From the IMG/VR virus record IMGVR_UViG_3300036822_000048, positions 1 through 41,352 of that record: a stretch of DNA of 41,352 nt, one strand, 5' to 3'. A model generated the notes under the pieces. That model saw nothing but the letters and a program-made list of their open reading frames with translations, ran no database searches and was not told the origin of the DNA. Source of the DNA: a virus. Shown here in pieces: positions 1-41,352 of the stretch; positions within the stretch are counted from its first letter, which is position 1; each line of letters begins with the position of its first letter. The translations under genes were made by a program, and so were the position numbers.

Positions 1-589
1 AGAAGCCCTATTCGGCGCTGGTGTATGAGCCTGCATTCATTGAACAGCCGGACGGCAGCCGCACATTGTTGCCGCCCCCTCAGCGTATGCAGCCAATCCC
101 CGTGCCCGCTGGGGCCGTGCAAGCCGCTCAAGGCGCGCAGCAAGATTTGATGGCCGTGGCTGGGATGCCTCATGAGCCATCGGCCGATGTGCCAGGCGCT
201 GCCATCTCAGGCGTTGCGCTGCGCCAGCGGCAAGCGCTGTCTGACATCGGACACTTTCAGTATTACGACAATCAGACTCGCGCCATTGCGCACACGGGCC
301 GCATTCTCTTGCAGCTGATCCCGTTTTACTACTCCACTCAGCGCATGCAGAGGATTATTGGTGAGGATGGCACGCCTTCCTTGCAGCCCTTAAATACACC
401 ACAGCCAAGCCCGATGAATCCGGCAATCATTCAGATAAAGAATGACATGTCTGTGGGCCGCTATGACGTGGTCATGGACACGGGCCCTGGCTATGAGACG
501 AAGCGCCTTGAGGGTGCTGAATCGATGATTGATCTATTGAAGACCCCTCTGGCTGAGCCAATAGTCAAAGTGGGTGCCGATGTCATCGT
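1..589. repeat. Left copy of the 589-bp terminal repeat
   Basis: Bases 1-589 match 40764-41352 (offset 40763) except at seven positions: 128, 278, 353, 356, 512, 560 and 563. The repeat lies wholly inside the portal reading frame, in the same frame in both copies. This is the signature of an assembled circular or circularly permuted genome that was not trimmed, giving a unit length of about 40,763 bp. It is not a fixed terminal repeat, because neither copy has its own gene boundary and the copies differ. Confidence 0.95.
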
Positions 590-1025
590 GCGTGGTATGG
601 ACTTCAATGGCGCGGGTGATTTGGCCGATAGGTTGATGGCTACCAATCCCGATGCCATGCAACAGGCCATGCAAGGCCTGCCGCGTCAGGCGCAGCAGAT
701 TGTTACGACCTTGCAGAATCAATTGCAGCAAGCCAGTCAGCAGATTCAGCAGCTGCAACTTGAATTGAAATTCAAGACGCAGATTGAACAGGGCTGGATG
801 AAGGTTGAGCGCGACAAGATACAAGCCAAGTCTGGCGAAGTGGTCTTGAGCAACTTGACCAAGCGTGAAGACACGCATGTACGGGCTACCACAGCGCGCG
901 ACGTTGCAGAGATACAAGCAGGCGCGCAGCTGCTGAACACCAATGTAGAAGCCAGTCATGAAAGTGTGGCGCGTCGCGAGACGTTAGCGGCTGCTGAGAA
1001 AGCGGCCAGCAAAGCCAGCGAATAA
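1..1025 (+). CDS. P22-like portal protein, C-terminal part (gene cut by window edge)
   Basis: This is the 3' part of the portal gene that begins at 39626. Joining the two ends through the repeat gives about 720 residues, close to the 725 of P22 gp1. The part seen here holds the end of the portal core and then a Gln-rich, probably helical C-terminal region (about 680-890 in DNA, many Q and QQ pairs), as expected for the barrel/crown of P22-type portals. The portal forms the dodecameric DNA channel at one vertex and binds terminase and the gp4-like adaptor. It ends six bases before the longest scaffold reading frame. Frame continuity across the artificial junction was checked by position arithmetic. 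Confidence 0.9.
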   Translation, partial: KPYSALVYEPAFIEQPDGSRTLLPPPQRMQPIPVPAGAVQAAQGAQQDLMAVAGMPHEPSADVPGAAISGVALRQRQALSDIGHFQYYDNQTRAIAHTGRILLQLIPFYYSTQRMQRIIGEDGTPSLQPLNTPQPSPMNPAIIQIKNDMSVGRYDVVMDTGPGYETKRLEGAESMIDLLKTPLAEPIVKVGADVIVRGMDFNGAGDLADRLMATNPDAMQQAMQGLPRQAQQIVTTLQNQLQQASQQIQQLQLELKFKTQIEQGWMKVERDKIQAKSGEVVLSNLTKREDTHVRATTARDVAEIQAGAQLLNTNVEASHESVARRETLAAAEKAASKASE

Positions 1026-1072
1026 TTTTATTGGGTGAAAAGCCAAGGCGCTTCATTGCGCAGAGTGAACCT

Positions 1073-2104
1073 ATGGGCAAAGTAATTACATCAGCAGGCC
1101 TGAATGATTTTATTGCCACCGGCAAGGTGGAGGAAATCCAATCAGAAAAACGGCCGGCAAAAGTGAACGGGACCGCGGAGCCTGAAAAAAAGGCCGAAAG
1201 TGTACCCACTGAACCTGTCAAGGAAGAGCCGAAAAAGGAAGAGCCGAAAGCCCCCGATGAAGATGTCGCGGACGATGAAGACACGCGCGCAGCTGCCGAA
1301 CAATCCGAGAAGATCAAAGCAGCGATAGCGCGCAAAAATGCCGTAATCAATCGCAAGCATAAAGAGATGCGTGAAGCGAAAGAGGCGGCTGAGGAATCAG
1401 AGCGTTTTGCCGAAGGCCAATATACACGCGCGCGTCTTGCTGAAGAGCGCGCCGCGAAAATGGAACGGGAGCGCGATGATTTGGCGGCAAAGGTTGCGCC
1501 GCCAGAAAAGAAGGTGGACTTGGTCAAGCCCGATCCACAAACCTTTTACGATGACAAAGGGCAATTCAAGGCGTTCGAGTACGCAGAGGAATTAGCGGCT
1601 TATTCTGCAAAGAAGGCCGTAGCCGATTTGGAGAAAAACCAAATCGAACAAAGGAAGCAGGTAGAGGCGCAAGCAGCAGAGCAAGCGGCGCGCGAGCGCG
1701 TAGCAGCTGCCACCAAAAAATATCCTGACTTCAAGGAAGTATTGGAAGAGTCAAACGTACACACGCATAACGCTGTGCTTCAGTACATGACGGGAGCCGA
1801 TCACATCGGGGACATCGCTTACTACTTGGCGAAACACCCTGAGTTTGTAGAGAAAATAAACAAACTCAATCCCCTCAAAGCAATTGCTGAAATCGGAAAA
1901 CTTGAATTGACCTTTGAGCCGAAGGCAAAGGAATCGTCTGTCAAAGATGAGCCTGCCGCCGTGACGGCCACAAAGGCAGCGGGAGCGCCCGCGCCAATCA
2001 AACCCTTGAATGCATCTGGATCAGTCAATACCAACACTGACCCCGCGAAAATGTCATTCCAAGAATTACGCGCCTATGAGCGCGCGCGGGCCCGCCGCCG
2101 CTGA
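1073..2104 (+). CDS. Scaffolding protein (P22 gp8-like by position and composition)
   Basis: Highly charged, Ala/Lys/Glu-rich protein of 343 residues between portal and coat, the fixed place of the scaffold in P22-like genomes (P22 gp8 has 303). The N-terminal third has KKAE, EEPKKEEP and acidic DEDVADDED runs; residues of roughly 75-220 are predicted coiled coil. A basic C-terminus (ERARARRR) fits the coat-binding helix-turn-helix end of P22 scaffold. I chose ATG 1073 because it begins a well-formed sequence (MGKVITS); a TTG at 1031 would add 14 residues but has no ribosome-binding site. It would assemble coat into procapsids and leave before DNA filling. The call rests on context and composition, not on a catalytic motif. 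Confidence 0.75.
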   Translation: MGKVITSAGLNDFIATGKVEEIQSEKRPAKVNGTAEPEKKAESVPTEPVKEEPKKEEPKAPDEDVADDEDTRAAAEQSEKIKAAIARKNAVINRKHKEMREAKEAAEESERFAEGQYTRARLAEERAAKMERERDDLAAKVAPPEKKVDLVKPDPQTFYDDKGQFKAFEYAEELAAYSAKKAVADLEKNQIEQRKQVEAQAAEQAARERVAAATKKYPDFKEVLEESNVHTHNAVLQYMTGADHIGDIAYYLAKHPEFVEKINKLNPLKAIAEIGKLELTFEPKAKESSVKDEPAAVTATKAAGAPAPIKPLNASGSVNTNTDPAKMSFQELRAYERARARRR

Positions 2105-2148
2105 TTGCCGTACGCGCTCCTAAACCAAACGTTTAGGAGACCATCACT

Positions 2149-3504
2149 GTGGCTAACAACCTACTCACCATGAGCTATATCACCAATGAAGCTCTGGTGG
2201 TTTTGGAAAATGAATTGGTGATTGCAAACCGGGTGGAGCGCCAATACTCCAATGAGTTTGCACAGACCGGCGCAAAAATTGGCAATACCTGCAACATACG
2301 CAGACCCCCGCGATACATCGGCACCTACGGTCCCCCGCTGAATGTGGAAGACAGCAATGAGACCTATGTACCGGTCCCACTGATTTTCCAGTTCCACGTT
2401 GACGTGCAATTCACTACGCAAGATTTGGCCTTGAGCATGGACATGTTCAAGAAAAGAATTCTGCGCCCGCAGATTGCCACCGTGGCAAATCGCATTGACT
2501 CGGACACCTCGCAGTTTGCTTACCTCAATACTGCCACCACGCTGGGACAATTCGGCGTATCACCGGGGAGCTATAAGATTTTCTCAGATGCGCGCGCGTA
2601 TCTGGCATCTGAAGCTTGCCCGACAGAGGGTGAAAAGAATTGTGTGTTAGACCCTGTCTCGATGTCGGCAGCAACCGATGCCGTCAAGGGGCTCTTCAAT
2701 CCTCAAGCGCAGATTGGCGAATACATTGAGAAGGGCTTGGTGGCTCGGCAATTCGCGGGCCTGGACTGGTGGGAAGATCAGAATATAGCGACGATGATAA
2801 CCGGCGCGCAAGGTGGCGCTCCGACTGTGACCGCGACCCCGACCGGAACCGCGCTGCTGACCACGGGGTGGGCGCAGCAAGGCACGCTGTCAACGGGTGG
2901 CTGGACGGCCAGCACGGGTGTTATCAAAGTCGGCGATACCATTCAGATTGCTGGTGTCTTCCCGGTCAATCCTCAGAATCGTTCCCAGTACGGCAAGATT
3001 CTGAAGCAGTTTGTGGTGCTGCCACCGGGTGGGTTTGTGACTCCCCCGAACGGCGCGGCGATCCCCGGCTTGACCTTCGGCGCGGCGACCGTGACCAACG
3101 GTACGTTTAACCCCGCGACGGGTGTCTACACGTCCACGGCTGGTGGCTTGCTGACCTTGACCATTGGAGAGGCTGTCATCTCTGGTGGACAGTTCCAGAA
3201 CGTCACTGCCGCGCCTGGTGTATCTGCCGCCATCACCGTTAATGGTGGAATTGGCAACGCGAACACCACCAGCCCACAAGGCCTGGTGTTCCACAAGTAC
3301 GCGTATGCACTAGCGTTCGCTGACTTGCCGCTGCCTCAAGGGGTGGAGATGGCCGTACGTGCTTACGATGATGAAGACGTGGGCATGTCCATACGGTGTG
3401 TCACCCAGTACACCATCAACAATGACTCAGAGCCGACACGTGCTGACGTGCTGTATGGGCCCGCAAGCCTGTACCGGTCTTTGGGCATTCGCATAGCCGG
3501 ATAA
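2149..3504 (+). CDS. Major coat protein, P22 gp5-like
   Basis: 451 residues, comparable to P22 gp5 (430). The N-terminus (MANNLLTMSYITNEALVVLEN) and the following VERQY/GAKIGNTCNIRRPPRY stretch match the P22 coat family pattern, with a helical N-arm followed by the HK97-fold core. Residues about 219-370 are a Gly/Thr/Val-rich beta insertion, in the place of the P22 I-domain, after which the core resumes (HKYAYALAFADLPLPQG). GTG start with a good Shine-Dalgarno (TAGGAGA, 2133-2139). It forms the icosahedral shell and is probably the most expressed gene here. The terminator at 4002-4029 soon after supports a boosted capsid transcript. Confidence 0.9.
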   Translation: MANNLLTMSYITNEALVVLENELVIANRVERQYSNEFAQTGAKIGNTCNIRRPPRYIGTYGPPLNVEDSNETYVPVPLIFQFHVDVQFTTQDLALSMDMFKKRILRPQIATVANRIDSDTSQFAYLNTATTLGQFGVSPGSYKIFSDARAYLASEACPTEGEKNCVLDPVSMSAATDAVKGLFNPQAQIGEYIEKGLVARQFAGLDWWEDQNIATMITGAQGGAPTVTATPTGTALLTTGWAQQGTLSTGGWTASTGVIKVGDTIQIAGVFPVNPQNRSQYGKILKQFVVLPPGGFVTPPNGAAIPGLTFGAATVTNGTFNPATGVYTSTAGGLLTLTIGEAVISGGQFQNVTAAPGVSAAITVNGGIGNANTTSPQGLVFHKYAYALAFADLPLPQGVEMAVRAYDDEDVGMSIRCVTQYTINNDSEPTRADVLYGPASLYRSLGIRIAG

Positions 3505-3516
3505 GGAGCAAACAAA

Positions 3517-3978
3517 GTGCCTACTGTAAATCCTGGCCCGGCTATTACCGGGAATACCAACGCTGTTGCGCAGTACATTCCTGTCAACACACAAACAAAC
3601 TCCACCCCAAGTGGCATCAACAATCTGCGCTGTCTTGGCGTAGCTCGCGCCGTTCCTTTGAGCGTCGCGGGTGACGCGGCAGTCATGCCGATCATTGATG
3701 CTAGCTCTTACAACGCGTTCCAAATCGTGATTGGCAATGCCCAAGGTGGCAGTGCGGCCACCGCAAACTTGACCATTAACACGGGCCCTGCCGTGTCTGG
3801 CACAAACTTGCGCGCGGCTGGCGTGCTGACTGGCGTCACCGGGCCACTGACAGCACTGGTGGCAGCTGCCGCGAGTCCCACAGTCATCAACACATCACAG
3901 ACCCTTTACGTAAATGTCGGCGTGGTAGCAGCTGGCGTGACCGTAGATATCTTTGTGATTGGCTTTGACTTGAGTTAA
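3517..3978 (+). CDS. Putative capsid-associated or head decoration protein
   Basis: 153 residues, rich in Ala, Val, Thr, Asn and Gly with alternating hydrophobic residues, as in all-beta virion proteins. GTG start at 3517 preceded by AAGGAG (3503-3508) that overlaps the coat stop region, so it is probably co-translated with coat at high level. It is the last gene before the terminator at 4002. Position directly after coat suggests a head decoration or fibre-like capsid protein. I do not recognise a family, and the function is inferred only from place and composition. Confidence 0.7.
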   Translation: MPTVNPGPAITGNTNAVAQYIPVNTQTNSTPSGINNLRCLGVARAVPLSVAGDAAVMPIIDASSYNAFQIVIGNAQGGSAATANLTINTGPAVSGTNLRAAGVLTGVTGPLTALVAAAASPTVINTSQTLYVNVGVVAAGVTVDIFVIGFDLS

Positions 3979-4001
3979 GGCCTGAAAGACTGAAACACCA
4001 C

Positions 4002-4029
4002 GGGCGGCATTCTTGCCGCCCTTTTTTTT
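4002..4029 (+). terminator. Rho-independent terminator after the capsid genes
   Basis: A perfect 8-bp stem, GGGCGGCA (4002-4009) and TGCCGCCC (4014-4021), with the tetraloop TTCT, is followed by eight T (4022-4029). It lies 24 bases after the stop at 3978. The next gene's ribosome-binding site (GGGAG) begins right at the end of the T run, so read-through must feed the tail genes. This makes coat and its neighbour more abundant than downstream products. Confidence 0.92.
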
Positions 4030-4039
4030 GGGAGCAAAC

Positions 4040-4387
4040 ATGCCATCAGCAACAATATCCACGGGGAATGGTCGGTTTGATACCGCGATTCAATTCCCTA
4101 TCACGCCACCGGTTAGTTTAGCCGCAGGCGCTACGGTGACATCCACTTACACAATCCCTGGCTTAGCGGTCGGGGACATCGTCACTGAATGCTTTCAGTC
4201 CGCGTTACCCATTGCAACAACCACTCTTTCTATTTGGGTATCAGCGCCGAACGTTCTAAGTATCCAGTGGTTTAACTCCACAGCTGGCGCCAGCACCGGC
4301 AGCCCCGTAGCAATTCAGACAGTGTTTGAAATATTCAGGCCGGAAGTGTTGCCAGTGATTGGTAATTTGCCCGCCTCAGTATTTTAA
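4040..4387 (+). CDS. Small beta-rich virion protein of unknown role
   Basis: 115 residues from ATG 4040; the longer frame from 4013 would start inside the terminator and is not used. GGGAG six bases upstream supports the start. The protein is Thr/Ser/Ala/Pro-rich with alternating hydrophobics and no charged helices, as in small phage structural beta-sandwiches. It resembles its neighbours at 3517 and 4397 in composition (low Lys/Glu, high Thr/Val), which suggests that the three are related virion accessories. No family recognised. Confidence 0.7.
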   Translation: MPSATISTGNGRFDTAIQFPITPPVSLAAGATVTSTYTIPGLAVGDIVTECFQSALPIATTTLSIWVSAPNVLSIQWFNSTAGASTGSPVAIQTVFEIFRPEVLPVIGNLPASVF

Positions 4388-4396
4388 GGGGCACCC

Positions 4397-4747
4397 ATGG
4401 AAACGCGTGCTCTATATCCACTCTACGCCCCCTCCACTAGTGCCAGTCCCGGCACATTGCTTCCTAGCGTCACTGTCGCTGGGTCCGTCGCTGCTACTGC
4501 ATCAGCCATTTTCCCCGGCATGTCGCAAAACCAATTTGTACAAATCCAAATTTCGAATCAAACCGCGTCTTGGGCTTACGTGAACTTCGGTGTATTTGGC
4601 GCAGTGGTTGCCGCCACAGTTAATTCATATCCGGTGGGCCCCGGCGCAGTGGTGGTGGTGAGTGTTGCGGGCGAAGTCACGGGGGCTAGTGTGATCCTTG
4701 CGACTGGCACCGGCAGTGTGACCTTCACGCGTGGTGAAGGACTATGA
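4397..4747 (+). CDS. Small beta-rich virion protein of unknown role
   Basis: 116 residues from ATG 4397, preceded by AAGGGG. Sequence is again Ala/Val/Ser/Thr-rich with strands such as AVVVVSVAGEV, and almost no lysine. The stop overlaps the start of the glycine-rich fibre gene (ATGA at 4744), so the two are translationally coupled and may act together, for example as a fibre base or adhesin accessory. Family not recognised. Confidence 0.68.
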   Translation: METRALYPLYAPSTSASPGTLLPSVTVAGSVAATASAIFPGMSQNQFVQIQISNQTASWAYVNFGVFGAVVAATVNSYPVGPGAVVVVSVAGEVTGASVILATGTGSVTFTRGEGL

Positions 4748-5730
4748 GCCTCAAATCAGCCGGTGGTGGCGGCGGCGTAGGACCGGCAGGGCCGACAGGC
4801 CCCACGGGCCCGACAGGGCCGACAGGCCCCGCAGGTACCACGCTAGTCAATACATTCACCACTTCCGGCACATGGACTAATCCCGCGCCCGGTGGCGGCA
4901 AAACAATTCGTGTTATTGCCCTTGGTCCCGGTGGTGGTGGAGGGTCAGGAGGAAGCATTGCTTCCGGTACGGCCAGTTCCGGTGGTGGTGGTGGTGGCGG
5001 CGGCGCTTATAACGAAGTTAGTTTTCCCTCTTCCGTCCTTCCAGCTACGGTCTCCGTCAATGTCCCTGTCGGTGGCTTAGGCGGCGCTTCTGTCACGGGT
5101 GCTGCTGGTAATGGCGGCGCGCAAGCGCTCTCCGATACGACCTTCGGAACTTTCCTAACTGCCTATGGTGGTGGCGGCGGCGCGGGCGGCGCATCAGCGG
5201 CGAACACGGGCGGCGGCGGCGGCGCAGGCCCCGGCGCTCGCGGGAACAGCACCGCGACGGCTACAGGCGGCAACGCGGGTGCCGGTGGCGCAGCGGGTGG
5301 TTCGGGAGTGGGTAGCGCATCACCAGGGTTTCAATGGTGTGGCGGGGGTGGCGCTGGGTGTACGAGTGGGGCAGCTGGCGCAGGCTCAGGCGCTACATTT
5401 GTCGGCGCGGGTGGCGGCGGCGCGGGTGGCGGCTTAACGGCCACCCCTAGCGCAACCAATGGCGGCAGCGCAGGCGCAATGCTTAGCTTCCAACTCTCCG
5501 CCGTTCCCGGCAGTTCGGGCGCGGGCAATGGTGGTGCGACCGCCCCCGGCTATGGCGGGGGCCAGGGCAGTGGTGGTGGCGCATCAAGCGCAGCAGCTAA
5601 TGGTTTCAACGGTGGGGGTGGTGCCGCCTATGGTGGCGGCGGCGGCGGCGGCGGCAGCTGCATTTCAACGCAATCAAGTGGCGCTGGTGGCCAAGGAGGG
5701 CCGGGACTCTGCGTAGTCCTAAGCTTTTGA
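4744..5730 (+). CDS. Glycine-rich fibre or adhesin with collagen-like repeat
   Basis: 328 residues. After a GGGGG stretch there is a collagen-like run of GPT/GPA triplets at residues about 12-31, then a beta segment (TFTTSGTWTNPAPGG) typical of the start of glycine-rich phage adhesin domains, then about 260 residues of GGGG, GGA and GGS repeats. Such proteins can form polyglycine-II or collagen-like trimers that tip tail fibres. The end (GGPGLCVVLSF) looks like a natural domain end. The stop is UGA followed by C and preceded by UUU, a possible +1 slip site into the next gene. Start overlaps the previous stop by ATGA. Role in receptor binding is inferred. Confidence 0.78.
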   Translation: MSLKSAGGGGGVGPAGPTGPTGPTGPTGPAGTTLVNTFTTSGTWTNPAPGGGKTIRVIALGPGGGGGSGGSIASGTASSGGGGGGGGAYNEVSFPSSVLPATVSVNVPVGGLGGASVTGAAGNGGAQALSDTTFGTFLTAYGGGGGAGGASAANTGGGGGAGPGARGNSTATATGGNAGAGGAAGGSGVGSASPGFQWCGGGGAGCTSGAAGAGSGATFVGAGGGGAGGGLTATPSATNGGSAGAMLSFQLSAVPGSSGAGNGGATAPGYGGGQGSGGGASSAAANGFNGGGGAAYGGGGGGGGSCISTQSSGAGGQGGPGLCVVLSF

Positions 5731-5740
5731 CTCACCTCTT

Positions 5741-6805
5741 TTGTTTTCGCCGATCCCGGCAGGCGCAAAAGCACTGGGACTGCAAAACCAAATCATCAAT
5801 CTCAGTCCGACGATTGCCGATGTGGGATTCAATGGACATACGAACAATCCCGGTTTTGCGCTCTATTCGGGGACATGGTCGTCCGCTGGGAACCCGGACA
5901 TTACGCACTTTGTAAATACTCCCGGTGTTCCTCTACAAATTCATTTGCATGGAACGGATTCGTTTACGAACACATGGGTTTCAACGGAGCAACAGAATTC
6001 GACAGCTGGCACGCTGCCATTCATTGATGGCTCTCGCCCCTTCTACTGTGAATTTGATTTACAACATGACAGTTACACCTCGGACATGTTCACGTCATGT
6101 TTCTTAGAGCCACAGCAACATAACAACGCACAAAGCGATATTTTACCAAGCCCGCCAGCGCCTATCGGCGCAGTGAAGTATGAAGCGTGGATGGAAATTG
6201 ATGTTATGGAGTCAAACGGCTCCTATGAACAGTGCGCGTCAACCACTCACCAATGGCAAGGGCAATTCTCTGGGATTGCCTCTGCGGCCTCAGCCTCGCA
6301 ATCGGGGACGGTGTTTACTACTGCTTCGAATGCCTTCACGGCAAACTTGTGTCTTTTCATTACGGGCACCGCGCCAAGTGGCTTTGCGCTCTTAACACCG
6401 TATTACGTTCTCGCAGCGGGATTGACCGCGACTACTGTCTCTCTCGCGGCAACACCGGGTGGCGCTGCAATATCGGCGGGGTCTTCTGCGTCTTGCACGT
6501 TGGTGCCTGGTTACTCGCACGTCTTTCAATCGAACATCAACACTCCACCAACGATTGATTTTACGCAGCGGCATCGATTCGGCGTGAGTTACAACCCAGC
6601 CAAGCGGCTCATAACTTACTACGTGGATGATGTGCAGACGTTTCAGCATTCGTCCGCTGGGCCCGGTGGGCCTGGAAATCTCATCGCTGGATACGACACT
6701 TGGTCAGCGCAGCCCTATAACTATTACATGATCGTGTTTCCACAAACGCACGGCGCGAACACTCAATACACGGTGACGGTCTTTAACATGCAGGCATGGC
6801 AATAA
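5741..6805 (+). CDS. GH16-like (concanavalin-fold) tail spike, putative polysaccharide depolymerase
   Basis: 354 residues if the TTG at 5741 is used; there is no Shine-Dalgarno sequence, and an in-frame TAA at 5720 blocks an upstream start. Residues 152-157 read E-I-D-V-M-E, the ExDxxE catalytic signature of glycoside hydrolase family 16 (nucleophile E152, helper D154, acid/base E157 by analogy). Further on, HRFGVSYNP...ITYYVDDVQ (about residues 277-300) matches the late beta strands of GH16/laminarinase folds. A Ser/Ala/Thr-rich insertion (about 175-255) separates the two parts. It would cleave beta-linked glucans or galactans on the host surface. The following gene begins immediately (TAA then ATG). 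Enzymatic role is inferred from motif and neighbours. Confidence 0.7.
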   Translation: MFSPIPAGAKALGLQNQIINLSPTIADVGFNGHTNNPGFALYSGTWSSAGNPDITHFVNTPGVPLQIHLHGTDSFTNTWVSTEQQNSTAGTLPFIDGSRPFYCEFDLQHDSYTSDMFTSCFLEPQQHNNAQSDILPSPPAPIGAVKYEAWMEIDVMESNGSYEQCASTTHQWQGQFSGIASAASASQSGTVFTTASNAFTANLCLFITGTAPSGFALLTPYYVLAAGLTATTVSLAATPGGAAISAGSSASCTLVPGYSHVFQSNINTPPTIDFTQRHRFGVSYNPAKRLITYYVDDVQTFQHSSAGPGGPGNLIAGYDTWSAQPYNYYMIVFPQTHGANTQYTVTVFNMQAWQ

Positions 6806-8383
6806 ATGGTGCAACAAGTAATCAGTACTGGCACGGGACCCAACACCGGCACCGGTGACCCCGGCTTCACTGCATGGACCAAAGCCAACGCTAACTTTAC
6901 TGAGCTTTACAGCATTGTCGGTGGTGGCATTGGTTCATTTTTGCAGCTGACCGTTGGGCCGCCACCCAGCGGCTCAGCCCTCACTGTCAATGGCGGCACA
7001 GCATCCGATGCTGTGGTGATAAATGAAGCAGCCGACACCACCGGCTTAACTATCAATGTATCAGGGATATTAGGCCCTCAAGATCTTTTGATAACTGGCA
7101 ATAATAATAAAGAATCGATTATTCGCGTTACCAATTTAGCGAACGGCACTGTCAGTGGCGCGGGATTACAGTTCACAAATTCCGCGAGTCATTTTTGGTC
7201 GCAAATGCTCACGGCACCAGGGTGGACCGGCAGCCTCATGGTTGGCGCGCCTTTAGGCGAGCAGTACGGTCAATGGACCACGGGCGCATTGCCGTTCTCT
7301 GTCGGAACCAATTCGATTGAGAGAATGCGTATTAGCGCCGCTGGCAATGTCGCTGTGAATGCCCCGGCATCAGGGACAGCGCTTACCGTCAACGGCATTG
7401 CTGCCACCACCACTATGGCCGTGGTCGCAGTGGGAACCACTGGTATTCCTGATCTTAACGTGACTGGCAGCATCAATAGATCAGTGGGTAGTGTGACATC
7501 TAACTCTCTGGTAGGCACTTTGTCCGCTGCCGTGGTTAGCGCCATCAATGACGCGAGTCATGGCGCGACCATGGGAGTTACTAGTACCGGGTGGAGTGGC
7601 CCTCTGTTGACTGGTGGTCCCAGTGGAGAGCAAGCGTTCATTTATGCGTTTGGGTCCACTGTCCCGTTGATTTTCGGCACTGGTAATACTTATCGCGGAC
7701 AGATTAATAGTGCTGGCAATTGGTCTATCGCTGCGCCCACTTCCGGTGTCCCGTTGACGATAGGCGCTGGGGCTACGCAATACGTTCCACTTATTGGTTT
7801 GAGAAATGCGGGCGCAGACGTTGAATTCGGTCATCCCAATGCGGCTGGATTTGGCTCCGTAATCGGCGCGGAATCAAGTAGCGGAAAGCCCTATATCGCT
7901 TTATGTGCGGGACCTGGCACCACCGCGAACACATACAGGACCTTTGGCAATCCGGGCCGTGTAATTCAAGCCGACCTTGCTGGTGGGATGGTCACCGGCA
8001 GAATCACGACAGCCAGCGCCGACAATCAATCTATAACTCAAGACTTGGCCATCAATGGTAATGGCAATGTGACGATTGCCGCGCCCACGTCTGGTAACGC
8101 ATTATCTGTGAGTGCGCAGAGTGGTCAGCGCGCCATGACCATTCAAGGCGCTGGCGCTGGCATCGCTCTATCTATGACCACCGGCACCACGTTGGGCCTA
8201 TACATAGATAACACCACCAATGGCGCAGGCAACCCAGCGATACGCGTAGACGTATCAGCGACCACCGGCACCGCGACGCCAACGGGATTAGGCACGGTGA
8301 AACCGGGAGCGGCCACGGCTGCATCTCAATGGCTGCCGATTAGCATTAACGGCACCACTATGTATATTCCTTTGTGGCTGTAA
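6806..8383 (+). CDS. Tail fibre protein
   Basis: 525 residues, ATG directly after the previous TAA. The N-terminus (ISTGTGPNTGTGDPGFTAW then KANANFTELYS) is a recurrent phage fibre module near the virion-proximal end. The rest is a series of Gly/Ala/Thr-rich beta repeats with phrases such as SGNAL, APTSG and LTVNG recurring (about residues 50, 185, 310 and 425), as in trimeric beta-helical shafts. No chaperone or peptidase domain is visible at the C-terminus. It probably works with the GH16-like protein and the glycine-rich protein as a receptor-binding complex. Confidence 0.8.
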   Translation: MVQQVISTGTGPNTGTGDPGFTAWTKANANFTELYSIVGGGIGSFLQLTVGPPPSGSALTVNGGTASDAVVINEAADTTGLTINVSGILGPQDLLITGNNNKESIIRVTNLANGTVSGAGLQFTNSASHFWSQMLTAPGWTGSLMVGAPLGEQYGQWTTGALPFSVGTNSIERMRISAAGNVAVNAPASGTALTVNGIAATTTMAVVAVGTTGIPDLNVTGSINRSVGSVTSNSLVGTLSAAVVSAINDASHGATMGVTSTGWSGPLLTGGPSGEQAFIYAFGSTVPLIFGTGNTYRGQINSAGNWSIAAPTSGVPLTIGAGATQYVPLIGLRNAGADVEFGHPNAAGFGSVIGAESSSGKPYIALCAGPGTTANTYRTFGNPGRVIQADLAGGMVTGRITTASADNQSITQDLAINGNGNVTIAAPTSGNALSVSAQSGQRAMTIQGAGAGIALSMTTGTTLGLYIDNTTNGAGNPAIRVDVSATTGTATPTGLGTVKPGAATAASQWLPISINGTTMYIPLWL

Positions 8384-8737
8384 ATGCTGCCGCAGTGGAC
8401 TGCCGATAACGCCTATATCACGGCGGACGGCAAGCAATTACTTGCTCTTCCTTTGACGGGAATGTGGACGGCAGACGGCGCACTGCCACAGACCTTCTAT
8501 CCACTGCCCATGTTTCAGCTGGTGGGGCTCACTTGGTATCAAGCCACCACCATCTTGCTGGCCAATGATTTGGTTCCAGCACTGCCGATAGATGTAAAAG
8601 TTTTGAATACCACGCCAGGCCTGGTGTGGGCGCAGTTCCCCGCCGCTGGCGTTGTGGTGCCGCCGCTGGAATTAGTAACGCTCACCGTGATTCGCCACGC
8701 GCATCTTCTTTCCTACACTTATGACGGGACAGTCTAA
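8384..8737 (+). CDS. Small tail protein with PASTA-like domain
   Basis: 117 residues, ATG immediately after the fibre stop and its own stop immediately before the gp4-like gene. Residues about 43-103 follow the PASTA pattern: a hydrophobic strand (FQLVGLT), a helix with conserved Ala and Leu (WYQATTILLANDL), then PGLVWAQFPAAGVVVPP and a final strand VTLTVI. PASTA domains bind peptidoglycan or beta-lactam-like stem peptides in Ser/Thr kinases and PBPs. In a virion protein this could anchor to cell-wall muropeptides or be a structural beta-alpha fold. No transmembrane or signal segment. Confidence 0.65.
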   Translation: MLPQWTADNAYITADGKQLLALPLTGMWTADGALPQTFYPLPMFQLVGLTWYQATTILLANDLVPALPIDVKVLNTTPGLVWAQFPAAGVVVPPLELVTLTVIRHAHLLSYTYDGTV

Positions 8738-9712
8738 ATGGCTACAGCGCTAGACATCATTCAAGGCGCGCTACTTAATCTCAACTCCTATTCCCCCGGC
8801 GAAGCTGTGAACGCAGCTGATGCGCAAGTGGGCCTGAACTCCCTCAATGACCTAACTGAAAGTCTCGCGAACGATGAGACGTTTATCTACACGCAAATTG
8901 AAACGATTTTCCCGTGGGTGGCTGGGCAGTTTCAATACACGGTAGGGCAGCCAATAGCTGGCACCTTCTTGGGCACGGTCACCGGTGGTAGCAATGTCAT
9001 CACCGGCATTGCGCCCATGCCGACAGACATTGTATTCGGCAGCATTCTCACTGACACCGGTGGCGTGCTGACTTCCGGCACTGCACTGGTTCCCGTGCCT
9101 ATCACGGTGGTTTCCGTGGGTGTCAGTTCACTCACGCTGTCCGCGCCAGCGGCTGTTACCCCTGCCATCAATCCTGACGCAATCAACTACACCGTGCCTG
9201 GCAACATTCCCATGGCGCGCCCCTTGCGTTTCAGGGATGGCTTTACGCGCGCGACTACATCGGGCAATTCAAATTTAGATTACGCGTTTGAGATGGTTTC
9301 CTTTGATCGATACAAAGAGGAACTATTAAAAAATGTCCAAGGCCCGTGGCCGTACATAGCGAGCTATCAGCCCACGTTTCCCTTTGGGACGTTGTATGTC
9401 TACCCGGCACCATCAGCCGCGTACACGGGCCATATTTTCTCAGACCTAATTATCACCAAGTGGTTTCTGACCACGGACACGTATTCCCTGCCGCAAGGCT
9501 ATTCCCGTGCGCTGAAAAAATTGCTGGCGCTTGAGCTTGCGCCGATCTACGGCAAGACGCCTAGCCCACAGCTGATTACACAAGCGAAGGATGCGCGGGA
9601 TTTGCTCAAGGGCACGAACGCCACGCCAGTGGTCACGCTGCGCTTTGATTCAGCGATAGCGCGCGCGCAGACCAATGACGCGGGCTGGATCATTCGGGGC
9701 GGCTTTGTATAA
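8738..9712 (+). CDS. Head-to-tail adaptor, P22 gp4-like
   Basis: 324 residues. The N-terminal 65 residues (DIIQGALLNLNSYSPGE, AADAQVGLNSLNDLTESLAND) match the helical start of P22 gp4-type tail accessory factors, followed by a segment with a YTVG phrase and a Val/Thr-rich beta insertion about residues 75-150. P22 gp4 itself is only 166 residues, so this is an enlarged version of the family. It would bind under the portal and close the DNA channel, with the gp10-like protein of the next gene attaching to it. Its end overlaps the longest form of the next gene by 38 bases. Confidence 0.78.
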   Translation: MATALDIIQGALLNLNSYSPGEAVNAADAQVGLNSLNDLTESLANDETFIYTQIETIFPWVAGQFQYTVGQPIAGTFLGTVTGGSNVITGIAPMPTDIVFGSILTDTGGVLTSGTALVPVPITVVSVGVSSLTLSAPAAVTPAINPDAINYTVPGNIPMARPLRFRDGFTRATTSGNSNLDYAFEMVSFDRYKEELLKNVQGPWPYIASYQPTFPFGTLYVYPAPSAAYTGHIFSDLIITKWFLTTDTYSLPQGYSRALKKLLALELAPIYGKTPSPQLITQAKDARDLLKGTNATPVVTLRFDSAIARAQTNDAGWIIRGGFV

Positions 9713-11432
9713 CGGCTCAGATTTTGGCTTTGTAGGTGGGTCTTACGAAGCGCCAATGACGTTGCAGGATGCTCAGCGGCTGATTAATTGGTATGTGGAA
9801 ATGGACCCCATGCCGACAGCCAAAGAACAGCTGGCCTTGCTCGGCTGCCCTGGCTTGAATCAAGTAGCGGGGACAGCTGCAAACACTCAAGTACGCGGCA
9901 TGTGGGTGCTGCCAGGCTCGCAGCAAGCTTTGGTGGTCGCGGGCAATACTTGCTACGTGATGAAAATCACCGTACCTGCGACACAGACATCTATTGCGCA
10001 ATTCTCGATTACAGCAGTCGGCACCTTGCTAACCAACTCTGGCCCGGTGATTATTCGTGATAATGGCGTATTGACCAACGGCCTAGGCGGCTATGCCGTC
10101 ATGGTTGATGGCATTTATGCCTATTACTATTTGTTGTCTGGCGTGCCACAGAATGTAGTTTTCTTGGCGAATCTCACAGCGGCCAGTGTCAACGCGGCAT
10201 TCCCTGGCTCACTGCCACCAGGCCTGATAATTACACCGAATGCCACGCTGACATCGGGCACGGGCTCGCTGCCCGCGAATGAACATTTATTGTCTGTCGA
10301 TACGGTCGCGCTGACTTTTGTGATGAGCTTGAACGCGATTGCGGGCCCTTCCAATGACACGCTGACCTTGCATGTTCCCGTGTTTGGCCAAATCACGGAC
10401 CCTGGATTTTTAGGGTCTGATCGCATTGCTTTCATTGAAGGATGGTTGATATTCAATGACCCTGGTACGCGCACCTTCTACACCACGGGACCAACACCAT
10501 ATCAGCTGCTTTTCCCTGGTGCCTTTTTCGCGCTCAAAGATTCCAGCACCGATAATCTAATCACGCTGTATGAAAACAATCGTGAGCTTTGGTTAGTCGG
10601 CGAACGCACATCGGAAGTATGGTTCAACGCGGGCGGCACTAACTTTCCCTTTCAGCGCATCCCTGGCGTGGGTCCACAAGTGGGCTGCGCCGCTGTGCAT
10701 TCAATCACGCGCGCTGGCGCGACATTGGTCTGGCTGGGCCGCAATGAGCAAGGCCAGAACATTGTCATCATGCAAGATCAGTACAGTTTCAAGCGCATCT
10801 CAACGCATGCCGTGGAGCATGCAATAGCAAGTTACCCCGTGGTGAATGACGCCATTGGCTATGGCTACGAAGAGGACGGGCATTTATTTTATATGCTCAT
10901 CTTCCCTACAGCCGATGTTACTTGGTGCTTTGACTTGACCGCTGGCGTTTGGCATCAGCGCGCTTCGTTCACCCCCACTACTGGGCAATTTCACCGGCAT
11001 CGTTCCAATTGCTTCATGGACTTCGCTGACCTTCGGCTAGTCGGCGACTATCAAACGGGCCAAGTGTTGCAGATGTCGCGGCAGTATTTCACGGATGCTG
11101 GGCAGCCCTTAGTATGTGTGCGCCGAACGCCGCACGTGTGGAGCAAGGCCACGCGGGAGCGCGTGTTCATTGCTCAGCTGCAAATTGAATTTACCCCTGG
11201 CGTGGGTCTGCAAACGGGCCAAGGGCAAGACCCTCAAGTCATGTTGCGATGGTCTGACGATGGTGGCTTTACGTGGTCTAGCGAGCATTGGTCAAGCATT
11301 GGCGCAGCTGGCGCAACCAAGCACCGGGCCATCTTTCGCTTGCTCGGGCGCGCGCGTGATCGCGTTTGGGAAGCCTCATTCTCTGATCCAGTTCAGCGCG
11401 ACATCATCGGCGCAACCATGTACGCGGAATAA
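9675..11432 (+). CDS. Tail hub / packaged-DNA stabilisation protein, P22 gp10-like
   Basis: 585 residues from ATG 9675, or 575 from the TTG at 9705; neither start has a clear ribosome-binding site. The N-terminus (SYEAPMTLQDAQRLINWYVE) matches the (V/I)N(W/L) start of the gp10 family. Beta-propeller-like repeats follow, with characteristic phrases DRIAFIEGWLIFNDPG, TSEVWFNAG and FQRIPGVGPQVGCAAV. The C-terminus (VQRDIIGATMY) also fits. In P22, gp10 hexamers plug the portal after gp4 and carry the needle. The P22 protein has 472 residues, so this one is somewhat larger. Confidence 0.82.
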   Translation: MTRAGSFGAALYNGSDFGFVGGSYEAPMTLQDAQRLINWYVEMDPMPTAKEQLALLGCPGLNQVAGTAANTQVRGMWVLPGSQQALVVAGNTCYVMKITVPATQTSIAQFSITAVGTLLTNSGPVIIRDNGVLTNGLGGYAVMVDGIYAYYYLLSGVPQNVVFLANLTAASVNAAFPGSLPPGLIITPNATLTSGTGSLPANEHLLSVDTVALTFVMSLNAIAGPSNDTLTLHVPVFGQITDPGFLGSDRIAFIEGWLIFNDPGTRTFYTTGPTPYQLLFPGAFFALKDSSTDNLITLYENNRELWLVGERTSEVWFNAGGTNFPFQRIPGVGPQVGCAAVHSITRAGATLVWLGRNEQGQNIVIMQDQYSFKRISTHAVEHAIASYPVVNDAIGYGYEEDGHLFYMLIFPTADVTWCFDLTAGVWHQRASFTPTTGQFHRHRSNCFMDFADLRLVGDYQTGQVLQMSRQYFTDAGQPLVCVRRTPHVWSKATRERVFIAQLQIEFTPGVGLQTGQGQDPQVMLRWSDDGGFTWSSEHWSSIGAAGATKHRAIFRLLGRARDRVWEASFSDPVQRDIIGATMYAE

Positions 11433-11434
11433 CT

Positions 11435-11770
11435 ATGGCGCAATTTCGTATCGTTCCCACTTACACGCAAGCATGGACACCAGGCAATAAGAACGATTCA
11501 ACTTGGTACCGATATTTCCAAGCGAATGAGACGGGAGAGCCACCGGCGAATGAATCACCGGTGACCGTGCTGCCGTCTCCTTTTGTGTTCACGGCTCCGC
11601 GCAAGGGCATGGTGATGCTGTCAGGGGGCACCGTGAGCCTGGTGCAATTGAACCGGTCTGGCACCAACATCAACACCGGGCAAACCAGCGGCACCATCGT
11701 GGTGGCGCAAGGTGATGTCATCCGAGTGACTTACACCGTCAAGCCCGTGATGACCTTCGTCCCACTGTGA
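11435..11770 (+). CDS. Small virion-module protein of unknown role
   Basis: 111 residues starting two bases after the gp10-like stop. Sequence begins MAQFRIVPTYTQAWTPGN and has alternating hydrophobic and Thr/Ser residues in the second half (MVMLSGGTVSLVQL), suggesting a beta-sandwich. No cysteine and no catalytic motif. The stop (TGA 11768-11770) overlaps the GTG start of the SET-domain gene. Position next to the tail hub suggests a tail component or needle-base protein; family not recognised. Confidence 0.68.
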   Translation: MAQFRIVPTYTQAWTPGNKNDSTWYRYFQANETGEPPANESPVTVLPSPFVFTAPRKGMVMLSGGTVSLVQLNRSGTNINTGQTSGTIVVAQGDVIRVTYTVKPVMTFVPL

Positions 11771-12150
11771 ATGTTCAAGAGCGCGTTGCCTATCACAAGA
11801 TGATTGAGGCTGAAGGCTGGACGCAACTTGAGAAAGAATTGCGCCCGCTGTTTGAGTCTCTTGACGATGTCATGCCATGCAACGGCCATTTCCTCATCAC
11901 TTTTTCTGACATCGATGGCTTGGGGGTGTTTGTCACCCAAGACTTCCGGCCCGGTGACGTGATTGCACCGGCGCGCATTGGCGCTGAGCGCTCGGCAGCT
12001 GGCCGCTATGCCAATCACTCAATGAATCCAAACGCCACGGTGGTGCGCGACGGTGACACGTTGAACTTCATCGCATCGCGCGACATCACCGAAGGAACCG
12101 AGATGACAGTGGACTATAGGCAAGTGCTGGCTGTCAGCCGTAACTCATGA
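11767..12150 (+). CDS. Small SET-domain protein, putative protein-lysine methyltransferase
   Basis: 127 residues. The SET core signatures are in order: GLGVF (51-55, the start strand), then the pseudoknot motif RYANHSMNPN (80-89, equivalent to RFxNHSCxPN), then the ELxxDY equivalent EMTVDY (112-117) with the catalytic-type Tyr117. The usual Cys after NHS is Met, and no post-SET zinc cysteines exist, as in the 119-residue chlorovirus vSET. Substrate would be S-adenosylmethionine plus a lysine side chain; the target is unknown, but could be a virion or host protein. GTG start overlaps the previous stop, and its own stop overlaps the cupin start (ATGA), so it is co-produced with tail proteins. 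A second possible ATG lies 11 codons in. Confidence 0.82.
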   Translation: MNVQERVAYHKMIEAEGWTQLEKELRPLFESLDDVMPCNGHFLITFSDIDGLGVFVTQDFRPGDVIAPARIGAERSAAGRYANHSMNPNATVVRDGDTLNFIASRDITEGTEMTVDYRQVLAVSRNS

Positions 12151-12599
12151 GCCAGCTAGAGCTATGGGATGCATTACCAGAATTAGCTTGGAAGGAAAAA
12201 ATTGCTTACCTCACTGTGCAGTTTTTGAAACAGCCTCAAGTGGAATGCCCTGTAACGCATCGCTTTGAACAAGGCATTTACATACGGGAGATGTTTATAC
12301 CTGCCGACACGCTTTTTTTGGGTCGCGCGCACATCTACGGGCATGAGTGCCAGCTAGTGAAGGGCCAGGTGATTCACATTACGCCAGATGACAAACGAAC
12401 GATTGAAGCCCCGTTCACCGTTCACACGACGCCTGGCTATCACATGGTTTTCTACACGGTCAGCGATGTACTGGGCCGCACCTTGCACCCCAATCCAGAT
12501 GAGATACGTGACATTGATTGGCTGGAAAACGACATTTTTGAATCAATCGGCGAACTCATTCACTTAGGCGAAGCAGTTGAAACGAGGTTATTGCTATGA
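12147..12599 (+). CDS. Cupin-fold protein of the tail module
   Basis: 150 residues. Residues about 34-115 follow the cupin pattern: HRFEQGIYIREMFIPADT, then a strand pair with H-x-YGHE, then QLVKGQVIHIT and a second motif TVHTTPGYHMVFYTV before LHPNPDE. His residues in both motifs could bind a metal. Small cupins of this type recur near tail and ejection genes of phages, but their job is not established. The start overlaps the SET gene stop by ATGA and the end overlaps the next start by ATGA. An enzymatic (dioxygenase-like) or structural role remains open. Confidence 0.7.
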   Translation: MSQLELWDALPELAWKEKIAYLTVQFLKQPQVECPVTHRFEQGIYIREMFIPADTLFLGRAHIYGHECQLVKGQVIHITPDDKRTIEAPFTVHTTPGYHMVFYTVSDVLGRTLHPNPDEIRDIDWLENDIFESIGELIHLGEAVETRLLL

Positions 12600-13396
12600 G
12601 TGGCGTAGCTACTGCCATCGGTGGTGCTGCTGTCATTGGTGCTGGCGCGGCTGTCTATTCAGCTAACAAGCAGTCTAGTGCTGCCAAGAATGCGCAGAAC
12701 ATTGCGCAACAACAGCAGCAGCAAAACATTTCACTTGAACAGCCCTACAACCAAGCGGGCCAGGGCGCGCTCAAGCAGCTGCAATACCTCGAAGGCTTAG
12801 GGCCACAGCAAGGCGCGACGGCAGGCACTTTGCCTGATGGAGTGAGCGCGGGGAATGGTGGCTTTGGTTCCCTGAATGCGCCGTTCACGGCTGACACGTT
12901 TCAGAAGTATTCCCCGGCGTATCAGTTTGTACGCCAGCAAGGTGACCAAGGCGTCATCAACCAAGACGCAGGGGCGCAAGGCGCGCTGTCAGGTTCCGCC
13001 ATGAAAGATTTGCTTTCTTTCAATTCGGGCCTGGCGAATGAATCGTTTAATAATGCCTTTGGCCAATATCAGACGCAGCAAATGAACACATTCAACCGGC
13101 TGAACTCTATCGCTGGGCTTGGCCAAGCGGCGGCCAGTGGCCAGGCTGCTGTCAATACGAATCTGGCGGGCACAGCTGGCCAGGCAGCGCAAAACATCGG
13201 CACGGCTCAGGCGGGCGGCATAGTGGGCGCGGCCAATTCCTTGGGCAGTGGTGCCACCAATGCAGCGCTCTGGGCGCAGTATGGGGGTGGTGGCTTTGTG
13301 CCGATGAATTCCCCGGCACTCTCAGGCGGCACAGCTGGGTGGGGTGCTGGCGCTGAAGGCGTGCCCCTCAATCTACCACCGGCACCGGTACCCTAA
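12596..13396 (+). CDS. DNA ejection protein (internal virion protein) 1
   Basis: 266 residues. N-terminus has a Gly/Ala hydrophobic segment (about 4-24, possible membrane insertion), then a polyglutamine run (QQQQQQ, 39-44), then a YQFVRQQGDQGVINQDAGAQ segment followed by GALSGSAMKDLLSFNSGLANE, a pattern I associate with ejection-type proteins of podoviruses. The C-terminal third is Ala/Gly/Gln helix. It is the first of three consecutive large Ala/Gln-rich genes after the tail hub, matching the P22 gp7-gp20-gp16 arrangement. It is expected to leave the virion and form a channel across the envelope. Start overlaps the previous stop by ATGA. Confidence 0.75.
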   Translation: MSGVATAIGGAAVIGAGAAVYSANKQSSAAKNAQNIAQQQQQQNISLEQPYNQAGQGALKQLQYLEGLGPQQGATAGTLPDGVSAGNGGFGSLNAPFTADTFQKYSPAYQFVRQQGDQGVINQDAGAQGALSGSAMKDLLSFNSGLANESFNNAFGQYQTQQMNTFNRLNSIAGLGQAAASGQAAVNTNLAGTAGQAAQNIGTAQAGGIVGAANSLGSGATNAALWAQYGGGGFVPMNSPALSGGTAGWGAGAEGVPLNLPPAPVP

Positions 13397-14964
13397 TGGC
13401 TGAACTAGGCGGCATCACTCCGGTAGGGGCTCAAGTTCAAGCGCCCGATGTATTCGGCACGATGAACAGCATTCTTGGGCTTCAGCAGAAACAGCAAGCC
13501 TTGCAGGTTCAAGCGCAGCAGTTACAGCAAGAGCAAATAAAAACAGAGCAGCTGAACGGTCACCAGAATTTTTTCATGGACTTTGATCCCCTTGAACACA
13601 TGGGCAAAGATCACACGGTGGACCTTGATAGTGTCCACAAAATGGATTCATACAAGGCCGCTGGCAACGCCAAGCCGCTGATCGATGAGACGCTAAACCA
13701 AATCAAATCGGGGCAAATCAAAAACAATAATGACTTGCTGCAATTCGGTAGCAATCAGCTGGGAGCCATCATCCAAGGGGTGGGCTCAGTATTGTCTGAC
13801 CCTGAAGTACAAGCGGGCTCTGATAACGGCTACGCCACGGTCAAGGGCAAGCTCGAAGCCTTGGGCGCACCCGATCAGCTGGGGCCGAATGCTCAGGGCA
13901 CCATCAGGCAGTGGGAAGCAGGGCTTGATGCCTTGCAGAAAGATCCAAAGAAGCGCGGCGACTTGCCGAAGTATTTGCAACAGCTGCAAGCGCAGGGCAT
14001 GGATGCGCAGGGACAAGTGGAATTGCGCAAGCCTGGTGGTTTGAGAATTCAAGTTCCTGGCAACCGTGGCCAAATCATCAACACCAATCCCTATGCTACG
14101 GGTGTGCCGGTAGGTGGCAATGTCGGCCAGAGCTTTCAGGAAGGCATCCCACCAGAGCGCAGGATTGTTAAGGACAAAGATAATCGCGAATTCATCCTTG
14201 ATGTGGCTAGCGGCAATCTCACGCCACTTGGCGAAGAGACACCACCAGAACGGCCACCAGCGCCAGGGGCAAGGCCAGCGCCACCAGCTGCGCCACCACA
14301 GTCACGCGTCAAATACATGCAGCCCGTCCCACAGCAAGCAGAGATTGAGAAAGGCATTGTGACTGCGCGTGAGACGGACAATAGCTATGGCTTGAACAAG
14401 CACATCAATAATGCAATCTTGGATTTGTCGAAAGACACCAAGACCGGGCCAGGCACGCAAGCGTGGCATAGCGCTCTGGGTGCCGTCGCTGGGCCCTTTG
14501 GTGGCAATGCTGTCTCTGACTATCAGACCATCGATGCCATGCTGGAACGGCAGATTGCAATGAGCCGCGACAGCATGCACTTGCCTTCAACCAACGCGGG
14601 CCTTGAAACAGCGGCAGGGGCCACGGGAAAGACCACCTATGAACCGAAGGCCTTGCAGACCAAGGTGAAGCTATCCAATGCTTTGACTGAAGGCGGGCAT
14701 GAGTATCGTCAAGGCCTGGACAAAATCATCGGCACCGGCGTCAATCAAGACTTGTCCAAGTACCCGGCATTCCAGGCGGCATGGGCCGCGAACTTTGACC
14801 CGCGTGTATATCTCTATGGCAATGCGAAGGCACGCGGCAAGAGTGACCCAGATTCGGCAGCTGAAGCGAAAGACTTCGCCGCTAACCTGACACCAGCTGA
14901 AGCCGCTGACTTGCATCAGAAGCGGCTGAACTTGAAAAAGCTTTCGCAGGGCATATTGCCTTGA
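13396..14964 (+). CDS. DNA ejection protein 2
   Basis: 522 residues, starting by TAATG overlap with the previous stop. The N-terminal 50 residues form a Gln-rich helix (LGLQQKQQALQVQAQQLQQ), and the middle has a Pro/Ala-rich linker around residues 283-305. The C-terminal 200 residues are helical. No signal peptide, lysozyme or transglycosylase motif is visible. Second member of the ejectosome set by position and composition, comparable to P22 gp20 (471 residues). Its stop overlaps the TTG start of the next gene. Confidence 0.72.
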   Translation: MAELGGITPVGAQVQAPDVFGTMNSILGLQQKQQALQVQAQQLQQEQIKTEQLNGHQNFFMDFDPLEHMGKDHTVDLDSVHKMDSYKAAGNAKPLIDETLNQIKSGQIKNNNDLLQFGSNQLGAIIQGVGSVLSDPEVQAGSDNGYATVKGKLEALGAPDQLGPNAQGTIRQWEAGLDALQKDPKKRGDLPKYLQQLQAQGMDAQGQVELRKPGGLRIQVPGNRGQIINTNPYATGVPVGGNVGQSFQEGIPPERRIVKDKDNREFILDVASGNLTPLGEETPPERPPAPGARPAPPAAPPQSRVKYMQPVPQQAEIEKGIVTARETDNSYGLNKHINNAILDLSKDTKTGPGTQAWHSALGAVAGPFGGNAVSDYQTIDAMLERQIAMSRDSMHLPSTNAGLETAAGATGKTTYEPKALQTKVKLSNALTEGGHEYRQGLDKIIGTGVNQDLSKYPAFQAAWAANFDPRVYLYGNAKARGKSDPDSAAEAKDFAANLTPAEAADLHQKRLNLKKLSQGILP

Positions 14965-17168
14965 GCGCTACAGCTGACGACATGGACGATGATCTGGCGC
15001 GCCGCGCCGCGCAGGCAACGCCAGAAGCGCCCGAAGATATAGGCAATGATGACCTTGCACAGCGCGCGAAGGGGAAGACCATCAAGACATCGGCGGGGAC
15101 AAGGGCTGAAGCAGCCGCTGATACTGATTGGTGGAGCAAGCACGCGACAGCGCCACTTAGCTTGACTCCTGGCGCTGGTGCCATCGAAAGCGGCGTATCA
15201 ATGGTCACGGGCTTTGGCGCAAAGGTGGCATCAGATGTCATGGGCTTAGCGGCCACGGCCTACGATGCTTTGAGCGGCAATGTCGATGATTCGGACGTGC
15301 CAGGCTTTCAAAGATCGATCCAAGAAAAATATACCTATCAGCCGCGCAGCGCTTCAGGGCAAGCCATAAATCAAGTGCTGGGCCTTCCTGGCCAGGCTGT
15401 GCGCGCTGTCGGCAAGCCCATTGCCAAGCAAGCTGGCGCGGGGGCTGCTGCTTTGGGATTCCCTGAGCCGGTGGCCAGTGGCATTGAGCGCGGCACGCAA
15501 GAATTTGTAGAGCAAGCGCCAAATCTGGTGGGTGGCGTTGCCCCTAAAGTCATCCCGAAAATCTTTCGCAAGGCTGAGCCGCTACCACCAGAAGCGCCAC
15601 CACCGAAAGTGGGTACGCCGCAGGAAGCAGTCAATAAGGCCTATGAGGCTGAGCCTACCAGCCAGGGCGCAGCTAGGGTGCCTCCTGACATTTCCCAGCT
15701 GCCCAAACCATTTCAAGAGTCAGTGGCCACAGCTGCGCGGAATGGGCCGATTAATACTGAAGCAATGGACCGGCACATAGAGGCGCAATCGCTGCCCGTG
15801 CCTATTGATTTGCGTGAGGCGCAAGCTACGCGTGATGCGCAAGGCTTCTCAGATGAGAAAAACATGCGCGGCGATCCTGATACGCGTGGCGTATTGGCTG
15901 AGAGTGATGCTAAGCAGAACGCGCAGCTGGTGGACAACATCCAAGAGATTCGCAGGGAAGCCACGCCTAACGCTGTCCAGCGCTCGAACGTTGAGCATGG
16001 TCAAGCTGCCATCGATGAAATCAAGACAATGGACAATGCGCGCATGGATGCCATTTCCGGCAAGTACAAAAAACTAGCCGATGCCAATGGCGGCAACATG
16101 CCGGTGGATGGCACCACATGGGTGGACAATGCAGATGCCGCGCTAGCCAAGGCTAACCGTGAGGACTATGTACCAGGGCCAGTGCGCAAGATCATGGACA
16201 AGGTCAAAGATGCTGGTGGGGAAATGAGTTTCGATAATTTTGAAAATTATCGCAGCATCTTGGCCGATGAAATACGCAAAGCTGACCGGGCTGGTGATGG
16301 CAGCACTTCCTATGCCGTGGGCCTGGTGCGCAAAGCACTGGATGATATTCCCATGACGGGACCAAAGGCAGCGCAGTACAGAGCGCTTGCCGATGATGCG
16401 CGCCAGGCTGCCGCTGCGCGCTTTGAGGACATCAAGCGCATCCCGGCTTATAAGGCCGTGGTCAATGACAATGTGGCGCGCGTGAATGGCCGTCATCAAG
16501 TGGGTGAAGCCTCGCCGCTTGCTAACAACTTCATGGACCGTTATTTTTTGGGCAGTGGCGACGCGGCATCTACCGCGAATATCAGCCGTACGCGCGGCAT
16601 CATGGGCAAGAATGAGAATTTTGCCGACGCAATCGAAGGCTCAGCGCTAAATAAATTACGTGACTCGGCTGGCGTCGATGCCAATGGTATCGGTAAATTT
16701 CAATCTGCCTCTTATATCAAGGCGCGCAAGGCCATGGACGCAAAGGCAGATGTCTTGCTGCCAAAGTCTGCCGAAGTGACACAGCGCCTATCGAATGTAT
16801 CGCGCAACATCAATGAACAGCCCCCTGGCTCATTCGTCAATAACTCATCCACTGATATAGCCAATGCGCGCAGGGGTGCGCAGGCCGAAGCTGCGCAGGC
16901 CAGGGCTAAAGGGGCAACGCCATTCAGCACAGCGGCAAACATCGGCACCAGTGCGCTGGCGGCGAAGCTTGGCCCAATTGGTGGCGCGGCCAAGACAATG
17001 GGTGAAGTGTTTTTAAGAAACCGCGCGGCGGCAAAGGCGGCGGCGCAATCAGTGGCAGAGAAGGAAGCTATTGCGGCAGAAAAATTGAAGTGGGCAAACG
17101 AAGTGACGGCCCCTGGCGCGGGGCTCAATAAGGCGCGTGGGGCAAGTAGTTCAGTATCGCGGCCATGA
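14961..17168 (+). CDS. DNA ejection protein 3 (large)
   Basis: 735 residues from TTG 14961, which overlaps the previous stop (TTGA); an ATG seven codons later is the alternative. Acidic N-terminus (ADDMDDDLARRAAQ and DDLAQRAKG repeated motif), a long helical Ala/Lys/Asp-rich body with possible coiled coil around residues 280-500, and an Ala-rich C-terminal segment (AAAKAAAQSVAEKEAIAAEK). Comparable in place and size to P22 gp16 (609). No lytic transglycosylase signature was seen. It is the last gene of the ejection block and ends convergently against the minus-strand gene at 17125. Confidence 0.72.
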   Translation: MSATADDMDDDLARRAAQATPEAPEDIGNDDLAQRAKGKTIKTSAGTRAEAAADTDWWSKHATAPLSLTPGAGAIESGVSMVTGFGAKVASDVMGLAATAYDALSGNVDDSDVPGFQRSIQEKYTYQPRSASGQAINQVLGLPGQAVRAVGKPIAKQAGAGAAALGFPEPVASGIERGTQEFVEQAPNLVGGVAPKVIPKIFRKAEPLPPEAPPPKVGTPQEAVNKAYEAEPTSQGAARVPPDISQLPKPFQESVATAARNGPINTEAMDRHIEAQSLPVPIDLREAQATRDAQGFSDEKNMRGDPDTRGVLAESDAKQNAQLVDNIQEIRREATPNAVQRSNVEHGQAAIDEIKTMDNARMDAISGKYKKLADANGGNMPVDGTTWVDNADAALAKANREDYVPGPVRKIMDKVKDAGGEMSFDNFENYRSILADEIRKADRAGDGSTSYAVGLVRKALDDIPMTGPKAAQYRALADDARQAAAARFEDIKRIPAYKAVVNDNVARVNGRHQVGEASPLANNFMDRYFLGSGDAASTANISRTRGIMGKNENFADAIEGSALNKLRDSAGVDANGIGKFQSASYIKARKAMDAKADVLLPKSAEVTQRLSNVSRNINEQPPGSFVNNSSTDIANARRGAQAEAAQARAKGATPFSTAANIGTSALAAKLGPIGGAAKTMGEVFLRNRAAAKAAAQSVAEKEAIAAEKLKWANEVTAPGAGLNKARGASSSVSRP

Positions 17169-17271
17169 TGCCTAAGCCAGCGACCACTCCGACTGACCAC
17201 AAGCAGAACTTGCGAAAGCCAGCGTGAGTAATGACGAAGTACAAAACGACAGCAGCGAAAAACCAGACCAT
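17125..17271 (-). CDS. Small two-helix membrane protein, moron-like
   Basis: 48 residues from the ATG at 17271; a longer frame reaches 17325, but TGAGGT about ten bases before this ATG favours it. Two hydrophobic segments (about residues 2-17 and 23-42) with a short basic turn (FRKF) indicate two membrane helices. It runs against the surrounding late genes and overlaps the end of the ejection gene by 44 bases. It has its own promoter (perfect TATAAT at 17305-17310). This is the classic layout of a moron expressed from a prophage, for example in superinfection exclusion, although a holin role cannot be excluded. Confidence 0.55.
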   Translation of the reverse strand: MVWFFAAVVLYFVITHAGFRKFCLWSVGVVAGLGIMAAILNYLPHAPY

Positions 17272-17304
17272 TTGCGAGACCTCAGAAACGTGAAACCGGC
17301 CCCG

Positions 17305-17333
17305 ATTATAACGCGAGATAAGCACACTTAACA
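17305..17333 (-). promoter_or_regulatory. Sigma-70-type promoter for the minus-strand membrane gene
   Basis: On the minus strand a perfect -10 TATAAT (17305-17310) lies about 34 bases upstream of the ATG at 17271. The -35 region is weak (TGTTAA at 17-bp spacing). Start of transcription would be near 17298. It lies in the only gap (17169-17348) between the ejection and second fibre genes. Confidence 0.55.
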
Positions 17334-17348
17334 GTGACCTAAATCACC

Positions 17349-18389
17349 ATGCCTGCCGCCTTCCTAGCTCCAAATGCCCAATTTCGTAGCTGGGACAATA
17401 GCGGCGCGCCCCTGGTGGGCGGCAAGCTATTTACCTATAGCGCAGGCACCAGCACCCCGGTGGCCACCTACACAGATTCGACGGGGGGCACCCCGAACAC
17501 AAACCCGATCATCTTGAATTCTCGGGGAGAGGCGCAAGTCTGGCTCACGCCAAACGTGGGCTACAAGTTTGTGCTGCAAGATCGATTTGGTAACCCGATA
17601 TGGACGGTGGATCAGCTTTTCAATTCTCAGCTGCTTACCCTCTTCGGTGGCACTGATACGGGCTTTGCAAATAGCTACGTGTTGAATTTTGTTTCTAACT
17701 TCACCAGCCTGGTGAATGGCATCGTAGTTTATTGGATACCGGCGAATACCAACACCGGGCCCAGCACTCTCAACGTGAATGGCCTTGGCCCTATTCCGAT
17801 ATTGAATCAAGGCGGCGCGCCGCTGACGGCTGGCCAGCTGTTTGCCAATCAAGTGGCCAATGTCATGTACTTCAATGGCAATTGGTTGCTCATCTCTTCA
17901 GGCTATTCATCGGCAGCGGCGCAGAGTTTATTTATTGCCAATCGATCGATTGGCGCAGGCAATCAAACATTTCCACCCAATGCCATTACCATCGCGTTGT
18001 TTGATGCCGTCACGGCAAATCAAAACAGTGTCTACAACACCGGCACTGGGCTCTTCACTGCGCCCACCACGGGCATTTATCAGTTCACGTGCATTGTCGC
18101 TATGGAAAGCCCTGCAAGTTCATTCCTTGCGCCCAGCATCTTTTTTAGTAAGAACGGGCTTTTCAGTGTTGGGCAATTTTGGCCGACGGTCGGCCAATTC
18201 TTAGGCGCGCCAGCCGGTGGGGCCGCTGTGCCAGCCAACACCAGTGGAGCATTCGGAGCCACAGCGCAATTTGTCATGAACGCTGGGGACACCATGCAAA
18301 TCTCAGTTCAGACGGCAAACCCCGGTGGTGGCTTCTTTATGTTTGGCGACGGCAAATCAAGCCAGTTCTCTGGCTACCGGGTGGGCTGA
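17349..18389 (+). CDS. Tail fibre with C1q-like C-terminal domain
   Basis: 346 residues. The N-terminal 90 residues (FRSWDNSGAPLVGGKLFTY, AGTSTPVATYTDSTGG, NPIILNSRGEAQVWL, FVLQDRFGNPIWTVDQL) are a widespread phage fibre/tailspike head-binding module. The last 150 residues show the C1q/TNF-like pattern (VYNTGTGLFTAPTTGIYQF, then beta strands ending SGYRVG), which makes compact trimeric receptor-binding tips. It begins the second receptor-binding cluster, after the ejection genes. ATG 17349 has no clear ribosome-binding site. The next gene repeats the N-terminal module. Confidence 0.82.
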   Translation: MPAAFLAPNAQFRSWDNSGAPLVGGKLFTYSAGTSTPVATYTDSTGGTPNTNPIILNSRGEAQVWLTPNVGYKFVLQDRFGNPIWTVDQLFNSQLLTLFGGTDTGFANSYVLNFVSNFTSLVNGIVVYWIPANTNTGPSTLNVNGLGPIPILNQGGAPLTAGQLFANQVANVMYFNGNWLLISSGYSSAAAQSLFIANRSIGAGNQTFPPNAITIALFDAVTANQNSVYNTGTGLFTAPTTGIYQFTCIVAMESPASSFLAPSIFFSKNGLFSVGQFWPTVGQFLGAPAGGAAVPANTSGAFGATAQFVMNAGDTMQISVQTANPGGGFFMFGDGKSSQFSGYRVG

Positions 18390-18390
18390 C

Positions 18391-19023
18391 GTGACCACTG
18401 TCCTATCGCCGTCCCCCGTCTTCCGTGGCTTCAATAACCAGGGCCTACCCTTGGTCGGGGGCTTGCTCTTCACCTATGTAGCGGGCACCACTACGCCACA
18501 AGCTACGTGGGTGGATTCGACGCAGACCACACAAAACACAAACCCCGTGGTGCTGAACTCGCGCGGCGAAGCAAACGTGTGGCTTGATCCACGGCTCACT
18601 TATAAATTCGTGCTGCAAGACTCGGCAGCTAGTCCCATTTGGACGGTGGATCAAATACCGGGCAACGGGACTGGCGGCAGTCAGGGCAGTTTCGCGGCGA
18701 CCACGACAGGCTTTACTGTGGTACTCACGCCTACCATTCAGTGGGTATTGCAGGGGCCCATAGTCACGCTGGTGCTGCCCTTGATAACAGGCACGAGCAA
18801 TGCCGCAATTTTCAATATTGCGGGCTTGCCCGCCTTCCTACAGCCATTGCACACGCAAATTTGCTCAGTCGCCACCATTCAAAATAATGGCGTGAATACG
18901 GCCGGTGGCTATGCTGCGATGATACCGGGAAATTCATCGATTGGAATTTCCTTTCCGGCTGTAAACTGGACGGCCAGCGGCACCAAGTCATGCCAGGGAA
19001 CAGTTACCTATTCCCTGACTTAG
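18391..19023 (+). CDS. Short tail fibre paralogue
   Basis: 210 residues from GTG 18391, one base after the preceding stop; the longer frame from 18325 would run inside the previous gene. The first 85 residues are clearly paralogous to the start of the upstream fibre ([43 protein letters not shown]), but the C-terminal 110 residues are different and have no C1q features. It ends with TAG at 19021-19023 and overlaps the csrA stop end-to-end by 20 bases. Likely a second, alternative or accessory receptor-binding fibre using the same attachment site. Confidence 0.78.
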
Positions 19024-19204
19024 CTTCGCCACCTTCCTTGCCTTCGTTTTGTATCCTCTCGTAAATTTCCTGCCGATGTACTGCCACATCTTTGGGCGCA
19101 TTCACGCCAATGCGTACCTGATTCCCCTTCACCCCTAAGATTGTGATAGTCACGTCATTCCCCACCATCACCGTTTCATTCACTCGCCGCGTTAAAATAA
19201 GCAT
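19004..19204 (-). CDS. csrA: Phage-encoded CsrA/RsmA post-transcriptional regulator
   Basis: 66 residues from ATG 19204, preceded by AAGGAG six bases upstream; the longer frame to 19243 is not needed. [29 protein letters not shown] and [10 protein letters not shown] follow E. coli CsrA (61 residues) almost position by position. RNA-binding residues Leu4, Arg6 and Arg44 are present. CsrA dimers bind GGA motifs in mRNA leaders and change translation and stability, controlling carbon storage, motility and biofilm. Here it is the last gene of a three-gene minus-strand cassette, 35 bases after the triple-HTH gene, and would let the phage or prophage retune host metabolism. Family call is very secure; targets are unknown. 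Confidence 0.97.
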
Positions 19205-19239
19205 TGGAACTCCTTTTCTAATTACGCGTATCCACATAA

Positions 19240-20094
19240 TCATTTAGTCAGTGAATTAAGAGCCATCATAGCCAGCAAGTGGGCTTGGTCAAATTCCTTT
19301 ATGACACCGGTTTGAAGCATTTTAGTCGCCTCATCGCGTGCGTGTTTTAGGAAGGAGACGGCATCGCGCATGCCTACACTGATTGGGCCTGCCATCTTGG
19401 CCCCGCTGGCATCAAAGGGCACGCCAAGAGCATTAGCGACAGCCTGGCCGCGCCCCTTCATGTATTTGCGTTTCCCGCCAATCGTTCGCCGCCAGTAATC
19501 AATGCCGCTTGGCGTGACGCCAATCTCCTTGCCAATGTCCGTGATGCGCTCACCCTTTGCGATTCTCGTTAGAATGGCTTGCTTGAACTCAAGCGGGAAT
19601 CTGCTGACGGTAGGATTGGCGCTAGGTGGCAAGATGTGTTTAGCGTGATGGGATCGGCGTTTAGCCTTCTTTGATGTTTCAGGCGATAGCTTTCTGCGCC
19701 AGGCTGAAAGCATGCTGGTGGAGATTTTCAAATCCTTGCAAATCACTTCCAGCGTTTCATTGCCTTTATTCCAACGCTCAACGGCTTTGCGCTTGAAGTC
19801 ATCTGAATAGACTTTGACACCACTCGCCAACACGCTGACGCCTTTGACCTTGGTAGGCTTGGCCTTGCTGGCCTTGCCTACGTCCCCGGTTATCCAGCGC
19901 CGCAATACCGTGGCATGAATGTTCATCTCTTTCGCCAGATGCGCTATCGGGCCTTTGTATTTCTTGGCCCTCTCAACGGCTTTGCGTTTGAACTCGGTTG
20001 AGAAGTCACGGCGTGGGACTATCTTGCGTCCCTTACTATCTGTCGCAACCATGGCAACAGTCTCAGGGGCTTCAGATGCGTTAGCTTCGGCCAT
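19240..20094 (-). CDS. Triple tandem transposase-type HTH DNA-binding protein
   Basis: 284 residues from ATG 20094 with AGAGGA nine bases upstream. It holds three copies of an IS3-OrfA/HTH_Tnp_1-like unit: residues 31-70 ([13 protein letters not shown]...WITG), 96-135 ([13 protein letters not shown]...AWRRK) and 166-205 ([13 protein letters not shown]...YWRRT). Units are spaced by 65 and 70 residues with basic linkers. There is no DDE transposase partner, no inverted repeats and no IS nearby, so this looks domesticated as a regulator. Units 1 and 2 also share nearly identical DNA (19777-19800 and 19972-19995). It overlaps the upstream gene by 14 bases and precedes csrA. A repressor role would fill the missing CI slot, but that is a guess. 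Confidence 0.8.
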
Positions 20095-20368
20095 TTCGTT
20101 TATTCCTCTTATCGCGTCGATAGGCTGACAATTGGGTGATGTCTTCGCGCCGTTCGTCTATGTGTTCAGCACGGAACAAAAATTTACCCAAGCGTTTGGT
20201 GTAGTCCAGTATTTCGGCTGGACGTTTCTTAGAGTGATACGCCATTGATTGGCGGCAGTTTGAACAGAATTTTCTTCTAGCATGGCCCACAAGGACATTG
20301 GGGCAATTGAGAGTTGGACACTTCACAGATGCATACTCCTTTCGTGGCGCGACATGCGCCAAAACCAT
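20081..20368 (-). CDS. Small zinc-ribbon protein
   Basis: 95 residues from ATG 20368, or 81 from the GTG at 20326. The ATG has AAAAAGGAG only two bases away, while the GTG has AAAGGAG nine bases upstream, which is better spaced. Cys residues at CPTLNCPN and CSNCR give a four-cysteine zinc-ribbon pattern; the rest is strongly basic ([11 protein letters not shown] end). First gene of the operon with the triple-HTH protein and csrA. Probably nucleic-acid binding; no family recognised. Confidence 0.72.
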   Translation of the reverse strand: MVLAHVAPRKEYASVKCPTLNCPNVLVGHARRKFCSNCRQSMAYHSKKRPAEILDYTKRLGKFLFRAEHIDERREDITQLSAYRRDKRNKRNGRS

Positions 20369-20759
20369 TGCTCCTTTTTAAGTGGCCGTTGGTATATCTA
20401 CCTTAGCGCAGCGCACCAGCATTAGGCTACAAAAACGTCAAGAAAACTTGCGCCGCCATCCCTCCATTAATCGTAACTTGGGCGCATCTCAGTTAGGCCA
20501 AACTAAGCCCGATTTGAGATAAAAAGCTCCAAAACTGTTACCACCCCCCTGTAAGTTGATGATTCACAAGGCTCAATTTTCGTGTTGCGTCCACGGCCAG
20601 GCTCCCTTACTCTATATTCCTCGGGAAATACTTAAATCTGGTTACTTTTTAATCATCTGAATTACGCTGGATTTATAGAGGTTTCGCCGAATTGGTATTT
20701 TAAAAATGTACCAAATCTGTACCATCAAATTGCACCAAACAGAGAAAGGAATATTAGTC
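20369..20759. promoter_or_regulatory. Intergenic region between the csrA cassette and integrase, candidate attP/arm sites
   Basis: 391 bases without a supported gene. It holds TTGGTA at 20389-20394 and 20692-20697, and the near-repeats TGTACCA (20707-20713), TGTACCA (20718-20724) and TGCACCA (20731-20737) just before the integrase start; the first pairs with TTGGTA as an inverted repeat. A separate imperfect hairpin has ATCTCA at 20486-20491 and TGAGAT at 20515-20520. A TTGACG hexamer lies on the minus strand near 20436-20441, without a good -10. Integrase arm or core sites commonly lie here, but I cannot name the core from one sequence. Confidence 0.5.
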
Positions 20760-21815
20760 ATGGCAACGTTTGTAAAGAGAGGTAACAAGGTGCGCGCAGT
20801 AGTGCGCAAGGTCGGCATGCCTGCCGCCACCAAATCATTTGATTCGATGCGCGACGCCAAGGCATGGGCGGCAGCTGAAGAGACCAAGCTGACCACGCGC
20901 GTGGTCGATGCTGGCGGGCTCACCTTGGGCCAAATCATGGGCAAGTATTTGGAGCGCTACAAGGAAACGCGTCCCTACACGGTCCAGTGTACTGAGTGCC
21001 TGTATCGGCGCTTCATGCGTGACTTTGCTCACGTCGATATTGCCGACATGAATACGCAATGGTGGCTCGATACCGTCGAAGGGTGGAGCCATGGCCACAC
21101 GGGCAACAAAATCAACCGGGCCACGGCGCGGCGCTATCTGACCTACATCACCACGGCGCTGAAGACTTCAAAGCGGCGCTGGAATGTAACGGTCAATTGG
21201 GATGCGTACCATGAGGCGCTTGAACAGCTGAAGGATGACAAGACCGTGGGTAGCGGTCGCAGCCGTACCCGTCGATTGCAGCCCGGTGAATTGGAGAAAA
21301 TGCAGGCCTTCGCCAACACCATGGAGACACACGTCCCCTTCGCAGACATCATGGACTTTGCCATTGCTTCAACCTTGCGCATTGGTGAAATTCTGCGCTT
21401 GGAATGGCGTCACGTGAATGACTTGACACGCACAGTTATTATCAAAGATCGGAAAGACCCACAGAACAAGGAAGGCAATAACCAAGAGATACCGTTGCTA
21501 AACGGCGCTTACGACATCATCCAGCGGCAGAAGACCAAGGGCAATAACAGCAAAATATTTCCCTATAAGCGTAATTATGTTTGCCAGCGCTTCGGCTTCA
21601 TCTGCAAGGAAGTGGGCATAGAAGATTTTCACTTCCATGATTTTCGCCATGAGGGCATCTCGCGGCTGTTTGAAGAGGGCTACCAGATTGATGAAGTAGC
21701 CTTAGTCTCAGGCCATAAGAAGTGGGACATGTTGCGCAAGTACACCCACCGTAAGGCTGCCGATCTTCACCGTGGACCTTCGGCGCAGCAGCGCAAAGGC
21801 GTCAAGGCCGCTTAA
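20760..21815 (+). CDS. int: Tyrosine recombinase integrase
   Basis: 351 residues from ATG 20760 with AAAGGA nine bases upstream; the frame to 20706 is longer but unsupported. Arm/core-binding N-terminal part to about residue 165, then the catalytic domain with Arg207 (STLRIGE), His293-x-x-Arg296 (HDFRHEGIS), His319 (SGHKKW) and nucleophile Tyr328 (LRKYTH), the complete R-H-R-H-Y set; a Lys in the 229-237 hairpin completes it. It catalyses site-specific integration and, with an excisionase, excision. It is the only plus-strand gene between two minus-strand blocks, with a hairpin terminator just downstream at 21825-21848. Confidence 0.95.
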   Translation: MATFVKRGNKVRAVVRKVGMPAATKSFDSMRDAKAWAAAEETKLTTRVVDAGGLTLGQIMGKYLERYKETRPYTVQCTECLYRRFMRDFAHVDIADMNTQWWLDTVEGWSHGHTGNKINRATARRYLTYITTALKTSKRRWNVTVNWDAYHEALEQLKDDKTVGSGRSRTRRLQPGELEKMQAFANTMETHVPFADIMDFAIASTLRIGEILRLEWRHVNDLTRTVIIKDRKDPQNKEGNNQEIPLLNGAYDIIQRQKTKGNNSKIFPYKRNYVCQRFGFICKEVGIEDFHFHDFRHEGISRLFEEGYQIDEVALVSGHKKWDMLRKYTHRKAADLHRGPSAQQRKGVKAA

Positions 21816-22065
21816 GGCCGTTGTGGGACGGGGGGCCGCCCCCGTCCCGCATCTTTCTCCATTCAAGCATTGCCTTGGCATCCTGCCGCCGCAGGTAAGC
21901 CTTGATAACCTTCTTAGAGACGACGCGATGCCTACCCCTACGTTGGGTCGGCACGGGGAAGTATCCCCGGTATACGGCATTCTGCGCGGCTAGGAAGGTC
22001 ATCCCGAAGAGCGGCGCGGCTTCCTTCAGTGTCATGCAGGGGTCATCAATCACAAGCTCTGGCAT
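21802..22065 (-). CDS. Small HTH protein, excisionase- or PrtN-like
   Basis: 87 residues from ATG 22065, preceded by AAGGTGAG; a GTG three codons upstream is the alternative. Residues about 11-60 (MTLKEAAPLFGMT, AQNAVYRGYFPVPTQRRG, VVSKKVIKAYL) form a winged-helix/MerR-like DNA-binding unit as in phage excisionases and PrtN-type activators. It is the last gene of the leftward early operon and ends against integrase (14-base overlap of the 3' ends), which favours an Xis-type role in directing excision. The C-terminal tail is encoded by a perfect hairpin, noted separately. Assignment between Xis and PrtN-like activator is open. Confidence 0.68.
   Translation of the reverse strand: MPELVIDDPCMTLKEAAPLFGMTFLAAQNAVYRGYFPVPTQRRGRHRVVSKKVIKAYLRRQDAKAMLEWRKMRDGGGPPSHNGLKRP
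21825..21848. terminator. Strong hairpin after integrase
   Basis: GGGACGGGGG (21825-21834) and CCCCCGTCCC (21839-21848) form a perfect 10-bp stem with the tetraloop GCCG, nine bases after the integrase stop. The plus-strand continuation (GCATCTTTCTCC) is only moderately T-rich. On the minus strand the hairpin is inside the last codons of the HTH gene. It may stop or stabilise the integrase transcript, or terminate both convergent transcripts. Confidence 0.65.
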
Positions 22066-22075
22066 GGCACTCACC

Positions 22076-22945
22076 TTAGTAAATCACTATTTTTTGGTCA
22101 TCACTCGGCTGAACCGTCACGGTGTTGCGTGTCGCGGGTGCCTCTTGCTTGCGGCGGGACCAATTCCACCCTTTGATAACCATACGCATGCGAATGGCCA
22201 GCGGGTACTTGGCTACTTGGGCGGCATCACGGATGAATGCGGCGCGAAGGATGTATTCGGGGTCCGACCGTATGATGTCCTCACCCGTGTACAGCCGCCG
22301 CATAAAGCGGCTGGCATCGTCTTGGTTCTTACGCTGAAACATCTCATACAGCGCAACGCCGCAGCCCAATGACAGGGGCCGCGCCTCATGTGGATAGCCT
22401 TGAAGTGTTTCCGCACATTGGAGCATCGATAGATGTTCCTTCACGTATTCAATCACGGCAGTGTTGGACAACCGTCCATGGCCAATCGCCTTGCGATCCA
22501 TGCGTGAGCACCATTGTGCTGCTGTCGCGCAGGCTTTGACGATGTAATGCTGTACCTGTGGGAAGTACAGAAACAAGGCATCTGCCCCGGTACGCACCGC
22601 GCCCGTGTCGATAGTTTTGAAGGCATCTGGGGAGATGCCGTACACCACCATCGACTTGATGGACTTACCTGCCTCAACGATGGCAAATAATCGATGTTGC
22701 CCGTCCAATACTTGCTCATCTTCGGCTATCACAATGGGCTGGCCATTCACTTGCCAATTGCCATCAAGAATCTCTTGCGCCAAAAACTCAACGTGGCGCT
22801 TGCGCACGGGCCGGTTGTTTCGATTGCAGCGCAGCCATTCAGTAGCATCGCGCGGCGTAATGGTCATTACCTCCGCGATGATGTTCCGGTCACCACCGTA
22901 AATTTTTGCCGCATGGGGAAACTGTATGATTTTTGGGTCTGCCAT
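22076..22945 (-). CDS. ParB/DGQHR-type nuclease-fold protein
   Basis: 289 residues. The signature VLDGQHRLFAIVEAG has D81-G-Q-H-R85, the phosphoryl-binding motif shared by ParB/Srx-like and DGQHR-domain proteins, here after a region (PVRKRHVEFLAQEIL) that selects input residues. The C-terminal 150 residues are helical with no recognised motif and end in a Gln/Asp-rich tail. Such proteins occur in phage early regions and may be CTP-dependent DNA-binding or nuclease proteins, roles not proven. It lies between the recombination genes and the small HTH gene in the leftward operon, and its stop overlaps the SD of that next gene. Confidence 0.8.
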   Translation of the reverse strand: MADPKIIQFPHAAKIYGGDRNIIAEVMTITPRDATEWLRCNRNNRPVRKRHVEFLAQEILDGNWQVNGQPIVIAEDEQVLDGQHRLFAIVEAGKSIKSMVVYGISPDAFKTIDTGAVRTGADALFLYFPQVQHYIVKACATAAQWCSRMDRKAIGHGRLSNTAVIEYVKEHLSMLQCAETLQGYPHEARPLSLGCGVALYEMFQRKNQDDASRFMRRLYTGEDIIRSDPEYILRAAFIRDAAQVAKYPLAIRMRMVIKGWNWSRRKQEAPATRNTVTVQPSDDQKIVIY

Positions 22946-22959
22946 ATCCCACCAAATTG

Positions 22960-23220
22960 TTAGAACGGAATTTCATCATTGAAGCCTTCGCTTGCTTCGC
23001 TGCCCGCTGGTTTAGGTATTTTTTCTCTAAAGTGAATCTTCAAAAATGGGATGCGTGTGCGGCTGAAATTTTTCCAGCCTGACATCCAAAACAAATTGGG
23101 ATGTTTGCACTTGGTACATGCAATTTCGCATTGGCCGCTGTAGTCGGGCCGCTTCTCATTGCCTCCTTTGTCATTCGGAAACAAAACGCCTTGCATGCTG
23201 TTGTCAAATTTCGCGCCCAT
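22960..23220 (-). CDS. Small protein with SSB-like acidic C-terminal tip, putative ssDNA-binding accessory
   Basis: 86 residues beginning MGAKFDNSMQGVLFPNDKGG, which resembles short OB-fold-like phage/plasmid proteins, with CEIACTKCK giving a possible zinc site. It ends NDEIPF, closely similar to the DDDIPF tip by which bacterial SSB recruits partners. It begins where the exonuclease gene ends (shared base 23220) and lies third in the membrane protein-ERF-exonuclease series. The natural reading is an SSB-type partner for the annealase and exonuclease. The OB fold is inferred. Confidence 0.65.
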   Translation of the reverse strand: MGAKFDNSMQGVLFPNDKGGNEKRPDYSGQCEIACTKCKHPNLFWMSGWKNFSRTRIPFLKIHFREKIPKPAGSEASEGFNDEIPF

Positions 23221-23867
23221 TACGCTGCGTCCTCCCTCATGATTTGGTTGTAGACATCGTCCACTTCCAATAGGAATGCGGTCGCGGCCGCAATGTAATC
23301 ATCCAGGCCCGCGTTGTAGCGCTCGACACGCGCGCGCAGCATTTGCTTTGACCTTGGCAGCCGGTCATCAAATGAAATCAAGTCACAGAATGCGGCACCC
23401 GTTACCCACAAGTTATGCGCAACTTGATTCTGGTATTCATTGATGAGGCTGGCGGGATTGCCGAGATAGCCCAAATGCGTGGCCATCTTCGGACACTTCA
23501 ACTCGATAATGCCGGAAAACTCCCCTATGTCACCATCCAAGGAACAGCCAATCATTAATTCATTGTGAGATAGAAAGCCCGTGCGCCTCACCAATTCACC
23601 GGTGAGTGATTCATAGCGCGCGAAGGCCACGGGCTCTAAGTCAATTCCACGTTGCATATCTGAGTTGAAATAAAAGTTCTCTTGCGCCTCCCCGGTGATG
23701 CGCTCCGACACCAGCTGTAGCCGGTAGTCGCGCCGCTGGATTGATTCCTTGTCCCCTTTGCCCTTCACCGTGACTAGCGCAGCGCGGGAGCCCGTGAGAC
23801 GGCCAGCACGCGCCTTGAGCCATTCGGGGCTGCGTTGCTCGGCATTGATGACGGTGAAGTTACTCAT
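23220..23867 (-). CDS. YqaJ-type viral exonuclease (lambda Exo family)
   Basis: 215 residues from ATG 23867, which overlaps the ERF stop (ATGA); the longer frame to 23903 is not used. QRSPEWLKARAGRLTGS is the hallmark start of YqaJ nucleases, followed by the catalytic core CSLDGDIG (D111) and IIELKCPK with E122-x-K124, the PD-(D/E)xK residues. It would degrade the 5' strand of linear duplex DNA to supply 3' tails to the ERF annealase. Coupled translation with ERF supports a functional pair. Confidence 0.93.
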   Translation of the reverse strand: MSNFTVINAEQRSPEWLKARAGRLTGSRAALVTVKGKGDKESIQRRDYRLQLVSERITGEAQENFYFNSDMQRGIDLEPVAFARYESLTGELVRRTGFLSHNELMIGCSLDGDIGEFSGIIELKCPKMATHLGYLGNPASLINEYQNQVAHNLWVTGAAFCDLISFDDRLPRSKQMLRARVERYNAGLDDYIAAATAFLLEVDDVYNQIMREDAA

Positions 23868-24613
23868 GGTTTCTGCGCCCCCTGAGCCTTCAGCGCCGTC
23901 CATTCGGCAGTGTGGTGCTGGCTGATAAGGTCACGCGTTTCTTGGGAGAGCGCGCGCCATGCGCGCTTCAGCGCCTCATTGCCCTCTTGCGCAGCATCGC
24001 GGAGTGAGACCCACGCATCAGTGGGGGCTTGCGGAGGCTCGACTATCACGCGTCCATCGGTGTCTTCAATGTCTGCGCTGGTAAGGCCCGTGGCCGACAG
24101 CAGCGTATAGCGTTGCAGGTAAGTGATGGCTGAGCCAATGGCCTGGATAGAATTCTTGCCGCCAGAGTCATCGGCAACGGCCTTCAAGGTGGCGCGCTCG
24201 AAGTGACCACCCACATGGGTGACCGCGCAAGTCACCTCAATGGTGCCGTCTGACTGAACGATGCCCCATGAATGCGATAGCCCATGAGCGGCCAGGCCTG
24301 CCGCGATTTTCTCAACCACTTCACTGTGCGTGGCGTGGTCGTACTCAGTCAGCATCCCAGCCTTATTGCGATAGGCCACGTGTTTATTTTTCAAAATCTT
24401 CGGTGGATTGGCTTTGAAGGCAGCCATGGCGGCAATGTATGCATTGCGCGCTTCGTTCGCATCCCAGCGCTCTTTCAGAATCAATAATTTTTCTAGCCGG
24501 TCCAAATCAAACTCTGGTGAATTCGCTGCGCGCTCAATGATTGCAAGCAGCGTGGACTTTGCCGCCGCTGGCGGGCTCATGACGCGGGTGTTGTCACCGT
24601 ATTCGTTCATCAT
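23864..24613 (-). CDS. ERF-family single-strand annealing recombinase
   Basis: 249 residues from ATG 24613, seven bases after AAGGAG. The ERF signature is clear: KILKNKHVAYRNKAGMLTEY, then HSEVVEKIAAGLAAHGLSHS, VTHVGGHFERATL and DSGGKNSIQAIGSAITYLQR. ERF (as in P22) anneals homologous single strands and circularises terminally redundant DNA, consistent with the permuted ends of this genome. It pairs with YqaJ exonuclease and the SSB-tipped protein. A C-terminal tail from about 195 is likely flexible. Confidence 0.94.
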   Translation of the reverse strand: MMNEYGDNTRVMSPPAAAKSTLLAIIERAANSPEFDLDRLEKLLILKERWDANEARNAYIAAMAAFKANPPKILKNKHVAYRNKAGMLTEYDHATHSEVVEKIAAGLAAHGLSHSWGIVQSDGTIEVTCAVTHVGGHFERATLKAVADDSGGKNSIQAIGSAITYLQRYTLLSATGLTSADIEDTDGRVIVEPPQAPTDAWVSLRDAAQEGNEALKRAWRALSQETRDLISQHHTAEWTALKAQGAQKP

Positions 24614-24788
24614 ATTTCGTCTCCTTGCCCGACTTATTGAAACGTGTAGGCCGGTACAGCACATGCATGCCGCGCAACATGCGCGCTCTGACGTACCAAT
24701 CCATGACCATGCTCACCACAATGGTCAACACGAACGCGCCAACAATTACAGCGATGATCCACAGTGCAATAGCGGTCACGGTGTGCAT
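24594..24788 (-). CDS. Small early membrane protein
   Basis: 64 residues with a single long hydrophobic helix (about 6-30, IALWIIAVIVGAFVLTIVV) and a basic C-terminal half. ATG 24788 has GAAGG eight or so bases upstream. It is the first gene of the leftward operon, and its end overlaps the ERF ribosome-binding site and start by 20 bases, which indicates coupling. Position compares with lambda Kil/ral-type early genes, but no homology is claimed. Confidence 0.58.
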   Translation of the reverse strand: MHTVTAIALWIIAVIVGAFVLTIVVSMVMDWYVRARMLRGMHVLYRPTRFNKSGKETKYDERIR

Positions 24789-24902
24789 GCGTGTGCCTTC
24801 GGCGCAATAGTTGCGGCGTGGGAGAAACGAGGGAGTAAGTCATGTGTACACCCCGGTCTCCACCGTTGTCAACAATCAACTTGACGAACGGTAAGGATAA
24901 GG

Positions 24903-24931
24903 ATTATCACTTGCTGCAAATTCCAAGACAA
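24903..24931 (-). promoter_or_regulatory. Leftward early promoter (PL-like)
   Basis: On the minus strand TTGTCT (24926-24931) and GATAAT (24903-24908) are separated by exactly 17 bases, matching sigma-70 consensus at 4 and 5 of 6 positions. A transcript would start about 24896 and run into the membrane protein and recombination genes. A TTGACA on the same strand near 24874-24879 could add a second, weaker start. Confidence 0.6.
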
Positions 24932-24940
24932 GCAGCAAAG

Positions 24941-25012
24941 CCTATAAAAATAGGTGTTTGCGCATGCTGTGCCATGCTGTGCCATGGAGTGAAATGTAAC
25001 TAGATGTAATTC
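24941..25012. promoter_or_regulatory. Operator-like repeats before cro
   Basis: Three structures occupy the divergent region before the Cro-like gene. CCTATAAAAATAGG (24941-24954) is an inverted repeat with 5-bp arms. CATGCTGTGC occurs twice in tandem (24963-24972 and 24973-24982), followed by CATGG. ATGTAACT and ATGTAATT follow near 24993-25011, one helical turn apart. Such 10-11 bp phasing is what side-by-side repressor sites look like. The cognate protein is presumably Cro and an unidentified lysogenic repressor. Confidence 0.5.
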
Positions 25013-25029
25013 AGATTAGTGAGATTGAA

Positions 25030-25269
25030 ATGCGCAAAGTTGATGTGAAAAAACATTTCAAATCCTACAACGCAGCGGCCAAAGCGTTGGGCATTTCGCG
25101 CAGTGCCGTTCATCAATGGCCCGACAGAGTGCCGCAGGGTGCTGCCTACAAACTGCAAGTCATCACCGGGGGCCGGTTGCAAGTCAGGGCTGAAATGTAT
25201 CCAAGCCAAGCGGGCACGCGGGTGCCGAAGTCACGACGTGCAACTACAGCACAAAGGGTGAGCGCATGA
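25030..25269 (+). CDS. cro: Cro-like repressor
   Basis: 79 residues. The first 60 residues (VKKHFKSYNAAAKALGISRSAVHQW, written in two parts here: VKKHFKSYNAAAKALG and ISRSAVHQW) carry the Cro/CI-type helix-turn-helix, followed by DRVPQGAAYKLQVIT as in lambdoid and P22-like Cro proteins. It starts the rightward early operon next to the operator-like repeats and overlaps the O-like gene by ATGA (25266). It would turn down early promoters during lytic growth. A CI partner was not found on the opposite strand. Confidence 0.8.
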   Translation: MRKVDVKKHFKSYNAAAKALGISRSAVHQWPDRVPQGAAYKLQVITGGRLQVRAEMYPSQAGTRVPKSRRATTAQRVSA

Positions 25270-26135
25270 ATGGGTGGATAAAGCTTGAGAAGGATTTGCT
25301 GACGGACCCGCGCCTGTATCAGCTGGCGCTGAATCTATGTAACGGTCCAGCGTTACATGGTGTAACGCTGGCGTTAGGCGCTATCGCACGATTGTGGATG
25401 ATTGCAGACACGCACATCGGTGATGACGACGTGTTGCCCATCGGAACTGAGGGCATAGACCAAGTCATCGGCATCCAAAACTTCTGCCAAAACTTGCCGC
25501 GCGATTGGCTTCAAGTCATCGACAGCAATCACGTACTTTTGCCCAATTTTCATGTACATAATGGCACCACTGCGAAGGCCCGCGCGCTGACCAATAAGCG
25601 CGTAACGCTACACCGTTACAGGGCAGATGCAACACTGAAACGCTCAAGCGTTACAAAAGCGTTACCAGACCAAGACCAAGACCTTAAGAGAAGAAAAGAA
25701 AAACAAACAAAAGAAAAATGCGACGTTGTGACGGTGGAAGGTTTGGACCAAGCCGCGTTTGATGTTTGGCTGGCGTACCGAACGGAAATAAAAAAACCAC
25801 TGCGCGCTGCCTCCCTGCTGGCCGTCGCCAAGCGCCTGGCCAGCATGGGCCCAGCGCAACGCACAGCGGTCGATTACTCGATAGCGAATGGGTACCAGGG
25901 ATTGTTTGCGCCGAGTAAGACCAACGGCAAGCACGCGCCCACGGCCCCCGATCATTCCGCTGAGTGGGCAGAAGCGAAGGCCCTTGCAGCATCGATTGGC
26001 TATCGCGCGCCCTGGCCGCAGGAATCGGTGGGCGCGTATATCACCAGCATCAAGCTTGAACTTAACCAGCGACCGGCGCGCAGCGTTGCGCAGCTGGCGA
26101 AGGAAGCCCATGAAAGAAAATCCCCGCAAAATTGA
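25266..26135 (+). CDS. Replication initiation protein, lambda O-like
   Basis: 289 residues. The N-terminal 115 residues (GWIKLEKDLLTDPRLYQLA, IARLWMIADTHIGDDD, LPNFHVHNGT, AKARALTNKR) are a winged-helix type N-terminus common in phage replication proteins. A low-complexity Lys/Asp/Gln linker follows at about 135-155 (DQDQDLKRRKEKQTKEK), then a C-terminal helical domain with repeated Ala/Leu pattern. As in lambda O, the DNA for the middle of the gene holds iteron-like repeats and a purine-rich AT stretch. No helicase loader or helicase gene follows, so it must recruit host DnaB by itself or through a small partner. Starts by ATGA overlap with cro. Confidence 0.75.
   Translation: MNGWIKLEKDLLTDPRLYQLALNLCNGPALHGVTLALGAIARLWMIADTHIGDDDVLPIGTEGIDQVIGIQNFCQNLPRDWLQVIDSNHVLLPNFHVHNGTTAKARALTNKRVTLHRYRADATLKRSSVTKALPDQDQDLKRRKEKQTKEKCDVVTVEGLDQAAFDVWLAYRTEIKKPLRAASLLAVAKRLASMGPAQRTAVDYSIANGYQGLFAPSKTNGKHAPTAPDHSAEWAEAKALAASIGYRAPWPQESVGAYITSIKLELNQRPARSVAQLAKEAHERKSPQN
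25338..25725 (+). other. Candidate replication origin inside the O-like gene
   Basis: Eight copies of a GTAACG/CGTTAC word occur in two clusters: TGTAACG at 25338, CGTTACA at 25351, TGTAACG at 25361, CGTTAG at 25372, then GTAACG at 25602, CGTTACA at 25614, CGTTACA at 25649 and CGTTACC at 25660. Arms CCAGCGTTACA (25347-25357) and TGTAACGCTGG (25361-25371) form a perfect 11-bp inverted repeat with a 3-base spacer. An almost pure A/G stretch (about 25684-25720) follows, a natural unwinding element. This is the lambda ori plan: iterons and an AT-rich purine tract inside the initiator gene. Confidence 0.6.
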
Positions 26136-26439
26136 AATCGAGACCAAATCAGCAGCGCCGAAGCGCGGCGCGTGGAAGGTCATGCGCGTGGCAAAACGCA
26201 AGGCGCACTACGCCGCGCAGCCCATGAAAACTATCGCGAACAAGCAGCGGGCCCTTGCCCACCATCTTAGGTATTTTCCTGAAGATAGCGCAGCGCGCGC
26301 CGTCTACGGCAAGCGCTATGGCGTGGGGGCGTTGGAGTCGCCACGCGTTGCGCCGGTGGCGCGCGCGGTACGCCGCGCTACCAGGCGCAAGCGTGCGGCG
26401 ATCCTTGCGGCGCGCCTGGTGAATGAGGCGAACGCATGA
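26110..26439 (+). CDS. Small highly basic protein of unknown function
   Basis: 109 residues from ATG 26110, five bases after AAGGA and overlapping the end of the O-like gene by 26 bases. Very Arg/Lys-rich with a YFPEDSAARAVYGKRYG segment and a basic Ala-rich C-terminus (RRATRRKRAAILAARL). Composition fits a nucleic-acid-binding accessory of replication, in the place where lambda has P, but no helicase-loader motif is seen. Overlaps the next gene by ATGA. Confidence 0.7.
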   Translation: MKENPRKIEIETKSAAPKRGAWKVMRVAKRKAHYAAQPMKTIANKQRALAHHLRYFPEDSAARAVYGKRYGVGALESPRVAPVARAVRRATRRKRAAILAARLVNEANA

Positions 26440-26675
26440 ACGCTGTAACCATGACATTGCCAACGCTTGACGATATTGCTGAACGCTTAACCAAACTCGC
26501 GGATTTTTATCGTGAGCATCGTCCGTCACTGCGCACCATGCGCGTTTACCGCGCAGACCTTGCGCGCCTCAAAGCGACGCATGCAACACAGTGCCGCAAG
26601 TACGGCTTCAACCGATTGCGTAATGGCAAGTATGAATTTTTAGGTTATTTATTAATTCCACATGTTGAAGATTGA
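26436..26675 (+). CDS. Small protein of unknown function
   Basis: 79 residues, starting by ATGA overlap with the basic protein. A helical N-terminal half (IAERLTKLADFYREHRP) and a basic middle (RADLARLKATHATQCRKYGF) are visible, without a known motif. Two cysteine-free halves and one Cys at residue 53. Belongs to the rightward early operon, so a replication or early-takeover role is likely. Family not recognised. Confidence 0.65.
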   Translation: MNAVTMTLPTLDDIAERLTKLADFYREHRPSLRTMRVYRADLARLKATHATQCRKYGFNRLRNGKYEFLGYLLIPHVED

Positions 26676-26690
26676 TTCGGCGTAGTTCAG

Positions 26691-26978
26691 ATGCATAGAA
26701 CTCATCGCGTGGATACAAATCAAGCTGAACTTATTCGCGAATTGGAGCAATGTAATTTCACGGTGGCGAATTGCTCAATGGTCGGCAACGGTTTTCCAGA
26801 TTTGGTGGTGGCGCGCAACGGTCGTAACTTACTGGTGGAAGTGAAAGACGGGAATGGCCAATTGAAAACGGGACAGAAAAAATTTGCACTCGAATGGAAA
26901 GGCCCGGTGATTGTGGCGCATACGGTCATTGATGTGCTGAACGAATTTGCTAGAGCATTTCAAAAAACCAATGGGTGA
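26691..26978 (+). CDS. PD-(D/E)xK nuclease, VRR-NUC/Holliday-resolvase-like
   Basis: 95 residues. GFPDLVV holds P36-D37 and LLVEVKDG holds E50-x-K52, spaced as in minimal PD-(D/E)xK nucleases; Q62 (TGQKKF) matches the QxxxY/F motif IV. The fold is complete in one domain, typical of phage VRR-NUC or Hjc-like enzymes that cut branched or unpaired DNA. It would resolve recombination or replication intermediates made by the ERF/exonuclease system. The ATG has no strong Shine-Dalgarno sequence. Confidence 0.85.
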   Translation: MHRTHRVDTNQAELIRELEQCNFTVANCSMVGNGFPDLVVARNGRNLLVEVKDGNGQLKTGQKKFALEWKGPVIVAHTVIDVLNEFARAFQKTNG

Positions 26979-27009
26979 TTCGTGATACCGAATAAAAGGG
27001 GATGAGCCC

Positions 27010-27198
27010 GTGTTACATCTACTACTCTTGATTTTTATTGTGTTGTGTATCGTCGGCTTGATTCTGTGGGGAGTGGGGCAAATCCCTGGCGTGCCACAGA
27101 TCGTGAAAGTGGTGGTGTATGTGGTGGTGGGTATGGTGTTGTTGTTGTGGTTCTACCAGCTGGCCGCAAGTGGTGGCTTCCCGATAATGCCGAAATAA
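27010..27198 (+). CDS. Small two-helix membrane protein (Thivi_2564-like)
   Basis: 62 residues from GTG 27010 with AGGGGATG upstream. Two hydrophobic helices (about 3-22, LLLLIFIVLCIVGLILWG, and 33-50, VVVYVVVGMVLLLWF) separated by a polar loop with Gln and Pro (GQIPGVPQIVK). The pattern resembles the Thivi_2564 family of small membrane proteins found in many phages, whose role is unknown. A holin role is possible. It ends right at the bidirectional-looking hairpin at 27202. Confidence 0.65.
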   Translation: MLHLLLLIFIVLCIVGLILWGVGQIPGVPQIVKVVVYVVVGMVLLLWFYQLAASGGFPIMPK

Positions 27199-27228
27199 AA
27201 AAAGGCCCGCCTTGAATGGACGGGCCTT
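27197..27228 (-). terminator. Rho-independent terminator for the leftward ArdC operon
   Basis: AAGGCCCG (27202-27209) and CGGGCCTT (27221-27228) form a stem, with the loop closed by a further CC/GG pair. On the minus strand it is followed by seven T (complement of the A run 27197-27203), the textbook arrangement. On the plus strand the following bases are TTGAATG, so it acts mainly for the minus-strand genes ending at 27264, and perhaps weakly on the plus strand. Confidence 0.85.
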
Positions 27229-27263
27229 GAATGTGTTGGCCTTGAATTTATCGTGACTTGAAT

Positions 27264-27494
27264 TTAGCTATACGGCATGCGTGACTCCTGGCAATAAGGG
27301 CATTCCTTGACATCAAGCAAGCGCTCGATAGCAAGGAACACCATCAGCGGCACGGGCTCCGTACCCGCGCAGTAATAGCGCATCATGCGCTCAGACAACC
27401 CTAACAATTTGGCTGCGCCGCGCTGACTCAAATCCAGCTGGGTCAGCGCTGCGCGCAATTTGTCCGCGTCTGTGATCGGCTTGGGGTCCACCAT
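27264..27494 (-). CDS. Small HTH regulator with C-terminal CxxC
   Basis: 76 residues from ATG 27494, which has AGAGG ten bases upstream; the longer frame to 27617 overlaps the upstream gene. DKLRAALTQLDLSQRGAAKL and LLGLSERMMRYYCAG form a Cro/C1-type HTH, and the end carries CPYCQ. Phage proteins of this kind occur near replication genes and act as regulators. Last gene of the ArdC operon, followed by the terminator at 27202. Confidence 0.72.
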   Translation of the reverse strand: MVDPKPITDADKLRAALTQLDLSQRGAAKLLGLSERMMRYYCAGTEPVPLMVFLAIERLLDVKECPYCQESRMPYS

Positions 27495-27531
27495 CCAATT
27501 GAATCCTCTGGCACTGGAAAAGCCCAGCCCA

Positions 27532-27553
27532 TAGCGCGGCTTGCGACGCGCTA
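27532..27553. repeat. GC hairpin TAGCGCG...CGCGCTA
   Basis: TAGCGCG (27532-27538) and CGCGCTA (27547-27553) form a perfect 7-bp stem with an 8-base loop GCTTGCGA. On the minus strand it lies just upstream of the HTH gene start (27494), in the gap before it. The same arms occur in the element at 28279-28298. Confidence 0.6.
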
Positions 27554-27567
27554 CAGGGTTAGACTCT

Positions 27568-27855
27568 TTAGGCTTGAATGATCCCAACGCAATCAGCGCG
27601 CAATGCCATATCGTCATTGTTGAAGCGCGTTTTGTGCAACGTCAATTCGCGCATGATGCGCGCGTCGCGTTGGTCGCGGCACTCGATCAACCACGCCATG
27701 AAAGCCACATGCTGCAACCTGTCGGTGACAGAGTGCAGCGCATTGGTGTCGATCAGCGCGGCCTTGCAGCTGGGGCACAGCACCTCATCCCTATCAGCAT
27801 TGGGCTTGCCACAGCTGTCACAGCTGTGCGAGACAGAGACTGTAAATTTGGGCAT
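27568..27855 (-). CDS. Zinc-ribbon protein
   Basis: 95 residues from the ATG at 27855, eight bases after AGGAG; two further start codons just upstream are too close to the SD. CDSCGK (first CxxC) and CPSCK (second CxxC) about 14 residues apart make a short zinc ribbon at the N-terminus, followed by a helical, Arg/Asp-rich region (WLIECRDQRDARIMRELTL). Could be DNA- or RNA-binding. Second-last gene of the leftward ArdC operon. Family not recognised. Confidence 0.7.
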   Translation of the reverse strand: MPKFTVSVSHSCDSCGKPNADRDEVLCPSCKAALIDTNALHSVTDRLQHVAFMAWLIECRDQRDARIMRELTLHKTRFNNDDMALRADCVGIIQA

Positions 27856-27889
27856 CGTCATCACTCCTAGTTTGTGTTGGTCTCATCAG

Positions 27890-27926
27890 TAGCGGCGTAA
27901 CCGCTAGAGGCGCGCTACACGCGCCT
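27890..27926. repeat. Two tandem GC hairpins between operon genes
   Basis: TAGCGG (27890-27895) and CCGCTA (27901-27906) form one perfect hairpin; AGGCGCG (27908-27914) and CGCGCCT (27920-27926) form the next. They lie between the genes ending at 27941 and starting at 27855 on the minus strand. No T run follows on that strand, so they look like processing or stabilising elements rather than terminators. Related hairpins occur at 27532 and 28279. Confidence 0.6.
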
Positions 27927-27940
27927 TTCGACCTTTAAGG

Positions 27941-28246
27941 CTAGTAACCGCGTATGGTTTTGATTTGCTCAGCGCTGAAGCCATGAGGCGCGCAATGGTC
28001 TAGCCGATTGTGATCATAGGCAGCCATCAGCCGATCAATGATGAAGGCCTGCCGTTGCGCTACCGTGGTCAATTCGGCGAAGTCTTCAGCATCCCACTGG
28101 CCCAGCGTGAAAGTGCCATCAAGGCCGCGCGACAAATCACCGAAGTACACCACCACGCCAATCACACCAACGACAATGACTTGGCCAGCGTGTTTATGGT
28201 CCTTCGGTTTGTATTGCCTGCCCGTGTTGAAAGTGAACGTAAACAT
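27941..28246 (-). CDS. Protein of unknown function
   Basis: 101 residues from ATG 28246, five bases after AGGAG; the longer frame to 28267 is unnecessary. One hydrophobic segment (VIVVGVIGVVVYFG) in the first third could be a membrane strand or beta pair, followed by LDGTFTLGQWDAEDFAELT and an ordered helical end (AFIIDRLMAAYDHNR). Sits between ArdC and the zinc-ribbon gene in the same operon. Not recognised. Confidence 0.65.
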   Translation of the reverse strand: MFTFTFNTGRQYKPKDHKHAGQVIVVGVIGVVVYFGDLSRGLDGTFTLGQWDAEDFAELTTVAQRQAFIIDRLMAAYDHNRLDHCAPHGFSAEQIKTIRGY

Positions 28247-28267
28247 GTGAACTCCTATGCGATGCAA

Positions 28268-28309
28268 AGTGCATCCAATAGCGCGCTGCGACGCGCTACA
28301 AGATGCACT
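28268..28309. repeat. Long interrupted palindrome after ardC
   Basis: Symmetric parts: AGTGCATC (28268-28275), CAA, TAGCGCG (28279-28285), a 6-base centre CTGCGA, CGCGCTA (28292-28298), CAA, GATGCACT (28302-28309). Both arms therefore pair over 8 and 7 bp, broken only by a CAA/CAA internal loop. It covers the end of ardC (stop at 28308-28310 on the minus strand) and the gap to the next gene. Could be an attenuator, RNase site or protein-binding cruciform. Confidence 0.7.
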
Positions 28310-29228
28310 AAGCTGCGATTGCTTCCTCTTCGGTGGCTTCCTCTTCCGATGCCTTGGACAGATACGCCGCTGCTTGCTTGGCCAGTGTCGCGGCCTTGAT
28401 GATTGCCGCGTTGTCTCCCTTCAGTACCTTGATCCAATTGTTCAAGTACTGCGCATGGTCTGCGCGCGGCTCGACACTAATGCCCAGCTGCGCGCTGAGC
28501 ATTGCGCTGCCAAGCTCCGCCACCAATTCTTCGAAGGCATACGCCTCACTGCCGAATCGGCCAGAGAACTCACGGGCAAGGCGTGATTCGTGTCCCGTCC
28601 AGTGCGTGAGTTCATGCGCTAAGGTGCCGTAATAAGCTTCCGTCGCGCTGCTGGTAGGCGTCGCACTGAAGAGCGTCTTATTGGGCATGTGGATGTGGTC
28701 AAGGGCTGGGCTGTAGTAGGCCCGGTCATTATTCGAGTGACGCACTTCTGCGCCTACGCTTGCAAAGAATGCATCAGCAATTTCGAGCGTAGCCACGGTC
28801 TCAGCGGGTGTCGGCTCTACCACGGTCCATGAGGCGCGCAAGCTATCAGCGTATGCGCCTTCGACTTGGTCGATGTTGAAGACATTGAGGTAACGCAGCA
28901 AAGGCCGCTTGGTGAGCTTAGCCACGCCATTGACCGTGGTTATGCGCTCCAAGATGTTCCAGTACACGATCATGGTTGACTTGCTGCCGCGCTTAACCAT
29001 GCAACCCTTGTCTTTCCACTGGCCAAAGCCTGCCCACATCGGCAAGGCAAATTCAGTGGTGGCAAGCAGAAACTGATTCATGCCTTGGTAGGCCTTGCCC
29101 GTGGTCGGATTCATCGGTCGATAGGCTTTGCCCGTTTTCTTAAACGGGTTAACCCAATTCGCGCCATGGGTTTGCATCAGGCTGACAATCCGGTCAGTGA
29201 CAGTCTGGTAAAGGTCAAATTTGCTCAT
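28308..29228 (-). CDS. ardC: ArdC-type antirestriction protein
   Basis: 306 residues from ATG 29228, seven bases after AGAGGA. The N-terminal ArdC/DUF1738 domain has NWVNPFKKTG, YRPMNPTTGKAYQGMNQF and WKDKGCMVKRGSKS. The C-terminal zincin-like domain has H205-E-L-T-H209 (AHELTHWTGH) and a later Glu (EELVAEL, 233-239) as third zinc ligand. ArdC-type proteins of plasmids and phages protect incoming DNA from restriction, by ssDNA binding and possibly proteolysis. It leads a minus-strand operon with its own strong promoter, suitable for immediate expression on entry or in the prophage. Confidence 0.92.
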   Translation of the reverse strand: MSKFDLYQTVTDRIVSLMQTHGANWVNPFKKTGKAYRPMNPTTGKAYQGMNQFLLATTEFALPMWAGFGQWKDKGCMVKRGSKSTMIVYWNILERITTVNGVAKLTKRPLLRYLNVFNIDQVEGAYADSLRASWTVVEPTPAETVATLEIADAFFASVGAEVRHSNNDRAYYSPALDHIHMPNKTLFSATPTSSATEAYYGTLAHELTHWTGHESRLAREFSGRFGSEAYAFEELVAELGSAMLSAQLGISVEPRADHAQYLNNWIKVLKGDNAAIIKAATLAKQAAAYLSKASEEEATEEEAIAA

Positions 29229-29295
29229 GTCTCGATCCTCTTGGCCCTAAGGCCTGGGTGGTTGCGCCTTCGGCGGTATTGCCGTGGCTGTCGCA

Positions 29296-29325
29296 ATACT
29301 AGGCAATGGTTGCCGATGCTGTCAA
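29296..29325 (-). promoter_or_regulatory. Promoter of the ardC operon with operator-like spacer
   Basis: On the minus strand a perfect -35 TTGACA (29320-29325) and -10 TAGTAT (29296-29301) are 18 bases apart. Within the spacer lies the inverted repeat GGCAA/TTGCC (29303-29315), well placed for a repressor. The start would be near 29289, 60 bases before the ArdC start codon. Confidence 0.65.
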
Positions 29326-29438
29326 GTAGGCTTTACAACCTTTATCTGCAAACTGTGAGTTTGGTCACACATTCGGGCCCCGCTTGGCGCGCTCCGACTG
29401 GCTACGCTTAGGACCGCTCAGTAACAGGGATAGAGGGG

Positions 29439-29501
29439 CTAGGAGGGGAGAACGGCACTGGGAAGGCCTACCCCAAGGGGGCGCGCGTGCGCCGTTCCTA
29501 G
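29439..29501 (+). ncRNA. Candidate structured RNA element
   Basis: CTAGG (29439-29443) pairs with CCTAG (29497-29501), AACGGC (29451-29456) with GCCGTT (29491-29496), and AC with GT next to it, with a 7-base left bulge. Inside, CCCC and GGGG around 29471-29480 can form a second short stem. Could be the start of a small RNA or leader. Transcription is not shown, so confidence is low. Confidence 0.3.
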
Positions 29502-29521
29502 GGCATCTGGCTACGTCTGCT

Positions 29522-29585
29522 GCATTGCAACCTAATCATGATGGTGCAATGCGATCCATGGCCGACTGTTACCACTATTGCACCA
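29522..29585. repeat. Inverted TGCAAT repeat cluster
   Basis: GCATTGCA (29522-29529) is the reverse complement of TGCAATGC (29545-29552), and TGGTGCAAT (29542-29550) of ATTGCACCA (29577-29585). The middle copy can pair with either flank. Spacing suits a protein-binding cluster or alternative RNA stems. Chance occurrence is possible for single pairs, less so for three linked copies. Confidence 0.4.
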
Positions 29586-29718
29586 GGCTGCCTAAGGTAC
29601 TGATTAGCTTGGGGCTTCTGGCCATCAAGCATCGTCACCTAGGATGTTCTATGACATAATGCGCCATTAGTAGGGACCTGCCTGACAGAGGGGGTGGGGG
29701 CTACCCTTAATTTTCAAA

Positions 29719-29749
29719 GGGGGCCCCGCGCCTAGTCTTGGGGGGCCCC
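29719..29749. repeat. GGGGCCCC-type palindromic blocks
   Basis: GGGGGCCCC (29719-29727) and GGGGGGCCCC (29740-29749) are each self-complementary and pair with one another over 8-9 bp. With the G runs at 29691-29700 this gives four runs of five or more G within about 60 bases. The segment contrasts sharply with the AT-rich island that follows. Confidence 0.5.
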
Positions 29750-29821
29750 TCTCCCCTAAAGTTCGCTTTGTGAGGCTTTCCCCTCTTCTGTCAATAAGTC
29801 TTTGGTCCTACAGTTTTTCAT

Positions 29822-30001
29822 GACGGTGATATTTCAAATACAACACTATCAAATGAACTTGACAATAACTAAACTACTGTGATTTTCAGCTGAAGGGTAT
29901 TTGTCACGCAAAATTAGCTTGACTTCGTAAAATTTAATTTTTCGAATTCACTTGAGATTTTTTAAGTTCTCTGTATTTTTTACTACCAAGCGACGGTGAT
30001 A
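29822..30001. repeat. AT-rich island bounded by a 10-bp direct repeat
   Basis: GACGGTGATA occurs at 29822-29831 and 29992-30001, enclosing about 160 bases that are far richer in A and T than the rest of the genome. The island holds TTGACA-type hexamers at 29859, 29919 and 29952. It may be a promoter nest, an inserted segment or a binding region. The repeat alone could be chance at this length. Confidence 0.4.
29952..29979 (+). promoter_or_regulatory. Candidate promoter for the nin-like/late genes
   Basis: TTGAGA (29952-29957) and TATTTT (29974-29979) with 16 bases between them match sigma-70 elements at 5 and 4 of 6 positions. A second candidate is TTGACT (29919-29924), 17 bases, TCGAAT (29942-29947). 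Both point into the plus-strand block that begins at 30146. A phage-specific or Q-dependent start is also possible. Confidence 0.4.
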
Positions 30002-30145
30002 GCGGCCAAGGCATCAATGCTGGCTATCCGTAGATTCCGAAGGGGCTACTGAATTCCGCTGGCTGAGGGGATTAGCCGGACAATCAAAACGCTTTGCATT
30101 TGGTCGCAGACTCGGCACTAGACGTGCTGCGCCTTGGAATTGCCC

Positions 30146-30556
30146 ATGATTATCACGCGCCGTGATTTTCTGAAGGTGAGCGTACCCGCTGCGCTCATCC
30201 TGCCGCTCACTGCCGATGAATTGCTGCATCCAGGGCGCAAAATTTTCTTGCCGCCTCGGCAAAAGCTGCTAACGCAACCACCCCCCGTGGTGCTGCCGCG
30301 TGTCAATCGGCATTTGGTTGAGCATAGCTACATGGGCGCAGATGGCCGCTTCCATAGAAGTCAGTTTTGGGTGCGCGCCGAAGATGTCGCGGGATTGTCT
30401 ACGGCCATCACGCAAGGCGTGGTTAAAAATTTGAACAGGCAAGACTATGGCTACCCGCCAAAAATGGGCCAGCCCTGGCTATCAGGTATTACCGGGCCGA
30501 CTGACGATTATGAAAGTCTGCCGGTGGCCAATGAAAAAGTGGTGGTGGTGTGCTGA
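30146..30556 (+). CDS. Small protein with twin-arginine (Tat) signal
   Basis: 136 residues from ATG 30146 (the TTG at 30134 is weaker). The N-terminus MIITRRDFLKVSVPAALIL is a full Tat signal: T-R-R-x-F-L-K followed by a moderately hydrophobic stretch with a Pro. The mature part (after about residue 25) starts with Leu/Pro-rich KIFLPPRQKLL and has no recognised fold. I associate short Tat-signal proteins with KIFLPP-like segments with other phage genomes, but their role is unknown. First gene of the plus-strand nin-like block; overlaps the next start (TGATG). Confidence 0.7.
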   Translation: MIITRRDFLKVSVPAALILPLTADELLHPGRKIFLPPRQKLLTQPPPVVLPRVNRHLVEHSYMGADGRFHRSQFWVRAEDVAGLSTAITQGVVKNLNRQDYGYPPKMGQPWLSGITGPTDDYESLPVANEKVVVVC

Positions 30557-30819
30557 TGAGTGCCGCGAAGCAAGCCATGGGGGTGGGTGTCGTAGTGACG
30601 GCCAAGGCAGGCCCGCACAATGAACTGCTGCCCGCTGGTGCCACCGTCATTGTCATTGGTTTGGGGCCAAACCAAATGAACGATTTGCTGGACGACAAAA
30701 CCGCGTGGGTGGAGACCCCCGAAGGGCTGCCCGATGTGCTGTTGCTCTATGGGCGCGACGCGCGCGCCATTGCTGAAGCCATTGAGCGCAAGTTGGGCTT
30801 AAAGGTGCCGCTGCCATGA
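30556..30819 (+). CDS. Small protein of unknown function
   Basis: 87 residues from ATG 30556 that overlaps the previous TGA. Val/Gly-rich N-terminal half (GVGVVVTAKAG, ATVIVIGLGP) followed by an acidic helix (AIAEAIERKLG). Could be a small alpha/beta fold. Ends in overlap with the next start (ATGA at 30816). Nothing more can be said about function. Confidence 0.62.
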   Translation: MSAAKQAMGVGVVVTAKAGPHNELLPAGATVIVIGLGPNQMNDLLDDKTAWVETPEGLPDVLLLYGRDARAIAEAIERKLGLKVPLP

Positions 30820-31316
30820 ATGATGAAAATCCATGCCCGAATTGCAATGGCGCGACGGTGGAGGCCGTGGAAGGCGCTGAATTGACCTACGGTGTAGGTG
30901 AGGATGCTGTGCAAATTTCTTTCTTGCAGACTTTTCATACGTGCTTGGCGTGTGGCGAATCCTTCACCGATGTGGTCGGAGAGGCTGAGCGCAGTGAGGC
31001 GCTGGTGCAGCATCTACAAGGCGTGGTCCGCGAGTTGGAAGAGGAAGCAGAGGGCACTTACCAGCTGATAACGCGGCAAGGCCAAATATTGCAGGCCATA
31101 GCGAATGCCTTACACGGTGGCCCTCTTGAGGATGGCTGGTGGTCGCATCATGACTTGGCTGAGATGGCTGCGCGGCATCGCGCGGTCATGGTTGAAATTC
31201 GCGACAGGGTCAAATCTGTGTATGTCGCAGATCGCACGGATGAAGCAGACGCCACTACGCTGGCTTTGGCTATGGGCATGATTTGGGGTGCAGTCGATAA
31301 GGCGCTTAAGCCATGA
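30816..31316 (+). CDS. YgiT-type zinc-finger protein
   Basis: 166 residues. CPNCNGATVEAVEGAELTYG begins a YgiT/MqsA-type zinc finger whose second pair is CLACGESFTDVV, 33 residues later. After that comes a coiled helical segment (LQGVVRELEEEAEGTYQL) and a C-terminal Met/Ala-rich helix, not the usual HTH of MqsA antitoxins. It could therefore be a regulator fragment or an anti-toxin-like binding protein. Starts by ATGA overlap with the previous gene and ends the same way. Confidence 0.72.
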   Translation: MNDENPCPNCNGATVEAVEGAELTYGVGEDAVQISFLQTFHTCLACGESFTDVVGEAERSEALVQHLQGVVRELEEEAEGTYQLITRQGQILQAIANALHGGPLEDGWWSHHDLAEMAARHRAVMVEIRDRVKSVYVADRTDEADATTLALAMGMIWGAVDKALKP

Positions 31317-31579
31317 ACGATGAGCTAGCCCCCGGCGATCTTTGCGTAGTCATCAACATCGGTGGCGGCTATTGCCACGACTTTGGCCCCGGCACGATTG
31401 TGACTTTGGTGAAGTATGAGCGGTTCTACCGTGAGATGCGCTGGCGCTGCTTCAACCGGGGTTATCACACGGCATGGGCGCTGCCGCCCTGCCTGCGTAA
31501 GCTGCCGCCAGATCAATGGACAGCGGCTGATTTTGATTGGCGAGAGTTGCTTGAGCGAAAGGAGGTTGAAACATCGTGA
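31313..31579 (+). CDS. Small protein of unknown function, SH3-like start
   Basis: 88 residues, ATGA overlap at the start. LAPGDLCVVINIGGGYCHDFG and TIVTLVKYE have the pattern of a small beta barrel, followed by Trp-rich RWRCFNRG, WALPPCLRKLP. The end overlaps a strong AAAGGAGG ribosome-binding site for what follows. Not recognised. Confidence 0.62.
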   Translation: MNDELAPGDLCVVINIGGGYCHDFGPGTIVTLVKYERFYREMRWRCFNRGYHTAWALPPCLRKLPPDQWTAADFDWRELLERKEVETS

Positions 31580-31725
31580 ATTGTGAAAATACCCACGGCC
31601 TTGTTGGCTGTGCAAAACACTGTTTTTCCCGGTCTTTACCGGAAGTGGACACGGACTGTGAGAAAAGCAATTTGCGAGCAATGCGGGGGCCCGCGCCATG
31701 GGCATGGCGCAAAGCTCTGCCGTAA
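31576..31725 (+). CDS. Possible 49-residue Cys-containing protein (competing frame)
   Basis: GTG 31576 overlaps the previous TGA (GTGA) and lies ten bases after AAAGGAGG, so it has the best initiation context in this stretch. It encodes 49 residues with four cysteines, then TAA at 31723-31725. It overlaps the zinc-ribbon frame that starts at 31583. One of the two may be spurious, or both may be read. Included because start evidence is strong. Confidence 0.4.
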   Translation: MNCENTHGLVGCAKHCFSRSLPEVDTDCEKSNLRAMRGPAPWAWRKALP

Positions 31726-31807
31726 GTGTTACGTGCTAAATGCCCGCGCCAAGCGCACCCGTCAGGGTGAGGCAGTGAAATTGGCGAAATTATGGAAAGG
31801 AAGTTGA
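31583..31807 (+). CDS. Small zinc-ribbon protein
   Basis: 74 residues from GTG 31583, or about 49 from GTG 31658, which begins directly before the ribbon. ICEQCGGPRHGHGAKLCRKC gives a clear CxxC-13-CxxC zinc ribbon followed by a basic tail (RAKRTRQGEAVK). Such modules bind DNA, RNA or RNA polymerase. The start is uncertain because the strong SD upstream serves the GTG at 31576 better. Its end overlaps the next frame by 16 bases. Confidence 0.6.
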   Translation: MKIPTALLAVQNTVFPGLYRKWTRTVRKAICEQCGGPRHGHGAKLCRKCYVLNARAKRTRQGEAVKLAKLWKGS

Positions 31808-32436
31808 AGGTGGAATTTTCAAGGTATGCGAAGCGCCCAATGAGCCGCGTATATAGTCGAATTCAGCCAGAAAAAGTACGCGGCTGGGCGCTTGCGCCAA
31901 AGCCCGTGGGTTTATGGCTCACGGTGGATGGTGAATACGATTGGTATTGGTGGTGTCGCGCGGAGCGTTTCCCTTGTGGTCATCTGCGCTACAAGGTGCG
32001 CTTGGTCCATGAAGAGCGGCTATTGTGGTTGACCACAGAGCAGCAGCTGCATGACTTTACGACTAGTTTTAATGTCGATGTGACGGAGTATTTCCATAGA
32101 GAGGGCAAGCCCGATTTGAATTGGTATGGCCACTACATCAATTGGCGCGCCGTCGCTGAACGTTATTCTGGCATCGTGATTGCTCCGTATCAGTGGAATC
32201 TTCGCATGCAATACATGTGGTACTACACATGGGATTGCGCCAGCGCCTGTATCTGGGATGCCAGCTGCATTCGATCCTTGCGGCGCATGCGCTCAGGGGA
32301 AAAATTACGCTTGCGCGAATACACCAGGCTGCGCGCCAGGATGCGCAAGCATCCTAAGCGTATGCGCCAGCTTTCCAAGAGGATGTTTCCAAAGCTGCTA
32401 GCAGCCACGACAGCGCTCAAACAAGGAGAAAAATAA
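31792..32436 (+). CDS. Trp/Tyr-rich protein of unknown function
   Basis: 214 residues from ATG 31792; a GTG at 31810 with AGGAAG six bases upstream, just after the previous stop, is the more likely start. Notable aromatic motifs: WLTVDGEYDWYWWCRAERF, then YSGIVIAPYQWNLR and WYYTWDCASACIWD, followed by a very basic C-terminal third (RLRARMRKHPKRMRQLSK). The arrangement of GI-I-PY-W and W-D-CASxCIWD looks like a conserved enzyme-like core, but I cannot name it. Followed by an RHH-type gene in TAATG overlap, so they may work together. Confidence 0.7.
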   Translation: MERKLKVEFSRYAKRPMSRVYSRIQPEKVRGWALAPKPVGLWLTVDGEYDWYWWCRAERFPCGHLRYKVRLVHEERLLWLTTEQQLHDFTTSFNVDVTEYFHREGKPDLNWYGHYINWRAVAERYSGIVIAPYQWNLRMQYMWYYTWDCASACIWDASCIRSLRRMRSGEKLRLREYTRLRARMRKHPKRMRQLSKRMFPKLLAATTALKQGEK

Positions 32437-32636
32437 TGGCAAAACGGAGTAAGAAACCCGTGCGCGCGAAAAGGCGCGACAAGGTGACGATTCCATTGAG
32501 ATTGCCGCGTGATGTGTTCACTTTTTTGGTCAACACGGCTTTTTTTGCCGATGTTTCCTTAAATGATGTCATCAATGTATATCTTGCGACGCGCATTTAT
32601 GCCGCGAAAGAATTAGAAAAACAGGTGAAGAAGTGA
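32436..32636 (+). CDS. Small putative RHH/helical DNA-binding protein
   Basis: 66 residues, ATG 32436 after AAGGAG and overlapping the previous stop. Very basic N-terminus (AKRSKKPVRAKRRDK), then VTIPLRLPRDVFTFLVNTAF as a beta strand with following helix, then DVSLNDVINVYLATRIY, similar to ribbon-helix-helix proteins. Could bind operator DNA or act as an antitoxin partner for the preceding gene. Overlaps the next start (GTGA at 32633). Confidence 0.65.
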   Translation: MAKRSKKPVRAKRRDKVTIPLRLPRDVFTFLVNTAFFADVSLNDVINVYLATRIYAAKELEKQVKK

Positions 32637-32851
32637 AAATAACCAAATTTGGCAGCATTGTGGAAAGCCCTGGCGGCAATCTGTTTTTTAAGGGTTTCAG
32701 TGTCACTTATACGGACGATGTGCCGGTGAATCAGGCGCAATTGGGCAATGATTTGATTCGCGCGGTCATCAAGCGCTTGGAAAATGAACTGCGCGAAAGC
32801 CCCCCGGTTGCATTCAATACGCGTTTCCAAATCATGGAGAGCGGCCAGTGA
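32633..32851 (+). CDS. Small protein of unknown function
   Basis: 72 residues from GTG 32633. Beta-strand N-terminal half (MKITKFGSIVESPGG), then a helical second half with an acidic/basic helix (IRAVIKRLENELRES). Resembles small phage proteins of the nin region, which are often DNA-repair or recombination accessories, but no motif is seen. Ends in GTGA overlap with the SLOG gene. Confidence 0.6.
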   Translation: MKITKFGSIVESPGGNLFFKGFSVTYTDDVPVNQAQLGNDLIRAVIKRLENELRESPPVAFNTRFQIMESGQ

Positions 32852-33231
32852 AATTACTGGTGACCGGTGGCCGTGGCTACGATGACAAATTGTTTTTGTA
32901 TAACTACTTAGATGAATTTTTACTAGCTCAGCGCAATGAGGGCAAAGAAGTGCAGTTTCTGATTCACGGGGATGCGCGCGGCGCTGATCTACTCGCACAT
33001 GGCTGGGCCGTGGTGCGCAGTATTCAACCCGTGAGGGTGCCAGCACTGTGGACAGCCTACGGACAGCGCGCAGGGCGCATAAGGAACGCCAATATGCTGG
33101 CCCTTTGCCCTGATTTTCTCATTGCATTTCCCGGTGGGCATGGCACCGCTCACATGGTGAGCATCGCGAAGCGTGCCAATGTGCCAATGTTGATCGTCAA
33201 ACAAGAGGGGCAGCAGCATGAACGGATTTGA
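32848..33231 (+). CDS. SLOG-family (YspA/DUF2493-like) nucleotide-binding protein
   Basis: 127 residues from GTG 32848. A Rossmann-type core is visible: LLVTGGRGYDDK near the start, IHGDARGADLLAHGWA (about 50-65), and FPGGHGTAHMVSIAKRANVP (about 90-109), the SLOG-type GG and GT nucleotide-binding signatures. RNANMLALCPDFLIAFPGG is also typical. SLOG domains bind nucleotide-derived ligands and appear in several bacterial defence systems as sensors. In a phage it may bind or sequester such a ligand, which is inference. Overlaps neighbours on both sides. Confidence 0.8.
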   Translation: MKLLVTGGRGYDDKLFLYNYLDEFLLAQRNEGKEVQFLIHGDARGADLLAHGWAVVRSIQPVRVPALWTAYGQRAGRIRNANMLALCPDFLIAFPGGHGTAHMVSIAKRANVPMLIVKQEGQQHERI

Positions 33232-33586
33232 CCACGTGTTTAAGTACAAGATCGGCGATGAAGTGCGCATGAAAGTGCATCGGCCTGGCTACTCGCCGAA
33301 TGGTGCGCAGTTTACGCCGCAACCTCTGGTGGTGGTGGAGCGCTTGCTCCAAGAATGCTCCGGGGGTGTGCAAATCAGCTATAAAGTGCGCGCGCATATC
33401 GTGACGGGCCGCGAAATGTTCAGCAATGATCGCTCATACAACTTTTTGCAAGAGTTGGTGATGGTGACAGAGCCTGAATTGGTGCCCATGGAAGAGATTG
33501 AATTGAGCAAAGAGGCACCAGAACGCAAGCGCCGCCCTTCGCCATTGGTACCACCGGAGGACACCACTCCACCGGGTGACACGTGA
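33218..33586 (+). CDS. Small protein with SH3-like start
   Basis: 122 residues from ATG 33218 with AGGGG upstream, overlapping the SLOG gene by 14 bases. FKYKIGDEVRMKVHRPGYSP looks like the first strands of an SH3/KOW-like barrel, followed by a beta-rich middle and a Pro/Glu-rich disordered C-terminus (EAPERKRRPSPLVPPEDTT). May bind nucleic acid or a ribosomal partner. No family assigned. Confidence 0.62.
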   Translation: MNGFDHVFKYKIGDEVRMKVHRPGYSPNGAQFTPQPLVVVERLLQECSGGVQISYKVRAHIVTGREMFSNDRSYNFLQELVMVTEPELVPMEEIELSKEAPERKRRPSPLVPPEDTTPPGDT

Positions 33587-33822
33587 CGCCAGACCTATTT
33601 GCATGGATACCAAAGTATATCCGGCGCTGGACGCAAATAATCTGGTTTACGCGCGGCTGTGCTGTCTTCTCATGCACGATGTTTGCATTCAACACTGTGC
33701 GTGGTGATTATTTTTGGTCCGCCGTTCAACTCATCTGCTTAGGAGTAAATATCTCAACCATCGTTTTTTGCCTGAAACAACGCCGATTATTGGAGATACT
33801 CAAATGCCATTATTTGAAGTAG
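33583..33822 (+). CDS. Small two-helix membrane protein
   Basis: 79 residues from GTG 33583 overlapping the previous TGA (GTGA). Two hydrophobic segments are visible: about 19-37 (IIWFTRGCAVFSCTMFAF) and about 44-64 (FWSAVQLICLGVNISTIVF). The C-terminus is basic (LKQRRLLEILK). Could be a holin or anti-defence membrane protein; I found no dedicated lysis cassette elsewhere, so it is a candidate. Confidence 0.6.
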   Translation: MTPDLFAWIPKYIRRWTQIIWFTRGCAVFSCTMFAFNTVRGDYFWSAVQLICLGVNISTIVFCLKQRRLLEILKCHYLK

Positions 33823-34010
33823 CCATTTTGCAGATGCCGACAAAAAAGGAATTGGAGGAAGGCACGGGCCAGGAAAAATTATTGTTTGGTCCCAAGTGCG
33901 TGATTGCGCCAGACAAAGAATCGGCCGGCATTGTTGCCGTCACCGGTGATGATGCGCCGAAGGGCCTGGACGTGAACAGGGGGCGCGTGATTATTCGCCC
34001 TTTCTTATAG
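33804..34010 (+). CDS. Small conserved-looking phage protein
   Basis: 68 residues from ATG 33804 with TGGAGA seven bases upstream; a longer frame to 33714 is discarded. MPLFEVAILQMPTKKELEEG then VIAPDKESAGIVAV then RVIIRPF forms a compact beta-alpha-beta pattern (strand, helix, alternating strands). Proteins of this pattern occur in several podoviruses with unknown role. Not linked to neighbours by overlap at the 3' end (32-base gap). Confidence 0.65.
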   Translation: MPLFEVAILQMPTKKELEEGTGQEKLLFGPKCVIAPDKESAGIVAVTGDDAPKGLDVNRGRVIIRPFL

Positions 34011-34042
34011 ACCCTCCCCCGCGTGAGCGGGCAAGAGGGATA

Positions 34043-34225
34043 GTGCAGCCGCAAGTGTTGCGCCAAGCAGTACACCACGCGGCAGCTGTCGGCGCTTTCG
34101 ATGATTCGGCGCTTGAGGCAGCTGTGGGCCTGACGCCAGTGACGGCCAGCAATGTCATGTACACCAGCCCCAAGGCTGGAACGCAGAGCTATGACTTGGC
34201 TTCCTTCACCAGGGGAAAGGCGTGA
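34043..34225 (+). CDS. Small protein of unknown function
   Basis: 60 residues from GTG 34043 with AGAGGG close upstream. Ala/Val-rich N-terminal helix (VLRQAVHHAAAVGAF) followed by Ser/Thr-rich end. Its stop overlaps the start of the next gene by GTGA at 34222, which supports it as a real cistron. No motif. Confidence 0.52.
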   Translation: MQPQVLRQAVHHAAAVGAFDDSALEAAVGLTPVTASNVMYTSPKAGTQSYDLASFTRGKA

Positions 34226-34572
34226 AAGCATTCTCCTGGCCAAATCGCGGGACCGTGAGTGTTCAGTTTAGTCAGGATTGGTCTGAATGGTTCCATGGCC
34301 ACTATAACTGGCTGGGTTTTTGCGTTATCCATTTGGCCTATGAAGATGAAGTGATGGTGGGCAACCGTGAAATTACGGCTTGTCTGCTTGGCTTTCACGC
34401 GCGCGTAAGTTGGGTCTATAACGATCAAGCCGAGATGCGCCAGAGAATTGAGCGGCGCTTGAATGACTTCATGAATGAGGTGGGGGCTAAGTCTGTGGCC
34501 ATTCACCCCGCTGCCCTTGCTGACCTTCTGGCGAAAGTGGCCGAAGGCGAAAAGAAAAAAGATGACGAATGA
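34222..34572 (+). CDS. Small protein of unknown function
   Basis: 116 residues from GTG 34222 after AGGGGAAAGG. Beta-rich first half with many aromatics (FSQDWSEWFHGHYNWLGFC, YEDEVMVGNREITACLLGF), then a helical, charged C-terminus (QRIERRLNDFMNEVG, KVAEGEKKKDDE). No cysteine pair or catalytic motif. Overlaps the following gene by 11 bases. Confidence 0.62.
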   Translation: MKAFSWPNRGTVSVQFSQDWSEWFHGHYNWLGFCVIHLAYEDEVMVGNREITACLLGFHARVSWVYNDQAEMRQRIERRLNDFMNEVGAKSVAIHPAALADLLAKVAEGEKKKDDE

Positions 34573-34768
34573 GTACCCGCAATGGATTTGCGCTGAATGT
34601 GGCCGCGAGTTATCGCGATATAGCGCGAAGCTCGCGGACCTATTCGCTACCTTTCACATGCCGGACCTCGAAGACTCAAGCGATGTTTGCGGCTGGTGCG
34701 GCGCGAACGATAAGCCCCTTACAGAGCCGCGTGATTATGGCTTCCCTCGCAGACCAGAGACACAATGA
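34562..34768 (+). CDS. Small zinc-ribbon protein
   Basis: 68 residues from ATG 34562; competing frames at 34475 and 34569 are rejected because only this one carries the motif. ICAECGREL and DVCGWCGANDKPLTEPRDYG give a four-cysteine zinc ribbon with a conserved C-terminal phrase. Such ribbons in phages often bind DNA or RNA polymerase. The upstream SD is weak. The next gene starts by ATGA overlap at 34765. Confidence 0.72.
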   Translation: MTNEYPQWICAECGRELSRYSAKLADLFATFHMPDLEDSSDVCGWCGANDKPLTEPRDYGFPRRPETQ

Positions 34769-34950
34769 AAGCTGAACAAAATCGCCAAGTGATGTGCCTA
34801 ACGAAGATGCGCTATTCTTCGCGCATTGATGCCAAGATCATGGCAACGCGTTGCGCTGAGCGGCGCGGCGGCAGTTATCGGGCCTATCAGTGTCCGTGGT
34901 GCTTTGGCTGGCATCTGACCAAGCGGGAGCATGAGCATGCGATTCCGTGA
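34765..34950 (+). CDS. Small Cys-rich protein, zinc-finger-like
   Basis: 61 residues from ATG 34765 (ATGA overlap). QCPWCFGWHLTK near the end is a short CxxC plus Trp-His motif, preceded by a basic helical start (MKAEQNRQVMCLTKMRYSS). A His-rich tail (REHEHAIP) may complete a metal site. Typical small phage zinc protein; function unknown. Confidence 0.65.
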   Translation: MKAEQNRQVMCLTKMRYSSRIDAKIMATRCAERRGGSYRAYQCPWCFGWHLTKREHEHAIP

Positions 34951-35182
34951 ACATCGCGGGGGTCTGGATGATTCACTGGCGACTACTATTACCGTGGCCG
35001 ACAAGGCCGCGCTCATGGCGCACGTGACGCAGCTGCTTGAAGCCTATCCTGGCGCGCCACCGGTGACTGAAAAAACAATCCACGCGGAACATTTAATTTA
35101 CGATCAGCGCTGTGATTGGGATACCTTCATTGTGACCTTGGATGATTATGGCGTGGTGGGCTTCACGGACGGGCCCATATGA
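34937..35182 (+). CDS. Small protein of unknown function
   Basis: 81 residues from ATG 34937, eight bases after GGGAG (ATG 34931 is two codons upstream and only one base from it). Overlaps the previous gene by 14 bases. Contains a helical middle (LMAHVTQLLEAYPG) and an acidic strand-rich end (FIVTLDDYGVVGFTD). No motif recognised. Ends with ATGA overlap of the next gene. Confidence 0.6.
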   Translation: MRFREHRGGLDDSLATTITVADKAALMAHVTQLLEAYPGAPPVTEKTIHAEHLIYDQRCDWDTFIVTLDDYGVVGFTDGPI

Positions 35183-35424
35183 CGTGGGATGACTGGATTA
35201 AGAGCCGTCCAGCATGTGTGCAAGCGCTGGCAAAAGAATTCCCGCTTAACACTAGTTTTCAAATAGAAGATGGCGACAAGTGGTATTTGGTCGGCTACAC
35301 CGAAGACGATAAATTGATTGTCTCGCGCTTCGATCCATTCAAGGAATACACGCGCGCCATGGAAGATCGCAGCTATATATGCGCGTCGCATATTCGCAAA
35401 CACTTCTATAAAGACCAACATTGA
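35179..35424 (+). CDS. Small protein of unknown function
   Basis: 81 residues from ATG 35179 (ATGA overlap). Begins with a helical, aromatic stretch (MTWDDWIKSRPACVQALAKE), followed by DKWYLVGYTEDDKLIVSRFDP, a beta pair with acidic turn, and a basic helical end (ASHIRKHFY). Resembles other short nin-region proteins of unknown job. TTGA overlap leads to the next short gene. Confidence 0.6.
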   Translation: MTWDDWIKSRPACVQALAKEFPLNTSFQIEDGDKWYLVGYTEDDKLIVSRFDPFKEYTRAMEDRSYICASHIRKHFYKDQH

Positions 35425-35585
35425 TCTTGCAAATAACAGCGCCGCATTTTTGCGCTGGCGTGGTGCTAGCTAAGAATGGCGTGGGTGAGCGCGCCGCGCC
35501 GATCTTGCGCTATATGGTGGGGTGGACCTTCCCGGCGATTATTCAGTATTGCAGCAAGAAAAAATGGCACATGGCAGTGATATGA
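35421..35585 (+). CDS. 54-residue conserved-looking phage protein (short, easily missed)
   Basis: TTG 35421 overlaps the preceding TGA (TTGA); a second TTG follows two codons on. The 54 residues include the phrase APHFCAGVVLAKNG and RAAPILRYMVGW, ending CSKKKWHMAVI, a pattern I associate with short phage proteins of unknown role. Its TGA (35583-35585) overlaps the start of the next gene as ATGA at 35582. Both overlaps support it as a real cistron although it is under 60 codons. Confidence 0.65.
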   Translation: MILQITAPHFCAGVVLAKNGVGERAAPILRYMVGWTFPAIIQYCSKKKWHMAVI

Positions 35586-35851
35586 AAGCGCCATTCACGA
35601 TTGAGCATCACCCTGGCTGGACTGGCGCATTTACGCGCCACCAGGCGCGGGAAGCCAATTACCCGAACGGCTGCCGCATTCAGAAGATCAAAGAGGACCA
35701 AGGCGACGCCACGCCTTTGGGGACGCAGGGCACAGTGTTGGGCTCCGTCCATGTGAATGGTCCTGGCTTGGGCACTGCCTACTTTGTGGAGTGGGACAAC
35801 AAACCGAATTGCGCGCGCTTTGTGGTGGAATGGAAGCTGGCGCGGGCTTAG
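35582..35851 (+). CDS. Small protein of unknown function
   Basis: 89 residues from ATG 35582, which overlaps the TGA of the short gene just before it; starts at 35564 or 35522 would lie deep inside that gene. Has a beta-barrel feel (GTQGTVLGSVHVNG, AYFVEWDNKPNCARFVVEWK), as in SH3-type or DUF1653-like small proteins. Last gene of the nin-like block before the terminator at 35992. Confidence 0.68.
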   Translation: MKAPFTIEHHPGWTGAFTRHQAREANYPNGCRIQKIKEDQGDATPLGTQGTVLGSVHVNGPGLGTAYFVEWDNKPNCARFVVEWKLARA

Positions 35852-35867
35852 GGTGTACGCGGGTGAT

Positions 35868-35888
35868 GGCAGCACCCGCGCACACATC
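35868..35888 (+). other. Small hairpin after the last nin-like gene
   Basis: GCGGGTG and CACCCGC around 35859-35880 form a perfect 7-bp stem with a 7-base loop, just after the stop at 35851. No T run follows, so it is a pausing or processing element rather than a terminator. Position is approximate by a few bases. Confidence 0.4.
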
Positions 35889-35991
35889 AAACACCATCAA
35901 ACACAAACAAGAGAAGGCGACGCGGAGTATATGCCAGCGATAACGCCAGGCAAACGCATACAAATCAGCTGAAACAATCCTAACTCTACTG

Positions 35992-36024
35992 GGCGCGTCA
36001 TCTCTTTGACGCGCCTCTTTTTTT
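35992..36024 (+). terminator. Rho-independent terminator before the Q-like gene
   Basis: GGCGCGTCA (35992-36000) and TGACGCGCC (36007-36015) form a perfect 9-bp stem with a 6-base loop, followed by TCTTTTTTT (36016-36024). It ends the nin-like transcript 20 bases before the Q-like antiterminator gene. Late genes beyond it therefore need antitermination or a promoter close to 36030. Confidence 0.93.
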
Positions 36025-36043
36025 GTCGCATCTTCCGCGCTCA

Positions 36044-36454
36044 ATGATTGCTGAAACGCGCAGACGGCTGAAGGAATGGGGATGCTGGGCCTGTGGTGGT
36101 GACCCGTCCGTGTCATCGATGTTCAAGGTGATGTTTGGGCGCGGCTCGCAAAGCTTGACCTACATGCCCGATCACATCCAAGAAATTGACCACATCATCT
36201 GTACTTCTCCCCCTGACATTCGCGCCATTCTCATCAAGTTCTACACGCAAGGTGGCACCATCCAAGACAAGGCACTCAGCATAGGTTTAGACCGGCGCAC
36301 CCTCATGCGTCGCGTGGATCGTGCCGACTGGTACGTCCACTCACGTCTTGACATGCTGCCCACGATAAGCGCATCTTCGCGCCAGAATGAGTTTGGTGTC
36401 ACCAAACTCCGACATAGGCCCCTTCGCGGCCACTCCCTGACTCCAACTACCTGA
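36044..36454 (+). CDS. Q-like late antiterminator
   Basis: 136 residues from ATG 36044; the frame to 36023 would start in the terminator. LKEWGCWACGG, then IQEIDHIICTSPPDIR and ILIKFYTQGGTIQDKALSIG, LDRRTLMRRVDRADWYV follow the Phage_antitermQ layout: N-terminal helix with W-G-x-W, then a sigma-like HTH with the phrase A-x-x-x-G-x-x-x-R-T-L. Q binds near the late promoter and lets RNA polymerase pass terminators. No good SD is visible, so translation may depend on antiterminated transcripts or be weak. Confidence 0.72.
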   Translation: MIAETRRRLKEWGCWACGGDPSVSSMFKVMFGRGSQSLTYMPDHIQEIDHIICTSPPDIRAILIKFYTQGGTIQDKALSIGLDRRTLMRRVDRADWYVHSRLDMLPTISASSRQNEFGVTKLRHRPLRGHSLTPTT

Positions 36455-36466
36455 AGGATTGCCACC

Positions 36467-36649
36467 ATGGCCAAGTCTTACAATGAGAATCGTGAGTCTG
36501 TGAAAGGCATGAGCCGATCCCACGGCAAGGGTACTGAGACGGTAAAAGAGATTGAGCATGTGGGCGGCAGTGGCGAGCATTGCGTACGCTTCAAGATGCC
36601 AGAAGGCGTGGTGGACCACTCGAATGTGCGCAGTACTCTGAAGGAGTAA
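36467..36649 (+). CDS. Small protein of unknown function
   Basis: 60 residues from ATG 36467, preceded by AAGGA. Polar and charged: NENRESVKGMSRSHGKG, then a strand ETVKEIEHVGG and HCVRFKMPEG. Might be a small DNA- or terminase-associated protein at the start of the packaging block. Family unknown. Confidence 0.62.
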   Translation: MAKSYNENRESVKGMSRSHGKGTETVKEIEHVGGSGEHCVRFKMPEGVVDHSNVRSTLKE

Positions 36650-36654
36650 GCGCC

Positions 36655-36888
36655 GTGCCAATCATCCCGTCCATGGCGTTGCAGACGCCACCGAAGGTGG
36701 GAGGGCTTGCACCGTCGCTGCTGTCGGCTGGGCCTAGGCCCATGCGCACCATTCAGCCCGTATTCAGTCCCATGCGCACGGCGCAAGTGCAGACGCCAGG
36801 CCAGGCCGCGCAGGCTCAAGGCCTGCCGCATTACTCATTGAGCCCAGAGCCAGGCATCGGCATGAACAATCGGAATAGGTTCAGGTGA
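36655..36888 (+). CDS. Small Pro/Gln-rich protein
   Basis: 77 residues from GTG 36655, with AAGGAG eight bases upstream; the longer frame to 36580 is discarded. Low complexity (Pro, Ala, Gln, Ser) with PRPMRTIQPVFSPMRTAQVQ and a Gln-rich middle, ending with basic NNRNRFR. Probably disordered. May be virion- or terminase-associated, judged only from its position. Confidence 0.62.
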   Translation: MPIIPSMALQTPPKVGGLAPSLLSAGPRPMRTIQPVFSPMRTAQVQTPGQAAQAQGLPHYSLSPEPGIGMNNRNRFR

Positions 36889-36891
36889 GCT

Positions 36892-37083
36892 ATGCCCAAA
36901 ATCCAATTTGATCCGCGCAGCAACACCAAGAATGGCAAGCCACGGCAAGAGCCGTATGAGAAGGAAAACGGCGCGCGGCTGGTGGCTAAGGCCAAAAAGA
37001 ATGAGTACGACCCCGGCGCTGGGCAATTTCGCATTGGTGAGAATCAGGCTAAGAAGATCAATCACGACGCGATGCCGAAGTAA
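36892..37083 (+). CDS. Small basic protein of unknown function
   Basis: 63 residues from ATG 36892 with AGGTGAG upstream. Lys/Asn/Gly-rich with repeated KKN and NTKNGKPRQEPYEKENG stretches, low in hydrophobics, likely disordered. Its stop overlaps the next start (TAATG at 37083). Not recognised. Confidence 0.62.
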   Translation: MPKIQFDPRSNTKNGKPRQEPYEKENGARLVAKAKKNEYDPGAGQFRIGENQAKKINHDAMPK

Positions 37084-37373
37084 TGCCTGAGCCCATTAAA
37101 GGTGAATCCTTGTCTGATTTTGTCGGCAAGTTCATGGGCTCGAAGGAATCGCGCAAGTCTTTCCCGAAGTCTAAGCAGCGCGCTGCCGTTGCCTATTCTG
37201 AATTCCGAAATAGCAAAAAAAAAAGTAGCGCAAAGCTAGATAAGCAAAAGGCTGGCGAGATACGCCAGCGGCGGCAAGCGGGGGAATCCTTAGAATCCCT
37301 TGCGCGCCATTTTGAAATCTCAAAGGCTATGGCCAGCAAAGTGGGCCGTGGTGAATCGTGGAAAGAGGAATGA
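37083..37373 (+). CDS. Small HTH protein near terminase
   Basis: 96 residues. The last 45 residues (KAGEIRQRRQAGESLESLAR then HFEISKAMASKVGRGESW) match short resolvase/NUMOD-type HTH units with a turn and recognition helix. The N-terminal half is charged (FMGSKESRKSFPKSKQRAA). Possible cos/pac-site recognition or regulation of packaging; a homing-endonuclease-like fragment is an alternative. Start overlaps the previous stop. Confidence 0.7.
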   Translation: MPEPIKGESLSDFVGKFMGSKESRKSFPKSKQRAAVAYSEFRNSKKKSSAKLDKQKAGEIRQRRQAGESLESLARHFEISKAMASKVGRGESWKEE

Positions 37374-37762
37374 TTCAGGACGGCGCTAGAGTCACAAACG
37401 CCACCATCACGGCGATCCCCGCCAGCGCGCAGCTGCGCCCGTTGGGAAATAGTCTCATCGTGGAGCCGTTGGACTGGGAGCCTTCCAAGATTCTAAACGT
37501 GGTGTACATGGGCCACCCATTGCGCGGCGTGGTCCGCGCAGCTGGGCCAGGCAAACACCCCACGCGCTACAACGGACGCAAAGGCGCGCGCACCCGGTCA
37601 TGGGAGTCAAAGGTATTCGTGCCCACCACGGTCAAGGTCGGGGATGTGGTTGAACTCGGGGGCTTGGAGATTCGCGGGTATCTGTTTCAGTCATTCCTCT
37701 GGGGCGATAAGCGCTGTATCAAATGCACCGAAGATGACGTGGCGATAGTCCATGGCGAATGA
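37370..37762 (+). CDS. GroES-like co-chaperonin fold protein
   Basis: 130 residues from ATG 37370, overlapping the previous TGA by ATGA. LRPLGNSLIVEPLDWEPSK opens a GroES-type barrel, followed by GVVRAAGPGKHP, FVPTTVKVGDVVELGG and, near the end, CTEDDVAIV (the GroES-type last strands). The mobile loop region is enlarged by GRKGARTRSWES. Phage GroES-like proteins (as T4 gp31) fold coat or help terminase assembly. Conservation of the loop Ile/Val is not obvious, so function as a GroEL partner is uncertain. Confidence 0.72.
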   Translation: MIQDGARVTNATITAIPASAQLRPLGNSLIVEPLDWEPSKILNVVYMGHPLRGVVRAAGPGKHPTRYNGRKGARTRSWESKVFVPTTVKVGDVVELGGLEIRGYLFQSFLWGDKRCIKCTEDDVAIVHGE

Positions 37763-38255
37763 CCCCAAGAGCAATCTAGCCAAGCCTTTTCAGAAAGGCG
37801 TGAGCGGCCATCCTGGCGGCAGACCCGTGGGCGCGCGCACCAAGTTGCAAGGCTCATTCTGGCGCGCCCTGGCTGAAGACTTTGAAGAGCATGGCGTCAA
37901 GGCCATTCGCGCGGCGCGCGAAGATGACCCCATGGGCTATATCAAAACGGTGGCATCACTCATGCCGCGACAGTTCGAACAATCGTCTCCCTTGGAAGAC
38001 CTAACAGACATCGAACTCAATGCAGGCATTGAATACCTCCGATCCAAACTTTCTATTGCAAGCATTGGAGCGGGAGCGGGAAAAACGAAGCTCACGCAAT
38101 CGGCTGCTGAGTTACAAGCCCTACCCGAAGCAGCTGGAATTTCACGCGGCAGGCTTGGACTACCGGGAACGCCTACTAATGGCGGGCAATCAGCTGGGCA
38201 AGACTCTGGCAGCGGGCATGGAAACGGCCATGCATCTGATCGGGGAGTACCCTGA
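37752..38255 (+). CDS. Terminase small subunit (DUF5681-like)
   Basis: 167 residues from ATG 37752, overlapping the GroES-like stop by 11 bases. KPFQKGVSGHPGGRPVGART is the DUF5681 hallmark at the N-terminus of many TerS-type proteins, followed by FWRALAEDFEEHGVKAIRAA and a C-terminal helix ending about residue 98 (LRSKLSIAS). The last 60 residues are Gly/Ser-rich and lie in the region that also encodes TerL in another frame. TerS recognises the packaging site and presents DNA to TerL. Confidence 0.8.
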   Translation: MANDPKSNLAKPFQKGVSGHPGGRPVGARTKLQGSFWRALAEDFEEHGVKAIRAAREDDPMGYIKTVASLMPRQFEQSSPLEDLTDIELNAGIEYLRSKLSIASIGAGAGKTKLTQSAAELQALPEAAGISRGRLGLPGTPTNGGQSAGQDSGSGHGNGHASDRGVP

Positions 38256-39453
38256 AGGCTGGCCAGGCAGACATTGGCGCAGGCCCGTGGTGGGGTGGGT
38301 GGCTGGCGTCACCGGCGAATCGACGCGCGATAATCCACAGCGCATTCTCATGGGCCGCACGGGTGAGTTTGGCACTGGCGCAATTCCCAAAGATAAGATT
38401 TTGGATCACACGGCATCGCGTGGCCTAGCCGATGCCTTGGACACAGTTCACGTGCGGCATTCATCGGGTGGCGTATCGACCTTGCAATACAAGGCCTACG
38501 AAAAAGGCCGCGAAAAATGGCAAGGTGAAACGCTTGACTACGTCTGGTTTGACGAAGAGCCGGATGAGGACATCTACAGCGAAGGCCTGACGCGCACCAA
38601 TGCCACCGGTGGTATGACGTACATCACCTTTACGCCGCTGAAGGGCATCACCGGGGTGGTACGCCGCTTTATCTTAGACCACGCGCCAGGCACGCACTTT
38701 ACGCAGATGACTATTGATGATGCGCTCCACTTCACCGAAGCGCAGCGCGCTGAAATTTACGCTAGCTACAAGTCATCCTATGAGCGCGACGCGCGCACCA
38801 AAGGCATTCCACAGCTGGGGAGTGGTCGAGTGTTCCCAGTGAACCAAGATGATGTGACGGTGAAGGCCTTTCAGATTCCCGACCACTGGCCCCAACTCGC
38901 GGGCATGGACTTTGGCTACGACCATCCTACGGCTGCTGTGCGCCTGGCGTGGGACCGTGACAATGATGTGATTTACGTGATGGCTTGCGCGCGTGCGCGT
39001 GAGAATACCCCGTCTCAGTTTGCGCCGAAGGTACGCGGCTGGGGCCGCTGGATTCCCTTTGCCTGGCCACATGACGGCTTGCAGCGTGACAAAGGCTCAG
39101 GCGATCAGCTGGCCGCGCAGTACCGTGAGCAAGGCATCAACATGCTGCGCGTGCGCGCCACCTTCAGCGATGGCACCAGCGGCATAGAGGCGGGCGTCTC
39201 TGAAATGCTGGACCGGATGCAAACGGGCCGCTTGTTAGTGTTTGAACACTTGGCCGACTGGTTTGAAGAATTCAATCTCTACCATCGTAAAGACGGCCTG
39301 ATAGTGAAGCTCAATGATGATCTTATGTCGGCCACGCGATACGGCATCATGATGCGCCGTTTTGCTCATGTGCAATCACAGCTGATCGCGGCGCCTAAGT
39401 TTGAAATGGCGAGCAAGTTTGGCCGCGCAGATGGCCTAGGGTGGATGCAATGA
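38020..39453 (+). CDS. terL: Terminase large subunit, P22 gp2-like
   Basis: 477 residues (P22 gp2 has 499). ATPase: Walker A GNQLGKT (56-62) and Walker B LDYVWFDEE (172-180, catalytic E179), with ATPase coupling further on. Nuclease: GMDFGYD with D297 as first metal ligand and later WPHDG and LNDDLMSATRYG supplying acidic residues. It packages DNA by ATP hydrolysis and cuts by headful. It shares 236 bases with the TerS gene in another frame; if the first 20 codons are ignored the overlap is still over 150 bases. ATGA overlap with the next gene. Confidence 0.93.
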   Translation: MQALNTSDPNFLLQALEREREKRSSRNRLLSYKPYPKQLEFHAAGLDYRERLLMAGNQLGKTLAAGMETAMHLIGEYPEGWPGRHWRRPVVGWVAGVTGESTRDNPQRILMGRTGEFGTGAIPKDKILDHTASRGLADALDTVHVRHSSGGVSTLQYKAYEKGREKWQGETLDYVWFDEEPDEDIYSEGLTRTNATGGMTYITFTPLKGITGVVRRFILDHAPGTHFTQMTIDDALHFTEAQRAEIYASYKSSYERDARTKGIPQLGSGRVFPVNQDDVTVKAFQIPDHWPQLAGMDFGYDHPTAAVRLAWDRDNDVIYVMACARARENTPSQFAPKVRGWGRWIPFAWPHDGLQRDKGSGDQLAAQYREQGINMLRVRATFSDGTSGIEAGVSEMLDRMQTGRLLVFEHLADWFEEFNLYHRKDGLIVKLNDDLMSATRYGIMMRRFAHVQSQLIAAPKFEMASKFGRADGLGWMQ

Positions 39454-39626
39454 TTCAGACGCAGACAATTCCTTTGGCCATCAACTTTGAAGGGACGGCA
39501 CGGCTTGAGGAAGTGAAAGAATTCTTTGTGCAGCTGAAAGTACCGTTCACGGGCAAGCGTATCTGTGTCTATTGGTCAAAGATTGCGCCTAACTATTGGC
39601 GCATCCGTGTGGGCTGGCTTATCTAA
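39450..39626 (+). CDS. 58-residue protein between terminase and portal
   Basis: From ATG 39450 (ATGA overlap with TerL) to TAA at 39624-39626, which overlaps the portal start as TAATG. LEEVKEFFVQLKVPF then GKRICVYWSK and NYWRIRVGWLI gives a helix plus beta pattern. No family recognised. The double overlap suggests production at matched levels with terminase and portal. Confidence 0.68.
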   Translation: MIQTQTIPLAINFEGTARLEEVKEFFVQLKVPFTGKRICVYWSKIAPNYWRIRVGWLI

Positions 39627-41352
39627 TGTCGGCAGTACCGCGCGACGTTCTAAAACCAGCAATCACCGATGAGGAAATAGTCAAAGAATGTATCGAGCGT
39701 TACCGAATAGCCGAAGAGGCTGAATCAGACAATCGCGCGCGCGGAGTGCAGGCCCTCGAATTCCGTGACGGCAAGCAGTGGCCCGATGACCTTTATAACC
39801 AACGCAGAATCGACAGGCGCCCTAGCCTCACGATTAACCATACAAATACCTTTGTGCGGCGCGTGGTTAATAACATGCGCCAGCAAAGGCCGCGCATCAA
39901 AGTGCATCCCGTTGGCGACGGGGCCGACGTTGCCAAAGCAGATGTCATATCGGGGCTCATTCGCCACGTTGAGAACATGTCATCGGCATCGATTGCGTAT
40001 GACACGGGTGGCGAATCAGCTGTCTCGATAGGCTGGGGCTACTGGCGCGTACTGTCTGACTACATTGACCAAGACAGCTTTGACCAAGAGTTGAAGATAG
40101 ACGCGATTCGTAATCCGTTCACGGTCTACATGGACCCCTCATCCACAATCCCCACCGGCGAAGATGCTGAATGGGTGATTATCACCCAGAAGATGAAGCG
40201 CGCCGATTACGCGCGCGAATATCCCGATGCTGACAATGTCGAATTTCAGCGCACTGGCATGGGGGACAATGTTTCATCTTGGGAAACGAAAGACGAAATA
40301 CGCTTAGCTGAATACTATCGCTTAAAAAAGACCAGTGACACGCTATACCGAATGACCAATGGTATGGCGCTGTTTGCCGATCAGATCAAAAAACTAGAAA
40401 CGGAATTGTCGGCGGCGAAGGTCACCTATCTCATGGTGAACGGTAAGCGTTTCTCGCGCCCCTCTACGCGCGTGATGGTTGAATGGTATCGCTTGAACGG
40501 CAATCAGATTGTAGATCGGCGCGCCGAAGGTGCTGACCCACTGCCCGATAAGTGGATACCGGTGATTCGCTGTGAGGGCAATGTCCTAGATTTGAATGGG
40601 CGCGTGCGACGCAAGGGCATGGTGGAAGACCTCATGGACCCGGCGCGCATGTACAACTACTGGCGCACCATGGAAACAGAGCTTTTGGCCTTGGCCCCCA
40701 AAGCTCCGTTCATCGCAGCCGCTGGCCAGCTGGACGGCCACCCTGAGTGGAAGGATGCAAACCAGAAGCCCTATTCGGCGCTGGTGTATGAGCCTGCATT
40801 CATTGAACAGCCGGACGGCAGCCGCACATTGTTGCCGCCCCCTCAGCGTATGCAGCCAATCCCCGTGCCCGCTGGGGCCGTGCAAGCCGCGCAAGGCGCG
40901 CAGCAAGATTTGATGGCCGTGGCTGGGATGCCTCATGAGCCATCGGCCGATGTGCCAGGCGCTGCCATCTCAGGCGTTGCGCTGCGCCAGCGGCAAGCGC
41001 TGTCTGACATCGGACACTTTCAGTATTACGACAATCAGACCCGCGCCATTGCGCACACGGGCCGCATTCTCTTGCAGCTGATCCCGTTTTACTACTCCAC
41101 TCAGCGCATGCAGAGAATCATTGGTGAGGATGGCACGCCTTCCTTGCAGCCCTTAAATACACCACAGCCAAGCCCGATGAATCCGGCAATCATTCAGATA
41201 AAGAATGACATGTCTGTGGGCCGCTATGACGTGGTCATGGACACGGGCCCTGGCTATGAGACGAAGCGCCTTGAAGGTGCTGAATCGATGATTGATCTAT
41301 TGAAGACCCCTCTGGCTGAGCCGATTGTCAAAGTGGGTGCCGATGTCATCGT
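39626..41352 (+). CDS. P22-like portal protein, N-terminal part (gene cut by window edge)
   Basis: Starts ATG 39626 (TAATG overlap) and runs open to the end of the window; joined through the repeat to 1-1025 it gives about 720 residues. The N-terminus has EIVKECIERYRIAEEAESDN, FRDGKQWPDDLYNQR and RPSLTINHTNTFVRRVVNN, a full portal-family core start, followed by AIRNPFTVYMDPSS and MVEWYRLNG. The last part (from 40764) repeats bases 1-589. The portal is the first gene of the head module after terminase. Confidence 0.92.
   Translation, partial: MSAVPRDVLKPAITDEEIVKECIERYRIAEEAESDNRARGVQALEFRDGKQWPDDLYNQRRIDRRPSLTINHTNTFVRRVVNNMRQQRPRIKVHPVGDGADVAKADVISGLIRHVENMSSASIAYDTGGESAVSIGWGYWRVLSDYIDQDSFDQELKIDAIRNPFTVYMDPSSTIPTGEDAEWVIITQKMKRADYAREYPDADNVEFQRTGMGDNVSSWETKDEIRLAEYYRLKKTSDTLYRMTNGMALFADQIKKLETELSAAKVTYLMVNGKRFSRPSTRVMVEWYRLNGNQIVDRRAEGADPLPDKWIPVIRCEGNVLDLNGRVRRKGMVEDLMDPARMYNYWRTMETELLALAPKAPFIAAAGQLDGHPEWKDANQKPYSALVYEPAFIEQPDGSRTLLPPPQRMQPIPVPAGAVQAAQGAQQDLMAVAGMPHEPSADVPGAAISGVALRQRQALSDIGHFQYYDNQTRAIAHTGRILLQLIPFYYSTQRMQRIIGEDGTPSLQPLNTPQPSPMNPAIIQIKNDMSVGRYDVVMDTGPGYETKRLEGAESMIDLLKTPLAEPIVKVGADVI
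40764..41352. repeat. Right copy of the 589-bp terminal repeat
   Basis: Same sequence as 1-589 except for seven bases, all at third codon positions of the portal gene and all synonymous (for example GCT/GCG Ala at 128, ATA/ATT Ile at 563). About 1.2 percent difference. It shows that two closely related variants were merged into one assembly. Confidence 0.95.

Follow-up and report, generated by a model that had tools for sequence, protein, structure and literature searches.

The window, by which we mean the whole stretch of 41,352 bases analysed here, is a virus record that carries portal, scaffold, major head and terminase genes together with an integrase gene. Its gene order is P22-like, and the genes from the gp4-like to the ejection gene lie on the plus strand. 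A P22 gp4-like head–tail adaptor (8738–9712; phrog_637, 4.4e-6; phrog_12985, 1.8e-31) and a P22 gp10-like head-closure (Hc3) protein (9675–11432; phrog_578, 1.8e-92) are followed by a 111-aa ORF at the P22 gp26 position (11435–11770), which has a homologue in Rhodoferax phage P26218, and by a gene with a GTG start that encodes a 127-aa SET-domain protein (11767–12150). Next come a 150-aa ORF for a cupin (RmlC-like) partner (12147–12599; phrog_12032/24280), a P22 gp7-like DNA-ejection protein (12596–13396; phrog_598 DNA ejection, 1e-22) and two large ORFs that occupy the gp20 and gp16 positions 3′ of the ejection gene. The SET gene overlaps the ORF upstream by 4 bp (GTGA, 11767–11770) and the ORF downstream by 4 bp (ATGA, 12147–12150), in line with the initial annotation, which had it overlapping tail genes on both sides. 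The cupin ORF and the ejection gene likewise overlap by 4 bp (ATGA), and these overlaps therefore make the 11435–13396 run look like one translationally coupled unit. Because an integrase family match is present (20706–21815; phrog_1, 1e-38), the phage is probably a temperate podovirus with P22-like gene order.

Sequence comparison confirmed the product of 11767–12150 as a genuine SET domain. It matched Pfam SET (PF00856) with 44.5 bits (E = 2.3e-11; curated cut-off 22.4), and the full SET signature that the initial annotation had claimed was found in all three parts: GLGVF (residues 51–55, 11917–11931), which holds the predicted SAM-binding GxG of motif I; RYANHSMNPN (residues 80–89, 12004–12033), motif III; and EMTVDY (residues 112–117, 12100–12117), motif IV, with Tyr117 as the predicted catalytic residue. 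Cys38 is the only cysteine of the protein, so the pre-SET and post-SET zinc cysteines are absent, again as claimed. Alignment of 73 non-redundant relatives, each less than 85% identical to the others, revealed G51 and G53 in 72 of 72 non-gap rows, N83 and H84 in 73 of 73, N89 in 72 of 73, and E112 and Tyr117 in 71 of 71 non-gap rows, at a mean column identity of 45% and an overall identity of about 35–45%. Since the search pattern spanned the R..GR-NH region only, the way in which sequences were selected does not account for the conserved GxG and Tyr117. In a trimmed set of 53 members, every one matched PF00856. From these motifs, SAM binding and lysine methyltransferase activity would be predicted for the protein of the window.

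The initial annotation had also likened the protein in size to the 119-aa vSET (A612L of PBCV-1, PDB 1n3j), a chlorovirus histone H3K27 methyltransferase. This match did not hold at the level of the domain: the SET core covers only residues 40–120 or so (about 80 residues), SET-I is missing, and residues 1 to about 40 correspond to the linker of fused homologues, making the similarity in length coincidental. The likeness lies instead in a viral, stand-alone SET without pre-SET or post-SET zinc cysteines and in a profile match; searched against the PDB, the family profile matched MLL1 at 4e-12 and vSET at 5.9e-8, over vSET residues 4–108. Unlike vSET, the phage protein has a shorter spacing of motifs I and III, is paired with a cupin, to which it is normally fused, and is encoded in a tail/ejection operon. 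GxG and NH are 30 residues apart in 68 of 72 family members, compared with 57–65 in bacterial SET proteins (for example, the Reyranella and Dyella loci L185–L192), which share motifs I, III and IV and in which no cupin was found. The SET-I insert, which is absent from the phage family, is the variable part of the domain and is not required for the Pfam family. In SET enzymes, SET-I and post-SET usually build the substrate channel.

AlphaFold modelling of a fused relative, L009, from 51 sequences (pLDDT 94) yielded a cupin barrel joined by a helical linker to a compact SET domain, in which a helix of only 5 residues takes the place of SET-I. In a Foldseek search of a viral library this model matched SET proteins (for example, with an rmsd of 1.7 over 87 columns), which speaks against a fold unrelated to SET. 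The SET protein of the window, folded alone as a single sequence without alignment, gave a low-confidence model (pLDDT 45).

Comparison with PHROG 34170, a family of unknown function that includes gp30 of Rhodoferax phage P26218, indicates that the SET gene of the window is half of a two-domain protein whose other half is the cupin of 12147–12599. Within its 296 positions, 153–280 align with the SET protein and 23–120 with the ORF that follows. In the window the two domains are separate genes, SET and then cupin, that is, split and in the reverse order to the cupin–SET fusions of most relatives. A single frame with an N-terminal cupin and a C-terminal SET occurs in Rhodoferax phage P26218, Pseudoalteromonas phage PH1, the Manatee Spring phages and zth2-2, and in these, where the flanks are annotated, the fused gene lies directly 5′ of the ejection gene. 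Among the 600 candidate stretches listed from IMG/VR, at least 305 relatives were recognised. Domain mapping of 174 loci, which were gathered by SET or cupin searches and include a few duplicates of one genome, so that their proportions are not estimates of prevalence, revealed 89 cupin–SET fusions, 69 cupins without SET, 11 SET domains without a recognised cupin and 5 split or permuted forms (two SET|cupin, namely the window and L020, two cupin|SET and one reversed fusion). The next recognised gene encodes an ejection protein in 120 of the 174. The synteny of SET genes with tail modules in other phages, proposed as a check in the initial annotation, recurs widely.

The module also occurs in named bacterial genomes, among them a Paraburkholderia MAG, in which the copy is fused and accompanied by an ejection-protein match. 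In an isolate of Paraburkholderia ferrariae (L182, 6210–7657), cupin and SET are split into proteins of 242 and 240 aa with a 4-bp overlap; no recognisable ejection gene was found beside this pair, which is possibly a prophage remnant or a moron. Pelagibacter phage Kolga (L004, 4980–5288) encodes a 102-aa SET protein (phrog_28741) whose gene lies away from the podoviral slot and has no accompanying cupin.

The slot itself is fixed, 3′ of the P22 gp10-like genes and 5′ of the gp7-like ejection gene. Relatives with the cupin only fill the same slot in Vibrio phage VvAW1, Vibrio 234P9, Shewanella X14 and Manatee Spring phage MW202691, and in the Autographiviridae-type Sphaerotilus R1 and Variovorax VAC_51 the cupin is flanked by tail tubular B on one side and the first internal virion protein on the other. 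PHROG 12032 and 24280 (VvAW1, VAC_51 and others), labelled 'short tail fiber protein / tail fiber adhesin', have the same cupin and slot without a SET domain. The equivalent position in P22 (gene order 10-26-14-7-20-16) and T7 (12-13-14-15-16), between the nozzle/needle genes and the first ejection gene, is filled by gp14 and gp13, respectively. These proteins are annotated as head morphogenesis proteins and probable scaffolds. They were considered as homologues and rejected: P22 gp14 (DUF2824) and T7 gp13 (Phage_T7_Gp13) belong to Pfam and PHROG families that differ from those of the cupin and SET, with position alone in common.

The assignment of the partner as a cupin is supported by the L009 fused model, whose top Foldseek matches in the PDB were RmlC-like cupins (E about 1e-6, probability 1.00), the best 50 matches being dominated by the cupin half. 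The Pfam Cupin_2 match was marginal (0.084, in one member only). The putative metal histidines H62, H66 and H114 (12330–12491) are all kept in the cupin of the window; across the family they are largely kept in SET-less cupins and are often Q or Y in SET-linked ones. The label 'short tail fiber / adhesin' of the cupin is a database annotation only, and a literature search for virion proteomics behind it found nothing usable.

Further analysis of the module's evolution compared pairwise protein distances across 21–57 loci. The cupin and SET distances correlated with each other (r 0.73–0.80, Mantel p 0.001), and each correlated with the distances of the ejection, gp10-like and gp4-like proteins at r 0.22–0.42, compared with r 0.73–0.90 at similar mean distances for the latter three among themselves. 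In a weakly resolved cupin tree, the presence of SET needs about nine changes, of which the starred branches force just one, and the window belongs to a supported five-member clade (99*) with both fused and split forms. A candidate exchange was captured in the IMG/VR contigs L193 and L194, which share 6.8 kb of near-identical sequence and part cleanly at the start of the cupin gene, L193 continuing with a cupin alone and L194 with cupin–SET in an unchanged MCP–gp4–gp10 background; L193 ends within the swapped region, so that the far side is missing, and chimeric assembly of these metagenome contigs is possible. These comparisons show that cupin and SET are inherited as one exchangeable cassette, largely uncoupled from the ejection and head–tail proteins. 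In this the module does not look like an enzyme tuned to those proteins, and a host-variable target is therefore favoured.

We next consider what the module might do. The reading that we prefer, with a probability of roughly 0.5, is that the SET protein is an active lysine methyltransferase that acts on a host-variable component and shares an exchangeable tail cassette with the cupin. The product of 11767–12150 would be a minimal, catalytically competent, SAM-dependent protein-lysine methyltransferase domain without SET-I, working jointly with the cupin encoded downstream, the two being a single polypeptide elsewhere. Both would be synthesised late, translationally coupled to the tail and ejection genes, and the cupin may act as the binding half, a substrate or virion adaptor that places the SET active site on its target. 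Instead of one of the conserved ejection or head–tail proteins, the substrate would then be a host protein or a fibre or adhesin partner; its host-variable nature is suggested by the distance correlations in 21–57 loci and by the one swap in metagenome contigs. Against this reading stand the missing SET-I and post-SET, and the related phages that manage without a SET domain.

The same absence of substrate-binding elements, together with fusion to a cupin labelled as a short tail fibre, would suit a purely structural role, in which the SET fold is a beta domain of a tail protein and has no catalytic function. We regard this as very improbable, as it is hard to see, without SAM chemistry, why GxG, NH and the catalytic Tyr should be almost perfectly conserved at an overall identity of about 35–45%. 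If the domain is an enzyme, it might instead act during morphogenesis as a cupin–SET counterpart of P22 gp14 or T7 gp13, methylating gp7-, gp20- or gp16-like or tail proteins. The identical gene position, the head morphogenesis and probable scaffold annotations of gp14 and gp13, the strict adjacency to the ejection gene and the 4-bp overlaps all point this way. However, the module has evolved for the most part separately from the ejection, gp10-like and gp4-like proteins, its allele can be swapped in an unchanged MCP–gp4–gp10 background, and the lysines of the ejection protein are neither invariant nor clearly enriched in SET-carriers, which leaves such an assembly role rather doubtful. In SET-carriers the ejection protein has no invariant lysine, and no lysine column is clearly enriched relative to SET-less phages, the best being 27/59 versus 4/24. 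An ejection protein with a single conserved lysine site was accordingly rejected as the substrate, and loose or multiple sites are possible. Lysine content, in a comparison uncontrolled for composition and relatedness and not used here, does not differ between the ejection proteins of SET-plus and SET-minus phages and is lower in the MCP and gp10 of SET-plus phages. The proposal of the initial annotation that virion proteins are methylated is thus weakened for the ejection, gp10-like and gp4-like proteins, because the module evolves largely independently, can be swapped in an unchanged head–tail background and meets no invariant lysine in the ejection protein; for a fibre or adhesin partner it still stands as a possibility.

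The cupin–SET protein might also methylate a host protein, whether it is packaged and enters the cell together with the ejection proteins or is produced late, in counter-defence, host take-over or superinfection exclusion. Exchange of the cassette independently of the virion backbone, as for host-adaptation genes, and a gene that adjoins those of ejected proteins are in keeping with such an effector, as is the availability of SAM only inside the cell; on the other side is set the 'tail fibre' label of the cupin, which is annotation only. We judge this effector role unlikely as a separate explanation, and it overlaps with the preferred one, so that our confidences in the two are not mutually exclusive. 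More specifically, the tail cassette, widespread among phages, may bring a SET lysine methyltransferase into the cell, or make it there, to modify a host protein, and would then be exchanged as a host-adaptation or counter-defence module, an analogue of the chlorovirus vSET strategy; we hold this to be distinctly unlikely. The bacterial host has no nucleosomes, unlike the setting of vSET, and a histone target in it is implausible. Methylation of Salmonella flagellin by FliB, considered as a parallel in connection with phage Chi, was set aside because the enzyme is different; according to its authors, this methylation is not crucial for phage Chi infection (PMC10399903).

Our search of the open-access literature, a scope that makes it weak evidence, found no study of phage-encoded SET methyltransferases, only passing annotations. 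ORF62 of Stenotrophomonas phage Ps15 is annotated with a SET domain (PMC9025141), and MW202744 carries the annotation 'pbcV-1 histone H3-lys 27 methyltransferase structure'. Mentions of a 'SET domain' in several phage papers turned out to be 'I-set' immunoglobulin domains. Within the open-access literature searched, the cupin–SET architecture, the SET-I-less core, the fixed slot and the exchange of the cassette appear to be new. The SET gene is no stray gene; it is a recurrent, conserved and exchangeable part of a tail/ejection cassette in many environmental podoviruses, and it points to little-studied protein methylation by bacterial viruses. As an arrangement by which a SET enzyme might find its substrate, the SET-I-less core with its cupin is new, and matched SET-plus and SET-minus alleles make the methylation target of such phages testable in cultivable examples such as Rhodoferax phage P26218 and Pseudoalteromonas phage PH1.

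Elsewhere in the window, the two ends (1–589 and 40764–41352) are identical at 582 of 589 positions, and the contig is therefore terminally redundant, with a unit of about 40.76 kb; the few mismatches between the ends suggest strain variation or assembly error. Just 5′ of the gp4-like gene, a 117-aa protein (8384–8737) has a sub-threshold match to a PASTA domain (E = 0.0011), which is unusual in a phage head–tail region. Finally, two overlapping neighbour ORFs (17349–18389 and 18325–19023) both match phrog_26190 in their N-terminal parts, which suggests duplicated N-terminal domains of putative receptor-binding or tail-spike proteins.

Follow-up and report, generated by a model that had tools for sequence, protein, structure and literature searches.

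A candidate transferable regulatory module of zinc-ribbon, multi-HTH and CsrA genes beside the integrase of P22-like phages

Described CsrA carriers and the slot beside the integrase

CsrA homologues are known on several mobile elements, and csrA is carried by about 1.2% of phage genomes (PMC7366521). The Bci protein of the Pseudomonas prophage AUS531phi is CsrA-like and is reported to affect phage infection, motility, biofilm and pyocyanin (PMC7546807). Among temperate podoviruses, Bcep22-like ones such as JC1 carry csrA as a moron (PMC9144972). The plasmid protein RsmQ takes global control of host translation (PMC9928087), and one report places CRISPR-Cas under Rsm control (PMC8450108).

Here, csrA is found in another setting. 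The window, meaning the whole stretch of 41,352 nucleotides analysed, is a 41-kb virus record with P22-like podovirus portal, scaffold, coat, Hc3 and DNA-ejection proteins. Zinc-ribbon, multi-HTH and csrA genes lie on its minus strand, flanked by the last tail-fibre gene and the integrase, all within the interval where the original prediction placed three such genes. The first two overlap by 14 nt, and 35 nt separate the multi-HTH stop from the csrA start. The features are as follows.

18391..19023, plus strand: last tail-fibre gene, convergent with the cassette and overlapping the csrA 3′ end; start inferred from relatives.
19004..19204, minus strand: csrA, 66 aa; PF02599 match (E=2.8e-25); close to P. 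aeruginosa RsmA (1vpz); R6, R7 and R44 conserved.
19240..20094, minus strand: multi-HTH protein gene, 284 aa; PF01527 (HTH_Tnp_1) in three stretches (E=4.2e-19), with no catalytic transposase domain.
19246..19377, minus strand: C-terminal helical hairpin, residues 240-283; common to proteins with 0, 2, 3 or 6 HTH units.
19489..19599, minus strand: HTH unit 3, residues 166-202; unit mapping, helices in the AlphaFold model.
19696..19809, minus strand: HTH unit 2, residues 96-133; same evidence.
19891..20004, minus strand: HTH unit 1, residues 31-68; same evidence.
20081..20326, minus strand: gene for the zinc-ribbon protein, 81 aa, beginning with GTG; relatives keep this start position and the four cysteines; the AlphaFold model has a mean pLDDT of 85.6.
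20346..20360, minus strand: inverted repeat GGCGC-N5-GCGCC immediately ahead of the Shine-Dalgarno site of the zinc-ribbon gene; it may be an operator or an RNA hairpin.
20706..21815, plus strand: tyrosine integrase, divergent from the cassette; PF00589 (E=1e-22).
22076..22945, minus strand: ParB-like gene (phrog_5931), context; neutral bait for relatives.

The known systems resemble this locus only in part. Bci is a temperate-phage CsrA-domain protein like the cassette CsrA, but has 123 aa, occupies another genome place and has no zinc-ribbon or multi-HTH partner annotated alongside. The JC1 gene also belongs to a temperate podovirus, whereas it stands alone on the late strand, between the portal and capsid genes, and its product is possibly in the virion (PMC9144972). 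RsmQ is likewise a mobile-element homologue, but is plasmid-borne with no such cassette described (PMC9928087).

No paper was found describing the three linked genes. The original prediction that the cassette is undescribed thus stands for the combination but not for a phage-borne CsrA acting on the host, for which Bci is the precedent (PMC7546807). Phage csrA is already known, and the new part is the linked block with a multi-HTH gene and an undescribed zinc-ribbon family.

The cassette lies beside the integrase and opposite the late genes. Xanthomonas phage PBR31, the nearest named relative by the head-closure protein (56%), has the same slot, bounded by its late genes and integrase, where it carries a putative O-antigen deacetylase and not the zinc-ribbon/HTH/csrA cassette. 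This match to a conversion-type locus agrees with the proposal that the position is that of a lysogenic-conversion module. The gtr genes of P22 occupy this slot, too.

The three proteins

The zinc-ribbon protein consists of four cysteines in a CxxxxC..CxxC pattern, kept in 20 homologues, and a helical tail. An overextended open frame of 95 aa was rejected: its upstream part meets a stop codon in L111 and lies in another frame in L103. Since relatives keep the start MKCPTxNCPN (start codons GTG, GTG and TTG), we moved the start to give 81 aa (20326-20081).

This family has no match as a curated family in Pfam, PHROG, NCBIfam or PDB. Pfam and PHROGs gave three isolated weak matches among the 20 homologues, none of them common to members. 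Comparison with the known phage zinc-finger regulators (Ogr/Delta, Com and others) matched no described family, and a fold search on the predicted structure gave no useful match. The protein was found neither in plasmids nor, at the thresholds used, in named phages (50,697 records, with the L112 homologue as the query there).

In a sister group (L115-L132), a zinc-ribbon homologue downstream of the ParB-like gene adjoins a conserved protein of about 210-250 aa resembling an XRE-type DNA binder. No integrase, multi-HTH or csrA gene lies alongside it.

The AlphaFold model of the multi-HTH protein has three tri-helical units, joined by flexible linkers, and the helical hairpin, with a mean pLDDT of 69 overall and about 85 inside the units. 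The unit number varies: two in L104, L105 and L186 (and in L135, outside the clade), three in nine phages and six in L114. The C-terminal hairpin also occurs in L128, joined to a different N-terminal part, and alone without any HTH in small proteins of L188 and L189. Each of the latter directly follows a zinc-ribbon gene, making a minimal two-gene version (L188:5989-6491, L189:3028-3488).

Units of the same index are more alike across phages than units of different index (0.364 vs 0.284, permutation p=0.0004, for five distant three-unit proteins). Hence, judged by its sequence, the HTH array is ordered and old, not a recent tandem expansion.

Because the units belong to the IS3/IS66 OrfA/TnpA type, the protein might be a decayed, functionless transposase remnant. 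It shares PF01527 with the TnpA-type proteins but differs from them in its multiple units, its C-terminal hairpin, the lack of a transposon and its scores below the NCBIfam cut-offs for full-length IS transposase equivalogs (NF047595, 59.4 vs 74; NF033516, 48 vs 160). No catalytic transposase domain was found in the phage multi-HTH proteins scanned, while the C-terminal domain and the neighbours are conserved. Moreover, dN/dS of 0.08-0.26 indicates purifying selection, which contradicts decay. A remnant is very improbable.

Among the 50,697 named phage records, none had the multi-HTH protein at the thresholds used, and its plasmid matches are IS transposase HTHs. A scan of isolate genome contigs with the HTH alignment gave a single hit, which is distant (29% over residues 31-189) and lies on a 3.7-kb contig. 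This one isolate-genome scan relied on short conserved peptides and may overlook distant prophages. A structure search with the HTH model returned weak matches to transposase, Pax and Cbp1-type proteins, with E of at least 0.2, and in a defence library only short HTH pieces matched, weakly, to mad1.

The nearest functional analogue of the array is Cbp1 of Sulfolobales, which also has three tandem HTH units; these line up along one CRISPR repeat (PMC10883916). Cbp1 is archaeal and CRISPR-repeat specific, unlike the phage protein. The NCBIfam Cbp1 equivalog leaves the window protein unmatched and gives the L104 protein 18.7 against a cut-off of 140 bits. The relation is one of likeness, not of membership.

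The CsrA domain scores above the curated cut-offs of PF02599 (88.5 bits vs 27) and NF002469 (112.7 vs 73), and the window protein has an ordinary sequence. The RNA-binding residues L4, R6, R7, R44 and others are invariant in 10 aligned cassette CsrAs and also kept in L106. A 79-aa version from an overlapping ATG at 19243 was ruled out by comparison with relatives in favour of 66 aa from the ATG at 19204.

Thus, the cysteine pattern, the three HTH_Tnp_1 stretches and the PF02599 match bear out the parts as originally named, a zinc ribbon, a 284-aa triple HTH protein and CsrA. With DNA-binding folds in the HTH protein and key RNA-binding residues intact in CsrA, one member probably acts on DNA and one on mRNA, also as proposed.

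A contig filed as an Acinetobacter phage (L098, CAKLQH020000034.1) has an alaS-thrA-csrA arrangement, so its csrA looks bacterial chromosomal and the contig mislabelled. Something similar may apply to a 691-kb Salmonella record from the same collection.

Conservation and exchange among relatives

So that the cassette itself would not serve as the query, relatives were sought with the ParB-like gene, which lies beyond the integrase. The set comprises 13 distinct phages, of which 12 are the window itself or come from the ParB-like bait and one (L186) from a zinc-ribbon bait. All cassette carriers are known as metagenomic contigs, and those of the three-gene set are uncultured soil-type viruses of bacteria.

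The zinc-ribbon and multi-HTH genes occur in order and in the same slot in the 13 phages, with csrA intact directly downstream in 11. The original prediction depended on the three genes occurring together in relatives, and this they do. Every relative with the window-type ParB-xis-integrase block and a contig reaching beyond the integrase has the zinc-ribbon gene, and all except L112, whose contig ends after it, have the multi-HTH gene. Their order and orientation between integrase and fibre are the same.

The cassette is retained though the integrases are only 33-85% identical and L113 has one without detectable homology. Relative to the window, the zinc-ribbon and HTH proteins drop to 22-27% identity and CsrA to 49-60%. 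Among closer pairs, dN/dS of the cassette genes is 0.02-0.26, which indicates that they are under purifying selection.

L107 and L109 share 96% nucleotide identity over a stretch that opens about 65 nt ahead of the zinc-ribbon start and extends beyond csrA, against 83-84% on both sides, so the cassette was evidently exchanged between them as one unit. The homology of the window, L103 and L111 begins at the zinc-ribbon leader. The three-gene set looks like a transferable regulatory module.

The least constant member is csrA, which breaks off after about 34 residues in L105 and is missing from L186, and is thus not essential to the other two. In the CsrA tree, the sequences are too short and the branching is unresolved, and the cassette CsrAs do not group together. 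Hence, csrA may have been replaced more than once, and some cassette CsrAs may be independent acquisitions.

These gaps suit an alternative that the zinc-ribbon and HTH genes are a self-contained pair, for example an autoregulator with a counter-defence or toxin/antitoxin-like partner, and csrA is a separate downstream moron. L135 lacks csrA as well, L188 and L189 pair the zinc ribbon with a bare C-terminal domain, and csrA is found without these partners in many phages. The intact csrA directly downstream in most of the 13 phages and its movement with the pair in L107/L109 argue the other way. We regard this separation as possible but rather unlikely.

Expression and proposed function

The stem of the inverted repeat is identical in the window, L103 and L111, and the loop varies. 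A simple promoter scan upstream of the zinc-ribbon gene found no match, although such scans miss many promoters, and Rfam and tRNA searches of the sequence found nothing. Leader RNA folding was no better than that of shuffled sequences. GGA sites in the leaders, as for CsrA autoregulation, were suggestive in the window and L111 only.

A 13-bp GC-rich hairpin (21822-21851) lies at the convergent ends of the integrase and the xis-like gene. Its T-run is only in the plus direction, and it looks terminator-like for the integrase. The cassette shares its strand with the erf-yqaJ-ssb-ParB-xis operon, so readthrough into it is possible.

Beyond the clade, zinc-ribbon relatives are found with small ORFs in regions that are unassigned and possibly early, near ParB/SSB-like genes and other DNA-binding proteins and not next to an integrase. 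Early expression is therefore a real alternative, in which the cassette is not a lysogen module. The zinc-ribbon and HTH proteins would act on phage early transcription, and CsrA would tune phage or host mRNA in the takeover. However, the divergent integrase stands between the cassette and the operon, the hairpin lies at the integrase/xis junction and the cassette recombines separately from the operon. An early role is conceivable, with the odds against it.

The conversion-type slot and the Bci precedent must be set against the neighbourhoods of the zinc-ribbon relatives and the lack of a recognised promoter. On this balance, expression of the cassette in lysogens is likely though unproven. 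Our preferred reading, to which we give a probability of roughly 0.5 with its array, zinc-ribbon and CsrA mechanism included, is an accessory regulatory moron of temperate P22-like phages.

As such a moron, the cassette would stay next to the integrase and pass from phage to phage as a block. The multi-HTH protein would bind one extended, specific DNA site by its ordered array and may oligomerise via the C-terminal hairpin. The zinc-ribbon protein would be its partner or co-regulator, because the two stay paired even without csrA and even when the partner lacks HTH units. The cassette promoter, and possibly host promoters, may be under their joint control.

CsrA in turn would act on GGA sites near the start codons of host mRNAs and shift the host translational programme, which in known systems covers motility, biofilm, carbon storage and sometimes CRISPR expression. 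The shifted translation would favour the lysogen or the infecting phage. We hypothesize that host metabolism is reprogrammed by the cassette. A bolder form, that the zinc ribbon and variable HTH array are a new phage DNA-targeting regulator, whose unit number and order set the target and whose coupling to CsrA reprogrammes at both DNA and mRNA levels, is doubtful.

Phage CsrA homologues have so far been listed as stray morons, and here csrA regularly belongs to a block that is conserved and transferable. The block offers a well-delimited setting in which to study phage takeover of post-transcriptional control. Its 0 to 6 HTH units on a constant C-terminal domain form a natural series on site choice by tandem HTH proteins.

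Other features of these genomes deserve mention. In L113, a 479-aa open frame (L113:5041-6480) is inserted between yqaJ and ssb. The window gene at 28308-29228 on the minus strand strongly matches the anti-restriction protein family phrog_7245 (E=3.8e-82). The two plus-strand tail-fibre genes at 17349-18389 and 18391-19023 have a common N-terminal domain (GxPLVGGxLFTYxAGTxTPxATxxDSTxxTxNTNPxxLNSRGEAxVW), as if duplicated, and this pairing recurs in relatives with differing C-termini.
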